64,000 nt of DNA, from IMG/VR virus record IMGVR_UViG_3300034101_005931, positions 1 through 64,000 of that record; one strand, 5' to 3'. The translations under genes were made by a program, and so were the position numbers. This document shows, piece by piece, positions 1-64,000 of this stretch; the stretch's first letter is position 1, and each line of letters begins with the position of its first letter. The DNA is from a virus. The notes under the pieces are model-generated. The model did no database searches. It was not told the origin of the DNA and saw only the letters and a program-made list of their open reading frames with translations.

Positions 1-396
1 ACCAGCACTGAAATTATTTGTAGTTGTATAATTTGACTCCCACCTAGAACTTAAAGAAGACAATGTACTAACTGTTGTTTGGTATCTACTACTGTTACTA
101 TTAACAAAACTATATACACTTGACCACGATGCACTATTAGCTGTCATTGTTGTATATGTGCTTGTCCAAAGAGGCGCCGCTGTGCTATTTGTTAGAATAA
201 ACCCTGGACCCCAGACGCCCCCTGATTTAGGGCCGTAAATAGCATAGATTGAAGTATCAATATAAAAATCACCATTAACACCTAATGAAGCAGATGGCGT
301 ACCAACACCATTGCGCACTGTATTCCCTGGCTCTCCCTTGCAGAGAGCTGTAATTGCTGGTACGTTTAAAGATAATGTTGCTGCAATATTAGGCAT
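1..396 (-). CDS. tail-fibre-like protein, N-terminal part (runs off left edge)
   Basis: Open frame from ATG at 396 to the window edge, 132 residues visible. It starts MPNIAATLS and soon becomes rich in Ser, Thr, Asn and Trp, with repeats of the form SALSSRWE/SNYTT like those in the fibre gene at 36482-37168. No stop appears before base 1, so the C terminus is missing. Same strand as the adhesin genes to its right. A fibre or adhesin subunit is inferred from composition and neighbours; no enzymatic motif is seen. Confidence 0.75.
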   Translation of the reverse strand, partial: MPNIAATLSLNVPAITALCKGEPGNTVRNGVGTPSASLGVNGDFYIDTSIYAIYGPKSGGVWGPGFILTNSTAAPLWTSTYTTMTANSASWSSVYSFVNSNSSRYQTTVSTLSSLSSRWESNYTTTNNFSAG

Positions 397-434
397 ATTA
401 GTATTTAATTATATTTTAAAGTTTTCTACCATTT

Positions 435-1364
435 TTAAAAGCTAGAAGTACCATAATTAATCGTTATATAATCATCTCCGCTCTGTAAAGGAGCTGTTCC
501 ATCAGGTGTTATTAAAATAAGAGGTGGTAGATAATTATAAGGAGGTGCATTTTCTATGCTGATAGAATCGTAAAGTGATAGTGTTGCTGGGTTTGGCACC
601 TGACCAAGATAGGTCGCTCCATAATAAGTCCACAACGTAGTAGATGGTATACCGGAGAGTGATGTAAATATACCGTTAACATTAAAGTTTTTAATAGAAA
701 AACATGTATCTATTAAACCGGTAGCGAAAGATAAACAACAACAAACACTCACTGGCCAATCTTCTGGTAATGAAGTATTAACATAGCTGGTATAACTTGT
801 ATCTTCAGGGTGCTGACAATCTATAATAAGCGTTTTACAAAAATCTGTTAGTCTAATTCTCATTTTATAGAATTTGACTTCATCATATGTTTGTACTTGT
901 TGATATAGAGAAAGTGGTTTACTATATGCCGATAAAGATAAATCATTCGACGTATAATATTTTGAATACAATCTATTTTGTGAGCCGCGAACAGAAATAC
1001 TATTAGGTGTGCCTATAGTTGAACCATCAGGACCAAAAGCTGATGTACCATAATTACCTGTTATATCAAACCCAACACCTAACTGACCACCATTAACACC
1101 GAAAAAGGTATCTTGTTGTGAATTATTAACACTTGCTGATATACCTATTGTCGAAGAATAACACAGACCAGGTCCCGGTCCACCACCTGATAAACATTTA
1201 GCAAAAGTATCATAGAAAAACACACAAAACCCCTCACTGCCCGATACTTCTGATCCGTAGCATGCATATTCAAACGATATAACTATGTCCTTGGTAGTAT
1301 CAAGGAAAGGTGATAAGTATATAGTGCCCGCTACTGCATTTGGCGGCAAAGCGTATAATTCCAT
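435..1364 (-). CDS. L-type lectin-like adhesin
   Basis: 309 residues. The first ~230 resemble a concanavalin-A/legume-lectin jelly roll: hydrophobic strands around ISFEYACYG, a GFCVFFYD strand, and the hallmark stretch QLGVGFDITGNYG near residues 94-106. Lectins of this fold bind glycans through a metal-dependent site; here a role in recognising host surface sugars is inferred. Cys-rich (for example a CCC run), which is unusual for a cytoplasmic protein and may reflect disulfide or metal stabilisation in the virion. Sits between a fibre gene and an HNH gene. A TATAAGTA box lies 15 nt upstream of the ATG. Confidence 0.6.
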   Translation of the reverse strand: MELYALPPNAVAGTIYLSPFLDTTKDIVISFEYACYGSEVSGSEGFCVFFYDTFAKCLSGGGPGPGLCYSSTIGISASVNNSQQDTFFGVNGGQLGVGFDITGNYGTSAFGPDGSTIGTPNSISVRGSQNRLYSKYYTSNDLSLSAYSKPLSLYQQVQTYDEVKFYKMRIRLTDFCKTLIIDCQHPEDTSYTSYVNTSLPEDWPVSVCCCLSFATGLIDTCFSIKNFNVNGIFTSLSGIPSTTLWTYYGATYLGQVPNPATLSLYDSISIENAPPYNYLPPLILITPDGTAPLQSGDDYITINYGTSSF

Positions 1365-1403
1365 AGTAGTTTCTACTATTACTTATACATTTTTTACTGT
1401 TTC

Positions 1404-1997
1404 TCAATTATTAGTAAAAGGTTTGAGAAAAAGATCCCATTCTTTAATCCTATGTTTATTCCGAATATAGTATGTAACCGGCATTTCTTTTGGTGGTTTA
1501 GGTGTTTTTAATAGTTTTAACCCTGCCTGCTCAGGTGTACGACCAGCTTTTTTTGAATTTACATCTTTATGAGCTAAAACACAGTTCGCCCATGTAGTTT
1601 CACCGCCTTGCTGTTTAGGAATTACATGATCTATATTACCCTCACCTGGTTGCAGTTTTTTACCAGTATATTGACATACTCCACCATCACGTAACCAGAT
1701 ATTTTTATTAGAGAACCTTGGTCTTTTTTTAGGTACCCTATCAAAATTACATAATACTATTACTTTAGGTATTTTAATATTACCTCTTACTGTTTTAATA
1801 TAGTGATCATTGTCATTTACTGGCAATTTAATCCAGTCAGCCCACTTAAGCGGAACCATATGATCTTCACCTCTAATATCTAATCCTGTTGCGGTATCTG
1901 AATACATCATTGATAATGCATCAGCAGGTGTTTTAATATGAATAGCCTGCCAACCGCGATTTAAAACTAAAACTGTATCTTTTGTAAGATGCGACAT
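1404..1997 (-). CDS. HNH homing-type endonuclease
   Basis: 197 residues. C-terminal HNH core: C108-QYTG, then D123-H124 in GNIDHVIPKQQGG, N138 and H143 in WANCVLAHKDVNSKKAGRT, the classic arrangement of metal-dependent HNH nucleases found free-standing in phages and cyanobacteria. The N-terminal ~90 residues (LVLNRGWQAIHIKTPADAL) match the usual companion region of this subfamily. It cuts DNA; whether it acts as a homing enzyme or in phage DNA metabolism cannot be told. It stands between an adhesin gene and a block of small genes on the same strand. Confidence 0.85.
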   Translation of the reverse strand: MSHLTKDTVLVLNRGWQAIHIKTPADALSMMYSDTATGLDIRGEDHMVPLKWADWIKLPVNDNDHYIKTVRGNIKIPKVIVLCNFDRVPKKRPRFSNKNIWLRDGGVCQYTGKKLQPGEGNIDHVIPKQQGGETTWANCVLAHKDVNSKKAGRTPEQAGLKLLKTPKPPKEMPVTYYIRNKHRIKEWDLFLKPFTNN

Positions 1998-2017
1998 ACA
2001 AAAATATTTACTATAAA

Positions 2018-2551
2018 TTACGGTTGCTTCTCTTCATCTTCATCAGGATCAAAACCAAAACGCTTAATTGCTTCTTCTTTACACAGAGTCACACACCAGC
2101 CTCTTGAATATAGTTTACCAGGCTTTCCTGTGACCTCACAAGTCTTAGAAGAAAGATATTCACAAAAATCTATAGCACTTTCAATTGTATCGGAATACCT
2201 GCTAAGGTTTTTATAGAGCTCATCCGTGTCTTTAAGCTCGAATCCAAGTTCTGCATAATTCAGCTCACCAAAATGCCAATACACCCGGAGAGTACCGTAC
2301 TTCTCTTTGATTTGGTCAAAAACAACATCCGGACAATAGAAGTTAACATACTCACCATCATTTTTCTTTATGAAATAAGAGCGATTTTTCTGAAGGTTTG
2401 TAATGAACCCGCAAAGGTTATCGAGAATATCAAACCACCCGTCACCGCACTCACACCCAAAACAGATAAGAGTCTCTTTTGGTGACATGTTTATGTTTTT
2501 AAAAAGCTTAGGATACTTTTCGATTAGTTTATGTTCTAGTTCTTGTTTCAT
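2018..2551 (-). CDS. conserved phage protein of unknown function, Cys-rich
   Basis: 177 residues, acidic C terminus (DPDEDEEKQP). Recognisable phage family pattern: IEKYPKLF near the start, CFGCECGDGWFDILDNLCG around residues 31-49, QIKEKYGTLRVYW mid-protein, then a Cys cluster TCEVTGKPG...GWCVTLC. The paired Cys residues suggest a small metal site. No known function. Its ATG overlaps the stop of the gene at 2548-2781 by 4 nt, so the two are translationally coupled. Confidence 0.8.
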   Translation of the reverse strand: MKQELEHKLIEKYPKLFKNINMSPKETLICFGCECGDGWFDILDNLCGFITNLQKNRSYFIKKNDGEYVNFYCPDVVFDQIKEKYGTLRVYWHFGELNYAELGFELKDTDELYKNLSRYSDTIESAIDFCEYLSSKTCEVTGKPGKLYSRGWCVTLCKEEAIKRFGFDPDEDEEKQP

Positions 2552-2781
2552 TTTTCTTTCTCTTTCTCTTTCAATTGTTCTTCATATCCCTTTATCCAGT
2601 CGTGCACTTGATCGAAAGACCAATCAATTGTTTTTGGAACAGAATCATTAAACTCTTTGTATAATTCTTTAAAATCACCCCATAATCTTGCATCTATATT
2701 ACAGCAAGGAGCACCTCCTCCAAAGAGCACTAGTGACTCATCTACTAATTCGTAGTATTCTTTATTTGTCATTCCAGCCAT
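2548..2781 (-). CDS. hypothetical protein
   Basis: 77 residues, ending in a Lys/Glu-rich tail (EEQLKEKEKEK). No recognisable domain. Overlaps the downstream gene by 4 nt and follows the 2783-2992 gene after one base, so it is part of a tightly packed minus-strand run of six small genes (4563 down to 2018). Confidence 0.7.
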   Translation of the reverse strand: MAGMTNKEYYELVDESLVLFGGGAPCCNIDARLWGDFKELYKEFNDSVPKTIDWSFDQVHDWIKGYEEQLKEKEKEK

Positions 2782-2782
2782 A

Positions 2783-2992
2783 TTAGTGACGCGAGATTAG
2801 AAGTGCAAGCTTAGATTTATTACCCGTACCTTCTTCATATTTACCATAGTACCATTTAGGATTAGAATTTGGCCTTATAAATTTTTGATGCAAATTAGCA
2901 ACTGGATCAAAACCGTCTTCGTATCCATTAACAACGATTTCAATATCTGGATCAAGCCGTAAAAGGTGTTCTGTAAGCTCCTTAACTGTCAT
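2783..2992 (-). CDS. small conserved phage protein (MTVKEL...DPDIEIVVNGYEDG family)
   Basis: 69 residues. The pattern TVKELTEHLLRLDPDIEIVVNGYEDGFDP is typical of a widespread small phage and bacterial family, thought to be compact alpha/beta, with no known activity. Overlaps the 3' end of the metallophosphoesterase gene by 11 nt. Confidence 0.75.
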   Translation of the reverse strand: MTVKELTEHLLRLDPDIEIVVNGYEDGFDPVANLHQKFIRPNSNPKWYYGKYEEGTGNKSKLALLISRH

Positions 2993-3839
2993 ATCTTAAT
3001 GTTTCGTTATTTGTTAAACCTGTAACCCGGGAAGAAAGCTTATACTTCTTTGGATTCTCTTGAGGTATAGGCTTTGTAGTCATCCTGCCATCTATAATTA
3101 TACCATAATCTTTCTCTGTATCAAGGTTCCAACTTTCATAGGGTTGATTCATACCCAGACATTCAGGCTCACGACATCTTGTGTGCCCAACGATCTGTTT
3201 ACCAATAGCTTCTGAAGCCTGAAACTCGTTGTTCCAGTCAAGCCATAACATACCACCTGTATTGCAGTCACCGCCTCTGCAGTAACCAGCTCCTGAAAGG
3301 AGATAGTTGTGAGGGCGAGTAAAGTCCCTAAAGTTCTTCCAAACAACAGGGATAATCTTTTCAATAAGATCTTCTGGAGTCATTCCGTAAGGTATATGCT
3401 TATCAGATACCCCAGCATGAGACAAAGTAAACCCTTGTGTACGATGAACAATTTTAAAATGTTCAGTAAAGAACTCGTCTTTAAGTCCGCGGTCAAAGAA
3501 CTGATGACGGAACTTTTTAGCCTTTGAAGCTGTAAAGCCTGAACAATAATATTTTACCGTTTTGGAAATTCTATTAGAAGAGTAGTCCTTATTTTCGTGA
3601 ATATATGAAATGTCGTGGTTGCCTATTAAAAATACGAACTTATCCTTATTAGGGTGATCTAAAACAAGATGCCGCAGATACTCACATGTCTCTTCAAAAC
3701 CGGCTACTTTAGGTGGTTCATAAAACGAATCGAAATAATCTCCGAGAAAGACAACTTCATCGTAATCTGTCTCAGTATTAAGAATATGTCTGACTGATTT
3801 AACACGCTGATGAATATCAGGTATAACTATAGTTTTCAT
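2982..3839 (-). CDS. calcineurin-like metallophosphoesterase
   Basis: 285 residues. All metal-ligand motifs are present in order: D8-x-H10 (IPDIHQR), GDYFD at 33-37, GNHD at 73-76, SHAG near 140 and GHTR near 218, so a two-metal phosphoesterase fold is clear. Substrate unknown; phage homologues include Ser/Thr protein phosphatases and nucleotide phosphatases. Overlaps neighbours on both sides (4 nt upstream, 11 nt downstream), so it belongs to the same transcription unit. Confidence 0.88.
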   Translation of the reverse strand: MKTIVIPDIHQRVKSVRHILNTETDYDEVVFLGDYFDSFYEPPKVAGFEETCEYLRHLVLDHPNKDKFVFLIGNHDISYIHENKDYSSNRISKTVKYYCSGFTASKAKKFRHQFFDRGLKDEFFTEHFKIVHRTQGFTLSHAGVSDKHIPYGMTPEDLIEKIIPVVWKNFRDFTRPHNYLLSGAGYCRGGDCNTGGMLWLDWNNEFQASEAIGKQIVGHTRCREPECLGMNQPYESWNLDTEKDYGIIIDGRMTTKPIPQENPKKYKLSSRVTGLTNNETLRYDS

Positions 3840-4075
3840 TTTAACTCTTTTAAGATCTTATCTAATTCTTCTGATGTAACTTTTTTGTAGACAGTATTAT
3901 CTTTTTTTGGACCAGAAAACTCAAGCAAATATTTGAACCAATAGATAGAAAACTTCCAGTATTTGCCGCCATTAAAAAAAGAAAAGCGTGGATATGCTTT
4001 TAAATGAAATAAAGGCACCCAGTCAAACCAAATGTTAATTGGTCCAATTTTCATGTCCAGAGATGCCTCCGCCAC
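3836..4075 (-). CDS. hypothetical aromatic-rich protein
   Basis: 79 residues, with many Trp, Phe and Tyr (WFDWVPLFHLKAYPRFSFF). No domain recognised. Overlaps the gene upstream (4051-4563) by 25 nt and the phosphoesterase by 4 nt. Confidence 0.65.
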   Translation of the reverse strand: MAEASLDMKIGPINIWFDWVPLFHLKAYPRFSFFNGGKYWKFSIYWFKYLLEFSGPKKDNTVYKKVTSEELDKILKELK

Positions 4076-4563
4076 TTAACAAGCTCGATTAAAACCTTAG
4101 TGTCTTTATCTTCCATTTCCTGTTCCAGCTTTTCAACCTTCTTGTAGTTAGGATAGGCATTGCCAATTTGCTTCTCTAGTACTTTGCGGTATGAGGTAAT
4201 ATAGATATAAGCCCACTCAAGCCATGTAGTAAATTTTAAAGCATCCCCACCTGTACCTTCCCAGTCTACGATCCCTGCCTTATATTCATCTTCGTAAAAA
4301 GATTTGATAATCTCAAAATTAACTTCTTGAAGAACATGATCAAGGTCCATCCAATGACGAGGTACTGCCTTGCGGATTCGAGAATGCTTAGGTGCCCAGA
4401 TGGTCTTAACCTTCATCCAATAAAATTCTCTAATCTGATAAGGAATGCGTCTAATAATTTCGTCCTGAATAAACCAACCAACACGGTCTTGCCAAGTAGA
4501 TTTATAACCCAACCAATCTGGAGGTCTAACAGAGTTAATGCTGCTTTTAAGTTTTTTAATCAT
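4051..4563 (-). CDS. conserved phage hypothetical protein
   Basis: 170 residues, basic N-terminal half (RRIPYQIREFYWMKVKTIW) and a helical Glu/Lys-rich C-terminal half. Similar proteins occur in large phages with no assigned function. First gene of the minus-strand run that ends at 2018; its start lies back-to-back with the Nudix gene on the other strand, so the two promoters share the ~56 nt between them. Confidence 0.7.
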   Translation of the reverse strand: MIKKLKSSINSVRPPDWLGYKSTWQDRVGWFIQDEIIRRIPYQIREFYWMKVKTIWAPKHSRIRKAVPRHWMDLDHVLQEVNFEIIKSFYEDEYKAGIVDWEGTGGDALKFTTWLEWAYIYITSYRKVLEKQIGNAYPNYKKVEKLEQEMEDKDTKVLIELVKWRRHLWT

Positions 4564-4619
4564 TTGTCTAATATCAATAATAGTTGAATTTTAGGTATTA
4601 TCAAGCTATAAATTATTTT

Positions 4620-5015
4620 ATGCAAGAAAGCCAATTTGAAGGAGCGGGATTTATTTTTTTGACAACATCTAATAAGGTTTTATTGCTCCAAAAACCAAAT
4701 AAAAATTGGACGTTTCCCGGGGGTCATGCTGAATTATATGAAGAACCTAAAGAGACAGCAATGAGAGAGTGTATGGAAGAAATAGGTGTAATACCCAAAG
4801 GAGAAATTTTAGGTTATTTTAAATATATAAAACCTGATACAAAGGGTAAATGTTTTTCTTTTTTAATGAAAATAAAAAAAGAATTTATTCCAATTCTATC
4901 CTCTGAACATATTGATTATCGATGGATTCAAATAGCAGAGCTTAAAAAAATAAAGCTTTCGAAGTCTGTTCGACAGGCTATAGCAGAATTATTCAAGTAC
5001 CTCAAAGGACGATAA
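4620..5015 (+). CDS. Nudix hydrolase
   Basis: 131 residues from ATG 4620 (a TTG at 4584 would add 12 residues; the ATG gives the usual family start just before the first strand, GAGFIFL). The Nudix box G-x5-E-x7-RE-xx-EE-x-G is complete at about residues 34-56 (GGHAELYEE ... RECMEEIG). These enzymes hydrolyse nucleoside diphosphates linked to other groups, as in nucleotide-pool cleaning, cap removal or sugar-nucleotide turnover; the substrate cannot be read here. It is the lone plus-strand gene in a minus-strand region and its 3' end overlaps the convergent gene at 4989-5222. Confidence 0.85.
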   Translation: MQESQFEGAGFIFLTTSNKVLLLQKPNKNWTFPGGHAELYEEPKETAMRECMEEIGVIPKGEILGYFKYIKPDTKGKCFSFLMKIKKEFIPILSSEHIDYRWIQIAELKKIKLSKSVRQAIAELFKYLKGR

Positions 5016-5222
5016 ATCGCGCTCCGGATACTTTAACCCATTGTCCACAATATACTGATCCAATTCTTCTTTGGTATCTGCAACTGCTAAAGTTTCTACA
5101 ACTGTCCAAAGACCTCCACATTGTTGAGGCTCCATAAGAATCTCTTTAGAACTCTCTTGATAAAGTAGAATCCATTTATCTTGATCGACTTCAACCGCTG
5201 CTTTTGAATATACATTAATCAT
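4989..5222 (-). CDS. hypothetical protein
   Basis: 77 residues, acidic, no recognised domain (contains EPQQCGGLWTVVETLAVADT and a helical acidic tail). Its last 27 nt overlap the 3' end of the Nudix gene on the other strand. Lies just 5' of nothing and 3' of the LRR fibre gene on the same strand. Confidence 0.55.
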   Translation of the reverse strand: MINVYSKAAVEVDQDKWILLYQESSKEILMEPQQCGGLWTVVETLAVADTKEELDQYIVDNGLKYPERDLSSFEVLE

Positions 5223-5226
5223 AATA

Positions 5227-6474
5227 TTATGGTAAGTTAACAGTCACATCCCATGGAAATCCACTTAGCCCTGATTGTACAGTTGCAAGTCTTCCAAATC
5301 TAGCTAAATTCTGATAAAATCTAAATCCATCATTAGCATTAGTAGTTCTTCTCATAGTAGCTGTTCCTGTGCCTGTAACAAGAGTTGGTGAATCTGTTGC
5401 TACAGTATATCTAAACTGATTTGCATTAATAGAAGATATAGCAAATGTTCCTGTAAATACACTTTGAAGACCTGTGATTGTCACTAGACTACCATTTGGG
5501 TGATTGTGGTTTGTTACATTAGCTGTAACAGTTGTACCGAGAGTAGTAAAATTCGAACCGGTTAATGTAGTAGTAAACCCACCTGTATAGCTTGGAGCAA
5601 AATTTCCTGTACCACCTAAAATAAGGATTCTTGGGTCTGCAGTTCTTGTTGTTGCATCAAATGTTGATAGAATAGTGTTTACTGTAGTTCGGGTTAGTTG
5701 ATTATTTTGCGCTTGAAATTCTCCAAGAGTATTAGAAACAGAACCACCAGCAAAGCCTGATAGTTTAGATGTTGTTCCCCGTTGATTATAGCAAAAAAAT
5801 TTTTCTAATTCGGTATTTGCACTAAGGCTTGGTATAGAGCCTGTTAAAAGATTATTATGAAACCAGCACTCCGTGAGATCTACATTATTTGTTAGATTTG
5901 GTATAGAGCCTGTTAAATTACATGAAGCTAATAAAAACCTTTGTAACTTTGTACAAGAATTAATATTAGGAATAGAACCTGTTAAAGGGTTTGAATAACA
6001 AGAAAATACCAACATAGCAACTTGATTGCTTAAAGATGGTGGAATTGGTCCTGTAAGATTATTATCATGAACCAAAAAGTTAGTCCAACCATTAGTATTG
6101 GTTAAATCAGGAATTCTCCCAGAAAGATTATTATTAAGGCATTGGAAGTTTTTTAATTGAGAATTATAATTTTGAATAGTTCCTGAATATAAATTATTAC
6201 TATACACAGCAGTACCTAAATTAGGAGTTCCTGCAAAAGATGGTAAATTTCCTGTAATTTTATTAGTACCAAGATTTATAAAAGTTAAATTTGCATTATT
6301 CTCATAACCACTGATAGCTGTAATGTGGTTATTAATACAACGAAATCCCGTTAAATTAGGAAAAGCAGATAAATCAATAGTTCCACTCAGTCTTGGAGAA
6401 CTTGATCCACAGTTAATTTCTGTAACTGTATTGTTTCCAAATTGTGGAGTTATGGATATGGAGGTTGTTGCCAT
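5227..6474 (-). CDS. leucine-rich-repeat adhesin (plant-type LRR)
   Basis: 415 residues. Residues ~30-260 are about ten repeats of ~22-24 residues with the plant-type LRR signature (N-L-T/S-G-x-I-P: LSGRIP, LTGPIP, LTGSIP three times), forming a solenoid. The C-terminal third is a beta-rich Thr/Gly domain. LRR solenoids are protein-binding scaffolds; here a receptor-recognition role is inferred from the surrounding fibre genes. A late box TATAAATA (6481-6488) sits 6 nt before the ATG. Solenoid repeats of this kind are prone to expansion and recombination. Confidence 0.75.
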   Translation of the reverse strand: MATTSISITPQFGNNTVTEINCGSSSPRLSGTIDLSAFPNLTGFRCINNHITAISGYENNANLTFINLGTNKITGNLPSFAGTPNLGTAVYSNNLYSGTIQNYNSQLKNFQCLNNNLSGRIPDLTNTNGWTNFLVHDNNLTGPIPPSLSNQVAMLVFSCYSNPLTGSIPNINSCTKLQRFLLASCNLTGSIPNLTNNVDLTECWFHNNLLTGSIPSLSANTELEKFFCYNQRGTTSKLSGFAGGSVSNTLGEFQAQNNQLTRTTVNTILSTFDATTRTADPRILILGGTGNFAPSYTGGFTTTLTGSNFTTLGTTVTANVTNHNHPNGSLVTITGLQSVFTGTFAISSINANQFRYTVATDSPTLVTGTGTATMRRTTNANDGFRFYQNLARFGRLATVQSGLSGFPWDVTVNLP

Positions 6475-6480
6475 CTCAAT

Positions 6481-6488
6481 TATTTATA
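6481..6488 (-). promoter_or_regulatory. late promoter box for the LRR gene
   Basis: TATAAATA on the minus strand, 6 nt before ATG 6474. Confidence 0.65.
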
Positions 6489-6530
6489 AACAATTGGTTA
6501 ATTTACAAGATTGTTTAACTTTATAATGTA

Positions 6531-7103
6531 TTAATTCAATGTTACAAAAACATTTGTAATTCCTGGGGAATGAGCAGCCGCCCCTTTCCAAAAATTAATG
6601 CGTATAGTGTTTCCAGCAGGAACATTTGAAGCTGATAGAGTAACTGTTTGAGGGGTAGTTATACTTGTATTTGCCAAAGTAGTTGAGGTGGTAGCATTTA
6701 CTATGTTACATCCAAGACTCCAATTATTAGCATTAAAAGGATTAGACGCAAAAAATGTCAAAGTAATATTAGAAGTTACTGGCATTACGAAGTCTTGAAA
6801 AAAAGGTAACACCCCTCCTGTTTCCGCTGGAGATCTTGATAGAACATTAAGATTTGCATAATAAACACCAACAGTAGTAGCAGACTGTAACACCACAAAA
6901 TCATTTGTAGATACATTTCTAGCTGTTCCCCATCCAAAAGGAACTGCTCTTCCCCACCAATTAGTAACATTACTAGTCATTCCAGAAACATTAGAAAAAT
7001 CTCCATTGACAACTAGATTAGACCAAAGTTTAGAGCCATTTAACCAAACTTCTTTGGCATTCTTATTACTATAAGATATAGATTTAGAAGTTTGAAGCTG
7101 CAT
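6531..7103 (-). CDS. carbohydrate-binding-module-like virion protein
   Basis: 190 residues. After a short N-terminal strand (SNKNAKEVWLNGSKLW, an attachment-type segment) it has LVVNGDFSNVSG..., the usual opening of CBM4/9-like jelly-roll modules, followed by alternating beta strands (SNITLTFFASNPF, NTIRINFWKG). Sugar binding is inferred from this resemblance. It is followed one base later by the large fibre gene and preceded by the LRR gene, so it is part of the adhesin block. Confidence 0.55.
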   Translation of the reverse strand: MQLQTSKSISYSNKNAKEVWLNGSKLWSNLVVNGDFSNVSGMTSNVTNWWGRAVPFGWGTARNVSTNDFVVLQSATTVGVYYANLNVLSRSPAETGGVLPFFQDFVMPVTSNITLTFFASNPFNANNWSLGCNIVNATTSTTLANTSITTPQTVTLSASNVPAGNTIRINFWKGAAAHSPGITNVFVTLN

Positions 7104-7104
7104 A

Positions 7105-9414
7105 TTATATTACAATATATAATACTCCTGTTTCTTGAACAACAGGTAAAGCAGAAACAGCTAAGATACTAGTAACTGCACTGGTTCCGGGAACTGTTGT
7201 GGTGTTAGTGGTTACTGCTCTTCTGCCAGCACTAAATATTGTACTTGAAGCACTAACTGTTCCATTAACTGTTAAGTTACCTGTAAGAGTGCCCCCAGCA
7301 AGAGGTAATAAAGTTGCTGTAGCAGAAGCAACATTAGTCTTATAAGAATCAAAGTCTGTATTAGTGGTAAAAGAACTAGAAGCACTTTGATAAGCTGTCG
7401 TAACATTATAAGCTTGATTCCATTGGGTTGAATCTCCGTGTTGAGAGGTGCTAACCGTTCCAACAACAGTCAAAGTGCTATTAGGATTTATTGTACCGAT
7501 TCCAACCAATCCATCAGAATTTATAACCAGTCTTTCTGTCGGTATAGTATTCCCTGAAGTTGTTGTCGAAAAAGACAATCTACCTGGGACAGAACTTAAT
7601 GCAACAGACGGAGTCTTATCAACAAAAACATTTATATCTGCTGCTGTATATGTATTTCTTGTAAAACTAGTAGATGCTGAAGAAAGATACCCAGTAAATG
7701 TTATTCCGCCCAATCTATCATTATTTTGAATAGTTAATGGGTCTGTCAAATTTCCTCTACTTTTTTGAAAGCGAATATTATTACTAATAGCTCCGCTGTT
7801 GCTAGATCTATTCATTAGTATATTCCCGTTATGTTCTGCTTCAGAAGATCCAAACTGTGAATATAATTGAATACCCACAAAAGGATTAATGTCTGAAAAT
7901 CCTTCCGGTAGAGCGCCCCCAATAACCTGACCACTTACTAACAATTTATTCTTAAAGGTCGAAAAAGCATTAACTTCTAAAGAAGATATTAAAACGTTAT
8001 TAGTAGAAAGGTAATTTGTAACTGTGGGTAAAATTTCAGCAGACTCTTCCCAAAATGCTGAATTACTCTGAACGGTGGTATAAGCTTGATTCCACTGAGT
8101 AGAATTGCCTACGTTATCATAAATTGTATTAGATGCACTTATTTCACCATTTACTGTAAAGTCTTTATTTGGGGTACTTGTTTTTACACCAACATTTGGA
8201 AAAGATCCAGTGTTTCCCCCAACATGCAATACTTCTACATCAGAGTCAATATCATAGAATGAAGCAATATCTCCATCTCCGTTATTACCTACCCATATGG
8301 CTGGTCCAGAACCAATATGAACAACACTCAAAGCACTTGTAGTAGAAAACACTGTATTAGCAAATGTTGTAGTGCCTGTAGCTGATATATTACCCCAAAC
8401 TGTTAAGTTGTTATTAATTCTTGTTTCTCCGGATATTATCCCGCCTGTTAAAGGTAAGAAATTAGCATGGGTGTAATTTATTGCTGTATTTGATGCTAAA
8501 TTCCATTGGGTGGAGTTTCCTTCTTGAGCATATACCACACCTGTTGCAGAAATGTTACCCGAAACTGTTAATCTTTCATTTGGAAGAACATTTCCAAAGC
8601 TAAAATTACCCACAGAATCTATTGTTCCTCTTTCTGCACTAGCTGTAAAAAACTTTAAGCTACCGGTATTCATAACATCTAAAATTAAATTACCTGTACC
8701 TCTGTGCCGAATATAAGAGTTTGCGTTTGGACCTGTATCTTCTCTGAGAATTCTAGTTCCAAAATCAAGATGTACAGCATCCCCAATGAGATCAACATAA
8801 GAATTTCCATTACCTGTTCTTCCTGTTCCGATTTCAATAAATCTTGTTTCTGTACCAGTTTCTCTTAAATTAATATTCCCATCTACAGTTAATCTTTCAG
8901 TTACTCTGCTATCATTATTTGCTGTTCCGATTCCTACAAAACCGCTTGAGAGAATGTTAATTCTGGTTGTATTGTTTGTTTCTAATCTAAAATTAAAAGC
9001 ATCATTTGTACCTATTGTTGTAATGGCGCCTCTTGTATTTCCTCCTGCTAAAATTGTATTTGCAGAAGCTTGACTTGTTGCAGTAGAGGCAGCTTGCCAA
9101 AAACCTGATGCTTCTTGATATATTGTGGTAGGTAAAAGTGTTGCTGTAGCAGAAGCAACATTAGTTTTATAAGAATCAAAGTCTGTATTTGCTGTAAATG
9201 AAGATAAAGAAACGGTATTACCAGAAGTTATAGAAAGATTTTTAGAATTTTGATCAAATAAAAGAGTCTGATTGTCTGAATCTTGTACAAGATCGATTAT
9301 TTGTTTTACAGTTGCTTTTAATTCTTCAGACCCATCCTCTTTATACCCCACAATATAATCTCCTGTAGTAAGAGGTGTTGCTGTTGAAAATTGTGTAAAT
9401 TTTTTTGTAGCCAT
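7105..9414 (-). CDS. large tail-fibre protein
   Basis: 769 residues. Begins MATKKFTQFSTATPLTTGDYIVGYK, an N-terminal domain shared by many marine phage fibres, then repeated beta segments alternating with phrases of the type VGNSTQWNQAY and GNISATG, and LTVNG/RLTV motifs typical of trimeric fibre shafts. The phrase TNTDFDSYKTNVASATATLLP occurs twice (near residues 75 and 690). A late box AATAAATA (9421-9428) is 6 nt upstream of ATG. No enzymatic or S74 chaperone motif is seen at the C terminus. Confidence 0.8.
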   Translation of the reverse strand: MATKKFTQFSTATPLTTGDYIVGYKEDGSEELKATVKQIIDLVQDSDNQTLLFDQNSKNLSITSGNTVSLSSFTANTDFDSYKTNVASATATLLPTTIYQEASGFWQAASTATSQASANTILAGGNTRGAITTIGTNDAFNFRLETNNTTRINILSSGFVGIGTANNDSRVTERLTVDGNINLRETGTETRFIEIGTGRTGNGNSYVDLIGDAVHLDFGTRILREDTGPNANSYIRHRGTGNLILDVMNTGSLKFFTASAERGTIDSVGNFSFGNVLPNERLTVSGNISATGVVYAQEGNSTQWNLASNTAINYTHANFLPLTGGIISGETRINNNLTVWGNISATGTTTFANTVFSTTSALSVVHIGSGPAIWVGNNGDGDIASFYDIDSDVEVLHVGGNTGSFPNVGVKTSTPNKDFTVNGEISASNTIYDNVGNSTQWNQAYTTVQSNSAFWEESAEILPTVTNYLSTNNVLISSLEVNAFSTFKNKLLVSGQVIGGALPEGFSDINPFVGIQLYSQFGSSEAEHNGNILMNRSSNSGAISNNIRFQKSRGNLTDPLTIQNNDRLGGITFTGYLSSASTSFTRNTYTAADINVFVDKTPSVALSSVPGRLSFSTTTSGNTIPTERLVINSDGLVGIGTINPNSTLTVVGTVSTSQHGDSTQWNQAYNVTTAYQSASSSFTTNTDFDSYKTNVASATATLLPLAGGTLTGNLTVNGTVSASSTIFSAGRRAVTTNTTTVPGTSAVTSILAVSALPVVQETGVLYIVI
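7313..9189. repeat. 50-bp direct repeat inside the large fibre gene
   Basis: GTTGCTGTAGCAGAAGCAAC... at 7313-7362 and 9140-9189, 49 of 50 bases identical; encodes the repeated shaft phrase DSYKTNVASATATLL. Can recombine and shorten the fibre. Confidence 0.85.
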
Positions 9415-9420
9415 CTATAT

Positions 9421-9428
9421 TATTTATT
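9421..9428 (-). promoter_or_regulatory. late promoter box for the large fibre gene
   Basis: AATAAATA on the minus strand, 6 nt before ATG 9414. Confidence 0.6.
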
Positions 9429-9657
9429 AAACACAGGGGTTTATATTATTCCAAAAAGTGCTTAGAGGAGCAGAATAGTCTGGACAATAAAAGGTATGAT
9501 TCACTGGTGTAATAGAGTTTAAAGAATCAGAAGTGCCGTCGCCCCAATCTACCGAAATATTTCCCGATGTGGTAGTTACACTAAACCCGGTTAATACAAC
9601 ACCAGTAGGAGAAGATCCAGCGTAGAGACCTATAAGAGCCTGTTTATTATGAAACAT
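9427..9657 (-). CDS. small virion-associated protein with PKD-like motif
   Basis: 76 residues. The centre GNISVDWGDGTSD matches the strand motif of PKD/surface-layer repeats (x-V-D-W-G-D-G-T). Too short for a full PKD domain, so either a minimal module or a remnant. Stop and start of the neighbours abut (ATG of 9657 shares its last base with the stop of the next gene). Located within the adhesin block. Confidence 0.55.
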   Translation of the reverse strand: MFHNKQALIGLYAGSSPTGVVLTGFSVTTTSGNISVDWGDGTSDSLNSITPVNHTFYCPDYSAPLSTFWNNINPCV

Positions 9658-10139
9658 TATAACCTCCCTACAGCGAATAATTGATTGTTGTCTTTATAGA
9701 TAAAAGCTCCTCCGTATTGTGCTCCAATGGTAACACCAACGGAGTTAAGTTGCGCTGCAGACAATCTTAAATTATTTGTTCCTGTATTCATAACTGCTAC
9801 ATTAAATCCATTAGGTAATGAGGTAGGAAATATAGCGCATAGGGGTTGAGTTGTAGTATTAAAATGAAATATTTTATTGGTATCAGCATCTGCAAACGTT
9901 TTTGTAACAGATACATCGGTAATAGCTACAGGTGACCCTATAACTATTGCATTATTGTTATTGCCTATAATATAGGCTGTTTCTGTGCTCGAAAGAGCCA
10001 CTATTTGTCCTGGGTATGCGATAGGGTCTGTATCAGCATATGCTGTTAAAGAGGACAAGGATGAAAAAACAGCACTATTATCTATAGGCTGATTTGAAAG
10101 TCTTGCAAACGGTCTTGAGAGTGAGAATGTTAATGCCAT
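9657..10139 (-). CDS. fibre-associated beta-rich protein
   Basis: 160 residues. N-terminal polar segment then beta-rich C-terminal domain ending GGAFIYKDNNQLFAVGRL; the ending GAAFVYKL of the 39963-40511 protein is similar, suggesting a shared C-terminal fold. Sits 5 nt from the beta-roll adhesin gene. Function inferred from position only. Confidence 0.6.
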   Translation of the reverse strand: MALTFSLSRPFARLSNQPIDNSAVFSSLSSLTAYADTDPIAYPGQIVALSSTETAYIIGNNNNAIVIGSPVAITDVSVTKTFADADTNKIFHFNTTTQPLCAIFPTSLPNGFNVAVMNTGTNNLRLSAAQLNSVGVTIGAQYGGAFIYKDNNQLFAVGRL

Positions 10140-10143
10140 AATA

Positions 10144-13100
10144 TTATACTATTACACTATATGTTTCATTGGACGTAAAGGTACCCACAGCTAAATATGT
10201 ATACACATAATAGTTAGTTGGGAATAAACTATTAGCTCCATTTACCGATACCGTTGTTTGTGTAAAGTCTCCTGTTACGTTAAAGCCTAGGCCGTTTCTC
10301 ACTTCGGATATTACGCCAAAGGTTGTTGGATAAGTGATTACAATTCGTTTTGTACCCGCATAAATCGGAATATCGAATGTTGTTCCGTTAGCAGGCCATG
10401 TACTACCGCTTCCTATCACCCCTGTTAATCCACGAATAGCCGATGAATCAGCTGGTGCAGATGCAGAAGTATCATTGCTATAAAATAATTTTCTTTTTCC
10501 TGTAATTGTCATGGTTCCTGGTGCTCTACCTGGACCAAATGCAGGTTGTAGCACACTCTTACTATTTATTGGTTGAGCACCGACATCAAACCCAATATTA
10601 ATAGCATATGAATTTGTCCCATCATTAATATTTGCTGCTGTTGTAAGTAAAGTGTTAGTTAAATTATTTACTTCGCCGAAGAAAAGGTAATTATTTGCTG
10701 CCCCAGCCGCATTTATTTGGAAGGCTGATGGATTCCAGACACCACCAACGAGTTTACCAATCCAGGCACCAGTATTTAATGCAGCTGTAAAGCTAGCTGT
10801 TTGTTCACCTACTTCAACTTGTCCACCGTTAGAGATGGTTACAGAGTTTATTAAAGCAGTCATCGATCCTGATGCAAAAGGACTTACAGTTGGGAAAGAT
10901 ACCTGTGTTAATAGTCGCTCCATACAATGCTGAAGAGTAGCGCCATTTCTTAAAATAGAAAGAGCTGTTAATGCCCCAACTGCTAAATCTGTCGTAATAT
11001 CAGATGTTAACGTACCACCACCACCACCAAGACCTAACGACCATAAATCTACACCAGCAGAAAGTATCTGACGTGCATCAGAAGTATTGTTTGATGAAAT
11101 GCTACCGTTCACGGTTAATTTGGCGACAGGCTCAATATTATAAACATTATTGACATATGGATGATTAATACCAATGCCTATATTTCCATTAGCGCCAACA
11201 CGCATATATTCCTTAAATTGTTGACCGTAGAAATTAGAGAACGACCCGAATCTTAGCGGGTCACCTTCCTTTACGTTAATGAACGCCTGCGCGTCTCCGG
11301 TTCTACCTCCGAAGAATTTTAAGAAGTGAGCAGGGCCAGGAAAAGGGTTGCCGCTTTCTGCAATAGAGAGACTATAATTAGCTCCTACCGACTCACTTCT
11401 AAGGTCAAAAAGTGATTGACCATCGGTACTTGCTGCTGTTAAGGATACCCATGGTGCTGTTGATCTATCTACACCGTGAACTCTAATATTACCACCATTA
11501 ACAAACAGTAGGTTAGAGAATAAGGGATCAACTCCTTGGTTCCAGGTTGTTTGATTGGTAACTGAACGGTCGCCTATACCTACAAAGCCTGGAAAATATG
11601 CACCACCAGCAGCTGATACCATGAATTGACCGACGCGGGTTGTTTCTAGCTGTTTTGTATGCGAGTAATCCCCCCCAAATATATACGAATTATCAAATTT
11701 TGCATTAGCCAAGCGTCCATACGCGTAAGAACCGCTTCCTGTGGCTATAGTTGTATCACCTGCTGCGTAAGAGAAATTACCAGCAGCTGAGGTATTAGAG
11801 CCTATTGAAAAACTCGCGTACCCAAAAGCGCTTGACCCATCCCCACCTACAAACGCACCGGACGCATCTGGACCTGTAGTTAGGTTACGCCCAACAGCCA
11901 TACTCGCTGGTCCAATTGTTAATGTCTCACGGCCACCTGCGTTTGAATAAACACCCCATGCAGTAGTTTGTACACCCCATGTTTTACAGCCATCTAAAAC
12001 TGCAACCGTATCATTGCCCTCAGCATGTGAATTGTGTCCAAGAGCTCTTGTAAGCATACCTTCGGAGTGTGCGTATGTGCCTTGTGCTAAAGTTCTAAAC
12101 CCTTCAGCATGAGCACCTAAGCCAAATGCACTTGTGTAGATACCCTCACTATGTGTTGCCCACCCTTGAAGTGGCTCACCTGCAAATGTTTCATATCCTT
12201 CAGCATGGCTAGCAAATCTTGTTGCTTGTGTATTGAACCCTTCTGCGTGTGTGTAAATATCAGAAGCTATTGTTCTAAACCCCTCAGCATGTGCACCGCT
12301 CGCTGCAATAGTTTCTATACCTTCGGCGTGACCATAAGATGAAAGTACCTGTGTGCGTTGACCCTCTGCGTGTCCGAAATGTGCACCACTATTAACTCGG
12401 GTTTGCAAACCTTCAGCATGTGCACCTACATCGAGAGCACTCGTACCTACCCCTTCAGTATGACTGAATAACCCGACAGCCATGGTAGATAGGCCCTCAG
12501 CATTTGTGTATATACCTAAAGCGCTTGTACCAAATCCTAGTGTATGTGAACCCTCACCGAGTGCTATTGTACCGCGACCTTCAGAATGTGAATTGACACC
12601 AATAGCGAATGTACTAAATCCTTCCGAATGTGAAAAATTACCTCGTGCAAGTGTTAGGTTACCCTCAGAGTGTGCATTAGTACCAAAAGCACTTGTAGAT
12701 ACACCTTCACTATGTGAACCAAACCCAGTTGCAAGTGTTGTTGTACCTTCAGCGTGGGCATACTGATCATCTGCAATGTTTGCATTTCCTTCAGCATGGC
12801 TATAAACACCGTAAGCAACATTTCCTAACCCCTCTACATGGCTTCCTTCACCTATAGCTTGGTTATTTGCACCTTCAGTGTGTGAAAAATCACCAATCGA
12901 TTGGTTATTATTACCCTCAGCATGGGATGCGGTTCCTGTGGAAGTGTTTCCTGTTCCTTCCGCATGCGATGAAGGCCCAACAGCTATACTGTTATTGATA
13001 GCGAAAGAGTTCGTTCCTGAGGCTCTACCAGAGTTGAACGCAGCTGCATCATCTGCAAACGCTCTACCTGAGTTAGCTGCTAAAGTTCGGGTAGCGGTTG

Positions 13101-13611
13101 CACTGCCTGCTTGAAATTCAGTGTTACCTGAAGCCGTTACACTACCACAAATAGTAACTCTCCGATCTAATTTAGGAGCTACATCGTTAATGACTATTTG
13201 ACCGTTATTGGCGATTAATAAAGCATTACGACCTGCAACACCATCTGACGAATCTGCATCTAAAAATCTCGCTACAGGTTGATTACCACCAGTTTGCTGT
13301 ACCGTCATTGCTGGCCCAGTACCGTGATTAATTACTGATAATGAACTCGTAGCGGTAACATATGATTCAAAATATGATTGGTCTCCATATACAGAGAGAT
13401 TGCCCATGATTGTTACATCTCTCCCTATAAAGCCGTCTCTGTTAATATGTAAATTTTGAGCACTTACCGTGGCATTAACAACCAAATCACCCTGAAATGG
13501 CTCTTCCTTAGAAGCTATAGGATCAGTACCAGAATCAGGGTAGTTTGGTGTAGCAATAGAATGGTGATTTCTTCTATGTAGCTTATTATGAAATCTTGCA
13601 TTATCAGCCAT
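10144..13611 (-). CDS. giant adhesin with YadA-head-like beta-roll
   Basis: 1155 residues. N-terminal basic segment (HNKLHRRNHHS), a fibre-type domain, then about two dozen ~14-residue repeats of the form G-x-x-[SA]-H-[AST]-E-G-x-x-T-x-A over roughly residues 215-570, the left-handed parallel beta-roll seen in the heads of YadA-type trimeric autotransporters. A C-terminal ~250-residue beta-rich domain follows. In YadA such heads bind matrix proteins; here host-surface binding is inferred. A late box TATAAATA (13618-13625) lies 6 nt before the ATG. Largest gene of the window. Confidence 0.85.
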   Translation of the reverse strand: MADNARFHNKLHRRNHHSIATPNYPDSGTDPIASKEEPFQGDLVVNATVSAQNLHINRDGFIGRDVTIMGNLSVYGDQSYFESYVTATSSLSVINHGTGPAMTVQQTGGNQPVARFLDADSSDGVAGRNALLIANNGQIVINDVAPKLDRRVTICGSVTASGNTEFQAGSATATRTLAANSGRAFADDAAAFNSGRASGTNSFAINNSIAVGPSSHAEGTGNTSTGTASHAEGNNNQSIGDFSHTEGANNQAIGEGSHVEGLGNVAYGVYSHAEGNANIADDQYAHAEGTTTLATGFGSHSEGVSTSAFGTNAHSEGNLTLARGNFSHSEGFSTFAIGVNSHSEGRGTIALGEGSHTLGFGTSALGIYTNAEGLSTMAVGLFSHTEGVGTSALDVGAHAEGLQTRVNSGAHFGHAEGQRTQVLSSYGHAEGIETIAASGAHAEGFRTIASDIYTHAEGFNTQATRFASHAEGYETFAGEPLQGWATHSEGIYTSAFGLGAHAEGFRTLAQGTYAHSEGMLTRALGHNSHAEGNDTVAVLDGCKTWGVQTTAWGVYSNAGGRETLTIGPASMAVGRNLTTGPDASGAFVGGDGSSAFGYASFSIGSNTSAAGNFSYAAGDTTIATGSGSYAYGRLANAKFDNSYIFGGDYSHTKQLETTRVGQFMVSAAGGAYFPGFVGIGDRSVTNQTTWNQGVDPLFSNLLFVNGGNIRVHGVDRSTAPWVSLTAASTDGQSLFDLRSESVGANYSLSIAESGNPFPGPAHFLKFFGGRTGDAQAFINVKEGDPLRFGSFSNFYGQQFKEYMRVGANGNIGIGINHPYVNNVYNIEPVAKLTVNGSISSNNTSDARQILSAGVDLWSLGLGGGGGTLTSDITTDLAVGALTALSILRNGATLQHCMERLLTQVSFPTVSPFASGSMTALINSVTISNGGQVEVGEQTASFTAALNTGAWIGKLVGGVWNPSAFQINAAGAANNYLFFGEVNNLTNTLLTTAANINDGTNSYAINIGFDVGAQPINSKSVLQPAFGPGRAPGTMTITGKRKLFYSNDTSASAPADSSAIRGLTGVIGSGSTWPANGTTFDIPIYAGTKRIVITYPTTFGVISEVRNGLGFNVTGDFTQTTVSVNGANSLFPTNYYVYTYLAVGTFTSNETYSVIV

Positions 13612-13617
13612 ATATAG

Positions 13618-13625
13618 TATTTATA
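13618..13625 (-). promoter_or_regulatory. late promoter box for the giant adhesin
   Basis: TATAAATA on the minus strand, 6 nt before ATG 13611. Confidence 0.7.
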
Positions 13626-13660
13626 AAAAATAGTGGTATTGTTTAAATACTTATGTAATT

Positions 13661-13846
13661 ATGGAATTACCCAATCTAAATAAAACACAGAAATTTATAG
13701 TTGATACATTAAAAGAAAAAATAGGTAGTGAATTCACGGAAAAATGGCTTTTTCTTAAAAACAAACATTTTATGAATCGAGCTCCTATTGATTTTATTTT
13801 ATCAGAAAACTATGACTATTTTCGTTATATAATGGATGATAACTAA
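13661..13846 (+). CDS. small protein resembling Xre/MbcA/ParS toxin-binding domain
   Basis: 61 residues. The second half, W-x-x-x-KNKHFMNRAPIDFILSENYD, follows the pattern W...NP-x-L-x-G-x-x-P-x-x-[IL]-[IL] of MbcA/ParS-type domains that appear in antitoxins and phage small proteins. The HTH half is absent, so this is a stand-alone short form. Precedes the membrane coiled-coil gene; a TTTAAATA box is 11 nt before the ATG. Confidence 0.5.
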   Translation: MELPNLNKTQKFIVDTLKEKIGSEFTEKWLFLKNKHFMNRAPIDFILSENYDYFRYIMDDN

Positions 13847-13850
13847 TAGT

Positions 13851-13858
13851 AATAAATA
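13851..13858 (+). promoter_or_regulatory. late promoter box for 13865
   Basis: AATAAATA, 6 nt before ATG. Confidence 0.65.
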
Positions 13859-13864
13859 CTTATC

Positions 13865-14989
13865 ATGTTAGATTTCTTTAAACAACCTGTTGCTTCAACA
13901 GAAAAACTTGATTCTTATCATACAATTTTTGGATTTGATACAACAAGTAAAACAGCAGCACAGGCCATCGATATTATCTATTGGTTTATTATATTTGTAG
14001 CTTACTGTTTCGCATTTCATGCTTTAGATGTAATTTTAGTTTCATGGAACTGGTTCCTTGTAGGGTTAGCGAGTTTAGCTGTTGTGGGTTTGCCATACTG
14101 TGTAAAAATAATACTCTTTGGCAGAAAAACGTTTCCTTTAAAAGCAGCGTTGCTTTGCGGTTTTCTTAGCATTCTTCCTACAGTATTTGATTTTGCGGGG
14201 TTATACTCTGAAACCGGTTTGCAAGATAGTTTAAATAGAAGTAAGACAGAAATTGTACAAACACTAACCGACTTCGAGGCACAGAGCCGTCGTGCTGCTC
14301 AGCAGCAAATACTCACTATTCAAAACAACGAAAGAGCAAAGACTACGGAACTCGAAGAACAATTAGGACAAACGCTATTAACAAAACAAAAAGAATTAGA
14401 GAATGCACGACAAGAAATTATAGATGAAAAGACTGGTGTACAATCTAACTCTACTTCTGGAAGGTCAGGAGCTGGTCCAAGAACACGCGAGCTTGAAGCT
14501 ACAGTTAGAAGACTTGAAGCGCAAGTTAATCTCGAACAAAAAAATTTAAAAGAAAACGTACAGCGTGCATCAGTTAATGTACAACAAGAGACGAAACAAC
14601 AAATTGAAGCTGTAACACAATCTATTCAGCTGTTGGATGCAAGAATAATAGAGACAAAACAAATTATATCACAGGCACATAAATTTCACGAACTCGACCT
14701 TGCAGTAATTAATGCTAACAGCTTAATTTCATCAATTGCTTCTAACTTAAATGTGGTGTTTAAACCTGTAGAGATAAAAGGATCAAGTAATATCTTAAAT
14801 CTTTCTTTTGGTGCCTTATTTGCATTCGAAATAACAGCACTCATATGTATGCTGCTCGCGATTTTAATGGAAATAGGTGATATAGTTATTGTCTACGTTA
14901 TACGTTATGAAAGACAACAACCGAAAACAAAGATCGTTAAGGTTGAATCAAAACCCTATCTATACAGAAAAACATATGAAGGGTATTAG
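13865..14989 (+). CDS. membrane protein with large coiled-coil domain
   Basis: 374 residues. Hydrophobic helices near residues 36-60, 61-85 and 92-115 (one hairpin plus one), a long Gln/Glu-rich coiled coil at ~125-285 (TRELEATVRRLEAQVNLEQ), and a last hydrophobic segment near 310-345 followed by a basic tail. This TM-coil-TM plan recalls DUF4407-like proteins, but the match is not certain. An inner-membrane location with an extended coil is inferred. Late box AATAAATA (13851-13858) is 6 nt before ATG, so it is expected late. Convergent with 14986-15465 (4-nt overlap). Confidence 0.7.
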   Translation: MLDFFKQPVASTEKLDSYHTIFGFDTTSKTAAQAIDIIYWFIIFVAYCFAFHALDVILVSWNWFLVGLASLAVVGLPYCVKIILFGRKTFPLKAALLCGFLSILPTVFDFAGLYSETGLQDSLNRSKTEIVQTLTDFEAQSRRAAQQQILTIQNNERAKTTELEEQLGQTLLTKQKELENARQEIIDEKTGVQSNSTSGRSGAGPRTRELEATVRRLEAQVNLEQKNLKENVQRASVNVQQETKQQIEAVTQSIQLLDARIIETKQIISQAHKFHELDLAVINANSLISSIASNLNVVFKPVEIKGSSNILNLSFGALFAFEITALICMLLAILMEIGDIVIVYVIRYERQQPKTKIVKVESKPYLYRKTYEGY

Positions 14990-15465
14990 CGCTTGCCGGG
15001 TTTAAGTTTTTTGACCGAGCAGATACAAAATTCTACATACGGGCAACCTACACAGCATCTTCCGTTATCCAAATAGATGTCCGGTCGAAGACATGCATGC
15101 TCTGTCATACTTTCAACATAAGCTTGAAATGACGCCCACTTGACAGGTGGTTTTGGGGTAAATGTTAAATCCTTATACTCTACTTTAGTATTTTTAGGTT
15201 TTTTAAGTAGCTTAAGCTTAATTAAAGCATTTTTATCAATAACAAAGCCCTGTTTACCTTTAGGCAGCAATTTTTTTTGTACCTCTTCCGGTTGTTGTCT
15301 TTGTTTTAAAAGTTTTTTAGCACTACGGTCTATGTAGTGTTTTTTAAATTGTTCAAAAGAGCCGAACTTACTAATACCTTTTGTAATAACGTTTTTTGAA
15401 ACACGTTTCTCTATCCCTGTTACAATACAAGCAATTATTGTGCTTTTGACTTTATCGGTGCTCAT
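14986..15465 (-). CDS. phage protein, CIVTG family with C-terminal Cys cluster
   Basis: 159 residues. N-terminal half (ACIVTGIEKRVSK ... GSFEQFKKHYIDRSAKKLL ... PEEV) is paralogous to the protein at 16117-16425. The C-terminal half adds a Cys-rich segment (CLRPDIYLDNGRCCVGCPY, then more Cys) that probably binds zinc. No function known. It lies alone on the minus strand between plus-strand genes. Confidence 0.7.
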   Translation of the reverse strand: MSTDKVKSTIIACIVTGIEKRVSKNVITKGISKFGSFEQFKKHYIDRSAKKLLKQRQQPEEVQKKLLPKGKQGFVIDKNALIKLKLLKKPKNTKVEYKDLTFTPKPPVKWASFQAYVESMTEHACLRPDIYLDNGRCCVGCPYVEFCICSVKKLKPGKR

Positions 15466-15521
15466 TAATGTTAATTATGTTATTAAGTGACAAGAAAATA
15501 GCAACTTCCTAAAAAAAAAGG

Positions 15522-15550
15522 TTGCTTCTCCAAAAATTTAAAGCTATTAT
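15522..15550 (+). promoter_or_regulatory. sigma70-type promoter for 15560
   Basis: TTGCTT, 17-nt spacer, TATTAT (15545-15550). Start codon 15560 follows 9 nt after the -10 with GGAG between. Confidence 0.6.
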
Positions 15551-15559
15551 TAATGGAGC

Positions 15560-15754
15560 ATGGGTAAAGTATCACCAAAAAAAATCGAAGACCTAATTAA
15601 AAAAGGTCGACTTGTTCCAGTAATTAAATCTGATTCTGATGGGAAGCATTTTTTAATTGGTTATAAGCGCAAAAGCACTAGCAGAAAACATAAAGACACT
15701 TTTATGTTACCTGAACCGGAAGAAATTCAAGTACCTAATTTTTCAAAAAAATAG
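15560..15754 (+). CDS. small basic hypothetical protein
   Basis: 64 residues, Lys-rich (KRKSTSRKHKD) with an N-terminal helix KKIEDLIKKGRLVPVIKSD. No domain recognised. Own promoter upstream (15522-15550) and GGAG 3 nt before ATG. First of a run of small plus-strand genes with separate promoters. Confidence 0.65.
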   Translation: MGKVSPKKIEDLIKKGRLVPVIKSDSDGKHFLIGYKRKSTSRKHKDTFMLPEPEEIQVPNFSKK

Positions 15755-15809
15755 TTGCAATATCTAACAACTATTTTAGTATGAATAACCGAAAGGAGGT
15801 GAAATAACA

Positions 15810-16001
15810 ATGGATTACAATAACACCGATCTACGTCCTAAGACGTTCTACGTTCAAATTGAGCGTCAGCGTAACGGAGAGTTTCGTGTCAAAAAGGCGA
15901 ATGTTCTCGAGAAGACTAACCAGTATGCTCGTACCCTTCGTCGTATTGATGCACGCGATTTTACTCGCGCTCTTCGTAGCAGCAACATCACCGTCGCCTA
16001 A
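15810..16001 (+). CDS. small basic protein, strongly expressed
   Basis: 63 residues, very basic (IERQRNGEFRVKKAN, RTLRRIDARDF). Shows every sign of high expression: a near-perfect Shine-Dalgarno AGGAGGT (15794-15800) 9 nt before ATG, preferred codons (CGT, CTC, GTC) unlike its neighbours, and a dedicated strong terminator just after it. Nucleic-acid or ribosome binding is a possibility from its charge; nothing identifies it. The frame is not a known ribosomal protein. Confidence 0.75.
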   Translation: MDYNNTDLRPKTFYVQIERQRNGEFRVKKANVLEKTNQYARTLRRIDARDFTRALRSSNITVA

Positions 16002-16025
16002 TACTCAACGGCTAGATGTCATAGA

Positions 16026-16060
16026 GTGCCGAACCTTTGGTTCGGCATTTCTATTTATTT
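16026..16060 (+). terminator. rho-independent terminator
   Basis: TGCCGAACC-TTT-GGTTCGGCA perfect 9-bp stem with 3-nt loop (16027-16047) followed by a T-rich tail. Ends the 15810-16001 transcript. Confidence 0.9.
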
Positions 16061-16080
16061 TAAAGTAGTAAAAAATCTAC

Positions 16081-16108
16081 TTGAAATCATTTCAAACCCA
16101 TTTAATAT
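16081..16108 (+). promoter_or_regulatory. sigma70-type promoter for 16117
   Basis: TTGAAA, 16-nt spacer, TAATAT (16103-16108). The ATG at 16117 starts 8 nt after the -10 box, so the transcript has almost no leader. Confidence 0.55.
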
Positions 16109-16116
16109 GTTCACTT

Positions 16117-16425
16117 ATGACAGCAGACCTTATTTCAGAAATTAATAAAAGATTTAAAAAGTCTATTACTAAAGATCCTAATGTCTTAACGTGCATAGTT
16201 ACAGGTAGGTCTAGACCAACAAACTCTCAATATTTGGAAGAAAAGTCGATCAAAGCTGGATCAAAAGAACGTTTTATTCAATATTATATTTGCAGAGATG
16301 CGTTAACTCTTTTAAAATCCGGTAAAACGTTGGAAGAAGTAAGGCAGGAATTTAGTGTAAGTACAGATGTTCTGCAGCCAAGTAATGAGGACATCGTTGA
16401 AGCACTTAAAATAAATGGAAAATAG
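16117..16425 (+). CDS. phage protein, CIVTG family
   Basis: 102 residues from ATG 16117 (upstream in-frame TTG 16081 lies in the promoter). Shares LTCIVTGRSR, YLEEKSIKAGSKERFIQYYICRDALTLLKSG and LEEVR with the product of 14986-15465, but lacks its Cys-rich tail. Function unknown; the pair shows a duplication in which one copy gained or lost a zinc-binding half. Confidence 0.7.
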   Translation: MTADLISEINKRFKKSITKDPNVLTCIVTGRSRPTNSQYLEEKSIKAGSKERFIQYYICRDALTLLKSGKTLEEVRQEFSVSTDVLQPSNEDIVEALKINGK

Positions 16426-16428
16426 TTC

Positions 16429-16457
16429 TTGCCAAAATATTTAAATTCCTTCATTAT
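16429..16457 (+). promoter_or_regulatory. sigma70-type promoter for 16465
   Basis: TTGCCA, 17-nt spacer, CATTAT (16452-16457); ATG 16465 is 7 nt further. The -35 overlaps the stop region of the previous gene. A TTCCT word lies in the spacer. Confidence 0.5.
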
Positions 16458-16464
16458 AGGTACG

Positions 16465-16734
16465 ATGAAAACATTACCGAAAGTCCTTGAACAAAAAGGT
16501 TTTACCCTTAAGCAAATTAAACGCGAAGGGGACAAAGCTATTTACGAGCAGACTAAAGAAGGATTTGTCAAAAAACACTACGAAGTAATCCGAATAAATC
16601 GACATAATGGATATACTCTCGGAGAGCAATTTATTGCTCCGGCCGAAACTTACCCTGGAGCATCCCAATGGGGTGTCAACGGTTGGACTTGTTTAGATCT
16701 AAAGTCGGCCGAAGCAAAATATAAAAAGCTTTAA
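16465..16734 (+). CDS. conserved small protein, LPKVLEQKGF family
   Basis: 89 residues from ATG 16465. Pattern MKTLPKVLEQKGFTLKQIKREGDKAIYEQ ... YEVIRINRHNGYTLGE...ERPGASQWGVNGW is that of a small family seen in phages and Bacteroidetes mobile elements, of unknown function. An upstream TTG (16429) is rejected because it lies in the promoter. Confidence 0.7.
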   Translation: MKTLPKVLEQKGFTLKQIKREGDKAIYEQTKEGFVKKHYEVIRINRHNGYTLGEQFIAPAETYPGASQWGVNGWTCLDLKSAEAKYKKL

Positions 16735-16770
16735 TTCCTAAACGTGTTCCTGTAATATTATTACTGTTAT

Positions 16771-17688
16771 ATGAAACTTGGTTTGCAATCTACTTCGTTT
16801 GTCCGAGTTAAGGACATTGAAATCCCTGATATCTATAATCGTCGTCTAAAATGTGACTACGATGTTATTGACAAAATGTTTGGAGGCGGAATGCTTCCTG
16901 GCTCGGTCATTACTCTAAGTTCTCGGGCTGGTCTCGGCAAAACTACATTTGTTTTACAAATTCTTGAACGCCTAGCGGACAAAGGATTTGATGTGGGTTT
17001 TTGTAGCTCAGAAGAGTCTGTTTATCAGGTTGCTTTTAACTGCCGTCGTATCGGGGTCAAGAGTGTTGGTATATGTAACGAGAGTAAAATGGAAAAAATT
17101 CTCGAGTTCATGGAGCACATGGATGTAGTAGTTGTCGACTCTTTTCAGGGTATTGACATTAAAGATAAATCCGACAAAGCAGTTATCGAGACGTTCATTC
17201 AAAAAGCCAAAACAACTGAATGTGTTTTGATCCTTATCTGTCATCTTACCAAAAGCGGTGATATGAGAGGTACCAATTTGTTAACATACGCTGTTGATGT
17301 TAATGTGAATCTAGATCTTATTAAGGATAGCGTTGATGGTGCTCGTAATATACGTACAACAAAGAACCGGTTCGGTCCTGGAGGCGACTTTGATTGTACG
17401 CTTACAGAATACGGGTTTGACTTTGTTAATATTATTACAGATAAGGATGAACGGGTCTCTAAGAAAGAGGGTCAACGTCGTACAATTCTTACCATGGACG
17501 GTAAAATTACAATCAGCACTGTCAGTAAACAGCTTGATATTGATGCAACACGTGCTGGCTATTTACTTCGCGAGCTTGCAACAGAGGGTAAACTCAAACA
17601 GCGCGGCCGTGGTAAAAAAGCTACATGGAAGCTTACTTCTGAACCAAAACAGGTAGTGGAAGTTTTTAAGCTACCAGCATATATATAA
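16771..17688 (+). CDS. RadA/Sms-like RecA-fold ATPase with C-terminal winged helix
   Basis: 305 residues. RecA-fold core: Walker A SRAGLGKTT at 51-59, FCSSEES near 75, Walker B VVVVDSFQG near 118, and the RadA-type KNRFGPGG around 200, a motif used for DNA-dependent function in RadA. No N-terminal zinc finger and no Lon-like domain, so it is a core-only form. Residues ~235-292 form a winged helix (ISTVSKQLDIDATRAGYLLRELATEGKLKQRG). Likely role: ATPase in branch migration, recombination or replication. Codon use is like other strongly expressed genes of the window. Very short leader. Confidence 0.82.
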   Translation: MKLGLQSTSFVRVKDIEIPDIYNRRLKCDYDVIDKMFGGGMLPGSVITLSSRAGLGKTTFVLQILERLADKGFDVGFCSSEESVYQVAFNCRRIGVKSVGICNESKMEKILEFMEHMDVVVVDSFQGIDIKDKSDKAVIETFIQKAKTTECVLILICHLTKSGDMRGTNLLTYAVDVNVNLDLIKDSVDGARNIRTTKNRFGPGGDFDCTLTEYGFDFVNIITDKDERVSKKEGQRRTILTMDGKITISTVSKQLDIDATRAGYLLRELATEGKLKQRGRGKKATWKLTSEPKQVVEVFKLPAYI

Positions 17689-17691
17689 TAT

Positions 17692-17850
17692 ATGGCAGGC
17701 AAAGGAGACAGACCACGTAGTTGTTTTTCATCACAATTTAAAAAAAATTACGACTCTATAAACTGGTCAGACAAAAAAAAGAAAAAAGATGGGCCTGCTG
17801 AACAAATTAAAAAAGGAAAAAAAATTTATGTCTATTCTAATTCTCGGTAA
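17692..17850 (+). CDS. small conserved T4-like phage protein (MAGKGDRPRSCF family)
   Basis: 52 residues, beginning MAGKGDRPRSCFSSQF and continuing NYDSINW, a signature shared by small proteins in many T4-like and other large phages. Lys-rich tail. Function unknown. ATG is 4 nt after the RadA-like gene stop, and its 3' end overlaps the SDR start by 23 nt. Confidence 0.8.
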   Translation: MAGKGDRPRSCFSSQFKKNYDSINWSDKKKKKDGPAEQIKKGKKIYVYSNSR

Positions 17851-18700
17851 AGGTTTTGTAGGGACACATCTACACGAACATTTTCAAAAAAATAAAATAC
17901 AGAGTACCATTTACGGTCAGTCCGAATTGGAGTATACAGATTCTAATACCCTAGCAGCTTATTTAGACGAACCAGGGAACAAAATAGATATTGTAATAAA
18001 TTGCTCTGGGTACACTGGTGTACCTAATGTTGACGCTTGTGAAGACAATAAAGAACTTTGTTATAACTACAATGTAGCGTATCCGTTGCAGGTTTTAAAC
18101 GTTTGTGAGCGTCGTAAGATACCTGTTATTCACATAGGATCAGGATGCATATACTCAGGCTATGAAAAAGAATATACAGAAAATGACACCCCGGACTTTG
18201 GCATATTTTCTAATGAATCGTCCTATTATAGTAAATGTAAACACATATTTGAAACATTCGCTAAACACTTTCAATGCTCCGTACTTAGAATACGGATTCC
18301 TTTCACTTCTGATAATTCTCGAAAGAATTACTTTACTAAACTTATAAACTACGATTCACTCATAAGTGAAAACAACTCAATTACATCTATAACAGATTTT
18401 AATGAGTTCATTGTTAAATTTATAAACAAAATTAAAGATGGTACCATTAACCATGGCTTGTATAATGTTGTTAACCCCGATCCTGTGACAGCAGAATGTG
18501 TTGTTACACTACTAAAGAAATATAATATCAATAACCCCAATTGGTCTTTTATTAAGGTAAGTGAGCTCAATACAAAAGCAAATAGATCAAACTGCGTGTT
18601 GTCGGCAGAAAAAATAAAATCCATTGGACTTTCCTTGCCTCCTACATTAGAATCGCTTGAACGAGACATACAGCTTCTCTCACAAACGATCAATGACTAA
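17828..18700 (+). CDS. RmlD-like NAD(P)-dependent SDR (sugar-nucleotide reductase or epimerase)
   Basis: 290 residues from ATG 17828. Rossmann start ILILGKGFVGTHL (G-x-G-x-x-G), N-x-S-G-Y-T-G near 75, catalytic YYSKCK (Y-x-x-x-K) near 155, as in extended SDRs. Closest in style to dTDP-4-dehydrorhamnose reductase. Acts on nucleotide sugars, so a role in glycan synthesis is likely. Start chosen because GGAAA precedes it and the Rossmann fold begins at once. Overlaps the next gene by 8 nt. Confidence 0.82.
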   Translation: MSILILGKGFVGTHLHEHFQKNKIQSTIYGQSELEYTDSNTLAAYLDEPGNKIDIVINCSGYTGVPNVDACEDNKELCYNYNVAYPLQVLNVCERRKIPVIHIGSGCIYSGYEKEYTENDTPDFGIFSNESSYYSKCKHIFETFAKHFQCSVLRIRIPFTSDNSRKNYFTKLINYDSLISENNSITSITDFNEFIVKFINKIKDGTINHGLYNVVNPDPVTAECVVTLLKKYNINNPNWSFIKVSELNTKANRSNCVLSAEKIKSIGLSLPPTLESLERDIQLLSQTIND

Positions 18701-19280
18701 ACTTAAACATCTTTTAGGAGATATTGTCAAGCAATGTGTTGACAATAATATAGAGCTTAAGCTTGTGCCAAAAGATCACGTATTGGTGGATCACAATATT
18801 AAATGCTCAGGTTATTTCGACGACACATCACTTGTAGTGGCATCTGGTAAGAAAGATTGGGTCGATGTTTTAATTCACGAGTCTTGTCATCTTGATCAAT
18901 TTATAGGTAAATCAAAAATATATGATAAAGGTGGCAGGGGTATTATTATTATTGATGAATGGCTCGGCGGTAAAAACATTAATAAAACTAGATTGTATAA
19001 ATCGTTTCAAGATTCTATTTTAATGGAATTAGACTGCGAAAAGCGAACAGTTAAAAAGATCAAAAAATATAAAATTAATATAAACATTACAAAATATATA
19101 CAACAGGTTAACGCCTATCTTTTAAGCTATTGGGCTACATATCAAAATCGCAAATGGTACCCGTTCCCGTATAACAACCCCCGTATTGTAAAAAATATGC
19201 CTAAAGTCTTTTTACAGCCTAAAGAATACCTTGCACCTCATGAGGTGTACCTTAAATTCTTTAATGAAAAAGGTTCTTAA
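18693..19280 (+). CDS. putative zinc metallopeptidase (HExxH)
   Basis: 195 residues. Zincin motif H-E-S-C-H in VLIHESCHLDQF at about residues 75-86, followed by a helical domain with an acidic LMELDCEKRTVKK segment that could supply the third ligand. The rest is lysine-rich. Another HExxH protein is encoded at 59273-59914. Substrate unknown. Confidence 0.65.
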   Translation: MTKLKHLLGDIVKQCVDNNIELKLVPKDHVLVDHNIKCSGYFDDTSLVVASGKKDWVDVLIHESCHLDQFIGKSKIYDKGGRGIIIIDEWLGGKNINKTRLYKSFQDSILMELDCEKRTVKKIKKYKININITKYIQQVNAYLLSYWATYQNRKWYPFPYNNPRIVKNMPKVFLQPKEYLAPHEVYLKFFNEKGS

Positions 19281-19533
19281 GCCATTCTTAGAAGAAGACG
19301 CTGTATACTATTCTGATTTTAGCGGTAAGTTAATTGACCCCTTATATCGAGCATCACCGTGTGAAGTGACCCTAGAGTTTAATTACGGATCTAAGTACGA
19401 CGGAGAAAAAATAACTCTACACTTAACAGATGATGAAAGTGAAGATTTATTAGTGTATTTAAATTCAAAACTCATTCAGGAAACCAAAAATGAACTAAAT
19501 AAGTTTTATGGAGAAAAAAAGGCGGTGATGTAA
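19264..19533 (+). CDS. hypothetical protein
   Basis: 89 residues from ATG 19264 (overlapping the zincin gene end by 17 nt). Beta-strand rich centre (EVTLEFNYGSKYDGEKITLHLTDDE) and a helical C terminus. No domain recognised. Stop TAA is directly followed by the ATG of the next gene. Confidence 0.65.
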   Translation: MKKVLKPFLEEDAVYYSDFSGKLIDPLYRASPCEVTLEFNYGSKYDGEKITLHLTDDESEDLLVYLNSKLIQETKNELNKFYGEKKAVM

Positions 19534-19746
19534 ATGATTGAGTCTTTTTTTATTGCTTCAGTAATAATTTTTATTGTATGTTTTGTGATAGGTGTAATTG
19601 TTTCTATGATATATGGGGATAACGTCGAAAAATATTTTAAAAGCTATGATGTTTTAATTAATATTATGACTTGGTCAATATTCACTACAATACCTACAGG
19701 TCTTTTTGTCTTAGTAAAGAAGTTTTTTATTGATTTTCTTTCATGA
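19534..19746 (+). CDS. small two-helix membrane protein
   Basis: 70 residues with hydrophobic segments near 5-27 and 45-65 joined by a polar loop (YGDNVEKYFKSYD). Starts one base after the previous stop. Unknown function; small phage membrane proteins often affect host envelope or exclusion. Confidence 0.6.
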   Translation: MIESFFIASVIIFIVCFVIGVIVSMIYGDNVEKYFKSYDVLINIMTWSIFTTIPTGLFVLVKKFFIDFLS

Positions 19747-19755
19747 AGCATTTAT

Positions 19756-19763
19756 TATAAATA
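19756..19763 (+). promoter_or_regulatory. T4-type late promoter box
   Basis: TATAAATA, 7 nt before ATG 19771. Confidence 0.65.
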
Positions 19764-19770
19764 TCAACAC

Positions 19771-20088
19771 ATGGAAAAATATAAAAAGATATTAGAAAAG
19801 AAAGAGCTCTATATTCAGTTTTCTGATGAAGAGATGTCTGAAATTGGGTGGGAAGAGGGTCAAAAGCTATCCTTATCTTTCGATAAGGTTACAGGGTCCA
19901 TTTTTTTAAAACCATATGTTAAAGTGGATGTTGATATGTCAGAATGGTCAAGAGAGGTACTGGAGTATATTGTTGGTGTTTCCTGTGAGAAAGACATTTC
20001 ATGCAACCAAGTCATCGAAGATGTGTTAAAAGACACAATTAAAACACGCGACACACTTAATAAAAAGGAAGAACTACTCTGTGAATAA
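19771..20088 (+). CDS. hypothetical protein with AbrB-like N-terminal segment
   Basis: 105 residues. The N-terminal ~50 (ELYIQFSDEEMSEIGWEEGQKLSLSF) follow the pattern of small swapped-hairpin proteins in phages (…G-W-x-x-G-D/Q-x-L-x…), and the rest is helical. DNA binding is possible but not shown. Driven by a late-type box. Overlaps the next gene by 8 nt. Confidence 0.6.
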   Translation: MEKYKKILEKKELYIQFSDEEMSEIGWEEGQKLSLSFDKVTGSIFLKPYVKVDVDMSEWSREVLEYIVGVSCEKDISCNQVIEDVLKDTIKTRDTLNKKEELLCE

Positions 20089-20251
20089 TAATATAAACAC
20101 TATACTTTTTGTAATACTATCAATTTTAATAATACAACTTATGGTTCTATTTTCAAATGAAATACGCTTTTCAAGACTAGAACAAAAAATTGATCAATAT
20201 TTCGCCCCGATTGATGACGTTGACTTACCTAAGTGGGAGGAGCAACAGTAA
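20081..20251 (+). CDS. small single-TM protein (GTG start)
   Basis: 56 residues from GTG 20081, overlapping the stop of the previous gene. One hydrophobic helix at residues 8-25, then a short acidic cytoplasmic or periplasmic tail (PIDDVDLPKWEEQQ). Stop TAA overlaps ATG of the next gene (TAATG), a coupling sign that supports the frame. Confidence 0.65.
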   Translation: MNNNINTILFVILSILIIQLMVLFSNEIRFSRLEQKIDQYFAPIDDVDLPKWEEQQ

Positions 20252-20886
20252 TGGGAATGTTTGATACTATCTTTGTTAAAAAGAAACTACCCTTAACTAA
20301 GGAGCTTAAAGCTCTTAATGTTAAATGGGAAGAAGAACCTTTTCAAACAAAGGACCTGGAAAGTCTCATGGAAACATATGAGATTACTAAAACGGGAAAG
20401 CTAAACTATCTATGGCAAGAGAGAGTATGGAAGGATGATGATGGTGCTTTTCTAAAAGGCTATATGGATGTGGCAAAGGAAGAGTGGAGGAAAGTTGACT
20501 TTCACGGCACTATTAATTTTTATACATCATATTGTGATAATGATGGTTATAACTGGGATTGGGTTAGTGATGACCCGGAGCAAATGACTTGGGATGATAT
20601 CGAACTCATTCAAGGCTATGATTGGTGGATAGAATTTGAAGCTTATTTTACACACGGAAATTTAGATGAAATAAAACTTATAAAAGTAACTAAGGATCCG
20701 ATAAGCGAAAGAATTAAAAACAACAAAATCTGGGCTGAAAAAAGGGCTGTGGAAAACAAAAAAATTTCAAGAAAGATTGTTGGCTTCTTAAGAAAATTTG
20801 CTTGCTATCGTTATGTAATTCGTTTATTATTAAGAATAGTCAATAAGACATATTCATGCTTAACTAAAGCATTATATAGACTGTGA
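20251..20886 (+). CDS. conserved phage hypothetical (MFDTI...FQTKDLE family)
   Basis: 211 residues from ATG 20251, coupled to the previous stop. N terminus MGMFDTIFVKKKLPL and FQTKDLESLMETYEITKTGKL match a family common in large phages whose function is unknown. Many Trp and Asp residues in the middle; Arg/Lys-rich hydrophobic C-terminal helices. Stop overlaps the GTG of the next gene. Confidence 0.75.
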   Translation: MGMFDTIFVKKKLPLTKELKALNVKWEEEPFQTKDLESLMETYEITKTGKLNYLWQERVWKDDDGAFLKGYMDVAKEEWRKVDFHGTINFYTSYCDNDGYNWDWVSDDPEQMTWDDIELIQGYDWWIEFEAYFTHGNLDEIKLIKVTKDPISERIKNNKIWAEKRAVENKKISRKIVGFLRKFACYRYVIRLLLRIVNKTYSCLTKALYRL

Positions 20887-21023
20887 AAACAAAAAATAAA
20901 ATTATTCAGAAGACGTATGCAGTTCCTGGCGGCCAATACCAGACAGCTAAAAATGTTCGTCAGTTCTATAACAAAAACACTCGAGCACAACGCTCTGATG
21001 CAGGCGGAAAAAGAAAGCCATAA
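20883..21023 (+). CDS. small basic protein (GTG start)
   Basis: 46 residues from GTG 20883, sharing 4 nt with the preceding stop. Lys/Arg/Gln-rich (TKNKIIQKTYAVPGGQYQT, RQFYNKNTRAQRS). No domain. Support is the coupled start and charge pattern rather than homology. Confidence 0.55.
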   Translation: MKTKNKIIQKTYAVPGGQYQTAKNVRQFYNKNTRAQRSDAGGKRKP

Positions 21024-21320
21024 AATACTTGCACTTTACCATAGGTTCCTTTATAAATATATATATACATTCAAAAATGAAACTTCATACAGATACACGC
21101 GGAACAAGTTGTCCGAGCCCAATTACAGGCTCATGGACAACCTTTGTCTTCTAAGCGGGTATTATATAGAATTTTCTTGATAAGCCCGCTGAACTCAATA
21201 AAATGAGCAGCGGGTTTCAATTTAAAAGGCTTTTTGGGAGATGAGCCTGAATCATCGAAACAACCACCTTGAATCCGTGGGTATATGAAATATATAGAGG
21301 TGTAGATCTTTATAAAAAGC
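21024..21320 (+). other. 297-nt stretch without convincing gene; nested hairpins
   Basis: Only a 25-residue frame starting at ATG 21077 is present, which I do not call. The segment holds a nested hairpin TTGTCC-GAGCC...GGCTC-at-GGACAA (about 21108-21142) and two mutually exclusive pairings around 21183-21191 (see findings). AT-rich, leads directly into the first tRNA. Confidence 0.6.
21183..21217 (+). terminator. terminator-like hairpin
   Basis: AGCCCGCTG pairs with CAGCGGGTTT (21208-21217), inner CTCA/TGAG stem. Weak T tract, so either a terminator or an RNA-processing hairpin before the tRNA array. Confidence 0.5.
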
Positions 21321-21392
21321 GCGAGTGTAGCATAATGGTAATGCACTTCGTTGCCAACGAAGGTACTGTCGGTTCGAGCCCGATCACTCGCT
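21321..21392 (+). tRNA. tRNA-Gly (GCC)
   Basis: Acceptor GCGAGTG/CACTCGC; anticodon loop TTGCCAA in CTTCG/CGAAG; canonical TTCGA T-loop and GG-bearing D-loop. CCA not encoded. Confidence 0.92.
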
Positions 21393-21465
21393 TTTTAAAA
21401 TTTTACAGTCCCGGGACAATCCCTCTCCTGCTAATGTAGTGACGGATCCCGGGTAAGATTTTAAT

Positions 21466-21545
21466 GCCAGTGTGGCTCAGCGGCGACAGCACCGCTTTTG
21501 TAAAGCGGTATACAAACAACGGGGGTTCGAGTCCCTCCACTGGCC
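21466..21545 (+). tRNA. tRNA-Thr (TGT)
   Basis: Acceptor GCCAGTG/CACTGGC, anticodon stem CCGCT/AGCGG with loop TTTGTAA, canonical T-loop; CCA encoded at 21546-21548. Variable region somewhat long (tatacaaacaac). Confidence 0.88.
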
Positions 21546-21555
21546 CCATTTTTTT

Positions 21556-21627
21556 GCATCGGAAGCTAAACGGCTAGGCAATGGTCTGCAAAACCTTTAT
21601 TAGTCAGTTCGACTCTGACCCGATGCT
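21556..21627 (+). tRNA. tRNA-Cys (GCA)
   Basis: Acceptor GCATCGG/CCGATGC, anticodon loop CTGCAAA, canonical TTCGA; CCA encoded at 21628-21630. Confidence 0.88.
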
Positions 21628-21673
21628 CCATTTTTTTATTTGCAAATAGCAAATATTCGTATAATATGAATTT

Positions 21674-21880
21674 ATGTATACGACAAGATTATCATTCAAA
21701 GGCAATAATATGGAAGTTGGTATCAAAACCCTTTGGACCAACGATGGTGAAGATCATTATGATTTAGAAATTCGTTCAAAGAAAAGAATCTCTGGTCATG
21801 ACTTTCAAGCTTTAAGAAACTATCTTCAAGAAGAAGGTTATATTGAAGCAGCACGAGAATGGAATAAAAATCTTGTTTAA
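21674..21880 (+). CDS. hypothetical protein inside the tRNA array
   Basis: 68 residues. Contains NMEVGIKTLWTNDGEDHYDLEIRSKK and a helical acidic segment. A TATAAT box (21660-21665) is 8 nt before ATG 21674; an internal ATG at 21710 is the alternative start. No domain recognised. It separates three tRNAs from the structured region and the rest of the array. Confidence 0.6.
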   Translation: MYTTRLSFKGNNMEVGIKTLWTNDGEDHYDLEIRSKKRISGHDFQALRNYLQEEGYIEAAREWNKNLV

Positions 21881-22215
21881 CGATCTGGCCGTAGTGGTTT
21901 CCAGATCAGGGTGGAATCTCTTTGCCTGTTAGTGTGTTAGGAGACCCATCTGTGCTAGACGAGCTAGGCTACATAAAGCTACGACTCTATGCATTTAGTT
22001 TAACACAGGCTGAGGACGGAAGTACTGGCTCCATGCCGGGCTCCGTTGAGGAAGGGACAATTCCTAGGACAAAACCCTTCACATACTAAATATTTTAGTA
22101 GACCCGGGACGCCTCTCGATGATGTCGATGCGCACCGTTCGGGTGATCTAGCGTGATAACAAAGCCAGTACACATTAAGTTGGGACGCCTTCGGTTTCTG
22201 GTACAAAAACACGCC
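21881..22215 (+). ncRNA. candidate structured RNA, ~330 nt
   Basis: No plausible gene between the stop at 21880 and tRNA-Ile. Richer in G+C than its flanks and full of complementary arms: GATCTGG/CCAGATC (21882-21888 with 21901-21907), ACGGA/TCCGT (22016-22020 with 22032-22036), GAAGGG/CCCTTC (22041-22046 with 22075-22080), a TACTAAA/TTTAGTA hairpin next to it, and a long-range GTACTGGC/GCCAGTAC pairing (22022-22029 with 22164-22171). No RNase P, 6S or tmRNA signature found. Strand assumed from the flanking tRNAs. Confidence 0.6.
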
Positions 22216-22219
22216 CTTT

Positions 22220-22290
22220 CCCTCCTTAGTTCAGTAGTAGAACGGTTCTTTGATAAGGAACAGAGCATGGGGCGGTACCATGAGGAGGGA
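22220..22290 (+). tRNA. tRNA-Ile (GAT), non-canonical T-loop
   Basis: Acceptor CCCTCCT/AGGAGGG, U8-A9, D-stem GTTC/GAAC, anticodon loop TTGATAA, T-stem CATGG/CCATG with loop GGCGGTA instead of TTCGA-type; D-loop AGTAGTA lacks GG. CCA encoded at 22291-22293. Confidence 0.85.
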
Positions 22291-22298
22291 CCATTTTA

Positions 22299-22386
22299 GG
22301 GCAGATAGCTGAGTTGGTCTAAGGCGCCCGACTTGAAATCGGAAGTGGGGGAAACTTCACCATGGGTTCGAATCTTACTCTGCCCG
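22299..22386 (+). tRNA. tRNA-Ser (TGA)
   Basis: Acceptor GGGCAGA/TCTGCCC, anticodon loop CTTGAAA, long variable arm with GTGGGGGAAACTTCAC, canonical T-loop; CCA at 22387-22389. A second Ser(TGA) gene is at 28195. Confidence 0.9.
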
Positions 22387-22397
22387 CCATTTTAACC

Positions 22398-22469
22398 GCC
22401 CTTGTAGTTCTAATAGCAAAACAGTTCCTTGGTAAGGATCGGTAGACGGAGCGTAACCGTCCTGGGGCT
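22398..22469 (+). tRNA. tRNA-Thr (GGT), non-canonical T-loop
   Basis: Acceptor GCCCTTG/CTGGGGC with one mismatch, anticodon loop TTGGTAA, T-stem GACGG/CCGTC closing loop AGCGTAA; D-loop lacks GG. Confidence 0.8.
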
Positions 22470-22485
22470 TTTAAATAATTTTAAC

Positions 22486-22558
22486 TGCGGGTTAGAACTC
22501 TGGTGAGTTCAGGTGTCTCATAAGCATCTATAGGAGGATTCGATTTCCTCACCCGCTA
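22486..22558 (+). tRNA. tRNA-Met (CAT), probable initiator
   Basis: Acceptor TGCGGGT/ACCCGCT leaves a U1-U72 mismatch, and the D-stem GAAC/GTTC gives A11-U24: two initiator features. The three G-C pairs of the anticodon stem are absent (GGTGT/GCATC). Anticodon loop CTCATAA, canonical TTCGATT T-loop. CCA not encoded. Confidence 0.8.
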
Positions 22559-22566
22559 TTCTTTAT

Positions 22567-22647
22567 ATGTCCGCTCACAAGTGGGATTGTACAGAGTCTC
22601 CAAAACTCTCGTCGTTTGACTAAGGGGTTCGATTCCTCACGGACATG
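22567..22647 (+). tRNA. tRNA-Trp (CCA) with extended variable arm
   Basis: Acceptor ATGTCCG/CGGACAT, anticodon stem AGAGT/ACTCT perfect with loop CTCCAAA. The variable region is ~13-14 nt with a small GTC/GAC hairpin, where 4-5 nt is normal for Trp. D-arm is short. CCA at 22648-22650. Confidence 0.72.
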
Positions 22648-22654
22648 CCATTTA

Positions 22655-22725
22655 GCCGCAGTAACATAAAAGTAATGTGTTAGTCTTCCAAACTAAAGAA
22701 CTCGGGGCAGTACCGTGCTGCGGCA
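22655..22725 (+). tRNA. tRNA-Gly (TCC), non-canonical T-loop
   Basis: Acceptor GCCGCAG/CTGCGGC, D-stem ACAT/ATGT with loop AAAAGTA (no GG), anticodon stem TTAGT/ACTAA with loop CTTCCAA, T-stem CTCGG/CCGTG with loop GGCAGTA. Confidence 0.83.
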
Positions 22726-22732
22726 TATTTCG

Positions 22733-22804
22733 GGAGTTGTAGCTCAGAGGAAGAGCAGTTGGCTTTTAACCAATTGGCCGTGGGTTCGACCCCCACCGAC
22801 TCCA
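22733..22804 (+). tRNA. tRNA-Lys (TTT)
   Basis: Acceptor GGAGTTG/CGACTCC, D-stem GCTC/GAGC, anticodon loop CTTTTAA, canonical GTTCGAC T-loop. Confidence 0.92.
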
Positions 22805-22809
22805 CTTAT

Positions 22810-22880
22810 GGTTCGTTAGTATAATAGCAGTACACTAGATTGTCACTCTAGTAGCAGGGGAGCATAACCCCTACGAACCG
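22810..22880 (+). tRNA. tRNA-Asp (GTC), non-canonical T-loop
   Basis: Acceptor GGTTCGT/ACGAACC, anticodon stem CTAGA/TCTAG with loop TTGTCAC, T-stem AGGGG/CCCCT closing loop AGCATAA; D-loop without GG. CCA at 22881-22883. Confidence 0.87.
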
Positions 22881-22887
22881 CCATTTC

Positions 22888-22959
22888 GGATCCTTGGTGA
22901 AATGGATATCACGTAACGCTACGGACGTTAAATTCTGAGTTCGACCCTTGGAGGATCCA
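22888..22959 (+). tRNA. tRNA-Arg (ACG)
   Basis: Acceptor GGATCCT/AGGATCC, anticodon loop CTACGGA (A34, a target for A-to-I editing by TadA), canonical GTTCGAC T-loop. Confidence 0.9.
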
Positions 22960-22970
22960 TAAGTATTTTT

Positions 22971-23360
22971 ATGAAGTGGTGGCCTACTATACTAGTAGCA
23001 GTGGGTTTGTTTTTTTATTTTGAATATTATTCAGTTCGTGTGCCACTTAAATATGAAATGCTGAATGACGGCTGTCTAATACAATCTTTATATTTTCAAC
23101 AAGTTATACAAGCTCAGCAAATATTAGATGAATACATGTGGACAAGAGTTCTTGCAATTCAATTTTATGGAATAATAGAAGGACATGCTGTAACTGTTTT
23201 TGTCTATAAAAATATAACGTGGGTTTATGATCCTAATCGCGGATCTTTCCCTGTAGCGCACTTTTCACTTTATAACCCATTAATGATCGCGGAACTTGCT
23301 TTTCCAAAACTTTCAATAAAAAAAGCATACTATATTGAACCAACATTATTATTGCATTAA
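22971..23360 (+). CDS. membrane-anchored protein, possible papain-like fold
   Basis: 129 residues. N-terminal hydrophobic helix (ILVAVGLFFYF) as a signal anchor. The rest has a Cys in NDGCLIQSLYF near residue 35, then IIEGHAVTVFVYKNITWVYDPNRGSF with a His and a following D/N, the C-H-D order of papain-like and C39-type peptidases. Catalysis is not proven. Begins 12 nt after tRNA-Arg. Confidence 0.5.
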   Translation: MKWWPTILVAVGLFFYFEYYSVRVPLKYEMLNDGCLIQSLYFQQVIQAQQILDEYMWTRVLAIQFYGIIEGHAVTVFVYKNITWVYDPNRGSFPVAHFSLYNPLMIAELAFPKLSIKKAYYIEPTLLLH

Positions 23361-23380
23361 CTGAAGAAATCCTCTATTAT
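23352..23380 (+). promoter_or_regulatory. sigma70-type promoter for the exonuclease gene
   Basis: TTGCAT, 17-nt spacer, TATTAT (23375-23380); ATG 23387 begins 6 nt later, so the mRNA should be leaderless. Confidence 0.75.
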
Positions 23381-23386
23381 ATAGCA

Positions 23387-24256
23387 ATGAAACGTCTCAT
23401 TATAGATGGCAACAATCTTGTTCATAGAACTTTTTGGGTTGCTAAAAACCAGCCAATTTATAACGAGCACTTCCACATTCATCTTTTTTTGACGAGTGTT
23501 AAAAAATACGTAGCTAAGTATCAGCCTAACGTAACCTACTGTGCATGGGACGAGAAAGCAGACTATCAAGTTAATAAGCGCAAAGCTTTGCTTGAAGGCT
23601 ATAAAGGTAATCGTGATCAGGAACGCAATAAAGATGTTCATACAAAGAATTACATTATTAAAGAGATGCTTGGTTATCTCGGTATTAATAGCGTGTGTCC
23701 CTATGCATATGAAGCAGATGATGTGATTGCTATCTTTTGTAATGAATACAAGGACGATCAAAAAGTCATTATTACTGTCGACAGAGACCTTTGTCAACTT
23801 ATTGATAAGAATACAGTAGTTTTTGATCCGATTCGTAAAGTAGAATTTAATTTAGCAAACTTCGAAGAAGTATTAAAATGTAAAAAGGAGCACTTCGTAA
23901 AAATTAAAGCTCTGCAAGGTGACAAATCTGATAACGTTCCAGGCATTAAAGGCTTTGGAAAAGTTAAGATAGAAAAATATTTGGCCGGTGAAGTCGAAAT
24001 GAGTGCAGAAGAGCTAGCTCAATATGCACATAATCTTTTATTATTAGATTTGAGAAACACTCTGCAAGATGAAACAGAATGTTCTTATGTAAAAGAACAG
24101 TTTAAACAACCAGTTGAATTCAAATTTAGTCAGTTTAAAAAGAGATGTGAGGAGTTAGGGTTTCATCAGATTTTAAAGAATATAAATCAATGGTATGATT
24201 TGTTCTTTTTAAGAAGTGATCAAATCCGTACACTTACGGATTTTCTAAAATTTTAG
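23387..24256 (+). CDS. 5'-3' exonuclease / flap endonuclease
   Basis: 289 residues. FEN/PolA-exo fold: IIDGNNLVHRTFW at the N terminus, EADDVIAIF near 110, ITVDRDLCQLI near 130, and the helix-hairpin-helix KALQGDKSDNVPGIKGFGKVK near 170-190. The acidic cluster for two metals is intact. Equivalent to T4 RNase H: removes RNA primers and processes 5' flaps in replication. Leaderless promoter just upstream. Confidence 0.9.
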   Translation: MKRLIIDGNNLVHRTFWVAKNQPIYNEHFHIHLFLTSVKKYVAKYQPNVTYCAWDEKADYQVNKRKALLEGYKGNRDQERNKDVHTKNYIIKEMLGYLGINSVCPYAYEADDVIAIFCNEYKDDQKVIITVDRDLCQLIDKNTVVFDPIRKVEFNLANFEEVLKCKKEHFVKIKALQGDKSDNVPGIKGFGKVKIEKYLAGEVEMSAEELAQYAHNLLLLDLRNTLQDETECSYVKEQFKQPVEFKFSQFKKRCEELGFHQILKNINQWYDLFFLRSDQIRTLTDFLKF

Positions 24257-24279
24257 ATAAATATATAAAACACTTTAAA

Positions 24280-24354
24280 CGGGCAGTCGCCTAGTGGCCA
24301 TGGCACCTGCTTTGGGAGCAGGAATGACCGGAGGTTCGAGTCCTCTCTGCCCGA
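24280..24354 (+). tRNA. tRNA-Pro (TGG)
   Basis: Acceptor CGGGCAG/CTGCCCG, anticodon stem CCTGC/GCAGG with loop TTTGGGA, canonical T-loop. Starts 23 nt after the exonuclease stop. Confidence 0.92.
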
Positions 24355-24374
24355 TACTTTATCTCCCGATATTA

Positions 24375-24446
24375 CGCTGCTTAGCTGAGATAGATTAGCA
24401 CGAGTCTGAAGAACTTGATAGGTTGGAGCGTTACCAACAGCAGCGG
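24375..24446 (+). tRNA. tRNA-Phe (GAA), non-canonical T-loop
   Basis: Acceptor CGCTGCT/AGCAGCG (7 perfect pairs), U8-A9, D-stem GCT/AGC with a GG-less loop, anticodon stem CGAGT/ACTTG with loop CTGAAGA, T-stem GTTGG/CCAAC with loop AGCGTTA; CCA encoded at 24447-24449. Easily missed because the TTCGA motif is absent. Confidence 0.85.
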
Positions 24447-24457
24447 CCACTTTAAAT

Positions 24458-24531
24458 GTTGCTCGTAGTGTAACGGTTAGCATTACAGGTTGTGATCCTG
24501 TCAGAGCGGGTTCGAACCCCGTCGAGCAACC
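24458..24531 (+). tRNA. tRNA-His (GTG)
   Basis: Acceptor GTTGCTC/GAGCAAC, discriminator C, anticodon stem ACAGG/CCTGT with loop TTGTGAT, canonical T-loop. The base before position 1 is T rather than the usual G-1. Confidence 0.9.
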
Positions 24532-24536
24532 CAATA

Positions 24537-24564
24537 TTGAATTTTATAAAAGATACAATATACT
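24537..24564 (+). promoter_or_regulatory. sigma70-type promoter for 24571
   Basis: TTGAAT, 16-nt spacer, TATACT (24559-24564), then 6 nt to ATG 24571. Overlaps the end of the tRNA-His region. Confidence 0.75.
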
Positions 24565-24570
24565 TGTGAT

Positions 24571-25302
24571 ATGATTGACGTTGGTATTTTAGGTTACGGT
24601 GAAATAGGACAAGCGCTAAGCGAATTCTATAAAGATAAACCTTTTAACCTTAAGATAAAAGACAAAAATAGTGTAGAACAGCTCGGTGAGCTAGTAATAC
24701 TTAACGTCTGTATACCCTACAATAATGATTTTTTAGATATTGTTTATGAACAAATTCAAACATCAAAGCCTATCATTACGATAATTCATTCAACGGTTCT
24801 TCCTGGTACAACAAAACGATTACAGATGTTAAGCCCGAACAAGTTTGTTATTCATAGCCCTGTAAGAGGCATTCATCCTTATCTTTATGACTCACTTAAA
24901 CGGTTTGTTAAATATATTGGAAGTGATACGGAGGACGGTTATCAATTGGCTTATGCACATTTAAAATTTTTAGGTTTTAAATGTGAGCGTATGAAGAATT
25001 CTTTTGCTACTGAACTCTCAAAACTTCTTTGCACAACATATTACGGAGTATGTATAGCATGGCATGATCTAGTTAAAAAGCTTTGTGATAGACATAGCTT
25101 AGAATACGTTAACGTATCAACAGATTGGAATGTTTCATACAATGAGGGTTATAAAGAACTAGGTATGAGCCATTTTACACGGCCAGTGTTATATCCACCA
25201 GAAGGTAAAATAGGTGGTCACTGTGTTGTACCTAATGCTGAACTTTTAGAAAATTTAATTGATAGTTCTTTGATAGAGGAAGTTTTAAAATTTAAAAAAT
25301 AG
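24571..25302 (+). CDS. UDP-sugar/GDP-mannose 6-dehydrogenase-like protein, short form
   Basis: 243 residues. Rossmann start VGILGYGEIGQAL (G-x-G-x-x-G), HSTVLPGTT near 74, and EGKIGGHCVVPN near 222, matching the catalytic-Cys motif GGHC of UDP-N-acetyl-mannosaminuronate-type dehydrogenases. It ends soon after, so the C-terminal UDP-binding domain (~150 residues in full-length enzymes) is missing. Such short forms occur in T4-like phages. Oxidation of a sugar nucleotide is possible but another oxidoreductase role cannot be excluded. Confidence 0.72.
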   Translation: MIDVGILGYGEIGQALSEFYKDKPFNLKIKDKNSVEQLGELVILNVCIPYNNDFLDIVYEQIQTSKPIITIIHSTVLPGTTKRLQMLSPNKFVIHSPVRGIHPYLYDSLKRFVKYIGSDTEDGYQLAYAHLKFLGFKCERMKNSFATELSKLLCTTYYGVCIAWHDLVKKLCDRHSLEYVNVSTDWNVSYNEGYKELGMSHFTRPVLYPPEGKIGGHCVVPNAELLENLIDSSLIEEVLKFKK

Positions 25303-25330
25303 TTGCAGTTTATAAGACATGTAGTAGAAT
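25303..25330 (+). promoter_or_regulatory. sigma70-type promoter for the small lipoprotein
   Basis: TTGCAG, 16-nt spacer, TAGAAT (25325-25330), 9 nt before ATG 25340. Confidence 0.6.
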
Positions 25331-25339
25331 AAAGATTCT

Positions 25340-25447
25340 ATGAAATACATCATCCTATCATTATTCCTTATGCTCGGTGTTACTGCATGTGCATCTAAAA
25401 AACAATGCACTCCATGCAATAAAACTGTTGTTTGTAAGGTTAAATAA
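25340..25447 (+). CDS. very small lipoprotein
   Basis: 35 residues. Signal peptide MKYIILSLFLMLG then lipobox V-T-A-C at residue 17, leaving an 19-residue Cys- and Lys-rich mature peptide (KKQCTPCNK). Own promoter and a following hairpin suggest a monocistronic unit. Candidate o-spanin, entry-exclusion or superinfection lipoprotein; the role is open. Confidence 0.7.
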   Translation: MKYIILSLFLMLGVTACASKKQCTPCNKTVVCKVK

Positions 25448-25453
25448 TACAAC

Positions 25454-25540
25454 GGGTTAATCTTGTAAATGGTGCCGACATTTCCACATACGAGTGGTAG
25501 AGATTAGTCCTGAGACGTCGCGGGTAAACGTCTCACTTTT
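25454..25540 (+). ncRNA. three-way-junction RNA candidate with terminator hairpin
   Basis: Outer stem TAATCT/AGATTA (25458-25463 with 25501-25506) encloses two hairpins, AAATG/CATTT with a 7-nt loop (25467-25483) and CCAC/GTGG with a 6-nt loop (25484-25497). Then a perfect 8-bp hairpin TGAGACGT/ACGTCTCA (25511-25535) and CTTTT. May be the 3' UTR of the lipoprotein mRNA or a small RNA. Confidence 0.45.
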
Positions 25541-25541
25541 C

Positions 25542-25612
25542 GGGGAATTAGTTAAGTGGTATAACTCCTGATTTGCATTCAGGTGTCACCAGTTCGACTC
25601 TGGTATTCTCCA
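25542..25612 (+). tRNA. tRNA-Ala (TGC)
   Basis: Acceptor GGGGAAT/ATTCTCC (G3-U70 present, the alanine identity pair), anticodon stem CCTGA/TCAGG with loop TTTGCAT, canonical T-loop. Confidence 0.92.
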
Positions 25613-25620
25613 TATTTTTG

Positions 25621-25703
25621 GCCGAAGTGGCGAAATTGGCGATACGCGACAGACTTAGGATCTGTTGGGGTAACCCGTGTAGGTTCGAGTCCTATCTTCG
25701 GCA
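25621..25703 (+). tRNA. tRNA-Leu (TAG)
   Basis: Acceptor GCCGAAG/CTTCGGC, anticodon stem ACAGA/TCTGT with loop CTTAGGA, long variable arm TTGGGGTAACCCGT, canonical T-loop. Confidence 0.92.
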
Positions 25704-25709
25704 TATTTA

Positions 25710-25797
25710 GGAACGGTGGCTGAGCGGCTTAAAGCAAGTCTTTGCTAAAGACTCGAGGGCTTAAAATCCTCCGCAGGTTCAAATCCTGCTCGTTCCG
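25710..25797 (+). tRNA. tRNA-Ser (GCT)
   Basis: Acceptor GGAACGG/TCGTTCC, anticodon stem AGTCT/AGACT with loop TTGCTAA, long variable arm, T-loop TTCAAAT; CCA at 25798-25800. Confidence 0.9.
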
Positions 25798-25811
25798 CCA
25801 TAAGTATTAAT

Positions 25812-26597
25812 ATGCTAAAAGAAGGCTATAACCCATACACCTCAAATCCTTTAGAGGGTATTGATTTTGCAAAAGTTTGTTATTTTGATACGGAAACAAC
25901 CGGTCTAAGACCATCAGATGCTCAAATTGTAGAAATAGCTGCTGTAAGAGGAAATGATCAGTTTTATGAAAAAATAGAACTCACTAACGATACAAAGCAA
26001 TTAATTGCTCAACAGGCTCAGAACTTCGAACGTAAAAACAAATATGATAAATCAATTGACGAACTTCTTCAAATGACAAATTACTATGATACAAAAGCTA
26101 AAACCACAGCAACAGAAGAAGAGGCGTTAAGAAAATTTAAAGAATTTGCAGAACAATCACAATATCTTCTGGCACATAATGCTTCATATGATATGAAAAT
26201 GGTTAATTCTAGAATGAAACGGTATGGTATTCAAACTATTAAAAACATACCTGTTCTCGATTCATTAGCATTTTCTCGGAGATTTTTTGTTCCGCTATTA
26301 CGCTCACAAGAAGAAGAAGGATCACAAGAAGCAAAACAGTTGCTTGATCAATTAACTTCTAGCTACAAAAAAGACGGTCAGAGAAAAACTGTTCAAAGTA
26401 ATCTCGGTGCTCTCTCAAAAGCTCTTTTCAATCAAATTGATAATTGGCATCAAGCGCTTGACGATGTATTAACTACAAAAAAGCTGGTTGAACAAGGCCT
26501 TGCTCTATATATGAGCAAATACAAAGAAGCACCATCTACACCATCTTTTAAAAAGTACTATGCAATGAATAAAAGAGCCGAAAACAGATATAAATAA
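25812..26597 (+). CDS. DnaQ-like 3'-5' exonuclease (DEDD)
   Basis: 261 residues. Exo I FDTETTGLRPSDAQIVEIAAV near 25-45, Exo II LLAHNASYDMKMVNSRM near 115, and a DALDDVLTT-type Exo III region (QALDDVLTTKKL near 220), so the DEDDh nuclease fold is complete. Could proofread, mature ends or process RNA. Starts 15 nt after tRNA-Ser, so it may be cotranscribed with the tRNAs. Confidence 0.85.
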   Translation: MLKEGYNPYTSNPLEGIDFAKVCYFDTETTGLRPSDAQIVEIAAVRGNDQFYEKIELTNDTKQLIAQQAQNFERKNKYDKSIDELLQMTNYYDTKAKTTATEEEALRKFKEFAEQSQYLLAHNASYDMKMVNSRMKRYGIQTIKNIPVLDSLAFSRRFFVPLLRSQEEEGSQEAKQLLDQLTSSYKKDGQRKTVQSNLGALSKALFNQIDNWHQALDDVLTTKKLVEQGLALYMSKYKEAPSTPSFKKYYAMNKRAENRYK

Positions 26598-26603
26598 TTA
26601 TAT

Positions 26604-26834
26604 ATGTTTCCTGTTCAACCTCAGCATTATACGCATGCTTTCATAGATACTGATCATTATACTTCTGATCAAAGTATGAAGAAAGCTATCGATAAGGTAT
26701 TATCGGAACTAAAAACTGATCCACCCCAATTTTTAGCTATTCTACCAGACGGTACATCTAAAAGCTTTGACAAGTATGATGATGCTATAGCGTTTCTTTC
26801 TATTAATCCTCACTGTAAAGTGTTTGTTAAGTAA
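26604..26834 (+). CDS. hypothetical protein
   Basis: 76 residues, with a helical N half (DQSMKKAIDKVLSELK) and a strand-helix C half (ILPDGTSKSFDKYDDAIAFL). No domain recognised. Lies 6 nt after the exonuclease stop, so it shares its transcript. Confidence 0.6.
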   Translation: MFPVQPQHYTHAFIDTDHYTSDQSMKKAIDKVLSELKTDPPQFLAILPDGTSKSFDKYDDAIAFLSINPHCKVFVK

Positions 26835-26846
26835 TTAAATATTATT

Positions 26847-27680
26847 ATGGTCTCTTTCAAAGAGTTTATAGTAGAAGTTCACGCCAAGCTTGGTGGTATT
26901 TATGAAAAAGATATTCAAGCCAAATTAAGCCGTGCAGGTTTAGCTCCTGCAAATTTACAAACAGCTGGTGCAGGTCACGGTGCTGACGCTCAAATGTATA
27001 CCAAAAGTGGTAAACCATATGGTGTAGAGGTAAAGTTGAGTCCTAATGTTTTTGCAGGTCAAAAAAATATTAGATATAACGTTAAAAACGGTTCATGGAG
27101 CTGGCCGAGTAAGCAGGACGATCTTACAGCATTTTACGATGAAATTGGTTTAATTGATAATATTGTACTACCACAAGTCCAATCCGAGGTGGCTGCAAAG
27201 CTTAAAATGTTTAATGCTTGGTTTAAAAAAAGAAATATCAAATACACAGCTACTGAATTTCCCTTAACACTTACCAATCTTCAGTATACTTTGTTTAGAC
27301 AAGATAACCCTTCTTATAAACCTGAACTGGGAACTTTTGACTCGAGTGTGGATGCTATTTTTGCGAACTATACAGCTAAAAAAGTATTTTATGTTCAAAT
27401 AGGCACTCCTGCAGGTGGCTTTTATTATTTGGAAAAAGACCCATTGGGGTTGGCAAAGTATGGTGTGCCGCAGTTTAACCCAGATGTGGTGAGAGTAAGA
27501 ACAAGATTAAAATGGGGTGGATCAACTCTCGATAGTACGGAGCTTCGCAGCCCAAAAGCAAAATTATCATCAACCGTTTCTTTTAATACAGGTTTAATTA
27601 TTAGTGGTCTCGAACCTTCACCAGTTTCTATTGATAGAGATCTTACATTCCTTAAAAAAGGATTAGGTTACATAAAGTGA
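26847..27680 (+). CDS. putative PD-(D/E)XK-type nuclease with capsid-targeting-like leader
   Basis: 277 residues. Starts MVSFKEFIVEV, the leader pattern M-x-x-F-K-x-[FY]-x-x-E shared by five proteins here and similar to T4 capsid-targeting sequences. Residues ~45-70 (GADAQMYTKSGKPYGVEVKLSP) fit a D...E-V-K core of restriction-endonuclease-like folds; the rest is unrecognised. If the leader works as in T4, the protein is packaged in the head and injected. Late-like ATTAAATA is 5 nt before ATG. Overlaps the next gene by 4 nt. Confidence 0.6.
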   Translation: MVSFKEFIVEVHAKLGGIYEKDIQAKLSRAGLAPANLQTAGAGHGADAQMYTKSGKPYGVEVKLSPNVFAGQKNIRYNVKNGSWSWPSKQDDLTAFYDEIGLIDNIVLPQVQSEVAAKLKMFNAWFKKRNIKYTATEFPLTLTNLQYTLFRQDNPSYKPELGTFDSSVDAIFANYTAKKVFYVQIGTPAGGFYYLEKDPLGLAKYGVPQFNPDVVRVRTRLKWGGSTLDSTELRSPKAKLSSTVSFNTGLIISGLEPSPVSIDRDLTFLKKGLGYIK

Positions 27681-28183
27681 AAACATTTAAATCTTTTTAT
27701 ATAGAAGAAAAGAGTAAGCTTGATCAACTTCAAGCTGCTCTCGATGTTGCAGGATTTGAGCCTACCGTAGGTACAGGTGCAGATGCAGTTAACACAATAA
27801 TTTCTGGCCTTAGAGCTGCAGCAGCAAAAAATACCGATCAAAGAAAGGAGCATATAATTAATGCAGGCATTTCTGCAATATCTATGATTCCCTTTGCTGA
27901 TGTAATTAAGCTTTTAAAACTACGTAAATTAGGAAGACCTGCCACAAAAATAGCTGCAGGAGGAGCTCGTGGATTAAAAACATTTGGAAAACAACAACAA
28001 GCATCAAATAGATTTGGAATACAAGAAAAATCAATTCATGATCCTGTTCGTCCTGGTATTCTTAAGAGACAAGTTAAAGGTAAAATGACCTGTTCAAAGG
28101 CACGTACCTTAAAAGGTAAGCAAAAAAATAAAGGTAACAATACAGCTAAAGCAGCCCAGAGATTTTTGAACTATCATTGCTAA
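27677..28183 (+). CDS. packaged-protein candidate with pre-toxin-like hydrophobic domain
   Basis: 168 residues. Leader MKTFKSFYIEEKSK, then LDVAGFEPTVGTGADAVNTIISGLRAAAAK and AGISAISMIPFADVIKLLKL, the pattern of pre-toxin-TG or membrane-active regions found after such leaders in T4-like phages, and a Lys-rich tail. The overlap with the upstream nuclease-like gene suggests coordinated late expression. Confidence 0.6.
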   Translation: MKTFKSFYIEEKSKLDQLQAALDVAGFEPTVGTGADAVNTIISGLRAAAAKNTDQRKEHIINAGISAISMIPFADVIKLLKLRKLGRPATKIAAGGARGLKTFGKQQQASNRFGIQEKSIHDPVRPGILKRQVKGKMTCSKARTLKGKQKNKGNNTAKAAQRFLNYHC

Positions 28184-28194
28184 AATATTATAAC

Positions 28195-28279
28195 GGGTAG
28201 ATGGCAGAGCGGCTTATTGCATCGGTCTTGAAAACCGAAGAACAGAAATGTTCCGTGGGTTCAAATCCTACTCTACCCG
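28195..28279 (+). tRNA. tRNA-Ser (TGA), second copy
   Basis: Acceptor GGGTAGA/TCTACCC, anticodon stem TCGGT/ACCGA with loop CTTGAAA, long variable arm AGAACAGAAATGTTC, T-loop TTCAAAT; CCA at 28280-28282. Same anticodon as 22299 but clearly different body. Confidence 0.9.
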
Positions 28280-28794
28280 CCATTTTCATAAAAAATATTT
28301 GTACAACCTAAAACATACTCTATAGGATAACAACACTGTAATTCTATAGCTGTGTTTAAACTTGCGGTATTTTTAGCATTAATACCTACATAAAACGTTT
28401 TAATATTAGAGTTAAGTTTCATTAATTTATGAATAACAATTGTTGCTAGTCTCTTGTTACTATTTTTTATAAATTTCTTTTCTTTTAAGGCGAGTTTAAG
28501 AAGATTGGGTAATATGAAAATACTAAAAACATTATTTGTATCTATATAAACTGTGCCAACTGCAAATTCACCTAAACATATTCTATATATTTCTTTGTAA
28601 TTGTTCTTTTTTAGGTATTGAATGTGCTGCTCGTATGTAGGTGGTGTAGGTGGTGTTTTGTAGGTAATATTAACAGTTTCATGGAACCTCCATCTATATA
28701 AAACAACATCATAAAGAAATTTTTGATCTGTTTCGTTTAAGACATCAATTGACTTAAGTTTAATATCCTGCTCTTTATAATAACCAGTGGCCAT
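28273..28794 (-). CDS. GNAT-like acetyltransferase
   Basis: 173 residues. The C-terminal end FYVGINAKNTASLNTAIELQ is typical of the GNAT motif B region (x-x-x-N-x-x-A-I/S-x-x), preceded by a beta strand VGTVYIDTNNVFSIFILP. Acyl-CoA-dependent transfer is inferred. Overlaps the glycosyltransferase gene by 20 nt and the CCA end of tRNA-Ser on the other strand. Confidence 0.6.
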   Translation of the reverse strand: MATGYYKEQDIKLKSIDVLNETDQKFLYDVVLYRWRFHETVNITYKTPPTPPTYEQHIQYLKKNNYKEIYRICLGEFAVGTVYIDTNNVFSIFILPNLLKLALKEKKFIKNSNKRLATIVIHKLMKLNSNIKTFYVGINAKNTASLNTAIELQCCYPIEYVLGCTNIFYENGG

Positions 28795-29608
28795 ATTCTT
28801 TCATTCTTTCAATTTTTGTATTATTCCGTCTCTCAATTCTTTCATTTGTCATTTTATACATCCACGTATTTTCCGATGTATTATAATGAATACAATAACA
28901 AATATTTCTTATATTATCCTGCACTTCTTTAACTTTCCAGATATTATAATTTGTAAATAGAAAAGAATTCAACCAACGCGATTTGATTTCTTTAAAGTGC
29001 TTTTGCATAACAGCTTGACCTACATCATTATCATCTATGCATAACGGATCTTTTCTAAGTTGATCTAAAAACTTTGGATACCAAGTAGGTGTTGCATAGA
29101 ATATTATAAAACCAAACCCGCCTTTTTCACGTGGAATTCCAGATGTCAACTCCTCATAAGACAAATCCATATAAGCTCCTATATCATATTTTTCAGTTAT
29201 TAATTTAGACAAACGATCAAAAGGTACCTTCAAAAATATCATATCAATATCCGAATGGATTACGTTAATATTATTTTCGCACGCAATGTGACCAATACAA
29301 TAGGCTTTACATATATGGTGCTTTTCTTTGTACGCTTTTCTGAGCAGAAACACTTCTTCATCTTCACTATTAACAAGTGTTTCTTGATCTACGTACATAC
29401 ATGTCATACCATGCTCTACGGCATACGTATATGCCGTAGCGTCTAGACAAACTACAATTACATTATCATTAATACCTAGTTTTTGCAGATGTTTATACCA
29501 GTTTAATAGTAATGTGCAAAACTCACCCGTAATAAATGTTAAAATTATATTTTTAGTATTTAAAGCTCTATCAACTTGATAAGAATTGACAATAAAATCT
29601 TTTAACAT
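28775..29608 (-). CDS. nucleotide-diphospho-sugar transferase (PF03407-like)
   Basis: 277 residues. GT-A fold pattern: VIVVCLDATAYTYAVEHG near 49-66 and a DxD metal motif VIHSDIDMIFLK near 115-126, then GFGFIIFYATP. Transfers a sugar from a nucleotide donor. Its partner upstream is a GNAT-like gene, so the pair may decorate a glycan or lipid. Confidence 0.7.
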   Translation of the reverse strand: MLKDFIVNSYQVDRALNTKNIILTFITGEFCTLLLNWYKHLQKLGINDNVIVVCLDATAYTYAVEHGMTCMYVDQETLVNSEDEEVFLLRKAYKEKHHICKAYCIGHIACENNINVIHSDIDMIFLKVPFDRLSKLITEKYDIGAYMDLSYEELTSGIPREKGGFGFIIFYATPTWYPKFLDQLRKDPLCIDDNDVGQAVMQKHFKEIKSRWLNSFLFTNYNIWKVKEVQDNIRNICYCIHYNTSENTWMYKMTNERIERRNNTKIERMKEYGHWLL

Positions 29609-29625
29609 AAGGTCTATATTTTTAA

Positions 29626-29653
29626 TTGTTTTTTGTTAATTATCAACTACTAT
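29626..29653 (+). promoter_or_regulatory. sigma70-type promoter for the PQ-loop gene
   Basis: TTGTTT, 16-nt spacer, TACTAT (29648-29653), 6 nt before ATG 29660. The repetitive TATA tract makes the exact box uncertain. Confidence 0.5.
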
Positions 29654-29659
29654 ATATAT

Positions 29660-29947
29660 ATGATTGAAATTATAAGAGAGGTATCGGGGCTCATCATGAT
29701 GATCTGTTTCATGTTATGCTACATACCACAAATATATAAGATTTACAAAAATAAGTCGTCAAATGATGTATCATTAATGCTGGTTATTATGTCATTAGGT
29801 GGCTACATTTCTGGAATGGTATATTTGTTTACTTCGACCTTTGGATTATGGTGGTTTATTAATTATTGTGTGGGAGTAGTTATGTGCTTGCTATTAATGC
29901 ATGCATGGTTTAAATTTAAAAAAGATAAAGAGTATGACTCTTACTAA
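29660..29947 (+). CDS. PQ-loop (SemiSWEET-like) membrane protein
   Basis: 95 residues from ATG 29660 (a TTG at 29633 is the alternative). Three hydrophobic helices; the first ends in CYIPQIYKIYKNKSSNDVSL, the PQ-loop motif P-Q-x-x-x-x-x-x-K-S-x-x-x-x-S. SemiSWEETs of this size dimerise to carry sugars; other PQ-loop proteins move amino acids. Transport is inferred from family only. The two other helices and a basic tail fit a triple-helix bundle. Confidence 0.75.
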   Translation: MIEIIREVSGLIMMICFMLCYIPQIYKIYKNKSSNDVSLMLVIMSLGGYISGMVYLFTSTFGLWWFINYCVGVVMCLLLMHAWFKFKKDKEYDSY

Positions 29948-29963
29948 ATAAAAAAAATTATAT

Positions 29964-30034
29964 GGGGGGTTAGTTTATCGGTAAAACATACGGTTTACAT
30001 CCGTAGGTGAATGGTTCAACTCCATTACCCCCTA
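29964..30034 (+). tRNA. tRNA-Val (TAC)
   Basis: Acceptor GGGGGGT/ACCCCCT (G1-U72), D-stem GTTT/AAAC, anticodon stem TACGG/CCGTA with loop TTTACAT, T-loop TTCAACT; CCA at 30035-30037. Confidence 0.88.
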
Positions 30035-30043
30035 CCACTTTAA

Positions 30044-30418
30044 ATGAAAAAAGTAATAACAGTAGATTTTGATGAAACTCTGGTTGTGCCTTACCCTACA
30101 GCTTACGGTGGTTCAAGCTTACATATTGTACCTAAAATAGAAGAAATTATTCGCTATGAGCACAGTATAGGTACAGATGTATACATTGTGTCTTTCCGGA
30201 AAGAAAAAGATAGAGCTGAAATGGAGAGAGTAATAATGGTTAACAAATTGCCTATTAAAGGTATTATTTGCACTAACATGGAGCCTAAATTACCTTTCTT
30301 GAAGAAGTTAAATTCAAGACTACATATAGATGATGACTTTTTTACATGTCAAGAGGCTAAAAAAGCTGGTATTGATGTTCGTCTGGTTGATAAGCCTGGT
30401 AATCTTATCAAGTTGTAA
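30044..30418 (+). CDS. HAD-like phosphatase
   Basis: 124 residues. Motif I VDFDETL at 7-13, a Ser/Thr region SFRKEKDRAEME for motif II, and RLHIDDDFFTCQEAKKAGI for motifs III/IV. A minimal HAD without a large cap, like polynucleotide 3'-phosphatase or nucleotidase forms. Starts a few bases after the CCA end of tRNA-Val. Its 3' end is overlapped by a lipoprotein frame. Confidence 0.8.
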   Translation: MKKVITVDFDETLVVPYPTAYGGSSLHIVPKIEEIIRYEHSIGTDVYIVSFRKEKDRAEMERVIMVNKLPIKGIICTNMEPKLPFLKKLNSRLHIDDDFFTCQEAKKAGIDVRLVDKPGNLIKL

Positions 30419-30614
30419 AAGTCTAGATATTGCTGGAAATTACTCTTACACTAAAGAGGAAATATCTGAAAAACATCGTAATGAAATCGTTATGACTTAT
30501 AACGGTAATATTAATGGTATTCCTTATAAAGCAAAACAAAAAATAAACCACGACCCTTTGTATCCTGATAAACCGGCTTATTATGAAGCTTCATATGAGC
30601 TTTGGTTTTGGTAA
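30375..30614 (+). CDS. lipoprotein overlapping the HAD gene
   Basis: 79 residues from ATG 30375. Signal peptide MFVWLISLVILSSC with lipobox L-S-S-C at residue 14, then a polar domain ending YYEASYELWFW. Its first 44 nt lie inside the HAD gene in another frame. A longer upstream frame (from 30330) would bury the signal peptide, so the later start is chosen. Probably outer-membrane lipid-anchored. Confidence 0.6.
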   Translation: MFVWLISLVILSSCKSLDIAGNYSYTKEEISEKHRNEIVMTYNGNINGIPYKAKQKINHDPLYPDKPAYYEASYELWFW

Positions 30615-30693
30615 TTAAGACTTAAAAGCATAAAAGAGCACAAACCATATTGCGAATGCTAAAAAGTAATATATCACATAAGATATTTATTCG

Positions 30694-33006
30694 TTAAATA
30701 ATCTCACATGCACCACCGGAGCATGCTTGAGCTGCGAGTGTATCGATATCTACATGCTCGGCTCGTTCTTCTATAGTGATTTCCCAATCGATTTCTTTAT
30801 ACTCTCTCTTGAGATCACACCAGACTTTCCAGAGATGGACGTGTTTTAAGCAGTATGTACATGTACGTACATCGCCTTCAAAATACCTTACTGCAAATTG
30901 TTTAGCTCTACGAATCCAATCGTACTTGTTAAACCATGAATCGTATGCCTCCTTAGCAAGAAAATATTCTGCTAAAGCTTTATTAGATCTGTTATTTGGG
31001 TATTCAGGCTTAACCATGTCTTCTGGTTTAGCTAATTTTTCACCATAACCATTTAAAGCATCACATGCCTTCCAGAGATCTTGAAACGCTTTAAGCCCAT
31101 CAACAATTACACCTGAAGCAAATACAGCTGCATCACCGTATTCTCTTACAATTTCATTTGGTGTGAGTACAGTAGAAAACGGAGCTTGGTTATAATCTAA
31201 ATCACCAGAAGCCGGTAGTAATGAAATGCCTGCAAACCATTTTTGGTTATCAAAGATAAACTTCTCTACATCATCCCACTCTTCATCTTTGACTGTGATA
31301 GTATTAGAAATATTATGACGGATATAAGGCTGAGCACAAAGATCTACATTAGTACCGGCTTCTACCCAGTTTTGTTGAGCTACTAGAACATTTTTAAGTA
31401 AATCAACAGCCCCTAATTGATTCTTTGTAATAGCACCTTGTGGTACCTCACATAAGAATGAAATGACTTTGTCAGTCTTATTTGTAGACCAAACAGACTC
31501 CTCTACAGCTACAGGATTCTGTCTTTCGAATTCTTGAAGACAGAACTCGGTTTTGTTAGCCTGTACTCTACGAATATATCTACGAGCGTGGTGAGGGTGA
31601 ATGCCTGATGAAGTGCCGAGAATACAGGAAGTCGATCCTGCTGGTTTAGTACAAGTTGTACGCGCTGATTGATTAATACCCAAAAGCTGAGCTACCTTTT
31701 TATTAACCTTTTTTACTTCTTTAGCGCCTTTTTTCTGTATTTCAGGATTCAGAAGAATTTCTGGGTTATCCATAATACCGGTAATAGATACGCCGAGAAG
31801 AGCTTCTCTTTGAACTATCTCCTTAGTAGCTTCAGTGAGATATTTAAAATCAGTATAGCCTGCCTGTAATGTACCAATAATGGAAGCTGCTCTACAACAT
31901 TGTAGAAAATTCTCTTCTGTATCGCAGAAGCGTCCGTTGATTTCTGTCAAATTACAAAACTCCCAACCAGACCTGCCATCCGCAGTTTTGGGATACAGAG
32001 CAATTTCTACACAAGGATTATAGCAGATATCAACATCGCTCAACCAAACAAAGCCCGGTTCACCAAATTGCTTTGTACTTTGCATTAGTTCGCGAAACTG
32101 CTCTTTGGTTACTTGTCCTTTAAGAAGAGCTGCACTATTATTGCTTCTACCTCTTTGAGGATTAGTAATAAACCAATCACCTGTCTTAGCTGTAGCCATC
32201 TCCTTATCCTCTAAGGAGAAAAGACAAAGTGTTGCTGAACGACGGACACCACCTGATAACACAGCATCACCGATATGCATAATAATATCATAGCAATTGA
32301 TAGGACGAAGCTTCCCTGCCCATTCATCAGTTTTGAATTCTGGACTATTAATACGTTTTTCAATTAACGCTTCAATTTTCTGCATTGAATTAAATAACCC
32401 CTCTGGACCAGGAGCTAAAAACTGATTAGCAACTAATGTGCCCTTCGGTCTTATTTCACTATAATCAAATACAACTGTTTTACCTTTATACTCTTTCCAT
32501 TCTTCATCATTCGAATCAAAATATGATGCCATTAAAACACCAACAGCATCAGACCACCCTTCAATTGAGTCACCTACTATATGTGTTTTAGAGGAGCTTG
32601 ATCTTTTTTTGATGTTAGGAAGTTTTTGAATGTGAGGGTATTGAACAGAGAAACCAACACCGCAACCGCAAAGAAGGACATACAAAGCTTCTGCAAAGAC
32701 ACGCTGACGATCAATATGAGTGGCAGAGCAATTATATAGGCGTACATTATGTTTTAAGATAGGTGCACCTCCAAACTGTAAAGTACGCTGAGCTGCTAGT
32801 ACTCTTTTTTTCTTTTGCTGCTCTTCTGCAAAATCTATTTCTTCTGCCAACTGCGGTTCCTTTTGCAATTGATCCTTATAATAAAGTCTGTGCATATTAT
32901 AGACTCGCTCAACTGCTTCGGACCACGTCTCTCTGCGTTTATGCTCCGGTAAATAATGTGAATATCTAGAATAAAACGTGTAATCGGAAAGTGACTTTAG
33001 ACTCAT
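30694..33006 (-). CDS. nrdJ: adenosylcobalamin-dependent ribonucleotide reductase (class II)
   Basis: 770 residues. Active-site Cys C93 (YNCSATH), C332 and E334 in NPCVEIALYP, C351 in EFCNLTEING, and the C-terminal redox pair CSGGAC (762-767), the layout of the monomeric class II reductase. Reduces ribonucleotides to deoxyribonucleotides with B12 as radical source, so it works with or without oxygen but needs cobalamin from the host. A CTYC...W-C cluster near 690 may bind zinc. Divergent from hsp20. Confidence 0.9.
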   Translation of the reverse strand: MSLKSLSDYTFYSRYSHYLPEHKRRETWSEAVERVYNMHRLYYKDQLQKEPQLAEEIDFAEEQQKKKRVLAAQRTLQFGGAPILKHNVRLYNCSATHIDRQRVFAEALYVLLCGCGVGFSVQYPHIQKLPNIKKRSSSSKTHIVGDSIEGWSDAVGVLMASYFDSNDEEWKEYKGKTVVFDYSEIRPKGTLVANQFLAPGPEGLFNSMQKIEALIEKRINSPEFKTDEWAGKLRPINCYDIIMHIGDAVLSGGVRRSATLCLFSLEDKEMATAKTGDWFITNPQRGRSNNSAALLKGQVTKEQFRELMQSTKQFGEPGFVWLSDVDICYNPCVEIALYPKTADGRSGWEFCNLTEINGRFCDTEENFLQCCRAASIIGTLQAGYTDFKYLTEATKEIVQREALLGVSITGIMDNPEILLNPEIQKKGAKEVKKVNKKVAQLLGINQSARTTCTKPAGSTSCILGTSSGIHPHHARRYIRRVQANKTEFCLQEFERQNPVAVEESVWSTNKTDKVISFLCEVPQGAITKNQLGAVDLLKNVLVAQQNWVEAGTNVDLCAQPYIRHNISNTITVKDEEWDDVEKFIFDNQKWFAGISLLPASGDLDYNQAPFSTVLTPNEIVREYGDAAVFASGVIVDGLKAFQDLWKACDALNGYGEKLAKPEDMVKPEYPNNRSNKALAEYFLAKEAYDSWFNKYDWIRRAKQFAVRYFEGDVRTCTYCLKHVHLWKVWCDLKREYKEIDWEITIEERAEHVDIDTLAAQACSGGACEII

Positions 33007-33118
33007 AATAGTGAAAGGTATTTTATGATAGTATTTACAAAATGAAACTGAAAATACGATCTTTTAAAAATTAAAAGTTATAAAAAGTTTTAAATATTGA
33101 TTTTTTAATAGTTCCAAT

Positions 33119-33126
33119 TATAAATA
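33119..33126 (+). promoter_or_regulatory. T4-type late promoter box upstream of hsp20
   Basis: TATAAATA, about 72 nt before ATG 33198, giving hsp20 a real 5' leader unlike most genes here. Confidence 0.55.
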
Positions 33127-33132
33127 ATGTTG

Positions 33133-33744
33133 CTCTGGTGCTCATTCTAGAGGCTAGAACTCATTAACCTTGTCTAAAAGAAAGGAAACAAAAACATATG
33201 AGTAATACAAACATGATAACAATACCGGAAGGATCCGGATACACAGTAGGTCGCGTGGAGTGGTCTCCATTGCAGGTAGCTCGTCAACTACCTGCGCTGT
33301 TTAGCGATCATTGGCTCGCTGATCTGTTCGATGGAATAGATATTCCAGCAAAAGCGTTTGATGTCCCAGGGACTCACTATCCTTATGATGTCAAAGTGCT
33401 CACCAATAACGAAGGTGAGGTCTACAGATATGAAATTGATGTAGCTCTTGCCGGAATCGGTAAAGAAGGTATCAAAGTCAAAGTAAAAGATGGTTATTTG
33501 ACTATTGATATTAGTAAAGAAGAGGTCGAAGAAAAATCGCATATCAAATATGCGAGAAAAGGAATCAGCAAAAGAAAGGCTACAATGTCGTTTCACCTAG
33601 CTGAAAACGTAGATGTCAAAAGCATCTCGTCCGATTACAAGGATGGTTTACTCAAGGTTACCGTCCCTGTAAAGCAGCCTGAGGTCTACAACGTAGATAT
33701 AAAGGTTGACTGATTAGTTTTTAGTTTCTGCTTGAGCACCAGAG
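33133..33744. repeat. 11-bp inverted repeat flanking the hsp20 gene
   Basis: CTCTGGTGCTC at 33133-33143 and its exact complement GAGCACCAGAG at 33734-33744 enclose the whole Hsp20 gene. In the mRNA these ends could pair and close the gene into a loop. A separate hairpin TTCTAG-agg-CTAGAA sits at 33145-33159 in the 5' leader. Confidence 0.7.
33198..33713 (+). CDS. small heat-shock protein Hsp20
   Basis: 171 residues. Alpha-crystallin domain from ~60 to 165 (YPYDVKV, YEIDVALAGIGKEGIKVKVKDG, then FHLAENVDVKSISSDYKDGLLKV with the conserved G-x-L motif). The short N-terminal arm and an I/V-x-I/V-like C-terminal end (VDIKVD) fit ATP-independent chaperone oligomers. T4-like marine phages often encode Hsp20, probably for head or tail assembly. 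GGAAAC Shine-Dalgarno and a leader with hairpins; optimised codons. Confidence 0.9.
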   Translation: MSNTNMITIPEGSGYTVGRVEWSPLQVARQLPALFSDHWLADLFDGIDIPAKAFDVPGTHYPYDVKVLTNNEGEVYRYEIDVALAGIGKEGIKVKVKDGYLTIDISKEEVEEKSHIKYARKGISKRKATMSFHLAENVDVKSISSDYKDGLLKVTVPVKQPEVYNVDIKVD

Positions 33745-33750
33745 GCATTT

Positions 33751-33758
33751 AATAAATA
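33751..33758 (+). promoter_or_regulatory. late promoter box
   Basis: AATAAATA upstream of the small gene at 33815. Confidence 0.45.
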
Positions 33759-33814
33759 TTTGAGTCTAAGTTATCTCTGTCGCGGGAATAAGAGTTTTCG
33801 CGAAGGAGGTAAAT

Positions 33815-33922
33815 ATGACAACAATAATAACAGCTATTACAATCTACAACATAAGCGTATTGTTTATTGGGTATTTTGTAATGCTCACAGAAGTGTTTGA
33901 CAGACCCACTCGTAGTAAATGA
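33815..33922 (+). CDS. tiny single-TM protein, strongly expressed
   Basis: 35 residues (helix at 4-26) ending in a basic tail. GGAGG Shine-Dalgarno 8 nt before ATG, a 5' hairpin (TCGCG/CGCGA, 33778-33802) next to it, and a strong terminator after it: a monocistronic, well-expressed unit. No homology known to me. Confidence 0.65.
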   Translation: MTTIITAITIYNISVLFIGYFVMLTEVFDRPTRSK

Positions 33923-33944
33923 GTTTGGCAGACATTTTTGGATA

Positions 33945-33973
33945 AAGGCGGCATTGCCGCCTTTATTTTTTTC
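33945..33973 (+). terminator. rho-independent terminator
   Basis: AAAGGCGGC-att-GCCGCCTTT stem, then T7. Strong. Confidence 0.93.
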
Positions 33974-34001
33974 TTGATGAGATAGGAATTTCCTTTATTA
34001 T
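33974..34001 (+). promoter_or_regulatory. sigma70-type promoter for 34008
   Basis: TTGATG, 16-nt spacer, TATTAT (33996-34001), then 6 nt to ATG 34008. A GGAATTTCC word lies in the spacer. Confidence 0.75.
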
Positions 34002-34007
34002 ATTTAC

Positions 34008-34274
34008 ATGACTTGTGCAAACTGTAGTTTGTTTATCGAACCTGAACGTATTAAAATGTTACCAAATACAAAAGTGTGTTCTACATGCGCTCAGCAATAC
34101 ATTAAACTAAAGCCTAAAAAAGGTATCATGATATACGGTCATAAAACTGCAGGTGAAATGCAGGTGGTGTCCGTAGAAAATTTTAGAGACTATCGCAGAT
34201 TAAATCCTTACGGAAGACATACAGGCCGCGGGTCAGGCATTCATCGAGTCTCAAAAGCAACAGAATACGTTTAA
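34008..34274 (+). CDS. DksA/TraR-type zinc-finger protein
   Basis: 88 residues. C-x-x-C...C-x-x-C zinc finger: CANCSLFIEPERIKM and CSTCAQQY near residues 3-29, as in DksA C4 fingers. The coiled-coil of full DksA is absent. The rest is basic. Binding to RNA polymerase or nucleic acid is possible. Leaderless promoter; ends on the start of the next gene. Confidence 0.72.
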   Translation: MTCANCSLFIEPERIKMLPNTKVCSTCAQQYIKLKPKKGIMIYGHKTAGEMQVVSVENFRDYRRLNPYGRHTGRGSGIHRVSKATEYV

Positions 34275-34663
34275 TGGTTAACTATATTATAGAGAGTGCA
34301 GGCTCCCCTGATAGTGAGAAAAATGATTGTACTGTTCGTGCATTGGCTATTGCGACTGAAACACCATATATAAAAGCATATGCTAAGTTAGCTACTGCAG
34401 GACGAAAACGTAATAGAGGTTTTCATATATGTAAAATATTAAAATCTGGCACAGTTCACTTTAATCATGTTTTTAAAAAACTAAAATTTCGTAAAGCAAT
34501 TACTTTACAAAAGTTTATTCAAAAGTATCCTACAGGCACTTTTTATGTACAAAAATATGCACATGTTTTTGTAATTAGAGACAGTGTAGTATTAGATACA
34601 TATAGGCCGGGACCCTATACTCGTATCACTAAAGCTTGGGAAGTTACAAGATTGCAATCATAA
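34274..34663 (+). CDS. putative papain-like cysteine protein of phage
   Basis: 129 residues. NDCTVRALAIATETPYIKAYAKLATAGR near residues 17-44 and KYAHVFVIRDSVVLDTYRPG near 95-114 give a C-H-D order of a papain-like fold common in phage proteins. Peptidase activity not shown. Stop/start with neighbours overlap (ATG 34274 shares a base). Confidence 0.6.
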   Translation: MVNYIIESAGSPDSEKNDCTVRALAIATETPYIKAYAKLATAGRKRNRGFHICKILKSGTVHFNHVFKKLKFRKAITLQKFIQKYPTGTFYVQKYAHVFVIRDSVVLDTYRPGPYTRITKAWEVTRLQS

Positions 34664-34686
34664 AAATCTATTATAAATTAAGTTAT

Positions 34687-35247
34687 ATGCCTAATCTTGA
34701 CCCGGTACAGCTTAAACAAATTTTTACAACCACAAAGAGAAGCAAAGATTTTTTTACTAAGTCATTCAAGTCGTTTGTAGAAACAGGTACACATGTGGGG
34801 TCAACTATCATAGCTCTGCATCCTTATTTTGAAAAACTATATACAATCGAAATAGCAGAACAACTGTATAATACATGTAAAAATGAATTTGAGAGACGAA
34901 AGATAAACAACGTAGAGCTTGTCATGGGAGATTCTGCGAAAATAATTCCGGAGTTTATTCGAAAAATTAATACTGATACTGTTTTTTGGCTTGATGGTCA
35001 CTGGTCGGGAGGTGCAACAGGCAAGGGTGATAAAGATGTGCCCCTTTTAGAAGAAATAAAGTCAATAAATGATTTTCCTTATAAAGCTGGTATTATCATT
35101 GACGATGCAAGATTATTTGGAACTAGTATAAATGAAGACTGGTCAGAAATTACCGAACATAACATTATTAATGTACTGCATGATAGTAGAGTAGAAGATT
35201 ATTATTATTGTAATGACAGATTTGTCATACTCTATAATCAAATATAA
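34687..35247 (+). CDS. FkbM/class I SAM-dependent methyltransferase-like protein
   Basis: 186 residues from ATG 34687. FVETGTHVGSTI (SAM-binding glycine loop), YTIEIAEQLY with the acidic residue for ribose, and FWLDGHWSGGATGKGDKDVPLLEEI. Likely transfers a methyl group to a glycan or small molecule. A TATAAATT box is ~7 nt before ATG. Together with the next 2OG oxygenase it forms a modification pair. Confidence 0.68.
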   Translation: MPNLDPVQLKQIFTTTKRSKDFFTKSFKSFVETGTHVGSTIIALHPYFEKLYTIEIAEQLYNTCKNEFERRKINNVELVMGDSAKIIPEFIRKINTDTVFWLDGHWSGGATGKGDKDVPLLEEIKSINDFPYKAGIIIDDARLFGTSINEDWSEITEHNIINVLHDSRVEDYYYCNDRFVILYNQI

Positions 35248-35249
35248 AC

Positions 35250-35609
35250 ATGTCCGCTTCTAACGATAATCTATATAAAATGTTTGGACCTACGTCCTGT
35301 TCACCTGATGAGATGTATCAACCAGTAGCAAAAAATTATTTTATTGTAGGTTATAATATAAAAGACGACAGGCATCGATCCTTTGGTTTTTTCCAAACGC
35401 TTGTTGGGGCAAGAAAAACTATACTTTCACAGTGGAAAGATATGGAGGAGTGTTACTATGATGCATTTTTTATAGAAGAGTTTAGCGAAGGTATTTTTAA
35501 AATCGGTAATATTGAGGAGTATTATGAAATTAATATGGAAACACGTTCTCTAGTTAAAAAAGATGTACCTCTTGTTTTAAGAACCCGGGTTAATTGGTCA
35601 ATAGGATAA
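35250..35609 (+). CDS. hypothetical protein
   Basis: 119 residues, aromatic-rich (YFIVGYNIKDDRHRSFGFFQT). No domain recognised. Follows the methyltransferase gene by 2 nt and lies 2 nt before the oxygenase gene, so cotranscribed. Confidence 0.6.
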   Translation: MSASNDNLYKMFGPTSCSPDEMYQPVAKNYFIVGYNIKDDRHRSFGFFQTLVGARKTILSQWKDMEECYYDAFFIEEFSEGIFKIGNIEEYYEINMETRSLVKKDVPLVLRTRVNWSIG

Positions 35610-35611
35610 TT

Positions 35612-36451
35612 ATGAATACACACGCATTATCATTTACAGTCAACAGTATCGAAAAAAACTTCGATGTAGAAGCAGAGCATTTTAAGCGGGGGTTGAATGA
35701 AATTCAGTTGCAGGACCCTCTTTTTGATGAACCTTCTTTTTTGAAAAACGGCTATATGATAGCCAAGGTACCAGAGATGTGGCATGAAACAATTATTAGC
35801 TCTATTAAGAGCTATATACTTAACGCTTTAAATGTAAATGGAGTCAATCCCGAGAATTTTCAACTAGATCAATATCACACCTATGTAAATGATAAAATAC
35901 ATCAAAAAGTAGTCGATAGTTTTCGTGGAGGAATGGATGGCTATAATGGTATTCCAATCGAACAATTAAATATACCAATACCAGATATTGACTCTTTTAT
36001 TAATAAAACAATTCAAAGCAATAGACCGGTTTCTATACATGTACAAAAGTTAGGATTATCTATTAAAAAATTTTGGATAAGAATAATACGACCTAATACA
36101 AACGACAATAATCCACCGCATAAAGACAGCCATTTAGAGAGAAATAGAAATATGGTTATATCTTTTTACCCGATTGTAGGTTGCAACGAAAAATCCTCAT
36201 TACCTATTATACCTGGCTCACATCTAGAACCAGAAAGTGAATATATAGTATCTTCTTCACCTTCTTTTGTAGACAAAAAAGAGTTTAATGTACCTGCAAT
36301 TGTTCATAGAAATAAGGGATTAAATTTAATAACACCTAATCCTAAAGAAGGTGAAATATTAATTTTTACACCCGAACTTATTCATGGCGGTGGGGTCAAT
36401 TTAAATACCAATATTACACGTATTTCACTAGAAATGCGATACTTTAATTAA
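35612..36451 (+). CDS. 2-oxoglutarate/Fe(II) dioxygenase-like protein
   Basis: 279 residues. PPHKDSHLERN carries H-x-D (near residue 170), and LIHGGGVNLNTNITRISLEMR carries the distal His and the 2OG-binding Arg near 255-275, so the double-stranded beta-helix core looks complete (phytanoyl-CoA dioxygenase style). Hydroxylates an unknown substrate. Start taken at ATG 35612. Confidence 0.72.
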   Translation: MNTHALSFTVNSIEKNFDVEAEHFKRGLNEIQLQDPLFDEPSFLKNGYMIAKVPEMWHETIISSIKSYILNALNVNGVNPENFQLDQYHTYVNDKIHQKVVDSFRGGMDGYNGIPIEQLNIPIPDIDSFINKTIQSNRPVSIHVQKLGLSIKKFWIRIIRPNTNDNNPPHKDSHLERNRNMVISFYPIVGCNEKSSLPIIPGSHLEPESEYIVSSSPSFVDKKEFNVPAIVHRNKGLNLITPNPKEGEILIFTPELIHGGGVNLNTNITRISLEMRYFN

Positions 36452-36466
36452 TCTCACATTTAGTGC

Positions 36467-36474
36467 CATAAATA
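36467..36474 (+). promoter_or_regulatory. late promoter box for 36482
   Basis: CATAAATA, 7 nt before ATG 36482. Confidence 0.6.
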
Positions 36475-36481
36475 TATATGT

Positions 36482-37168
36482 ATGGCTAATGTAAGAATTA
36501 AAGATTTACCACTTAATGTACCGACAAGACAGAGCTGGCTACCTTTTGAAGTAATAACTTCAGGTGCATATACTACATCAAGAGCGACACTTTCTTCTAT
36601 TATTGCTATTGGATCTAATGCATTATGGCAATCTGCTAGCACAACAGTTAGTGCATTGAGTTCAAATTGGCAAAATAATACTACTAGCTATACCAATGAT
36701 AAGCCTGTATTATCAAGCGGTTATTTAACGACAAAAGCCTTTAGTGGATTTTGGTTAGATGCCTATAATTTTGTTAATGCTGGTAAAAATACTTGGGATA
36801 CAGGAGCTGTGCGTGCAGCACGTGCATATACTACTGTGCAAGATCTAAGTACATCATGGACAAGTGCAAGATCAACGGTATCAGCGCTTTCAGCTCGATG
36901 GGAGACCAGTTACACAACATTTTACGGAATTAGTGCAAATCTTCCTCGAAAATTTGCTACTACGTTTGGAAACGGGATTAATAATCCTAATACTATAACA
37001 CATAACTTAAACACAAGAGATGTGATAATAAGCGTAGCGTTAAATGCACCGCCATACACCGTTACACTGCCTTCTGTGATTACATGCGATACGGTAAATA
37101 CTGTCTCTATTACAATGCCATCTACACCAACAACTAATCAATATAGAGCTACAATTATTTCTGCGTAA
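36482..37168 (+). CDS. tail-fibre protein
   Basis: 228 residues. N-terminal VRIKDLPLNVPTRQSW..., then Trp/Ser/Thr repeats (WQSASTTVSALSSNW, ALSARWETSYTT) like those at 1-396, and a beta-rich C-terminal domain (NTITHNLNTRDVIISVALN). The WQSA...ALSS repeats form shaft segments. Late box upstream fits structural use. Stop overlaps the next ATG. Confidence 0.75.
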   Translation: MANVRIKDLPLNVPTRQSWLPFEVITSGAYTTSRATLSSIIAIGSNALWQSASTTVSALSSNWQNNTTSYTNDKPVLSSGYLTTKAFSGFWLDAYNFVNAGKNTWDTGAVRAARAYTTVQDLSTSWTSARSTVSALSARWETSYTTFYGISANLPRKFATTFGNGINNPNTITHNLNTRDVIISVALNAPPYTVTLPSVITCDTVNTVSITMPSTPTTNQYRATIISA

Positions 37169-37425
37169 TGATTACGTTTAACAGCTTTTATACCGAAAAC
37201 AATAAACCTAATACCATTAAAAAAGGAGATAAGGTTATTGATACTAATGCTAAATGTAAGCACTATAAAAGTGAAGGTAAAGTAACAAAGGTAAAACAAC
37301 TTAAGGACTCAAAAGGTAATACTGTAGGTAATACAATATGTTATAAATGTTCTAATTCTGGCAACTCATGGGATAAAGGCGAAGAACTAGAAAAAACTGA
37401 GATACAGCTTAAAAGAAATAATTAA
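37168..37425 (+). CDS. packaged-protein candidate with KOW/SH3-like domain
   Basis: 85 residues. MITFNSFYTEN is a variant of the capsid-targeting-like leader. The rest, KGDKVIDTNAKCKHYKSEG ... YKCSNSGNSWDKGEELEKT, is a small barrel-like domain recognised in T4-like phages (C-K-H-Y motif), with unknown role. The 1-nt overlap with the fibre gene suggests joint late expression. Confidence 0.7.
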   Translation: MITFNSFYTENNKPNTIKKGDKVIDTNAKCKHYKSEGKVTKVKQLKDSKGNTVGNTICYKCSNSGNSWDKGEELEKTEIQLKRNN

Positions 37426-37461
37426 AAAAACGACTTATTACAGCTTCTAGTATCGTTTTTT
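37425..37461. terminator. bidirectional terminator
   Basis: AAAAAACGA ... TCGTTTTTT, 9-bp A/T-rich stem ending in T6 on both strands between convergent genes 37425 and 37552. Confidence 0.6.
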
Positions 37462-37551
37462 CTAATCATATAAGCAATTTCACTTATATCTTGTTTTAAG
37501 ATGGTTGTGAAGTATAGGAAGAGTGTGTGTAAGAATATTCTCATTTAAAGA

Positions 37552-37716
37552 CTACTTGCCTTTGTTTTTTTTACCGGGCTTGCGGCCAACTTTTGCTTTT
37601 TTGACTGCTGTTTTAACTTGTTTTTCTTTTGTCGCTTTGACAGGACGGCTAAGAAACCCTTTAATATTGTTAAGTAGATCTGTAAAAAGACCGCTCACAA
37701 CTGATAAGATTTTCAT
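37552..37716 (-). CDS. small lysine-rich late protein
   Basis: 54 residues from ATG 37716 (a longer frame from 37737 starts upstream of the promoter). Amphipathic N-terminal helix (MKILSVVSGLFTDLLNNIKGF) and a basic tail ending KKNKGK. A DNA- or membrane-binding core protein is plausible. AATAAATA (37722-37729) is 5 nt before ATG. Confidence 0.6.
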   Translation of the reverse strand: MKILSVVSGLFTDLLNNIKGFLSRPVKATKEKQVKTAVKKAKVGRKPGKKNKGK

Positions 37717-37721
37717 ATATA

Positions 37722-37729
37722 TATTTATT
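37722..37729 (-). promoter_or_regulatory. late promoter box for 37716
   Basis: AATAAATA on the minus strand, 5 nt before the ATG. Confidence 0.55.
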
Positions 37730-37791
37730 CTTTTCACCAGTGAAAACCATAAAAATATGAGCTGTCTAATTTAAGGGCTGATACTACAATA

Positions 37792-38529
37792 CTAATATTG
37801 TAGATCAAATGTTTTTTCAAACGCTTTATTATCGGCTTTATATGACTCCAGGGATTCTAAATTAGCGTTTGCAGAATATTGCCAGTGCCAGCTTATTTCA
37901 TCGGGAACTTTAAAACCAAAAAATTTATATACATCTTTTTGCATATCTACAACTTCTTTGCCTCTCCAGTTGTGACCCACTGTAACAATACCCGCTTTAA
38001 TGTTACCTACAATATTACCTTCCTCAAGGCTAGTTTTTCTGTTTTCAATCCAGTTAAGACGTTCTATTAATTTTTGATATATACCATTCATTTGACCCCA
38101 ACGAATAGGACCAAAAAATATAACAGCTGATGAATTAAAAAGTGATTTCGAAATCTTCCACAACTCGTCCTTTTCATTACCAAAAGAAACCCAGCATCTA
38201 TGATAACCTGAAGGGTTCTTTTCTTTATCTTTTAAAAGAGCGCCCTTTAATCCACAAGTATTACCTTCAGCAGATGATACATTACCTACACAAGGAAGTA
38301 TGTTAAGTGCCGCAGCGTCAACAATTTCACATTTGTTCGAACCTATCCTACTTTGTATAAATCGTGCTAGTTGGGTACTTTTTGGTATATCTTCTTTTTT
38401 ATGATCAGGTCTTGTAGATGTAGTTATAAGCAAAACACGTTTTTCGCCTTCTAGATAAGCTATAGTTTTCGAAAGGTTAGAGTCAGTAACCTTAGCTTCA
38501 GCTATTAAGTAATCTGAAAATTTAAGCAT
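37792..38529 (-). CDS. NAD(P)H-dependent FMN reductase-like flavoprotein with capsid-targeting-like leader
   Basis: 245 residues. Leader MLKFSDYLIAEAK closely follows the T4 pattern M-x-x-[FY]-x-[DE]-[FY]-[IL]-x-E-A. From ~30 a flavodoxin fold: RVLLITTSTRP phosphate loop, VIFFGPIRWGQMNGIYQKLIERLNW, IVTVGHNWRGKE. Reduces flavin or quinone with NAD(P)H. If packaged, it would enter the cell with the DNA. Late-like box AATAAATA lies 11 nt upstream of the ATG. Confidence 0.75.
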   Translation of the reverse strand: MLKFSDYLIAEAKVTDSNLSKTIAYLEGEKRVLLITTSTRPDHKKEDIPKSTQLARFIQSRIGSNKCEIVDAAALNILPCVGNVSSAEGNTCGLKGALLKDKEKNPSGYHRCWVSFGNEKDELWKISKSLFNSSAVIFFGPIRWGQMNGIYQKLIERLNWIENRKTSLEEGNIVGNIKAGIVTVGHNWRGKEVVDMQKDVYKFFGFKVPDEISWHWQYSANANLESLESYKADNKAFEKTFDLQY

Positions 38530-38576
38530 ATACCACTAACTATTTATTTAATACTGTATAATTATGCAAAGTATGT

Positions 38577-38693
38577 TTATAGCTTATAAACAAAAGCTGC
38601 TCCGTATAGTAACGTCAGTGACGTTATAGGACCATTAAATGAGAAGTTAACAGGTAATTCAAATGCTGTTAACTGACCAACTGTTGAAGAGCT
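38577..38693 (-). pseudogene. 3' end fragment of the fibre gene 39963-40511
   Basis: Reading minus, this still encodes the last ~38 residues of that fibre (from SSTVGQLTAF to GAAFVYKL-stop). 110 bp (38584-38693) match 39970-40079 exactly; beyond, only the last codons differ synonymously (AAG CTA against AAA CTC). It has no start and is cut off by the cassette at 38694. Confidence 0.85.
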
Positions 38694-38883
38694 CGCCCAT
38701 TCCTTCAAGATCGAGGAGCCATTGCTTCACTCGCAGAGTGATATAACCGTCCTCGTCAGCTTCCATTTCAGGGGGGAAAATGTGTTTACATCTGCCTGTT
38801 TTGATAAGCTCGTCTTCAAAAGCCGTATCGACGGCTTGTTGAAACTCTGGGTATATTTCTTGATGAATTTTATAAGATTTCAT
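38659..38883 (-). CDS. small protein of the inserted cassette
   Basis: 74 residues from ATG 38883 (overlapping the adhesin stop; an upstream start at 38898 is less likely). Helical acidic protein, YKIHQEIYPEFQQAVDTAF, with a Cys (GRCKHIFPPE). Its last ~11 residues are read from the repeat in a different frame (ELFNSWSVNSI), so the true C terminus has been replaced at the junction. Function unknown, perhaps a fibre companion. Confidence 0.6.
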   Translation of the reverse strand: MKSYKIHQEIYPEFQQAVDTAFEDELIKTGRCKHIFPPEMEADEDGYITLRVKQWLLDLEGMGELFNSWSVNSI

Positions 38884-39959
38884 AGCGTTATTCCCCATTT
38901 AGCGGCAAGGTAATCAATAATTTGGTTAGCAGTTGTTTCATCATGTACAGCACGGTAAATCAGAACTTCGGTGTAATTCAAAGCCACAGCTCCCTGTGTT
39001 CCGGTGCTATTCGACGCTCCCAACAAAATATCAGACCTATTTGCGGAGGAGGTTCCAACACTACCAGACAGGGTTTGATGCGTTTTCTTACTACCAACAA
39101 TAGCTTCTCCACTATTCCCAACATTGAAACGTGCTGACCAAATGTTATGGTTTGAACCTGAGCTTTTGGATAAAGTTGAAAGTCTAGATGTTCCGTTGTT
39201 AGCACCAATAACCCCCTCAGAAGACCCAATAAACATACCTCTAGGTGCTATTGTGGAGTTTCCTAGTCGAATAGCGGTTCCAGTTCCCATGTCTGTCCCC
39301 ACTAAATAGTAAGAGTATTGCTGCGTGAAAGTGGAGAACCCAGAACTTGATAAAACATCTCCATTGAAAAACACCGCTTTCCGTCCGTTGACATTAGACT
39401 TGAAAACAGGTTGGAGGCTTGCGGAGGATTGGGACAAATTAGGTTTACCGGAAACCAAGTTGTTCCATTGCGTAACTGTTTCGTCATTTTCCGCAGGGTC
39501 ATCAACGGTTGTAGCTGTGCGGGTTACAGTTCCATCAGCCCACGTTGCTTGCCAAGGGTAATCGGTGTCCCCAGAGGCGTAAAAAAAGCTTATAAAAGGG
39601 TCGCCCTCATCAGGATTCTCTTGATTTCTTTGCACCCATTGAGAGCCATCCCAATATATTTGACTGTTTCCGTTAAAACCTCCTGTCCACTGACGATAAT
39701 ACCTGTTTTTTTCATTTTCTGCCCCCGCTACATCATATACGCCGTTTGATGGAAAGATTTGAAACGCAGCCACAACAATACTGGCAGTTTCATCGGTAAA
39801 GTTGTTACCAACAAAGTTAAGCACACCCTCGTTAGCATCCAACCAAAGCTCAAGCTCTGGTAGATCGGTGGGAGAAAAAGGAACTACAGGCGAACCTCCG
39901 CCCACAGAAGGTCTACCTATTAGACTCCCTAAACCTAATCCTAAACCTAGTCTTGGCAT
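38880..39959 (-). CDS. LamG/concanavalin-fold adhesin (receptor-binding cassette)
   Basis: 359 residues. Gly/Leu-rich start (GLGLGLGSLIG), then LWLDANEG...V, QWNNL, SSASLQPVFKSNVNGRKAVFFNGDVLSS, the LamG_3 pattern, and the typical ending NQIIDYLAAKWGI. Base composition is more GC-rich than the genes on either side, a sign of transfer. Binds glycans or proteins on the host surface by inference. Downstream of the intact fibre gene in the same transcript. Confidence 0.78.
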   Translation of the reverse strand: MPRLGLGLGLGSLIGRPSVGGGSPVVPFSPTDLPELELWLDANEGVLNFVGNNFTDETASIVVAAFQIFPSNGVYDVAGAENEKNRYYRQWTGGFNGNSQIYWDGSQWVQRNQENPDEGDPFISFFYASGDTDYPWQATWADGTVTRTATTVDDPAENDETVTQWNNLVSGKPNLSQSSASLQPVFKSNVNGRKAVFFNGDVLSSSGFSTFTQQYSYYLVGTDMGTGTAIRLGNSTIAPRGMFIGSSEGVIGANNGTSRLSTLSKSSGSNHNIWSARFNVGNSGEAIVGSKKTHQTLSGSVGTSSANRSDILLGASNSTGTQGAVALNYTEVLIYRAVHDETTANQIIDYLAAKWGITL

Positions 39960-39962
39960 ATT

Positions 39963-40511
39963 TTAGAGTTTATAAACAAAAGCTGCTCCGTATAGTAACG
40001 TCAGTGACGTTATAGGACCATTAAATGAGAAGTTAACAGGTAATTCAAATGCTGTTAACTGACCAACTGTTGAAGAGCTAGCAGATATAGCAGATATTTT
40101 AGCAGCTGAGACAATCTGAACTGTTGTAAAATTACCAGTGGTTGTTTGCCCACCGATAATAAAATTAAAACCACCTTGACCTAGCTGCGCGTCGAGACGT
40201 GATGAAATAGTATTAAGAAGTGTGTTCGAACGAATTACTAAATTTTCAACATCAGATAAATTAACGTTAATGTCACTAGCGGACAACGAAACAGTAATAT
40301 CACTTGCGTTGGTGAGATGTGTGAGAACTGCATACTTAGGATAAACATCTACAGCTGAATAAGTCGGTGTACCTGTATTACCAGGAAAAGCAGAAGATCG
40401 ATCATAATAACCAACCCTTGTTACAGATATAGCAGGGTAATTGGTATCATTTAATGGAAATTGCTTAAATTTACCGGATTCAGCGGTTTGGTACGCGGTT
40501 ATAATGGCCAT
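39963..40511 (-). CDS. fibre or baseplate-attached protein with shared N-terminal domain
   Basis: 182 residues. N-terminal ~85 residues (YPAISVTRVGYYDRSSAF...TPTYSAVDVYPKYAVLTHLTN) are paralogous to the N terminus of the 41046-42752 protein, so both probably dock to the same virion site. C-terminal half is beta-rich and ends GAAFVYKL. Late box AATAAATA (40517-40524) 5 nt before ATG. Its 3' end is duplicated at 38584. Confidence 0.75.
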   Translation of the reverse strand: MAIITAYQTAESGKFKQFPLNDTNYPAISVTRVGYYDRSSAFPGNTGTPTYSAVDVYPKYAVLTHLTNASDITVSLSASDINVNLSDVENLVIRSNTLLNTISSRLDAQLGQGGFNFIIGGQTTTGNFTTVQIVSAAKISAISASSSTVGQLTAFELPVNFSFNGPITSLTLLYGAAFVYKL

Positions 40512-40516
40512 ATGAA

Positions 40517-40524
40517 TATTTATT
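40517..40524 (-). promoter_or_regulatory. late promoter box for 40511
   Basis: AATAAATA, 5 nt before the ATG on the minus strand. Confidence 0.6.
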
Positions 40525-40530
40525 AAACAG

Positions 40531-40558
40531 TTGCTATTTTTATAAATATCTCTATACT
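40531..40558 (+). promoter_or_regulatory. sigma70-type promoter for tmRNA
   Basis: TTGCTA, 16-nt spacer, TATACT (40553-40558); a TATAAATA box overlaps at 40541-40548. Mature tmRNA starts 23 nt after the -10, so 5' processing is needed. Confidence 0.55.
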
Positions 40559-40581
40559 TACATTAAGTTCTTTAAAAATTT

Positions 40582-41034
40582 GGGGGTGTACTGGTTTCGA
40601 CCTGAAACAGAAACTAAAAACGCATGTAGAGGTTGGTCAGCTGGCCTCTTAAAAAGCAGACCGAAAAATTAAGAGCAGATAATACTGACTCCATCTTGGC
40701 TGAAGCCGAGTACATATTCAACAACGCTTCCGAGTTTCTCGGAGAGGTTGAAGAAGAGTATCTCTTAGCAGCTTAAGGTCCTTTAACTCAGACCCTCTAA
40801 GAGTTAATTGATAACAGAGGAAGTTAGATTGTTGGTAGTTCTAATGTAACAACAAAATATCAACCGTATATAGATTGCGATAATGTCTATAGGCAGACTA
40901 AAAACTCGGTTAGTGTCACCAAGCAGCCTAAAGTCTTCGTTACCGTATGGTGGCTGAAATGCTGAAGATACTAAAACATGTAGACCTTTTAGTCTATGGA
41001 TTCAGGGACAGGGGTTCAACTCCCCTCATCTCCA
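40582..41034 (+). ncRNA. ssrA: tmRNA (ssrA)
   Basis: 453 nt. 5' acceptor GGGGGTG pairs with 3' CATCTCC (G3-U70, alanine identity), T-arm GGGGTTCAACTCCCC, and the conserved GGTTTCGACC next to the 5' end. Resume codon GCA at 40675 follows the A-rich AAAAATTAAGA. The tag frame runs 33 sense codons (40675-40773), starting ADNTDSILAE and ending EEYLLAA, then TAA. The 3' end lacks an encoded CCA. It rescues stalled ribosomes and adds the -LAA degradation tag. Confidence 0.95.
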
Positions 41035-41045
41035 CTTTTTAACTA

Positions 41046-42752
41046 TTATCTACTAATCTCTTCCCAATCCATGGATGCAAACATTCCAGTTGTACCACTA
41101 GAACTATTAACAGCCGCAACTAATGTGAGTTCGTAAGGAGTGCTAGTAAAATAATTTCTTTCCAATTGAAATTTAAAGAGAGCTTCTTTTAGAATATCAA
41201 CAGAAGGAGAACTTTGATTGTTGGAACTCACATACCCACTAGCTAAAATTCTTCCTCCTGAAAAACTTGTACCTGTGGTATTATATTGCACTGCACTATC
41301 TGGTCCAGCACTCAACCACTGTCCTCCTGTTGTTGTTCCAGATGCTATAACTTGCCAATTATAGTTTTTACCATCCCCATCTCCTAAAATAGATAATGCT
41401 GTCAATATAATAATAGCATCTAATCTATCTGTTCTTAATTTAATTGAAATGATCGGATAATACGTATTTGCAGCCGCAAAGGTTATTGGTGCATTAATTG
41501 GAATAGATATAGCTTGTTGTAATCCACGAAGTTCATAACCACCTTCAGATATTACAGTAGAACATACTTGTTTTAACGTTTTGGGAACGTTTGTTGCTGC
41601 CTTATTAGTGATCTCATATCTCAGAGGCAAAGATGCTGTAGTAATATAAGTTGAATCAATAAGATTAGCATGATGGAATGAATGACAAACAATAAATTTA
41701 CCATTGATAACAAACCCTGTTCTTACTGTTCCTACACCAAGCCATTCAATATCAGCCCACAAAATTTGTGCTTTAGTAATATCTAAAGTAAATCCTGAAG
41801 GTCCAGTTCCATCTAACTTATCACCATTCCATGCTGATACAGGAACAATATTTTCTGAAGAAGGAGAACCATTAACTAATGTTCTTTCAACAAAGCTCAT
41901 TACACCATCATTTAATTGAAAATAGATACCATTATCTTGTCCAAAGTACCCAACTCTCTGTCTCAAATTTGTAGCAGAAGAAGCCATGACAAATGTATTC
42001 ATTACGAGCAATGACTTACCTGGTTGATAGGAAAATACTTTTGTTGTTTCTCTAATAACAGAAGCACCTGATAACCCAGTTACATTCAGTTCCATCAACC
42101 CTTGATTTTGATTAAAGGTATATGAAGCGCTTACAGCAGTTAAAGATGCCCAAAGGTTATTGTCTCTATATCTATGACTTGAATCAAATAAAGTCATAGG
42201 AGAAGATATTCTTAATCTTCCAAATGCATCAAGCTGAGTAGGTTCAGGTGTTGTTACAGCGTTGATGGTATTGAGAATATTGACAGCTGTGACTGGGTTG
42301 AGAACGGTAACCGCACCAGACACAGCTATTTTATTGTTTAATAAAGTATAGTATACATCATCAACGGCAGATGCGGTATCAAATGTATTTTTCTCTAAGT
42401 CATCAACATATGTAGAAATACCAGAGAGCTGAAAACTTTGCAATAATGTAAAAGCATTATTTGTTGATATTAATGTTTCTATCTCGTCTAACTCTATATT
42501 AACCTGACCAGCACTTAATGATACGCTAATATCTTCTGGATTTGTTATATGTGATAAAACTGCGTATTTCGGGTAAATGTCTACAGCAGAGTATGTAGGA
42601 TTGCCTGTATTAGCGGGAAAAGCTGCAGAATCGTCATAATAACCTATCCTTGTTACAGATATAGCAGGAAATCTGCTATCATCTTGAATTTCAATAAATT
42701 TACTATATTCTACTGTTTTAGAGTTACGGATAATGTTAGGACTATTTGACAT
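41046..42752 (-). CDS. tail-fibre-type protein with shared N-terminal domain
   Basis: 568 residues. N terminus (FPAISVTRIGYYDDSAAF, PTYSAVDIYPKYAVLSHITN) is paralogous to 39963-40511. The middle has DAFGRLRISSPMTLFDSSHRY, a segment found in many marine phage structural proteins, then a long beta-rich domain ending in a Ser/Thr-rich C terminus. Starts next to a late-like AATAAATA 9 nt upstream. Confidence 0.78.
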   Translation of the reverse strand: MSNSPNIIRNSKTVEYSKFIEIQDDSRFPAISVTRIGYYDDSAAFPANTGNPTYSAVDIYPKYAVLSHITNPEDISVSLSAGQVNIELDEIETLISTNNAFTLLQSFQLSGISTYVDDLEKNTFDTASAVDDVYYTLLNNKIAVSGAVTVLNPVTAVNILNTINAVTTPEPTQLDAFGRLRISSPMTLFDSSHRYRDNNLWASLTAVSASYTFNQNQGLMELNVTGLSGASVIRETTKVFSYQPGKSLLVMNTFVMASSATNLRQRVGYFGQDNGIYFQLNDGVMSFVERTLVNGSPSSENIVPVSAWNGDKLDGTGPSGFTLDITKAQILWADIEWLGVGTVRTGFVINGKFIVCHSFHHANLIDSTYITTASLPLRYEITNKAATNVPKTLKQVCSTVISEGGYELRGLQQAISIPINAPITFAAANTYYPIISIKLRTDRLDAIIILTALSILGDGDGKNYNWQVIASGTTTGGQWLSAGPDSAVQYNTTGTSFSGGRILASGYVSSNNQSSPSVDILKEALFKFQLERNYFTSTPYELTLVAAVNSSSGTTGMFASMDWEEISR

Positions 42753-42764
42753 TTATTAAAATAT

Positions 42765-42920
42765 TTATTTAACCCTCCTAGGTGAACCTCGTAAACTTCT
42801 ACTAGTAAATACCTGAACATGCGGTTGGTTTTTTTCGTTTTTACGTTTTTGAAGCTGTTTGACAATAAACAACAAAAGAAAACTCGCAATTACAATTATA
42901 GAAGCTATAATAATTTCCAT
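42765..42920 (-). CDS. small single-TM protein
   Basis: 51 residues: a hydrophobic helix at 3-20 (IIIASIIVIASFLLLFIV) then a basic tail (KQLQKRKNEKNQ...SPRRVK). Upstream of the fibre gene on the same strand. Function unknown. Confidence 0.5.
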   Translation of the reverse strand: MEIIIASIIVIASFLLLFIVKQLQKRKNEKNQPHVQVFTSRSLRGSPRRVK

Positions 42921-42957
42921 AGATAATTAATTACTCAGTAGTTTGTTTTAATCACGT

Positions 42958-43767
42958 ATGAAAGTTGCCTGTTGCTCTACTCTTAATGATTTATATTTTG
43001 AGGGATTTATTACATTTTATTATAGCTTAATTCATCACAACCCGGGGTTCAATTTACCGTATTATATTTTTACTTGGGGCGAGCTGTCTAATAAAAATAT
43101 ATCTAAATTAAAAGATATTTACGATAAGTTCATTATTAAAGATATACGTAATGAACAGTACGACGGTGTACAGTATAGTGAAAAATGGAGAACATGGAAT
43201 ATTAATTGCATTAATAGATTTGAAATTTTTACATTAGAAGAATATGATAGACTTATTTTCTTAGATGCTGATATGTTAGTTCTTGGTAATGTAAAAGAAT
43301 TATTTGAAATTGATGTAGAGTTTGGTGCATGTACAATTGCACTAAATAGCGAAATAGATCACCCGAGTAAGTATAATAAAGCTTTGAAATCTTTTGACGG
43401 AGGCCTGATGATAATTGGGAAAAAATATCTTTGTAAAAACACAGTAGAAGACCTGATTAAAATAGCTAAACAAAAGAAATGGACGAGTGATGAACCTATA
43501 CTAAATGTTTTTTTTGATAATACTAAAACTACATTTTTACCTAAAAAATACAACACACTCACAACAGAAATTACAAACGATAATTTAAAGGATAGTTTAA
43601 TAATACAATACGTAGGAGTAAAAAAACCATGGCTAGGTAAAACACTAGAAGATAGACATGATACTTTTAATTTACAAAGATTAAATAGCAGAACTCTAGC
43701 CATTAAAGTAGATATGTTATATCAATTATACTATAAAAAAGCTATAGCAGCATATGGAATTGGATAA
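42958..43767 (+). CDS. GT8-like glycosyltransferase, copy 1
   Basis: 269 residues. MKVACCSTLNDLYFEGF, RLIFLDADMLVLGN with the D-x-D metal motif near 101, SFDGGLMIIGKKYL near 142, and VGVKKPWLGK near the end, as in glycogenin/GT8 retaining transferases. Followed at once by a paralogue, overlapping by 14 nt. Acceptor unknown. Confidence 0.8.
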   Translation: MKVACCSTLNDLYFEGFITFYYSLIHHNPGFNLPYYIFTWGELSNKNISKLKDIYDKFIIKDIRNEQYDGVQYSEKWRTWNINCINRFEIFTLEEYDRLIFLDADMLVLGNVKELFEIDVEFGACTIALNSEIDHPSKYNKALKSFDGGLMIIGKKYLCKNTVEDLIKIAKQKKWTSDEPILNVFFDNTKTTFLPKKYNTLTTEITNDNLKDSLIIQYVGVKKPWLGKTLEDRHDTFNLQRLNSRTLAIKVDMLYQLYYKKAIAAYGIG

Positions 43768-44605
43768 AAAAATAGCGTGTTGTTCTACACTTAATGATTT
43801 ATACTTCGAGGGGTTTTTAACATTTTTCGAAAGTCTAAAGACACATAACCCAAAGTTTAATTTACCGTATTATATTTTTGCATGGGGTGATTTAAGTTCA
43901 AAAAATATTGAATATCTGCACAACCTATACACTAACTTTGAAATTAAAAATATTGATAACACAAAATATGATGGTGTAAAATATAGTACAAGATTTCGTG
44001 ATTGGAATATTAATTGTGTAAATCGATTTGAAATTTTGTCTCTTTCAGATTATGATAGAGTTATATTTTTTGATGTTGATATGCTTATTATTAAAAATCT
44101 CGACGAGCTTTTTCAATTTGATGGTGATTTCTGTGCTTGTGAAGAGCCTAAGGATATATTAATTGATCATCCGGCTGTTTTTAATCAATCGTTGAAAACG
44201 TTTAATGGCGGTTTAATGCTTTTTTCGAAAAAGTATCTTAATAAAGAAACGCAAGACGGCTTAATAAGCATTGCCCTTCAAAAAAAATGGTCAAGCGATG
44301 AACCTATTCTCAATACGTTTTTTACAAATGATAAAGTTACATTTCTCCCTGACACATATCTTGTTACTATGCATGGTATAACAGAGAAAACATTTTCTTC
44401 TGCCAAAATTTTACATTTCGTAGGCGAAAAAAAACCCTGGAATAAAGGAGGTTTACCCGACAAATATGACCGAAATTGTGTAAGAGGTTTGGTTGATAAA
44501 ACCCTTTTATTTAAAGTTGATTTAAAATACCGACAATACTATAATAAGGCTATTAAAAAATTTAATGAATATAAAGAAAATTCTTGTAATTGTACCTCAC
44601 GGTGA
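43754..44605 (+). CDS. GT8-like glycosyltransferase, copy 2
   Basis: 283 residues, clearly a tandem duplicate of 42958-43767 (ACCSTLNDLYFEGF, YDRVIFFDVDMLII, FNGGLMLFSKKYL, HFVGEKKPW). The D-x-D is here DVD. The pair may add two different sugars in sequence. 3' end overlaps the deacetylase gene by 41 nt. Confidence 0.8.
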   Translation: MELDKKIACCSTLNDLYFEGFLTFFESLKTHNPKFNLPYYIFAWGDLSSKNIEYLHNLYTNFEIKNIDNTKYDGVKYSTRFRDWNINCVNRFEILSLSDYDRVIFFDVDMLIIKNLDELFQFDGDFCACEEPKDILIDHPAVFNQSLKTFNGGLMLFSKKYLNKETQDGLISIALQKKWSSDEPILNTFFTNDKVTFLPDTYLVTMHGITEKTFSSAKILHFVGEKKPWNKGGLPDKYDRNCVRGLVDKTLLFKVDLKYRQYYNKAIKKFNEYKENSCNCTSR

Positions 44606-45218
44606 TGATGAAATATTACTATGTGGAGGAACGATTCATAAATTTGCGAAACAAGGACACGAGATACATATTGCCTTTGTTAGACAGCCACACGACGAAA
44701 GAACTGCAAAACAACTCGAAACAACGAAAAAAGTAAAAACGCATTTAAGAATAAAAGAAACGTACTACTTAAATTTAACTGAAGAGGAAACTGCAAATAA
44801 TTTTCTTAAACTAAAATGCAAGGTAGAAGATGTTATAAGTACCATAAGACCTGAAATAATCTTTACCACTTTCTACGGCGACAATCATCAGGATCATCAA
44901 AATTTATTTAAAGCTGTATCAGTAGCATGTCGTCATCATAATGCACCGTTTGTAAAGCAAATTTATGTAGGTGAGGTCTGCTCTTCTACAGAACAAAACA
45001 TAGGTCCAGATAAGTTTAATCCAACTGTCTACATTCCTCTATCCATTGATGATATTACTGCAAAAATATTAGCAATGGAAGCATATAAAACAGAGAGAAG
45101 AGATCATCCGCATGCAAGATCAGGAGAAAATATATCAGCTCTTGCAACGTTTAGAGGTGCACGTATTAATGAAAAATACGCGGAAGCGTTTATGTGTTTA
45201 AAGTTAGTTTGGGATTAG
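44565..45218 (+). CDS. LmbE-like (PIG-L) deacetylase
   Basis: 217 residues. VIVPHGDDEILLCGG at 9-22 (the A-H-P-D-D motif) and FYGDNHQDHQN near 105 supply the zinc site. These enzymes remove N-acetyl groups from sugars or sugar conjugates. Next to two transferases, so it probably works on the same glycan. Overlaps the transferase gene by 41 nt and is convergent with the lysis gene. Confidence 0.82.
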   Translation: MNIKKILVIVPHGDDEILLCGGTIHKFAKQGHEIHIAFVRQPHDERTAKQLETTKKVKTHLRIKETYYLNLTEEETANNFLKLKCKVEDVISTIRPEIIFTTFYGDNHQDHQNLFKAVSVACRHHNAPFVKQIYVGEVCSSTEQNIGPDKFNPTVYIPLSIDDITAKILAMEAYKTERRDHPHARSGENISALATFRGARINEKYAEAFMCLKLVWD

Positions 45219-45688
45219 AGTAGTGCTGCTTGAAAGTGCATCCAATCATAGTTTTTCAGTCTACCTAGACTGACCCACCCTTCACTTTCTACGATTTTCC
45301 AAAAAGCTTCATATTCCTTTTTCGCGAAAACAGCTCTATCTCTTCCCCACTTTAAACGGTTTCTATCTGGATCTAGATCTACAGCAGCGCCCCAAGAATG
45401 TATTGACCAAGCTGAACCTCCGCGCATTTTACGAACGTTAACACAACCACCAAAGCTATTAAGTTTAAGCTTTTGAATATCTTTTAAACCATATGTTTTA
45501 AGGGTTTGTTCGAAAATAGTATGTAATGATTCTGCACATTTTTTATTACATGATATTTTTTTAACTTTAGCTGATTGATCCCATGCTAGATACATTTCAT
45601 AAGGAAGTTGTATCTGTGTCATGTTTTCTCCGACAGGACCATAAAAGGCTGTCATTGATGTAAATCCTTGTTTTGGCCACTTATTCAT
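45215..45688 (-). CDS. M15 (VanY/L-Ala-D-Glu) peptidase, probable endolysin
   Basis: 157 residues. Zinc motif SIHSWGAAVDLDPD with H97 and D104, and YDWMHF with H151, the catalytic set of M15 peptidases. Cuts peptidoglycan cross-links. Its ATG overlaps the holin-like gene by 8 nt, forming a lysis pair. An alternative start is M12 (45655). Confidence 0.8.
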   Translation of the reverse strand: MNKWPKQGFTSMTAFYGPVGENMTQIQLPYEMYLAWDQSAKVKKISCNKKCAESLHTIFEQTLKTYGLKDIQKLKLNSFGGCVNVRKMRGGSAWSIHSWGAAVDLDPDRNRLKWGRDRAVFAKKEYEAFWKIVESEGWVSLGRLKNYDWMHFQAALL

Positions 45689-46151
45689 ATGGTTGTTCCT
45701 CTACCCACTCTATAGGTGCATAAGAGAGGTCATCTTTATACTTTTCAGCGTATATTTGTATAATTGTTTCTTGAACCTCTTCTTTTGCGTATTGTATTTC
45801 ACCTTTTAATGCAGTGTTTGATTCTGTATTATATTTAAAATCAATGGCTGCTTGTAGACCGAGATATGCAGATATAATGATTGCAAAAATTTTAATTGTT
45901 TCTACGAATATTGTCACAAATGGTGTGGTAATTGTTGGAAGCGGTGCTGTTAAAAATAAGATAAAAGTACTTACTCCAAAAAAAGCCAACAACATTAAGA
46001 TGGAGCTAAAAACCACAAAAAACTTTTTACTTCTTAAGAAGTTAATAGACTTCATCTCTTCAATATATTGAAGAGGGGTGTTAGGTGGTACTTTATTGTG
46101 ACTTAACATAGCCGCTAACGATTGTCCTATTAATGCTAGTCTATCCCACAT
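45681..46151 (-). CDS. holin-like membrane protein
   Basis: 156 residues. Two hydrophobic segments (VFSSILMLLAFFGVSTFILFL and FVETIKIFAIIISAYLGLQA) and a polar C-terminal half. Position next to the endolysin suggests a holin, though it is longer than most; a membrane scaffold is the alternative. Confidence 0.55.
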   Translation of the reverse strand: MWDRLALIGQSLAAMLSHNKVPPNTPLQYIEEMKSINFLRSKKFFVVFSSILMLLAFFGVSTFILFLTAPLPTITTPFVTIFVETIKIFAIIISAYLGLQAAIDFKYNTESNTALKGEIQYAKEEVQETIIQIYAEKYKDDLSYAPIEWVEEQPYE

Positions 46152-46186
46152 ATATAACTATTTAGTCAAATGAATAAGTAATATTA

Positions 46187-46987
46187 ATGTACGGAAAACA
46201 GTATAATAGTGATTTAGAAGCTATTTATAACTATATGGTTCAACCTCAAGTTTTGTTGGAAAAATACTATAGTGATAAATTGCACGAGAGATTTTGGCAA
46301 AATAATGTTTTTGATTCTAATATACGAGAAAAACTATTACAGATTGCGAAAGATTTCTATAATTCCTTTGATATTAATGTACCGGTAATAGATATACAAC
46401 TAACAGGATCAATGGCTAATTACAATTATACGAAGTATTCAGATCTCGATGTTCATATTATAATTGACTTTAAACAAATTAACCCCAACACTGATTTAGT
46501 TAAAAAAGCTTTAGACGGTGTTAGATTTATATGGAATTTGAGACACAATATAACTATGGGTGGTCATGATGTAGAATTTTATTTTCAAGATGTTAATGAG
46601 CAGCATACGGCTAGCGGTCTTTATAGCTTATTAAATGGAGAATGGATAAGAGAACCAAAGTATAGCCCACCTGAAATAGATGAACGCGATGTAAAGGTAA
46701 AATATGACGCTTATGTATCAGAAATAGAAAAACTTGCTAATAGAGTAAAAGCAAAAAATCTTTCTCCTGAAGAGTATAAATCAATAACAGATCGCGCCTC
46801 TAAGTTGAAAGCAAAAATACATCAAGGAAGAAAAGATTGTTTATTAACAGGTAATGAATTTTGTGTTGAAAACTTAGTATTTAAAGAATTAAGAAACTCT
46901 GATCTATTCGGTAAATTAATACAAATTGGTATTGACGCCTATGATAAGGCATATTCAGAAGACGAGCTTAATCGCCATGAATATTAA
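46187..46987 (+). CDS. nucleotidyltransferase
   Basis: 266 residues. The DNA pol beta-like core LTGSMANYNYTKYSDLDVHIIIDF near 75-98 has G-S and D-x-D for metal binding. Similar genes occur in T4-like marine phages. Target (tRNA, antibiotic, protein or small molecule) unknown. Its last 20 nt overlap the convergent gene. Confidence 0.78.
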   Translation: MYGKQYNSDLEAIYNYMVQPQVLLEKYYSDKLHERFWQNNVFDSNIREKLLQIAKDFYNSFDINVPVIDIQLTGSMANYNYTKYSDLDVHIIIDFKQINPNTDLVKKALDGVRFIWNLRHNITMGGHDVEFYFQDVNEQHTASGLYSLLNGEWIREPKYSPPEIDERDVKVKYDAYVSEIEKLANRVKAKNLSPEEYKSITDRASKLKAKIHQGRKDCLLTGNEFCVENLVFKELRNSDLFGKLIQIGIDAYDKAYSEDELNRHEY

Positions 46988-47174
46988 AAGTGACAGTGGT
47001 CTTATGATATAGTTTACCTGTCGTAGGGTGTATTTGACATAATTCACCGCTATTTAAAAGTACAACATTGTAGCCGTTTTTGTCGTTTATTCTCTGATAT
47101 AAGAGCTGACCAAATTCTTCCATTTCTAGAAAGAAAAAGTCACCTGGATAAATTTTGTCCCACGTTACTTTCAT
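46968..47174 (-). CDS. hypothetical protein
   Basis: 68 residues from ATG 47174. MKVTWDKIYPGDFFFLEMEEFGQ... then NDKNGYNVVLLNSGELCQIHPTTG: a small beta-rich protein. A longer frame from 47216 reads through the promoter and is rejected. Promoter with TATAAT 7 nt before ATG. Confidence 0.65.
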   Translation of the reverse strand: MKVTWDKIYPGDFFFLEMEEFGQLLYQRINDKNGYNVVLLNSGELCQIHPTTGKLYHKTTVTFNIHGD

Positions 47175-47181
47175 AACTTTT

Positions 47182-47209
47182 ATTATAGTAAAAAAATTAT
47201 AAATCTCAA
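47182..47209 (-). promoter_or_regulatory. sigma70-type promoter for 47174
   Basis: TTGAGA, 16-nt spacer, TATAAT on the minus strand; ATG follows 7 nt after. Confidence 0.7.
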
Positions 47210-47267
47210 GAAACAAACGAATTTATTAATCCTTCTGCTGCATTAGCTGTCAAAGTGTTTCAACAAA

Positions 47268-47774
47268 TTATAGGAAAAACCAAACAAGTGCAGCGAAGAT
47301 AGCAGCTGCTCCTGCAGGTATACCGAGGTTATAAGGAGGAGGAGCTAAATTCATAAACTGTAGACCCAATAAGACACCACCTGCTGCAGCAATAACAGCT
47401 GCAATAAGTTTGAGTCTATGATAACGTTTTACAGCATTATTGTATTTTTCCATGAACTTCTGAGCTTCTGCTTGCTGTATAACACCCCATTCTTTTAGAG
47501 CATCTGCGCTTTTCTGTACTTCAGCTGTTCTTGCTTCCGCTTGCTGTAATTTAACTGATACATTAGATAGGTTTATTTTGAGTTTAGCATTTTCACTTTT
47601 TGCAGCTTTTAACTCAGCAGCTATACCTCTAACAAGCTCTCTTCCCTCGCTTATTGTTGGTTTAGGGATGGCTACCGGTGTAGGCTTTGGCTTTGGATCT
47701 TTTTTTCCAAAAGGCCATGCCATGGCACCTGATGTGATAGATAATAAAATTAAAATAGTTAAGTACTTTTTCAT
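47268..47774 (-). CDS. secreted coiled-coil protein with C-terminal TMs
   Basis: 168 residues. Signal-like start MKKYLTILILLSITSGAMA, Pro/Lys linker, a coiled coil (GRELVRGIAAELKAAKSENA...), then two hydrophobic segments at the end. A spanin-like or envelope-linking part of the lysis cluster is possible. One base separates it from the lipoprotein gene. Confidence 0.55.
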   Translation of the reverse strand: MKKYLTILILLSITSGAMAWPFGKKDPKPKPTPVAIPKPTISEGRELVRGIAAELKAAKSENAKLKINLSNVSVKLQQAEARTAEVQKSADALKEWGVIQQAEAQKFMEKYNNAVKRYHRLKLIAAVIAAAGGVLLGLQFMNLAPPPYNLGIPAGAAAIFAALVWFFL

Positions 47775-47775
47775 A

Positions 47776-48048
47776 TTAGTTAGATTCGATTATGTTTTTA
47801 TTTGCTGATACTGTAGCTCCTTTCTCAATTTGAGCTAACAGTACATCAAGTCTTTCAGCTAGTGTTAATGCTTTATCGATCTTATAAGCAACTGCAGTAT
47901 TTTGTTCGCCTGCTTCTTTCAAATCAGTTTTAGCATCAGTAAGAGATTGAATAACCTGTGCTGTTGAGACTGATGGTGGTGGTGCGATTTGTTTAGTGGC
48001 ACAACCTGTAACAAATAGCAGACTAGCTACAATAAAATAATGTTTCAT
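47776..48048 (-). CDS. lipoprotein, spanin candidate
   Basis: 90 residues. Signal MKHYFIVASLLFVTGC with lipobox V-T-G-C at residue 16, then a Pro linker and a coiled-coil-like helix (LTDAKTDLKEAGEQ). With the neighbour it may join the membranes at lysis (o-spanin-like). Confidence 0.65.
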   Translation of the reverse strand: MKHYFIVASLLFVTGCATKQIAPPPSVSTAQVIQSLTDAKTDLKEAGEQNTAVAYKIDKALTLAERLDVLLAQIEKGATVSANKNIIESN

Positions 48049-48057
48049 TATTTGTAT

Positions 48058-48216
48058 TTATGAAAGCCGTGGTTGATTTCCACCTGTAGCAGCAGGAAGC
48101 ATAGCTGTATTTGGCATCGATGCAGAGTCCTTTCTTACAGGCGTGAGTGTGCCCAAAATTTCTTGTTTGCGCTTTTTTCTCTTAAGTTTTTTTAAATACT
48201 CTTTGAAAGACTGCAT
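48058..48216 (-). CDS. small basic protein with capsid-targeting-like start
   Basis: 52 residues. MQSFKEYLKKLKRKKRKQ, then NTAMLPAATGG. The M-x-S-F-K-E-Y start resembles the leader of the other candidates. Its ATG overlaps the bS21 stop by 1 nt. Function unknown. Confidence 0.6.
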   Translation of the reverse strand: MQSFKEYLKKLKRKKRKQEILGTLTPVRKDSASMPNTAMLPAATGGNQPRLS

Positions 48217-48395
48217 TATAGATACTTAGATTTTTTATGAAGAGATCTTAGCTTTCTTTTGCGTTTTAGTTGAGAATTTTCAAAAGTACGTCTTCTATAA
48301 ACTTCTTCCATTGTTCCTTCAGTAAACAAGCGCGATTTGAGTCTCTTTAAAGTGTTGTCAATTGGTTCGTTATCTCGAACTCTTATTTCTATCAT
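48216..48395 (-). CDS. rpsU: ribosomal protein bS21
   Basis: 59 residues. Pattern I-x-V-R-x-N-E-P-I-D-x-x-L-K-R-L-K near the start, then EVYRRRTFENSQLKRKRK, the basic helical tail of bS21. In bacteria it sits near the anti-Shine-Dalgarno on the 30S and affects initiation. A phage copy could replace the host one and bias initiation. Overlaps the next small gene by 1 nt. Confidence 0.9.
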   Translation of the reverse strand: MIEIRVRDNEPIDNTLKRLKSRLFTEGTMEEVYRRRTFENSQLKRKRKLRSLHKKSKYL

Positions 48396-48415
48396 AGATT
48401 ATATACTTATACTTT

Positions 48416-48517
48416 TTAAGAATTCTTTTTATCATCTGTAAAGACAATAGAGAAGATAAAGAGACTGATAAACGTCGCGAATAAAGCAGTTAGTAATGCT
48501 GTAATTACTTTTATCAT
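48416..48517 (-). CDS. tiny TM protein
   Basis: 33 residues: hydrophobic helix MIKVITALLTALFATFISLF and a short charged end. Only supported by its frame and hydrophobic pattern. Confidence 0.4.
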   Translation of the reverse strand: MIKVITALLTALFATFISLFIFSIVFTDDKKNS

Positions 48518-48519
48518 AG

Positions 48520-49120
48520 GAAAATTGGGTGTTTTATCGCAAATTGGACCATATCAGTTGCGTCTAACATGGCATCTAACTGACGGATATGCCCATTTAA
48601 GGGTTACATATAACGCATTTGTCAGTTATCAGAACACCTAACCTGTTGTAGTCTGAGTTTTTTAGTCACTATCGGACCATGGCTTTGTTCTTACTCAGCA
48701 TAACCATTTCGCTCTATATTTTGGACCTCTGTTGAGGCTTATTCACAGTGGAACCATCTTAGATATCTCTAAGAAAGGAGGTAGAGTTGCATACCTTGTG
48801 TTAAGGTGATACGTTTTTATCGGGACGTCAAACACCATACCTTACCCGCATGTAGAAGCCAGGGCAAGTCACCCCTGCTTAGCCTAGATACCGACTCAAC
48901 CCTCTCTAGGACTTCTTATATAGATCAGAGCTTATGACGCTGTTATTCTGATCTATGTCTTACAGATCCATCCTCATTTAATGCCGGTGCATGACTATGA
49001 TGCGTTGGCCCGGATGGACTGCAGTTATTATTGAGCTAGGATTTGCCTTCCTTTGAGAGACTTATTTTAACGCATCGTCTTACTCAGTCTCAGCTCAAAA
49101 GGTTGTTAATTTTTCAAAGA
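48520..49120 (-). ncRNA. large structured noncoding RNA candidate (~600 nt)
   Basis: No gene fits here, and G+C is above the flanks. Many nested pairings: AACTGAC/GTCAGTT (48578-48584 with 48621-48627) enclosing ATATG/CATAT and CCC/GGG; CTTAGA/TCTAAG (48758-48773); CAGGG/CCCTG (48860-48877); CCTAGA/TCTAGG (48883-48910); TAGATCAGA/TCTGATCTA (48921-48955); TCCATCC/GGATGGA (48967-49018); TTGAGCT/AGCTCAA (49031-49098); GATGCGTT/AACGCATC (48999-49076), which crosses the last one. A TATAAATA box on the minus strand lies just before it. Size and phage context recall GOLLD/ROOL RNAs; no direct match is claimed. Confidence 0.65.
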
Positions 49121-49131
49121 TCGTTTTTGAT

Positions 49132-49139
49132 TATTTATA
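49132..49139 (-). promoter_or_regulatory. late promoter box before the large RNA
   Basis: TATAAATA on the minus strand, reading toward 48520-49120. Confidence 0.55.
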
Positions 49140-49155
49140 AAGTATATATTCTTTC

Positions 49156-49332
49156 TTAAGGAACTGCAATATTATTTTCTAGGAACGTAACTTTATAGTT
49201 TTGCTCTTCTTTCGGATAACAGTTGCGATATTTTTTAATATATGCTATAACTTCTTCCCATGTATTAAAAGGCGATAACATGACATCATACCAATAACCA
49301 GTAGAGGCAATCATTCTTTCAATTTTATACAT
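49156..49332 (-). CDS. hypothetical protein
   Basis: 58 residues. MYKIERMIASTGYWYDVMLSP... then a helix WEEVIAYIKKYRNCYPKEEQ. Small alpha/beta of unknown role, typical phage accessory gene. Confidence 0.55.
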   Translation of the reverse strand: MYKIERMIASTGYWYDVMLSPFNTWEEVIAYIKKYRNCYPKEEQNYKVTFLENNIAVP

Positions 49333-49335
49333 GTT

Positions 49336-49617
49336 TTACAGTTCAATTGCGTTTTCGTTTTCAAACATGTCACGTTTAAAGTAGTAATCCTCTATTTGCT
49401 GCTCTGTGTAATCGATTTCACGCTCAATATCATCACGAGCATTATCAACAGCTTCACAAATAGGCTCTAAGGTATGACAAATAAACTTAAAATTAGTAAA
49501 ATCACAAGCCCACGATACTTGTTCTTCAATTTTTGTACAGACCTCAAGCGCTTGTTTTAATTCTTTAATTTTTTTATTAGCCTGTATGAGATGGCAAGGA
49601 TCATTATTCGAGGTCAT
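49336..49617 (-). CDS. coiled-coil hypothetical protein
   Basis: 93 residues from ATG 49617 (a frame from 49644 would lie inside the next gene). Long helices (ANKKIKELKQALEVCTKIEE, DDIEREIDYTEQQIEDYYFK). Overlaps the next gene by 14 nt. Unknown role. Confidence 0.6.
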   Translation of the reverse strand: MTSNNDPCHLIQANKKIKELKQALEVCTKIEEQVSWACDFTNFKFICHTLEPICEAVDNARDDIEREIDYTEQQIEDYYFKRDMFENENAIEL

Positions 49618-49828
49618 CGTCTTCTTGGATACTGCCGGGTTCATATACGTAGGTAATACCGGTACGCTTTAGACCTTCTATCCGATCATAAAGACCCATC
49701 GCGACATCCCGGTCTTCACGCATTAAATGTATTAAACATTCTTTAGCGCGCTCTGTAATACCAGGACCAGAACTTTCAGTTGTTTCAATAATATACTGCT
49801 TTACGATTTCTACTGCTGTTTTATTCAT
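49604..49828 (-). CDS. hypothetical protein
   Basis: 74 residues, helical and acidic at the end (GSIQEDDDLE). No domain. Part of the packed minus-strand run of small genes. Confidence 0.55.
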   Translation of the reverse strand: MNKTAVEIVKQYIIETTESSGPGITERAKECLIHLMREDRDVAMGLYDRIEGLKRTGITYVYEPGSIQEDDDLE

Positions 49829-49829
49829 A

Positions 49830-49943
49830 TTAATTTTTAATAAAGCTAATAATAAGGCTAGCTACACCAAACCAAAAAACAACTGTTATAAGTGAGATAA
49901 CAAGCCATGCTGCAAACCGAATAACTCTATCTTTTGTTGACAT
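49830..49943 (-). CDS. tiny single-TM protein
   Basis: 37 residues: basic start (STKDRVIRFAAW) then a hydrophobic helix LVISLITVVFWFGVASLII. Supported by a well-placed sigma70 promoter. Confidence 0.6.
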   Translation of the reverse strand: MSTKDRVIRFAAWLVISLITVVFWFGVASLIISFIKN

Positions 49944-49949
49944 AAATCT

Positions 49950-49977
49950 ATAATATATTATTCTGCAAGAACGTCAA
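49950..49977 (-). promoter_or_regulatory. sigma70-type promoter for 49943
   Basis: TTGACG, 16-nt spacer, TATTAT, 6 nt to ATG 49943. The -35 lies in the 3' end of the next gene. Confidence 0.7.
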
Positions 49978-50107
49978 GCATTTCCTGCTCGAGCTCACGC
50001 TCTGTTTTCAGCCTGTATTGCCCAGGTCTTACTTCTTTTACAATTCCTTCAGCAATCATGTATTGCAATGTCTGCTGAACCGCTTCCCTTTTTTCTTGTT
50101 GTGTCAT
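49958..50107 (-). CDS. small winged-helix-like protein
   Basis: 49 residues: QQEKREAVQQTLQYMIAEGIVKEVRPGQYRLK reads as helix-helix-wing, followed by an acidic helix. Regulator candidate only. Confidence 0.5.
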   Translation of the reverse strand: MTQQEKREAVQQTLQYMIAEGIVKEVRPGQYRLKTERELEQEMLDVLAE

Positions 50108-50108
50108 A

Positions 50109-50291
50109 TTAAAGCTTATGTGCTACGTAGCGATCAATTTGCTTAAAACACAGCAATTGATCAACCCACGTGCATTCTGTAAACCATACAATATTGTACC
50201 CTAATAGGGTCGGTGTATGTTTTTGCCTAGGCAAAACATTCTCTAGCCAAATAATTATTGATTCGATAACGAACAATAAGAAGTTTTTCAT
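50109..50291 (-). CDS. hypothetical protein with N-terminal hydrophobic helix
   Basis: 60 residues. MKNFLLFVIESIIIWLENV then a Trp/Cys-containing polar part. Own sigma70 promoter 11 nt upstream. No family known. Confidence 0.55.
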   Translation of the reverse strand: MKNFLLFVIESIIIWLENVLPRQKHTPTLLGYNIVWFTECTWVDQLLCFKQIDRYVAHKL

Positions 50292-50302
50292 ATTACTCTT
50301 TT

Positions 50303-50330
50303 AGTATATAGTATTTGAAAGGAACGTCAA
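50303..50330 (-). promoter_or_regulatory. sigma70-type promoter for 50291
   Basis: TTGACG, 16-nt spacer, TATACT on the minus strand, with a GTTCCT word in the spacer; 11 nt to the ATG. Confidence 0.65.
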
Positions 50331-50331
50331 G

Positions 50332-51507
50332 TTAACAAAATCCCATTCGCTTTTCTTGGACTAATTCCTTCGACAAAATAACGTCGTCTGAATCAGTATT
50401 GAATATCTCGGCCAAAGTCATTGGCTCAGTTGCTTTGTATTTGATTTTATTAGCGTCGAGTATTTTCTGACAATGTTCAATAGGGAGTTTATCGAATTTA
50501 TACTCACCTTTAATTCGACCTTTGCGTAGTAAGGCCTTATCAATATCTTGTCTCGGGCTATTATAAGTAGCGATAATAGAAATATTGAATACATTACCCA
50601 TAATACCATCAGTTAAATTTAAAATTGACGAAACCAATGAAGATGATGACCCTCCATCACGAGCTAATAACGCTTTTTCTGCATCTTCAATTACAAGAAT
50701 GCTGTGTTTCTTTTTAAGAAGAATAGGTAAGAAAGAAGGATCACTTAATGCTTCAATTAATGCGACAGGTAGATAAATTAGATCTCTGTCTGTTTGCGAG
50801 GCGAGATATTTAATATATGTTGTTTTACCTGTACCAGGTTCACCGTGTAGAAGATAAAGCCCAGCTTCATTGAGTTTGAGACTTTCAATCATCCTATCAT
50901 GAAAGTGTTTAAAGTTTTCAGGGTAATAATCATCTACTGAAAACCCTTCTGGCACCTCTGTCTCAAATGGCTCAAAACGAACACCACCGTGGTCATCCCT
51001 AAATATGGCGTAGATAGTATTTTCTAGTTGCTCTTCAAATAAGAAAGTCTCGAAATCACTTAAAGGGGGTACTGTACCTGGCTTAAAGTAAATATCAATA
51101 GTATAAAGCTTTGGCTTTTTATCCTGTTTTTTGGAGCGTTTACGTGATGACTCGCAATCGAATCTAATGATACTTTCCTTGTAGAGGAAGCCTCCCTTGT
51201 AGTCACTGTTATCTTCTTCAAAGAAGTCAATATCATATGGATCGTAGATTGTTGTACCGGATTTTTTATTAGGTATAGTTGTTACTTCGGAGATAACTTT
51301 TCCATTTTTGCGAAGAAAATTAATTAACTCCTCTGTAAATGTTTTTCTAACATGAATAACACTCGGAATACATTTAAACAGATCGTTGAAAATGATCGCT
51401 GTTGGTACAAGATCAGGTGTATGCGAAGGCTCATAATACTCTCTGCCTGGGGTTGTAATAAAAACATCACCTTGACCGAAATTTTGCGGTATAGGTAATT
51501 TACTCAT
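50332..51507 (-). CDS. BCS1-like AAA ATPase
   Basis: 391 residues from ATG 51507 (a start at 51561 lies inside the upstream gene). N-terminal ~200 residues unrecognised; AAA core: Walker A GEPGTGKTT at 222-230, Walker B ILVIEDAE at 270-277, sensor-type IATYNSPRQDIDKALLRKGRI, as in BCS1 and phage relatives. Remodels a protein, substrate unknown. Starts 8 nt into the end of the coiled-coil gene. Confidence 0.82.
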   Translation of the reverse strand: MSKLPIPQNFGQGDVFITTPGREYYEPSHTPDLVPTAIIFNDLFKCIPSVIHVRKTFTEELINFLRKNGKVISEVTTIPNKKSGTTIYDPYDIDFFEEDNSDYKGGFLYKESIIRFDCESSRKRSKKQDKKPKLYTIDIYFKPGTVPPLSDFETFLFEEQLENTIYAIFRDDHGGVRFEPFETEVPEGFSVDDYYPENFKHFHDRMIESLKLNEAGLYLLHGEPGTGKTTYIKYLASQTDRDLIYLPVALIEALSDPSFLPILLKKKHSILVIEDAEKALLARDGGSSSSLVSSILNLTDGIMGNVFNISIIATYNSPRQDIDKALLRKGRIKGEYKFDKLPIEHCQKILDANKIKYKATEPMTLAEIFNTDSDDVILSKELVQEKRMGFC

Positions 51508-51715
51508 ACTGGGATTCAATAATTTCTTTTTCTTTCCAGATTTTTCTTGTGATGACTTCATGTTCGTTTTCTAATTCTGCAAGTTTTTGATTATAAAATT
51601 CTACAGATAATTTATCGATAGCACTTAATAAAAGCTCTCCATATTTTATAGACTCGTTGTGAATTTTATCAAGTTGCTTATTTAACCATACTAACGTATC
51701 TATGTGTAGGTTCAT
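51500..51715 (-). CDS. coiled-coil hypothetical protein
   Basis: 71 residues, almost all helix (LNKQLDKIHNESIKYGELL, KLAELENEHEVITRKIWKEKE). Overlaps the AAA gene, so it may be its partner. Confidence 0.6.
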   Translation of the reverse strand: MNLHIDTLVWLNKQLDKIHNESIKYGELLLSAIDKLSVEFYNQKLAELENEHEVITRKIWKEKEIIESQYE

Positions 51716-51751
51716 TGTCTGGATAGTAATGTGATATTTTTAAAATGCAAG

Positions 51752-51823
51752 CATCCTCGACGGGATTCGAACCCGTGATAGCTCCGTGAAAGGGAGCTGT
51801 GATAACCGCTTCACTACGAGGAC
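51752..51823 (-). tRNA. tRNA-Glu (TTC)
   Basis: Acceptor GTCCTCG/CGAGGAT, anticodon stem GCTCC/GGAGC with loop CTTTCAC, canonical T-loop. Confidence 0.92.
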
Positions 51824-51830
51824 ATATAAA

Positions 51831-51998
51831 TTATTTAACTTCTGATACTTTTAAAATTCTAAATTTGACTTTAAGACCATGCTCTTGATATGATTTAACC
51901 TCTCTTCTTGCATCTTCAAGAGAGCTATAATCTGTAAAAGTGTGACGTATCCATCTTTTACAGCCTGGTTGGTAATATTCTATAATGTAATGTGTCAT
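51831..51998 (-). CDS. hypothetical protein between tRNAs
   Basis: 55 residues. MTHYIIEYYQPGCKRWIRHT..., SLEDARREVKSYQEHGLKVKF: small alpha/beta, basic. No domain recognised. Confidence 0.55.
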   Translation of the reverse strand: MTHYIIEYYQPGCKRWIRHTFTDYSSLEDARREVKSYQEHGLKVKFRILKVSEVK

Positions 51999-52012
51999 AA
52001 TATCATTTATGG

Positions 52013-52084
52013 TACCTCGAGTAGGAATCGAACCTACATTAAGGGTTTAGAAGACCCCTGTCCTATCCGTTGAACGATCGAGGC
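52013..52084 (-). tRNA. tRNA-Arg (TCT)
   Basis: Acceptor GCCTCGA/TCGAGGT, anticodon loop CTTCTAA, canonical T-loop; CCA encoded. Confidence 0.92.
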
Positions 52085-52085
52085 A

Positions 52086-52499
52086 TTAATTTTTTTCCCA
52101 AAGACCGTTAGCTAAGTACTTAACCTTTTGTATATAGTTATAGTTTGAGGGTGCACCCGCTGACCAGTCTTCAGGTCCTAGTAAGCATAATATAAGTATA
52201 TTCTTTTCTGTATTTTGTGCAAGCCAATAAACATTGTCGGGAACTAATTCAAAATTGTATTCGGCTGAATAAATTTTTTGTGTAAGCTCAATTCTTTCTT
52301 TAATTTGTAGCGCTTGTTGTTGGATAACATCTGCAATTTGTTTTAAGTTATCAAATTCATGCTGTGCTTGTTTTATGGCTAAATTATACTGTTGATCCTT
52401 TTTATCCTTTACCTCGATTAAATCGAACTTCGGTGCACCGCGATCTAATGCATAAAGAGCGCTAGCTTTTTTATAAGGATCGAATTCGGTTATTTGCAT
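52086..52499 (-). CDS. DUF2452 protein
   Basis: 137 residues. Central helix AIKQAQHEFDNLKQIADVIQQQALQIKERIELTQKIYSAEYNFE and a C-terminal YWLAQNT...LLGPEDW motif fit DUF2452, common in T4-like phages; role unknown. One nt from the tRNA-Arg 5' end. Confidence 0.75.
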   Translation of the reverse strand: MQITEFDPYKKASALYALDRGAPKFDLIEVKDKKDQQYNLAIKQAQHEFDNLKQIADVIQQQALQIKERIELTQKIYSAEYNFELVPDNVYWLAQNTEKNILILCLLGPEDWSAGAPSNYNYIQKVKYLANGLWEKN

Positions 52500-52506
52500 A
52501 TGATGG

Positions 52507-52578
52507 CTCCTAGGGCTGGATTCGAACCAGCAACCGATCGGTTAACAGCCGATTGCTCTACCGTTGAGCTACCTAGGA
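52507..52578 (-). tRNA. tRNA-Asn (GTT)
   Basis: Acceptor TCCTAGG both ways (CCTAGGA), anticodon loop CTGTTAA, canonical T-loop; CCA encoded at 52504-52506. Confidence 0.92.
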
Positions 52579-52588
52579 TTTTAAAATG

Positions 52589-52661
52589 TGGCCCCGGTAG
52601 GATTCGAACCTACAACCAAGCGATTATGAGCCGCACGCTCTAACCATTGAGCTACAAGGCC
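52589..52661 (-). tRNA. tRNA-Ile2 (CAT, lysidine type)
   Basis: Acceptor GGCCTTG/CGGGGCC, anticodon loop CTCATAA in GCGG/TCGC, body very like bacterial ileX (TAGCTCAATGGTTAGAGC and TCGCTTGGTTG). C34 is expected to become lysidine by host TilS to read AUA. Confidence 0.82.
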
Positions 52662-52699
52662 TTTATATGTAGATAAGTATATATGAATGTTTTTTATAT

Positions 52700-54151
52700 T
52701 CAAGAAAATATTTTAACACCATACATTTTTTCCCACTCACCTACATCGTTTAAATCATTAATAATTGGTTGGCCCTTTATATTTAGACTGGTGTTCAGTA
52801 ACATAGGACAACCTGTTTTGTTGTACCATTTTTCTAATAAATCTCTCAGCAAAGAACCGTCTTTTCCAACAGTCTGAACTCTACTTGAATAATCGTAATG
52901 TACAATAGCGGGATACAAATGCGGCTGCAAGCACTGATATGTAAATTGCATATAGGGTGAATTTCTTTCTTTAGGGATTGTAAAATAATTACTAGCATGC
53001 TCTTCTAATATAACAGGTGCAAAAGGTCTAAATTTTTCTCTATGCTTTATGTCGTTTACTCGATCCTTTGTACTATTACCTCTTGGGTCTGCAATTAAGC
53101 TTCTATTACCTAATGAGCGAGGGCCGAATTCTGCTTTACCGCGCGCTATACCACATACCCCATAATTTAAAAGATGATTAACTATTATATCATTTGATAT
53201 TGTTTCTACTATATTATGACCTAAAAACGGCCCGGGCCAGTGAATATGTTCCTTATGGTGTGCAAGAAACGAACCAATCGCTGATCCGCTATCACCCGGT
53301 GCTGGTATAATCCAAACATTTTTAAAATAATTATAAGCCAGGTTATTAGCTACACAATTGAGAGCACAGCCTCCTACTAATACTAAATTTTTACTATTTG
53401 TAAGCTCAGTACATTTTTTTAAAATACAATTAAAAAGCTTTTGATAAACATGTTGTGTTGCGGCCGCAATATCATATATATCTTGTTGTGTTGTTAAATC
53501 GGGCCTCCACTGCAAACACCCACGATGCAGATTTTTTTTAATAGATATATTTTTTAAATCAATAAAGTCTGTTATAATATCTTTCGTTAAACGCTTAGGA
53601 TTACCCAAAGCGCTCATTCCCATTAAAATATATTCTTCTTCATTTGGCTTGAGACCGCACCGTTGTGTCATTGCTGAGTACCAAAGACCAATGCTATTTG
53701 GGTATCTTAAGCTATACACCTTTTTAAGATCTTTATGATGAGCTCTCCATATCGAAAGTGTTTCAAATTCACCAATTGCATCGATAACTAAAATACATGC
53801 GTCATCAAAATGTGAGGTAAAATAACCAGCTGATGCGTGACACAAGTGATGGTTTGATGTTTTTATATTACATTTAATATCGTATTTGTTTAAGTACTGT
53901 TTTACTGAAAAATATTTTAAATATTGTCCAGAATATATTTGACGAATAAACTTTAACAAAGGATATTCATACCAATACGCTGTACTAGGCATGCCGTATG
54001 ATAGTGCTTCATGCACTAAATGTATATTTAAATCAGGGTCATTTTTTATCTTACTATATCTTTCAGACTCTGATGCAAAAACTAGCTCTTTGTTTTTAAA
54101 GACCGCTAGAGCTGCATTATGGCTACCAGCTGATATGCCCCATTCGATCAT
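52700..54151 (-). CDS. carbamoyltransferase (NodU/TobZ family)
   Basis: 483 residues. Kae1-like ATPase half with HHLCHASAGYF, then EEYILMGMSALG, LVGGCALNCVAN, GPRSLGNRS and NTSLNIKGQPI, the family landmarks. Makes carbamoyladenylate and transfers a carbamoyl group, often to a sugar. T4-like cyanophages carry it, with a likely role in glycan or DNA modification. Ends at a tRNA side; overlaps the tiny frame at 54148. Confidence 0.87.
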   Translation of the reverse strand: MIEWGISAGSHNAALAVFKNKELVFASESERYSKIKNDPDLNIHLVHEALSYGMPSTAYWYEYPLLKFIRQIYSGQYLKYFSVKQYLNKYDIKCNIKTSNHHLCHASAGYFTSHFDDACILVIDAIGEFETLSIWRAHHKDLKKVYSLRYPNSIGLWYSAMTQRCGLKPNEEEYILMGMSALGNPKRLTKDIITDFIDLKNISIKKNLHRGCLQWRPDLTTQQDIYDIAAATQHVYQKLFNCILKKCTELTNSKNLVLVGGCALNCVANNLAYNYFKNVWIIPAPGDSGSAIGSFLAHHKEHIHWPGPFLGHNIVETISNDIIVNHLLNYGVCGIARGKAEFGPRSLGNRSLIADPRGNSTKDRVNDIKHREKFRPFAPVILEEHASNYFTIPKERNSPYMQFTYQCLQPHLYPAIVHYDYSSRVQTVGKDGSLLRDLLEKWYNKTGCPMLLNTSLNIKGQPIINDLNDVGEWEKMYGVKIFS

Positions 54152-54252
54152 TTGTATATAAAAGGATCAAGCTTACGATAATGTTTCATTCTTCTCTTGT
54201 GTTCGAAGTAATTTACAATTTTATTCCAAAGAGTTGAGATTCTTGTCAGCAT
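54148..54252 (-). CDS. small basic protein frame between hydrolase and carbamoyltransferase
   Basis: 34 residues from ATG 54252 inside the 3' end of the SGNH gene, another frame, to TGA touching the carbamoyltransferase ATG. Basic (YFEHKRRMKHYRK). Coupled position is the only support. Confidence 0.4.
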   Translation of the reverse strand: MLTRISTLWNKIVNYFEHKRRMKHYRKLDPFIYK

Positions 54253-54979
54253 TTATATATTTAACAAGATTTTTTGCTAGTTCAATATGAGCCTCTTGTA
54301 CAGGGTGACCATAATCATGTAGATCGAATTTAGCAGCAGTGTACCAGAGCTGAAAACACCTTTTACCGTCAAAGTCATAAACCTTCATAGCAGGCATTTT
54401 TTTCTGTAATTCAAAAATATTTTTAGATTTGAGTAATGGTATATGAATTACGTTAAGAGAAAAATGTTTTACTATACACTCAACAGCCAGGGCTATATCA
54501 GCTGTGTTGTCATATTCATGTGCAAAGTGTTTTAAAAAAAGGTCACTGAGAAAGTTTTTTTCGCGTACACTTTTTCCTGACGTACAGCCGTGCCATGCGT
54601 TTGCTATGCTACCAACCTGCACAAAATCAGTATCGTCTTTAATTAACTCGTTTCCCTTTAGAGGATAAAAAAATTCTTTGCGAATATGTGAAGTATAACC
54701 AAAAAGTATTAAGGGGTCAGTAAACCTATCGATATTTTTAATTAACAGTCTCAAGCTTCTTTCATTACTACCACCGCTCATTGCGAAATTGTAGCAAGGT
54801 ACTTTTAATTCGTCTGCAATTAAAGCAGGAAACGCTAGTGGCTTTGTGTAGCTGTCCATTTCTGTGATGGATAGCTTACCGTCTTCAAGCAACTTCTTAT
54901 ATTCTTGCCACTTACCGTCAAGCTCTGTCCCTGACATGAAGCTGTCTCCAAAAGCAACAATACAAGAATATTTTTTCAT
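54221..54979 (-). CDS. SGNH/GDSL hydrolase
   Basis: 252 residues. Block I FGDSFMSG at 10-17, AMSGGSNERS near 66, and DLHDYGHPVQEAH near 220 with the catalytic D and H. Removes acyl groups from a glycan or lipid. With the carbamoyltransferase it forms a sugar-modifying pair. Confidence 0.8.
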   Translation of the reverse strand: MKKYSCIVAFGDSFMSGTELDGKWQEYKKLLEDGKLSITEMDSYTKPLAFPALIADELKVPCYNFAMSGGSNERSLRLLIKNIDRFTDPLILFGYTSHIRKEFFYPLKGNELIKDDTDFVQVGSIANAWHGCTSGKSVREKNFLSDLFLKHFAHEYDNTADIALAVECIVKHFSLNVIHIPLLKSKNIFELQKKMPAMKVYDFDGKRCFQLWYTAAKFDLHDYGHPVQEAHIELAKNLVKYINADKNLNSLE

Positions 54980-54987
54980 TTAAATGG

Positions 54988-55079
54988 TACTCCGGGTGGG
55001 ACTCGAACCCACATTGCGCCCCCGTCGCGGGACTATCAGGTGTATAAGACCTGCGTGTTAACCATTACACTACCGGAGC
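54988..55079 (-). tRNA. tRNA-Ile (TAT) with a long variable arm
   Basis: 92 nt. Acceptor GCTCCGG/CCGGAGT, D-stem GTGT/ACAC, anticodon stem CAGGT/ACCTG with loop CTTATAC, a 24-nt variable arm, T-stem GTGGG/CCCAC, discriminator A, CCA encoded. Anticodon TAT with a class II arm is unusual. Confidence 0.82.
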
Positions 55080-55249
55080 ATTAAATTATATTTATCAAAA
55101 ATTAATGCAGGAAGATATTTTTGATCTACAATAATTCTAAGTTCATCAATTTGTGTTTGTAGAGTTTTAATCTCTCTAGATTGAAGTACAAATACAACAA
55201 CGAGCATACACAACACAAAGGCATACATAATATCTAAATCAAATTTCAT
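55070..55249 (-). CDS. small TM plus coiled-coil protein
   Basis: 59 residues from ATG 55249 (a longer frame from 55345 overlaps the next gene). Hydrophobic helix (MYAFVLCMLVVVFVL) then SREIKTLQTQIDELRIIV. The last codons and stop lie inside the 5' end of tRNA-Ile, so tRNA processing cuts this mRNA. Confidence 0.6.
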   Translation of the reverse strand: MKFDLDIMYAFVLCMLVVVFVLQSREIKTLQTQIDELRIIVDQKYLPALIFDKYNLMLR

Positions 55250-55250
55250 A

Positions 55251-55421
55251 TTAATATTTTTTAGCATCTCGCTTTCCTTTATCATAAGCTTTTCTCGCGG
55301 AAGTTCCAGCTTTATGTGGGCATTTAAAACGCTTATTAAAAGCATTATTGTATCCAGAGGTATAGCACATTATGTAAACCATTTCAGACATACCTAGTTT
55401 TTCCCAATGTTCTTTTCTCAT
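55251..55421 (-). CDS. small basic conserved protein
   Basis: 56 residues. MRKEHWEKLGMSEMVYIM, then YNNAFNKRFKCPHKAGTSARKAYDKGKRD, a pattern seen in phage small proteins. ATGA overlap with the next gene's stop shows coupling. Confidence 0.6.
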   Translation of the reverse strand: MRKEHWEKLGMSEMVYIMCYTSGYNNAFNKRFKCPHKAGTSARKAYDKGKRDAKKY

Positions 55422-55564
55422 TTAGATCTTTTTTTGCCAGCGTCTTTCCGGCGTGTTCTCGCTTTAGCGCCACCTGCTCTAAGTTGTGCAGCTATTGTAT
55501 TCCTCGATCCTGTTTTGCCAAAACAGCCCCAATTGCTAACGATTGTGTTTTTCGTTCTAGCCAT
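55418..55564 (-). CDS. small basic protein (MARTKNT...)
   Basis: 48 residues, Arg/Lys-rich (AQLRAGGAKARTRRKDAGKKR). Ribosome- or nucleic-acid-binding is possible from charge. Coupled to the previous entry. Confidence 0.6.
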   Translation of the reverse strand: MARTKNTIVSNWGCFGKTGSRNTIAAQLRAGGAKARTRRKDAGKKRSK

Positions 55565-55605
55565 ACATACATAATATATGAATTATAAGAATGTGCAAGG
55601 AAAAA

Positions 55606-55676
55606 CTACCTCGCTACGACTCGAACGTAGAAAAGGAGATCCAAATTCTCCTGTGATACCATTTCACCACGAGGTA
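55606..55676 (-). tRNA. tRNA-Gln (TTG)
   Basis: Acceptor TACCTCG/CGAGGTA, anticodon stem GGAGA/TCTCC with loop ATTTGGA, T-loop TTCGAGT. Confidence 0.88.
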
Positions 55677-55679
55677 ATA

Positions 55680-55762
55680 TGGGTAGAGTAGGACTCGAAC
55701 CTACGAACTCTAATAGAGAGGAGATTTACAGTCTCCGGCAATTGCCACTATGCGATCTACCC
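55680..55762 (-). tRNA. tRNA-Tyr (GTA)
   Basis: Acceptor GGGTAGA/TCTACCC, anticodon stem GGAGA/TCTCC with loop CTGTAAA, long variable arm, canonical T-loop. Confidence 0.92.
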
Positions 55763-55823
55763 GTTTATGTTCCAATATTTTAATTGAAGTTTAAGAAAAA
55801 TTCAACTTCTTTTTTATTTATTA

Positions 55824-56171
55824 TTACGGAACAAGAATAACGTTACCAGAATAAGGATCCTTTATTTCTGTATCTGATACATACCCTCTTACATCTATAT
55901 AACCCTTATCAGAATAAGGGCTTTTTATAAAACCTTTCATATTTGGAACAGGTATTCCGTAAGAATATTTTACTTGTTCTAATGCTACTAAATTAGTCGG
56001 TATGTATCTTAGTATGATAATGCCAGCTAATAAGCCTAGAATGAAAACAGAGACTGAACTGTTAATTATAAACGCAAAAAGCAAAGTGACTAATCTGCAG
56101 ACAAGTGTTACAAAAAACCAGAATACTATAAGTGAACAACATCCTAATAGTATTGTGATAAAAACAGTCAC
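55824..56171 (-). CDS. membrane protein, two TM segments
   Basis: 115 residues: hydrophobic stretches at 3-32 and 40-57, then a soluble C terminus (GFIKSPYSDKGYIDVRGYV). No family recognised. One nt after the next gene. Confidence 0.6.
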   Translation of the reverse strand: MTVFITILLGCCSLIVFWFFVTLVCRLVTLLFAFIINSSVSVFILGLLAGIIILRYIPTNLVALEQVKYSYGIPVPNMKGFIKSPYSDKGYIDVRGYVSDTEIKDPYSGNVILVP

Positions 56172-56172
56172 A

Positions 56173-56358
56173 TCATTTATGTTTTATTTTAACAGGAGCA
56201 GAGTCCTCGTCTTCATCACGTACTTTGTCTCGTAAAGATGGCGACCGTTTTGATTTCCGTTCCGGAAAAAAAACCGCTTTCTTTTCTTCTTTAGATAGGC
56301 AAGGAAAAATCTCAGAAGAGATGTAGTATTTATTTAATGTAGGAAAAATGCCGTGCAT
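56173..56358 (-). CDS. hypothetical polar protein
   Basis: 61 residues, Lys/Arg/Glu-rich. Own promoter at 56367-56395 shared face-to-face with that of 56409. Confidence 0.55.
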   Translation of the reverse strand: MHGIFPTLNKYYISSEIFPCLSKEEKKAVFFPERKSKRSPSLRDKVRDEDEDSAPVKIKHK

Positions 56359-56366
56359 ATAACATA

Positions 56367-56395
56367 ATATTATCTTGCATGTTTTTAAAATGCAA
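56367..56395 (-). promoter_or_regulatory. minus promoter of a divergent pair
   Basis: TTGCAT, 17 nt, TAATAT, 8 nt before ATG 56358. Its -35 is the inverse of the plus -35, together a TTGCAT-N9-ATGCAA palindrome. Confidence 0.65.
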
Positions 56396-56402
56396 CTAGA
56401 TT
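56375..56402 (+). promoter_or_regulatory. plus promoter of a divergent pair
   Basis: TTGCAT, 16 nt, TAGATT (56397-56402), 6 nt before ATG 56409. Overlaps the minus promoter. Confidence 0.65.
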
Positions 56403-56408
56403 AACAAT

Positions 56409-56603
56409 ATGAAAAAAATTCATACACAAGTCGTTGTTAACAAAGGCGAAGTTCCTCTATTTGATAAAAACATGAATCCTACTAAACTTCCTGTTCTCGA
56501 AATTCAGTTCCATAAGGACAGTGAAGTCGTCCGTGAAATAATATCAGAGTCTACAGGGTATCGGTTATATCGTGAGCTTAAAAATGCTTTAAATTTAAAC
56601 TGA
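56409..56603 (+). CDS. hypothetical protein
   Basis: 64 residues. KIHTQVVVNKGEVPLFDK... then SESTGYRLYRELKNAL, a small alpha/beta. Leaderless, in front of the DUF932-like gene. Confidence 0.6.
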   Translation: MKKIHTQVVVNKGEVPLFDKNMNPTKLPVLEIQFHKDSEVVREIISESTGYRLYRELKNALNLN

Positions 56604-56618
56604 GTTCCTAAATTCAGC

Positions 56619-56646
56619 TTGCGTTCCTAATTCAATTCCGTATAAT
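56619..56646 (+). promoter_or_regulatory. strong promoter for the DUF932-like gene
   Basis: TTGCGT, 16 nt, TATAAT (56641-56646); GGGAGGTG follows before ATG 56659. Two GTTCCTAA words flank the -35. Confidence 0.75.
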
Positions 56647-56658
56647 GGGAGGTGCAAT

Positions 56659-57729
56659 ATGAATGCAACACTAGTCCAAGAATATGACAAACGCGCAACT
56701 GGCTTGCGTGAAGTCATTAGTAACTACAATAAAGAACCGGTTCAGTTGTCCCGAATCGATAAATCACAAAATCATTTTGAGTATAATGGGGTCGAGGTCG
56801 GCCACAATGCTCTTAAAGATCTTTTGAATATCTTTTCGGTCAAACAGAACTTGATTTCTGAAATCAAAAACGACAAAGAGCAGTGGCTGCCCCTGCATCA
56901 CGCGCTCTCTAATATTAAGAACGACCGTATTATTACGGCTGTTGTAAACCGTAACAGCAAAAGTCCGTATATCTCTCGCTTCTTTGATGAGAAGCTTGAC
57001 GAGGCACAACCTCTTAAGCTCGAACCTGGCATTGATTTGATGCGCGGTTTCCTCGAGAACACAGAACGTGATCTCATGATCCGTAATCTGGAGTTCAATT
57101 CTGAAACTCTTCAGATTGATCTTCGTGTTCAAGATAAGACCACAAACATCGATGTGTTTGGTGATGGAGAAGATAAATGGAACCCCGGGTTTGGTATCGG
57201 CTATGGTGAGACTAAGACCTCGGTTGCTCCTTACTATCTCCGTTTGGTCTGTACTAATGGTATGACGGCTGCACAAGAGATTGTTCAGCGTTATTTCAAT
57301 ACACGTGAGATGAAGCAGAGCTCTTTTAACAAGCTCATCAACGGTGTTATTGAGCGTGACGTTGTTCAAGTATGTAAGACTAACGCTAAGCGCCTGCAAA
57401 ACAATAATGTTAGCTTACGCGAGTTTTTCGCTGCTAAGAATATTGTTCGTCCTGATAACAAGGATCTCCAGCTCGATTATTTCGACGACAAGGAGATTCA
57501 GGAAGCCTACAAACCGTATGCAATTCGCTACCGGAACAAGCGTTGGCTTTCCTCGGCGAACTCTAACGTTAATGCATACGAGTTCTTTAATAGGCTCACT
57601 CATGCAGCGACGCACCAGCCTCGTCTGCAGGGGTCTACTAGAATGGCTCTGAATGCTCTGGCATCGAGCTTGTTCTTCAAAGGACCGGATCTCGCTTTTC
57701 AAGCGCCGAATCCTTTCGGAAGAAACTAA
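56659..57729 (+). CDS. DUF932-like phage/plasmid protein
   Basis: 356 residues. Features of the DUF932 family: an acidic-basic core with GFGIGYGETKTSVAPYYLRLVCTNGMTAAQEI near 180-210 and TRLT-like C-terminal helices (RLTHAATHQPR near 320). Function unknown; often near replication and in early regions. Codons are optimised (CGT, CTC, GTC), a promoter and a strong terminator frame it, so it is a highly expressed monocistronic gene. Confidence 0.75.
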   Translation: MNATLVQEYDKRATGLREVISNYNKEPVQLSRIDKSQNHFEYNGVEVGHNALKDLLNIFSVKQNLISEIKNDKEQWLPLHHALSNIKNDRIITAVVNRNSKSPYISRFFDEKLDEAQPLKLEPGIDLMRGFLENTERDLMIRNLEFNSETLQIDLRVQDKTTNIDVFGDGEDKWNPGFGIGYGETKTSVAPYYLRLVCTNGMTAAQEIVQRYFNTREMKQSSFNKLINGVIERDVVQVCKTNAKRLQNNNVSLREFFAAKNIVRPDNKDLQLDYFDDKEIQEAYKPYAIRYRNKRWLSSANSNVNAYEFFNRLTHAATHQPRLQGSTRMALNALASSLFFKGPDLAFQAPNPFGRN

Positions 57730-57750
57730 TCTTCTGAGACGCACAACTAA

Positions 57751-57781
57751 ACCCGAGGGCGAAAGCCCTCGGGTTTTTTTA
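57751..57781 (+). terminator. strong rho-independent terminator
   Basis: ACCCGAGGGC-gaaa-GCCCTCGGGT, 10-bp stem with GAAA tetraloop, then T7. Confidence 0.95.
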
Positions 57782-57800
57782 TAAAATTTATAAAATTTTC

Positions 57801-57828
57801 TTGATTAGATCTAAGTTTCATATATACT
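57801..57828 (+). promoter_or_regulatory. sigma70-type promoter for 57835
   Basis: TTGATT, 16 nt, TATACT (57823-57828), 6 nt before ATG. Confidence 0.75.
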
Positions 57829-57834
57829 ACATGT

Positions 57835-58425
57835 ATGAACGCAAAACACCAATTCAAATATACCTATAACGAAGGCTGTGAAGATTTCTCTCCAGTCGAA
57901 GTAACCTTTGACATGCCTGGAGATGTCACCATTCGTCAAATGCTCTGGAACTTTGAGTGCTATCTTAAAGCTTGTGGCTTCTATTTTGATGGACACTTGG
58001 AAGTGGTCCCAGAAGGTGGCTATGATTTAGAAGACGAAGTTGAGGAAGAGCCTCCTTATTGCTGTATGGGTGATAGTGATTGCTGTGAAGAGAGTGAAGA
58101 GTACAAAGCAGAAAAGCTTAAAGAGTGGAGTGAAGGCATTGCTAAACTTGATAACGAGCAAAAAAAGAAAGCTAATGAAGATGCTCGTAAAATGTCTGAT
58201 CTCCATTACGAAGCTACAAAAGAAGTGGTTAAGAATAAATGGGTTCATGGTATCTGTAATCCTCCTTCGCCAGATTGGAAGGCAAGTAATTCAGATAATT
58301 ACTGGAACAGCGCAAAAACCATCGAAAGGGAGCGCGATTGGGCAATGGCGGAAATCGCCAAACTCCAAATGAAATTGGAGGGCATTAATGAAGCAAGTAA
58401 TTCAGATAATTGCTGGAACAGCTAA
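57835..58425 (+). CDS. hypothetical protein with internal duplicated segment
   Basis: 196 residues. N-terminal alpha/beta part, an acidic Cys-rich stretch (EEEPPYCCMGDSDCCEESE) that may bind metal, then helices. The peptide ASNSDN[YC]WNS occurs twice, 37 residues apart, from a DNA repeat (58282-58311 and 58393-58422). Leaderless. First gene of the early plus-strand run. Confidence 0.65.
   Translation: MNAKHQFKYTYNEGCEDFSPVEVTFDMPGDVTIRQMLWNFECYLKACGFYFDGHLEVVPEGGYDLEDEVEEEPPYCCMGDSDCCEESEEYKAEKLKEWSEGIAKLDNEQKKKANEDARKMSDLHYEATKEVVKNKWVHGICNPPSPDWKASNSDNYWNSAKTIERERDWAMAEIAKLQMKLEGINEASNSDNCWNS
58282..58422. repeat. 30-bp in-frame direct repeat
   Basis: GCAAGTAATTCAGATAATT... at 58282 and 58393, 29 of 30 bases identical, 111 bp (37 codons) apart, inside gene 57835-58425. 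Confidence 0.85.
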
Positions 58426-58426
58426 T

Positions 58427-58756
58427 ATGAAAAAAGTTAAATCAGTAACTATTATTAAACACTATACCTCTGATAGAACTACTATCACAGAAGATCATTA
58501 TACTCAACATAATGAGCATCCGGAAGATAGGATCTTTAAAGATAGAGAATACATTAAAAGGCTTCAAGAACATATTGATTATGTCTTTGAACACCTGGAC
58601 CATGATCTCAGACTGAATGATAAGGGCAGGGATTGGCTCTTTGATTATATCTTTAATGAAGATAGCAAAGATATTGAGTTTGAAGAGTACTTGGCAAAGT
58701 ATAATGTCAAGTATGAGGATTGTGTTACTTCAAACAAATGGTATCATAATCAATGA
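58427..58756 (+). CDS. hypothetical protein
   Basis: 109 residues from ATG 58427, 2 nt after the previous stop. VKSVTIIKHYTSDRTTITEDHYTQ then acidic helices (DREYIKRLQEHIDYVFEHLD). A start at 58388 inside the repeat is possible. Overlaps the next start by 4 nt. Confidence 0.6.
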   Translation: MKKVKSVTIIKHYTSDRTTITEDHYTQHNEHPEDRIFKDREYIKRLQEHIDYVFEHLDHDLRLNDKGRDWLFDYIFNEDSKDIEFEEYLAKYNVKYEDCVTSNKWYHNQ

Positions 58757-58920
58757 CTAACGAACAATTAGAACTATTACTCAAGTATATTGACATGAGA
58801 GATAGTCATTATAATCATGTAGCAAAAACACCTGAAGGATATAGTTTAGGTTACTCTGATGAAGAAGCAGAAATTAGACAAGATCTAAGATGGACATTAC
58901 AAGATGAAAAAGAAATCTAA
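58753..58920 (+). CDS. small acidic protein
   Basis: 55 residues: MTNEQLELLLKYIDMRDSH..., DEEAEIRQDLRWTLQ. Coupled to both neighbours by overlaps, which is the main support. Confidence 0.6.
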   Translation: MTNEQLELLLKYIDMRDSHYNHVAKTPEGYSLGYSDEEAEIRQDLRWTLQDEKEI

Positions 58921-59272
58921 AAAAGAACTAGACTTAGACTTTGAAGGTTTTAAACCTTTAAGCTGTTCAAGCATCATTGCAGAAGCTAAAAATTTTAATT
59001 GGACTTCTGAAAAAAGAGTATTCACCTATAGTAGGTTCAATAACTTCTTTTTTGAAGAAGTCTTTAATAGAATAGAAAGACCAGAAATTGATCTTCAATG
59101 TTCTTTAGGTGCTATAGCAACATTGTTAGAAATTAATCCTTATTGGCAATGGGATGGAACACCGGGACAGAGTAAGCTAACAATTGCTTCTTGTGTTGCT
59201 AATTGCTTTGTGGACTTTACTTTGGCAGGTATTACTATTATGTGGAATAAAAGGCTAATAGTAACTGATTAA
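58904..59272 (+). CDS. hypothetical protein
   Basis: 122 residues. Basic start, then LSCSSIIAEAKNFNWTSEKRVFTYSRF and a hydrophobic, Trp-rich end. No domain. Stop is followed directly by the next ATG. Confidence 0.6.
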   Translation: MKKKSKKELDLDFEGFKPLSCSSIIAEAKNFNWTSEKRVFTYSRFNNFFFEEVFNRIERPEIDLQCSLGAIATLLEINPYWQWDGTPGQSKLTIASCVANCFVDFTLAGITIMWNKRLIVTD

Positions 59273-59914
59273 ATGAAATATAGCATCAAAGAAGTAAAGC
59301 CTAATGTCTTTGCTGTTATAGTAAAAGACAAATATGATAGGGCTATGCTGTTCTGTAGAGCTCAGGAGTACTATGAATCTCCTAATGCTAAGTTCCGTAA
59401 TAAGTCCTTTTCAATCTGGGACTACATGAAGTGGTATAATGAAAAGTATGGTAAGGGCTTTAGTTATGGTGCTGATTGGTCAGGGTTCAATATTCCTTTG
59501 AAGGTAATTACTCAATGCTATAACAGACTAGGTAAATTTGAATCTCCTTATGACAAAGTCATGTATGACATTGTGGTAAAGATTAATAAGAAATGCCTCT
59601 TTGATGATGGGTATGTTATTGCTTGTGGAGATACAAAAGGGGATACCTTTAAGCATGAAGTATGTCATGCCCTGTATTATACAGATAAAGACTACAAAAA
59701 GAGGATGGATAATCTGACTAAATCTCTTCCTCAAGAACACTATAACATCTTCAAAAAGAATCTATTAGAAATGGGCTATACAGTAAAAGTAATTGATGAT
59801 GAGATTCAAGCCTACCTTCAATATGACTTTGATCACTATGACTTTGGAAAAGGTGTTGCTTTAAAAGTAAGAAAAGAGTATAACAAATTTTATCTTAATG
59901 AAAGAGATAAATAA
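59273..59914 (+). CDS. putative zinc metallopeptidase (HExxH)
   Basis: 213 residues. TFKHEVCHALYYTDKDYKKRM near 128-145 has H-E-V-C-H. The N-terminal part (NVFAVIVKDKYDRAMLF) and a long C-terminal helix flank it. Same motif type as 18693-19280 with otherwise little similarity, so two zincins in one phage. Confidence 0.65.
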   Translation: MKYSIKEVKPNVFAVIVKDKYDRAMLFCRAQEYYESPNAKFRNKSFSIWDYMKWYNEKYGKGFSYGADWSGFNIPLKVITQCYNRLGKFESPYDKVMYDIVVKINKKCLFDDGYVIACGDTKGDTFKHEVCHALYYTDKDYKKRMDNLTKSLPQEHYNIFKKNLLEMGYTVKVIDDEIQAYLQYDFDHYDFGKGVALKVRKEYNKFYLNERDK

Positions 59915-59963
59915 TTATGCTGATAAATTCAATTAGCAATTATTTAAAAATACTGCTAATAGA

Positions 59964-59971
59964 AATAAATA
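59964..59971 (+). promoter_or_regulatory. late promoter box for 59978
   Basis: AATAAATA, 6 nt before ATG 59978, in the middle of an early-looking gene run. Confidence 0.6.
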
Positions 59972-59977
59972 TAATAT

Positions 59978-60565
59978 ATGCCCAATCCATCTTTCTGTTC
60001 GTATGAGTCAATTGTAGTAACTGGAGCTGCTGTAGTATCTTTATCGAGTCTTGACCCTGGACTTAATTTGTCAAATGTAACAACTCCTTATAATACTGTA
60101 AATGGAACCTATGTTGCCTTTGCAACTGCAGCTCCTGGTGGTGATATGTCTAAAAGATACACTCTTTTTACAAGAGATGGTCTAAATTCGTATCCAAGAA
60201 TTGTAGCAGGTAGTGCATATAGTATATGGAATTTAAGTGTTAAAACTGAAAGTGTTCCAAGTGGCTTGGCATGTTATCAAACAACTCAAACATTACCAGT
60301 TTCTAGTAATCCGTGTCCTGTAGGTTTATGGAGTCCAATTCCAGCTAGTTTAGCTACTTGGTCGACAGATTTTGACACCGCTGTTGGTTCAGTAATTAAC
60401 GGTTGCATTAGTTATGGAAGTCCAGAGCCAAATCAAGCAAATTCTAGAGATAACAAATACACTATAGCTCCGAAATTAATAATTACCGAAACAGACGTCG
60501 TAATAAGTCCTGGAGAGTTAGGTGAAGATAGGTTCAAGAGACTTTATACCCTAGGTTATGTATAA
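59978..60565 (+). CDS. late structural-type protein, unknown
   Basis: 195 residues, beta-rich and Ser/Thr/Pro-rich with four Cys (CYQTTQTL, NPCPVG). The late box and composition fit a virion or fibre-linked protein; nothing specific recognised. Confidence 0.55.
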   Translation: MPNPSFCSYESIVVTGAAVVSLSSLDPGLNLSNVTTPYNTVNGTYVAFATAAPGGDMSKRYTLFTRDGLNSYPRIVAGSAYSIWNLSVKTESVPSGLACYQTTQTLPVSSNPCPVGLWSPIPASLATWSTDFDTAVGSVINGCISYGSPEPNQANSRDNKYTIAPKLIITETDVVISPGELGEDRFKRLYTLGYV

Positions 60566-60591
60566 AAACATTCGAATGTTTTGAATAATAC

Positions 60592-60620
60592 TTGACATGT
60601 CCATAAAGTTCCTATATACT
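60592..60620 (+). promoter_or_regulatory. consensus sigma70 promoter for the YopX-like gene
   Basis: TTGACA, 17 nt, TATACT (60615-60620), 7 nt before ATG. The -10 is inside a perfect GTTCCT-N7-AGGAAC palindrome (60608-60626), a likely operator. Confidence 0.85.
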
Positions 60621-60627
60621 AGGAACA

Positions 60628-61038
60628 ATGAGCAGAGTACTAAAATTTAGAGCTTGGGATAAACTTAACAAAACCTTTATCTATTCTGACAAAGGCTATC
60701 AGGGTCATTATGTTTTGACTCTTGATGGTAGGTTCCAGAATCTTCAGAATGGTTCTGGAGGAGATGAGTATATTGTCCAAGAGTACATTGGCCTAAAAGA
60801 CAAGAATGGCAAAGACATCTACGAAGGTGACATTATTAGCTTCTCTGTTAACTATACAGTAGAGCTAGGTGATCCTGATGTCATTGTGTATAAAGATTGT
60901 GAGGTCTATTATGATAAAGAGCTCGCTGGATTCTATTTTGGTAAAGATGGACACCAGATCTTAGATAAAGTTGAAGTAGACTCTATTGAGGTCACAGGGA
61001 ACATATTCGAGAACAAATCAAATGGAAGACCAAACTAA
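60628..61038 (+). CDS. YopX-family protein
   Basis: 136 residues. FRAWDKLNKTFIYSDKGYQG, YTGLKDKNGKDIYEGDII-type core (EYIGLKDKNGKDIYEGDII near 53) and VTGNIFEN at the end, the hallmarks of YopX phage proteins, of unknown function. Leaderless promoter. Confidence 0.87.
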   Translation: MSRVLKFRAWDKLNKTFIYSDKGYQGHYVLTLDGRFQNLQNGSGGDEYIVQEYIGLKDKNGKDIYEGDIISFSVNYTVELGDPDVIVYKDCEVYYDKELAGFYFGKDGHQILDKVEVDSIEVTGNIFENKSNGRPN

Positions 61039-61159
61039 ACCCCCTTACCCTCTTGGTGACTTAACCCCGGAAGAGATAGAACAATTAAGACAATCTAAAA
61101 AAGAAATAGCACAAAGAGTTAAAGAGCTCTGGGAGAAAGATAATGAAAGTAAGAATTAA
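61022..61159 (+). CDS. small acidic helical protein
   Basis: 45 residues: QTKPPYPLGDLTPEEIEQLRQSKKE. Overlaps both neighbours (17 nt each), typical of the coupled small genes here. Confidence 0.6.
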   Translation: MEDQTKPPYPLGDLTPEEIEQLRQSKKEIAQRVKELWEKDNESKN

Positions 61160-61541
61160 TAACATAGGAGCTGAACCTATAGCATATATTGGCAAAAGGT
61201 TTGAAGAGCCGAGATATGAATTGTCTATTGTAAAGTATCATCCTAACAAGTATTATGGAATGCTTGAACAGTACTTGAAGGATGGCTGGAAAGATAATGG
61301 TGATTACATCTCACATAAAAATGCTAATATAGGTAAGAGCTGCTTTTTAGGTAAAGAGACAAACTATGTCGTAGCATTCCTCAGATATGATAATCATGAT
61401 TGCACAACAAAGCTTGAATCAGTCTGCGATAGATTGCTTTACATAGAAGAGGATGAGAAAAAAGACTTCTTTGAAGTTTACAAAATAGCAGATAGAATGA
61501 TATTAGAGAAAGTAGAAAAAGATGAAAAGCAAAATACCTGA
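61143..61541 (+). CDS. hypothetical protein
   Basis: 132 residues, alpha/beta (MKVRINNIGAEPIAYIGKRF..., YVVAFLRYDNHD) with an acidic tail. No domain. Overlaps neighbours. Confidence 0.6.
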   Translation: MKVRINNIGAEPIAYIGKRFEEPRYELSIVKYHPNKYYGMLEQYLKDGWKDNGDYISHKNANIGKSCFLGKETNYVVAFLRYDNHDCTTKLESVCDRLLYIEEDEKKDFFEVYKIADRMILEKVEKDEKQNT

Positions 61542-62007
61542 CTCCTTTGTAGAAGCTATGAAGGATATTGCAAAGGGTAAAACAGTTCCCTTGGATAAAG
61601 CTCTCAATGAAAAGCCTTCTATCGATTGGAAAGAAGCGCATGATATGCAGCAAAAGCTTGTTATTCATTATGTCTTAGAAAACGAAAAGCTTAAAGATAA
61701 AATTAAAGAGCTGGAAGCTCCTTCTGAGAAAGTTGATAATATCTGTAATCAGATTGAAGAGATATATAAAGAGAGAGACTATTATAAGATGCATAGTCAT
61801 ATCTTAGAAACAGCTAATGATGAGTTAGATCGGGCTAACAAACTAATGAAGGACACACTTATTAACATCTGGGAATGTTTCGAGATTAGATCTGAAATAT
61901 ACCATAATGATTGGGTAGGCCTACAAGCTCTTGCTAACAAAGCTCGGATCTGTTTAGAAGATATTGGTTACGAATGGCGAAATGATAAAAAAGATAATAA
62001 ATCCTGA
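61522..62007 (+). CDS. coiled-coil hypothetical protein
   Basis: 161 residues, helical (HYVLENEKLKDKIKELEAPS, NICNQIEEIYKERDYYKM). Found in the tightly coupled early run. Function unknown. Confidence 0.6.
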   Translation: MKSKIPDSFVEAMKDIAKGKTVPLDKALNEKPSIDWKEAHDMQQKLVIHYVLENEKLKDKIKELEAPSEKVDNICNQIEEIYKERDYYKMHSHILETANDELDRANKLMKDTLINIWECFEIRSEIYHNDWVGLQALANKARICLEDIGYEWRNDKKDNKS

Positions 62008-62015
62008 GTTAAGCA

Positions 62016-62186
62016 ATGAAAAAGGTAATTATTTCTGCGTTAACAATTCTAGTAACTGGGTGCACAACCTTAACCGATAAGATAGTTAAACCCCCTATCA
62101 ACGATGACAATTACTGGAACATTCCCTGCTTTGTGGATGGTATTAAATTAAAGAAGCCTTGGTTAAAAAAGAAAAATTATGAATAG
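62016..62186 (+). CDS. small lipoprotein
   Basis: 56 residues. Signal MKKVIISALTILVTGC, lipobox V-T-G-C at 16, then PPINDDNYWNIPCFVDG. Overlaps the next ATG by 8 nt. Confidence 0.7.
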   Translation: MKKVIISALTILVTGCTTLTDKIVKPPINDDNYWNIPCFVDGIKLKKPWLKKKNYE

Positions 62187-62445
62187 TAGAATGATAGGCT
62201 TAGGTATGATCGATGAACAATATAAGAGTTCATTTGTAAAGCAAATGGAAGAAGAGATTAAAAGATTACAAGAAGACCTTTCTTTGTACAAAAAGGTTAA
62301 CCTCGATTTGAGAAAAGAGATTACAATGCTGGAAAAGCTTATAGAACTCAACATGAAAGACCTCCATGATATAGCCGATCAAAGGGATTGGTACTATGAA
62401 GAGTATCAGAAGCTAAAAGTAAATACTTCATATGACGCTCACTGA
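62179..62445 (+). CDS. coiled-coil hypothetical protein
   Basis: 88 residues, helical throughout (QMEEEIKRLQEDLSLYKKVN). Overlaps the desaturase gene start by 14 nt. Confidence 0.6.
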   Translation: MNSRMIGLGMIDEQYKSSFVKQMEEEIKRLQEDLSLYKKVNLDLRKEITMLEKLIELNMKDLHDIADQRDWYYEEYQKLKVNTSYDAH

Positions 62446-63484
62446 AAACGACGCCTACAAGCATCCATTTTTTGCTGAAAATAGTGAGATGAAATCCTCT
62501 GTATTTAAAGCGAAGGTAAGAGAATTAAGTAAGTCGAATATATATGCGAGTTTAGGTCAAATTTTAATAGAATATGTTTCTATAGCTATTATCATAGGTT
62601 TGAACATAATGTTTCCAAACCCATGGTTTTATATACCATCAATAATGATTATAGGAAGCAGAATGCATGGTCTATTAATTTTAATGCATGATGCTGCACA
62701 CTACAAGTTTTGTAATAATAAAAAACTTAATGATCTTATTTGCAATATAGCCATTACATTTCCTTTATTTGTTAATCTGTATCACTGGAGGTCCGTGCAT
62801 TTCGCTCATCATAGAGACACAGGAGGTGAAGAGGACCCCGATTGGATGGGCTATGTAAATCACCCGGACTATAACTTACCAATGAAGACGAGAAAACTTT
62901 TATTAATTCTCGGACAACATATGTTCGGTATCAAATATCTAGTAGTATTCTTATCTACAAGACATTCTTTGACATATAAAATAAAATATATGATTTCGTC
63001 ATTTTTTGATCCAGGTAGGGTGGGTTCAGCTCGTATCGATGGTCAAAACCCGTCTTATTTTTCTTTAACTCAAAAAATATTTTTAGCTTGTAGCTATATT
63101 GTATGTATCTCTCTTATAATTTATTTCGGTTTATTAAAGGTGTTTTTATTATTCTGGATTGCTCCTCTCTTTTTATGGACACATTTTATAACAAAATTAA
63201 GATCATACACCGAACATTGCGGGTTAGAGCACACCGGGTGTTATGAAAATACTAGGACGATGTACGTAAATTGGTTCGATATAATATTTTTAGGTTATTC
63301 CTGGAATGTCGGTCTTCACATAGATCATCACTTGTTTCCGAGTATACCTTCATATAGATTGCATAAATTTCACAAAATAATTAAGAATATGTATCCCTAT
63401 AACAAATATGCACATATAACCTATAATGGTATTATGGGTGTGATACAGGAATGTACCAAAGAAAAATTCGTTTATCGAAGTTAA
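62432..63484 (+). CDS. membrane fatty-acid desaturase
   Basis: 350 residues with hydrophobic segments around 45-70, 70-85, 105-118, 215-245. Three His boxes: HDAAH (86-90), HFAHH (123-127) and HIDHH near 300, which hold the di-iron centre. Introduces double bonds into acyl chains or hydroxylates lipids. In a phage it would alter host membrane lipids, an auxiliary metabolic gene. Needs host electron carriers. Confidence 0.87.
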   Translation: MTLTENDAYKHPFFAENSEMKSSVFKAKVRELSKSNIYASLGQILIEYVSIAIIIGLNIMFPNPWFYIPSIMIIGSRMHGLLILMHDAAHYKFCNNKKLNDLICNIAITFPLFVNLYHWRSVHFAHHRDTGGEEDPDWMGYVNHPDYNLPMKTRKLLLILGQHMFGIKYLVVFLSTRHSLTYKIKYMISSFFDPGRVGSARIDGQNPSYFSLTQKIFLACSYIVCISLIIYFGLLKVFLLFWIAPLFLWTHFITKLRSYTEHCGLEHTGCYENTRTMYVNWFDIIFLGYSWNVGLHIDHHLFPSIPSYRLHKFHKIIKNMYPYNKYAHITYNGIMGVIQECTKEKFVYRS

Positions 63485-63492
63485 AGAAAAGC

Positions 63493-63520
63493 TTTCCTAA
63501 AATTAAGGTTCCTCTATAAT
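63493..63520 (+). promoter_or_regulatory. promoter for 63527
   Basis: TATAAT (63515-63520) 6 nt before ATG, with GTTCCT just upstream (63508-63513); -35 is weak (TTTCCT). Confidence 0.6.
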
Positions 63521-63526
63521 ACAATA

Positions 63527-63826
63527 ATGCACACCTTAGATAGATTTGCACGTAGCGTTTGTCGTCCTCAAAAAATCAAAAAGCCTAATATAAGGCGAAT
63601 TTATGGAGCCGTTACTGGGGCTCATATCTTTATTGTTCTCATATTCTTCCTTACCGGATGTCAGACCGTTTGGGCTCCTTTGTCCTTTCTTGAGCCGGAA
63701 AAAACTATTCTCACAAAGATGGACGCTAATACTATTGCCCTACACAATTCAGCTCCGGAATTGTTTGAGTTTAGAACAAAGAAATCAAACATCGATCTAA
63801 CGCTTAAACCTGATATCATTCCGTGA
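63527..63826 (+). CDS. lipoprotein or signal-anchored protein
   Basis: 99 residues. A long basic N-region, then FIVLIFFLTGC with a lipobox at ~45, and a polar C-terminal part. Leaderless. Function unknown. Confidence 0.6.
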   Translation: MHTLDRFARSVCRPQKIKKPNIRRIYGAVTGAHIFIVLIFFLTGCQTVWAPLSFLEPEKTILTKMDANTIALHNSAPELFEFRTKKSNIDLTLKPDIIP

Positions 63827-64000
63827 ACATTATCTATCAGATAGAGTATTACAACGAGGTGTGGAAGGATTGGTTGAGGTTTAGTCCCTGGGCCTTCTCT
63901 AATAAAGAAGAAGCTGAAAAAGCTCTCGAACAATATAAAACTTCTTACCCTGATAATGAATACAAAATAGCTAAGTATGAAGAGCCAAAACAAGCTCGTG
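63823..64000 (+). CDS. hypothetical protein, truncated by window edge
   Basis: GTG start overlapping the previous stop (GTGA). 59 residues visible: NIIYQIEYYNEVWKDWLRF... then an acidic helix. C terminus beyond the window. Confidence 0.6.
   Translation, partial: MNIIYQIEYYNEVWKDWLRFSPWAFSNKEEAEKALEQYKTSYPDNEYKIAKYEEPKQAR

Follow-up and report, generated by a model that had tools for sequence, protein, structure and literature searches.

A Probably Compensated Alternative Elbow in tRNA Genes of a Viral Contig, Other Phages, and SAR11 Bacteria

Introduction

Accounts of tRNA treat G18, U55 (as pseudouridine, Psi55), and the U54-A58 pair as all but universal. Psi55 in particular is described as the most universally conserved of tRNA modifications (PMC7912444). 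Among the described departures from this elbow, eukaryotic tRNA-Ala (IGC) carries A54/A58 together with R15/A48 and initiator tRNA carries A54/A58, pairs reported as unobserved in bacteria or archaea, with no change at 18-55 among those listed (PMC7566577). tRNA-Pyl and type II mitochondrial tRNAs are without the G18-G19 or T-Psi-C motif (PMC7609411). These latter tRNAs lose the G19-C56 pair as well, and the D-loop of tRNA-Pyl is shortened. Suppressor tRNAs with randomized D- and T-loops, selected in vivo in the Steinberg laboratory, reportedly function with unusual 54-58 pairs, G-G among them; these are products of laboratory selection, whereas the alternative-elbow tRNAs considered here are natural genes.

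The tRNAs described here share with canonical bacterial elongator tRNA (RF00005) the cloverleaf, U8, mostly A14, A21, U33, the 7-nt T-loop, G53-C61, G19-C56, and a discriminator base that follows isotype. They differ from it in having A18-G55 in place of G18-Psi55, and A54-U58 or G54-G58 with A60 in place of U54-A58 with Y60; with G at 55 and a purine at 54, they can carry neither Psi55 (made by TruB) nor T54 (TrmA/TrmFO). As in eukaryotic tRNA-Ala and initiator tRNA, 54-58 is exchanged for another pair, in tRNA-Ala along with a changed 15-48; however, the present tRNAs have G at 55 and either A-U or G-G at 54-58, and A54/A58 is absent. Unlike tRNA-Pyl and the type II mitochondrial tRNAs, they have a normal D-arm and a G19-C56 pair. 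We found no earlier description of an A18-G55 elbow in the open literature searched, a scope outside which most subscription papers fall.

Results

Five Alternative-Elbow tRNA Genes in One Array

The window, by which we mean the whole 64,000-nucleotide stretch analyzed (positions 1 to 64,000 of the IMG/VR virus record IMGVR_UViG_3300034101_005931), contains five cloverleaf tRNA genes with an alternative elbow:

22220..22290, plus strand: tRNA-Ile(GAT); D-loop AGTAGTA at 22233-22239 (A18 at 22236, G19 at 22237); T-loop GGCGGTA at 22271-22277 (G54-G58, G55, C56); CCA encoded at 22291-22293
22398..22469, plus strand: tRNA-Thr(GGT); D-loop TAATAGCA at 22411-22418 (A18 at 22415, G19 at 22416); T-loop AGCGTAA at 22450-22456 (A54-U58); no encoded CCA
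22655..22725, plus strand: tRNA-Gly(TCC); D-loop AAAAGTA at 22668-22674 (A18 at 22671, G19 at 22672); T-loop GGCAGTA at 22706-22712 (G54-G58); no encoded CCA
22810..22880, plus strand: tRNA-Asp(GTC); D-loop AATAGCA at 22823-22829 (A18 at 22826, G19 at 22827); T-loop AGCATAA at 22861-22867 (A54-U58); CCA encoded; no other Asp tRNA found across the 86-kb record
24375..24446, plus strand: tRNA-Phe(GAA); D-loop AGATAGAT at 24388-24395 (A18 at 24392, G19 at 24393); T-loop AGCGTTA at 24427-24433 (A54-U58); CCA encoded; no other Phe tRNA found across the 86-kb record

The five tRNAs and T-loops named in the original prediction are thus all present, as cloverleafs of 7/4/5/5 bp with standard spacing in which 18-21 of 21 helix pairs form (the 4-bp D-stem has one mismatch in Thr). 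Positions in the two 8-nt D-loops (Thr and Phe) were taken from the cloverleaf; MAFFT misaligns these. The prediction also held that the D-loop GG was absent, which is true of G18 but not of G19: all five read A18-G19 and keep the partner C56, and with G19-C56 retained, loss of the entire D-T contact can be rejected. What changes is the 18-55 pair, from G-U to A-G in all five, and the T-loop closing pair U54-A58, which is replaced by A54-U58 in Thr, Asp, and Phe and by G54-G58 in Ile and Gly. An RGCRKWA loop in a 5-bp stem (or one with 4 Watson-Crick pairs) occurs eight times on the two strands of the 64-kb window, as the five tRNAs and three weaker hairpins that are not tRNAs. The alternative elbow is found in 5 of the window's 27 tRNAs and, as had been claimed, canonical and alternative tRNAs stand side by side in one array, several canonical members of which likewise have no encoded CCA. 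The tmRNA of the window has a canonical T-loop.

Positions 18 and 55 Change Together

The changes in D-loop and T-loop had been noted to go together, and in unrelated phages this coupling is nearly exceptionless, the pair concerned being 18-55; nor are the loops of homologues random. The scans favored genes with an encoded CCA and, among the matches listed from viral contigs, A18-G19 was found in 111 of 111 unique tRNAs when G55-C56 was fixed and 18/19 left free, and G55 in 141 of 142 in the converse scan (A18-G19 fixed, 55 free). Among the matches listed from bacterial genomes, the forward scan gave A18-G19 in all 69 true cloverleafs and also 23 chance matches, without a cloverleaf and variable at 18/19; in such chance matches no more than 6-13 of the 21 pairs form, and a chance origin was rejected on these grounds. 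When the 544 non-redundant viral tRNAs with a 7-nt D-loop among the matches listed were sorted by 18.55, 389 had G.U, 140 A.G, 12 G.C, and 3 another combination, with no instance of A.U or G.G. Hundreds of the phage tRNAs among the matches listed carry this A18-G55 change. Covariation was ranked in a less biased bystander set, composed of tRNAs not used for fetching, and placed 54-58, 18-55, and 19-56 at ranks 21, 22, and 26 of 2145 column pairs, below pairs that are nearly all helical.

The 15-48 swap (G-G or A-A) suggested by the five proved not to be general, the class having mostly A15 with C48 or A48. A search of isolate phages with three further alternative-elbow tRNAs yielded no more than distant tRNA-Val matches in Pseudomonas phages, and actinophage "tRNA-Glu" matches to the window's Asp gene had a canonical elbow on inspection. 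Across 398 Pseudomonadota genomes, the one match that proved to be a tRNA came from SAR11; the others were non-tRNA sequences at the level of a reversed-pattern control.

Repeated Origin within Isotypes and a Separate 54-58 Module

The alternative elbow is present in all 17 isotypes examined, with U33 in the anticodon loops. Discriminator bases follow isotype among the viral members (Ile A 41/41, Val A 22/22, Cys U 8/8, Trp G 8/8, His C 10/11, Gly U 31/33). Among the matches listed, 238 of 253 alternative-elbow tRNAs are nearer to canonical tRNAs of their own isotype, which rejects a single mobile tRNA spreading by anticodon change; the elbow instead arose many times within isotypes. Close pairs differing by the swap can be found, both in Ile (D-loop/T-loop AATAGTA/AGCGTTA in locus L053 vs. 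AAAGGTA/ATCGTTA in L234) and in Phe (AGATAGAT/AGCGTTA in the window vs. AGATGGAT/ATCGTTA in T5-like phages). This tRNA-Phe of T5-like and T4-like phages, a homologue of the window's, likewise has A54-U58 and A60 but retains G18-U55, whereas the tRNA-Phe of SAR11 combines A18-G55 with a normal U54-A58. Because each shows one change alone, the 54-58 change is a module separate from 18-55.

Essential tRNAs of SAR11 and the Presence of TruB

In a 1,320,649-bp chromosome (G011) of the ocean bacterium SAR11, A18-G55 is found in the sole tRNA-His, the sole tRNA-Phe, and tRNA-Val(GAC), which lie beside hisD, aroA, rpoD, and other core genes; a search of this genome and a second (G005) for another tRNA-His found none besides the alternative-elbow copy. 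Essential chromosomal tRNAs of SAR11 thus carry the A18-G55 elbow. Over 98 genomes of the SAR11 order, the alternative elbow occurs in 64 of 80 genomes without TruB vs. 1 of 18 with it, an association whose cases belong to one clade and are not independent. Beyond SAR11, TruB is present in 16 of 21 bacterial genomes with such a tRNA (contigs that may be phage), and loss of TruB as a general cause is unsupported there. Nor is its loss required, because T5-like phages (DT57C and HildyBeyeler (Bas33), for example) carry one alternative-elbow tRNA, a tRNA-Met with T-loop GGCAGTA found in 59 isolate records, while their host E. coli has TruB.

Behavior of Standard Scanners

The concern that scanners could miss the five is partly borne out. 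ARAGORN detects Asp but none of Ile, Thr, Gly, and Phe, whereas the Rfam tRNA model (RF00005, gathering threshold 29 bits) reports Ile (45.1), Gly (46.9), and Asp (53.2) and leaves Thr and Phe unreported. The annotation gap is systematic: besides these four of five, ARAGORN overlooks the only tRNA-His of the two SAR11 genomes examined, and the T5-like tRNA-Met lacks annotation in nearly all listed records.

Discussion

We consider it very probable, judging from the gene sequences, that these tRNAs function in translation and that compensatory substitutions have re-encoded their elbow. The exposed Watson-Crick pair G19-C56 is retained; the intercalating contact G18-U(Psi)55 gives way to a predicted A18-G55 contact, and the closing pair U54-A58, along with Y60, to A54-U58 or G54-G58 with A60. 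Other bases would thereby keep the loop-loop lock, and hence the L shape, and the elbow is predicted to fold without its two commonest modifications; the five window genes would be transcribed and their products charged. The original reading of a distinct elbow and not decay is strongly upheld by the coupled changes and by the stems and discriminators kept. That phage tRNAs show the elbow repeatedly, and that SAR11 has it in essential tRNAs, argues for an alternative that works in place of a contact long held fixed.

What drove the change is a separate question. A plausible driver is release from reliance on host modification, whether in the course of infection or once TruB had been lost; neutral compensatory drift, which concerns the cause and not the structure, is about as likely, and we put it somewhat short of an even chance. 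On that account phage tRNAs are briefly used and loosely constrained, and leaving U55 gains nothing. Every elbow module varies, 19-56 included (compensated A-U, C-G, and U-A forms were found), the elbow has many origins in many isotypes, and canonical and alternative tRNAs are neighbors in one array, all as drift would have it. However, A18-G55 with G19-C56 (n = 48 in the bystander set) is commoner than compensated 19-56 swaps with G18-U55 (n = 25), despite needing a purine-purine contact, and in SAR11 the alternative elbow is concentrated in genomes without TruB.

It is unlikely that the elbow serves to evade a nuclease or modification enzyme of host or phage that reads G18, U54, or U55, such that phage tRNAs survive while those of the host are cut. 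Several defense systems do cleave tRNAs and phages respond with tRNAs of their own, as PMC12409363 describes in outline. From their letters, the present tRNAs should also be refractory to enzymes acting at 54 and 55, but this analysis tied no elbow-reading defense to these loci, only 5 of the window's 27 tRNAs are changed, and SAR11 cells have the same elbow in essential tRNAs of their own.

Some tRNAs without G18-G19 and the usual T-loop are non-translational. A role outside translation, for instance as tRNA-like decoys or processing signals, with which the unencoded CCA in two of the five would fit, is nevertheless very improbable given the U33 anticodon loops, the isotype-specific discriminators, the sole His and Phe tRNAs of SAR11, and the several canonical tRNAs of the array that are also without CCA. 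Decaying pseudogenes or sequencing artefacts, to which low or missing scanner scores might point, are extremely improbable given perfect or near-perfect stems, strict loop coupling in unrelated contigs from many samples, and the 59 isolate records of the T5-like Met gene.

Returning to the re-encoded elbow, we hold it an even question whether a broader statement applies, namely that the elbow is re-encodable in nature, with contacts 18-55, 19-56, and 54-58/60 as modules whose alternative pairings have repeatedly evolved by compensation, mostly in phages, and with A18-G55 as a Psi55-independent elbow that would let phages and TruB-less SAR11 translate without a "universal" modification. A recurring, compensated alternative would reveal the true requirements of the elbow and supply natural covariation for contacts that hardly ever vary. 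The role of Psi55 and T54, in folding as against other functions, becomes testable, and the elbow could serve the design of tRNAs independent of host modification.

Five tRNAs with an alternative elbow

The window is part of a virus record of 86,258 bases, and in it ARAGORN finds 23 tRNAs and misses four additional plain cloverleafs. The five tRNAs of the original prediction are present with the T-loops claimed for them, on T-stems of four to five Watson–Crick pairs (positions and pair counts were read throughout with a purpose-written cloverleaf reader).

Alternative-elbow tRNA genes of the window (window positions; gene; D-loop; pair 54–58), from the cloverleaf reading
22220-22290; tRNA-Ile(GAT); AGTAGTA; G-G
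22398-22469; tRNA-Thr(GGT); TAATAGCA; A-U
22655-22725; tRNA-Gly(TCC); AAAAGTA; G-G
22810-22880; tRNA-Asp(GTC); AATAGCA; A-U
24375-24446; tRNA-Phe(GAA); AGATAGAT; A-U

The D-loop GG had been described as absent, which holds for position 18 (A in 5/5) and fails for position 19 (G in 5/5); since G19 and C56, the usual partners, are both kept in all five, the G19–C56 elbow pair is intact. T-loop and D-loop do change together, as had been proposed: in 5/5 genes 18–55 passes from G-U to A-G and 54–58 is also altered, from U-A to A-U (Thr, Asp, Phe) or to G-G (Ile, Gly). No second gene for Asp or for Phe was found in the record, itself a fragment.

Between the tRNAs lie non-coding, structured-looking stretches (21880-22215 and 25440-25540, neither with an Rfam match), exemplified by the hairpin GAGACGT-CGCGGGTAA-ACGTCTC near 25515. 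The window also carries a tmRNA with a canonical T-loop (40582-41037; Rfam, 121 bits), and this tmRNA-bearing phage record has tRNA genes covering all, or almost all, of the amino acids.

Covariation of 18–55 among viral tRNAs

We scanned IMG/VR contigs with a tRNA-shaped pattern in which G55, C56 and A60 were fixed and 18, 19, 54, 58 and 59 were free, counting unique tRNAs for which cloverleaf reading across the fetched loci gave 18 or more of the 21 helix pairs; every pattern scan demanded loops of set length and an encoded CCA, and the counts describe the matches listed, not frequencies. A18-G19 accompanies G55-C56 in 111/111 of the matches listed, with 54–58 being A-U in 65, G-G in 36 and other in 10. 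Conversely, with A18-G19 and C56 fixed and 55 free, G55 occurs in 141 of the 142 matches listed.

A less biased sample is provided by bystanders, tRNAs that lie in the fetched loci but fit no fetching pattern. Of these, 602 have a 7-nt D-loop, among them 500 with G18G19/U55C56, 48 with A18G19/G55C56, 17 with G18A19/U55U56 and 12 with G18G19/C55C56, and by mutual information with average-product correction 54–58, 18–55 and 19–56 rank 21, 22 and 26 of 2145 column pairs, outranked nearly exclusively by helix pairs. In a non-redundant viral set of 544, which includes fetched genes and whose proportions are not frequencies, 18.55 is G.U in 389, A.G in 140, G.C in 12 and other in 3, with A.U and G.G found in none. 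As a rough guide only, the loci having been fetched for 56-variants, G55-C56 occurs in 44/1397 bystanders and 26/203 loci.

G55-C56 is found in 253 among 1809 viral class-I tRNAs, spanning 17/17 examined isotypes, and in these tRNAs the discriminator base tracks isotype (Ile A 41/41, Val A 22/22, Cys U 8/8, Trp G 8/8, Asn G 6/6, His C 10/11, Gly U 31/33). The stems of 238/253 are nearer to same-isotype canonical tRNAs than to other-isotype alternative-elbow tRNAs, which argues that the elbow change arose many times, from separate origins.

Separable modules of the elbow

The sequences indicate that 54–58 is a module separate from 18–55. T5-like and T4-like tRNA-Phe, homologous to the window tRNA-Phe, combine D-loop AGATGGAT or AGACGGAT with T-loop ATCGTTA, that is, G18-U55 with A54-U58; relative to the AGATGGAT form, the 18/55 change is the sole addition within the D- and T-loops of the window gene. 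SAR11 tRNA-Phe is the reverse case, A18-G55 with U54-A58. In viral tRNAs of the fetched loci, purine 54 is accompanied by A60 in 92/93 G55 and 27/28 U55 tRNAs, A60 having been fixed in one fetching pattern. Viral G55 tRNAs of these loci mostly have A-U, G-G or the usual U-A at 54–58, and in most purine-54 tRNAs the variable region is 4 nt long and A15 is combined with C48 or A48. Functional G54-G58 was reportedly recovered by the Steinberg laboratory through in vivo selection from randomised D/T loops.

The 19–56 pair also covaries with compensation in viral tRNAs: in scans with 56 fixed and 18/19 free, 18-19 is G-A in 100/100 D-loops for U56, G-C in 23/26 for G56 and G-U in 55/61 for A56, among the matches listed. 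The exposed pair is thus re-encoded as A19-U56, C19-G56 and U19-A56 beside G19-C56 (IMG/VR loci L158-L377).

An unannotated tRNA-Met with T-loop GGCAGTA is also present in the T5-like phage Bas33, which infects E. coli K-12 (8853-8925 of its locus, L007); 59 isolate records match, nearly all of those listed being without annotation there. The copy in the T5-like phage DT57C (L607:201-273) is flanked by tRNA-Pro and by the stable RNA 'rna2H'. Both the Bas33 gene and a window tRNA-Met (22486-22558) have acceptor TGCGGGT/ACCCGCT with 1–72 unpaired, an initiator-like feature.

Alternative elbows in cells

The forward pattern yielded, among the matches listed from bacterial and archaeal genomes, 69 true cloverleafs, A18-G19 in 69/69, several being SAR11 tRNA-His; 23 further matches were chance, non-tRNA hits with 6-13 helix pairs and varied letters at 18-19. 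In SAR11 genome G005, ARAGORN reports 29 tRNAs, none His, and the thirtieth of 30 tRNA places is an alternative-elbow tRNA-His. In SAR11 genome G011 (a single contig of 1,320,649 bp), 32 tRNAs match and ARAGORN reports 31, none His; its tRNA-His, sole tRNA-Phe and tRNA-Val(GAC) each have A18-G55 and adjoin core genes (His/Phe: histidinol dehydrogenase, DUF2948, EPSP synthase and a dCTP deaminase; Val: a sigma-70 factor and MlaC).

SAR11 tRNA-His forms a natural series, with the 18–55 swap perhaps coming before the 54–58 swap: canonical genes (L541-L543) pair AATGGTTA with TTCGATC or TTCAATT, one genome (L603) has the intermediate AATAGTAA/TGCGATT, and the remainder pair AATAGTA or AATAGCA with AGCGTAA or GGCAGAA. 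Across 398 Pseudomonadota genomes, the pattern with a 7-nt D-loop and 4-nt variable region returned a true tRNA only from a SAR11 genome; outside SAR11-like groups the cellular alternative elbow is rare. Clusters of 2-4 such tRNAs on Verrucomicrobia and Saccharibacteria contigs (L437, L439, L452, L436, L445) are possibly prophages or phage contigs.

Proposed structure, modification and cause

Known structures have residue 18 inserted between 57 and 58, with one hydrogen bond to Psi55, and G19–C56 forming a flat face read by the ribosome and other factors (PMC4810234; PMC7912444). The alternative elbow would retain this face, replace the G18–Psi55 lock with a purine–purine contact, A18 touching G55 as the covariation suggests, and rebuild the 54-58-60 base of the T-loop. 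In this it differs from tRNA-Pyl and the mitochondrial tRNAs that, according to a review of non-canonical tRNAs (PMC7609411), lose the entire motif. Eukaryotic tRNA-Ala has A54/A58 with R15/A48, stated as not observed in bacteria or archaea (PMC7566577); the available portions of these two sources contain no description of A18–G55. No description of the class was found in the open literature; subscription journals and preprints lay mostly outside the search, and priority is therefore not established.

With G at 55, and a purine at 54 where so, it follows from the letters that these tRNAs should be without Psi55, and without T54 where 54 is a purine. A search for the Psi55 synthase TruB (matched in 14/14 control genomes) found it in 18 of the 98 SAR11-order genomes (G003-G101; completeness unstated) and not in the other 80. 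Counting tRNA-readable matches only, alternative-elbow tRNAs occur in 64/80 SAR11-order genomes without TruB vs 1/18 with it (Fisher p 3.7e-9, within one clade whose genomes are not independent). Outside SAR11, TruB is present in 16/21 bacterial genomes with an alternative-elbow tRNA contig (one of the 21 is labelled Pelagibacteraceae, and some of these contigs may be phage) and in E. coli, a control genome and host of T5-like phages; loss of Psi55 is therefore not required, and is plausibly a setting for the alternative elbow. A plausible advantage of the alternative elbow is that it makes these tRNAs independent of host modification; as a cause, neutral compensatory drift has about the same likelihood.
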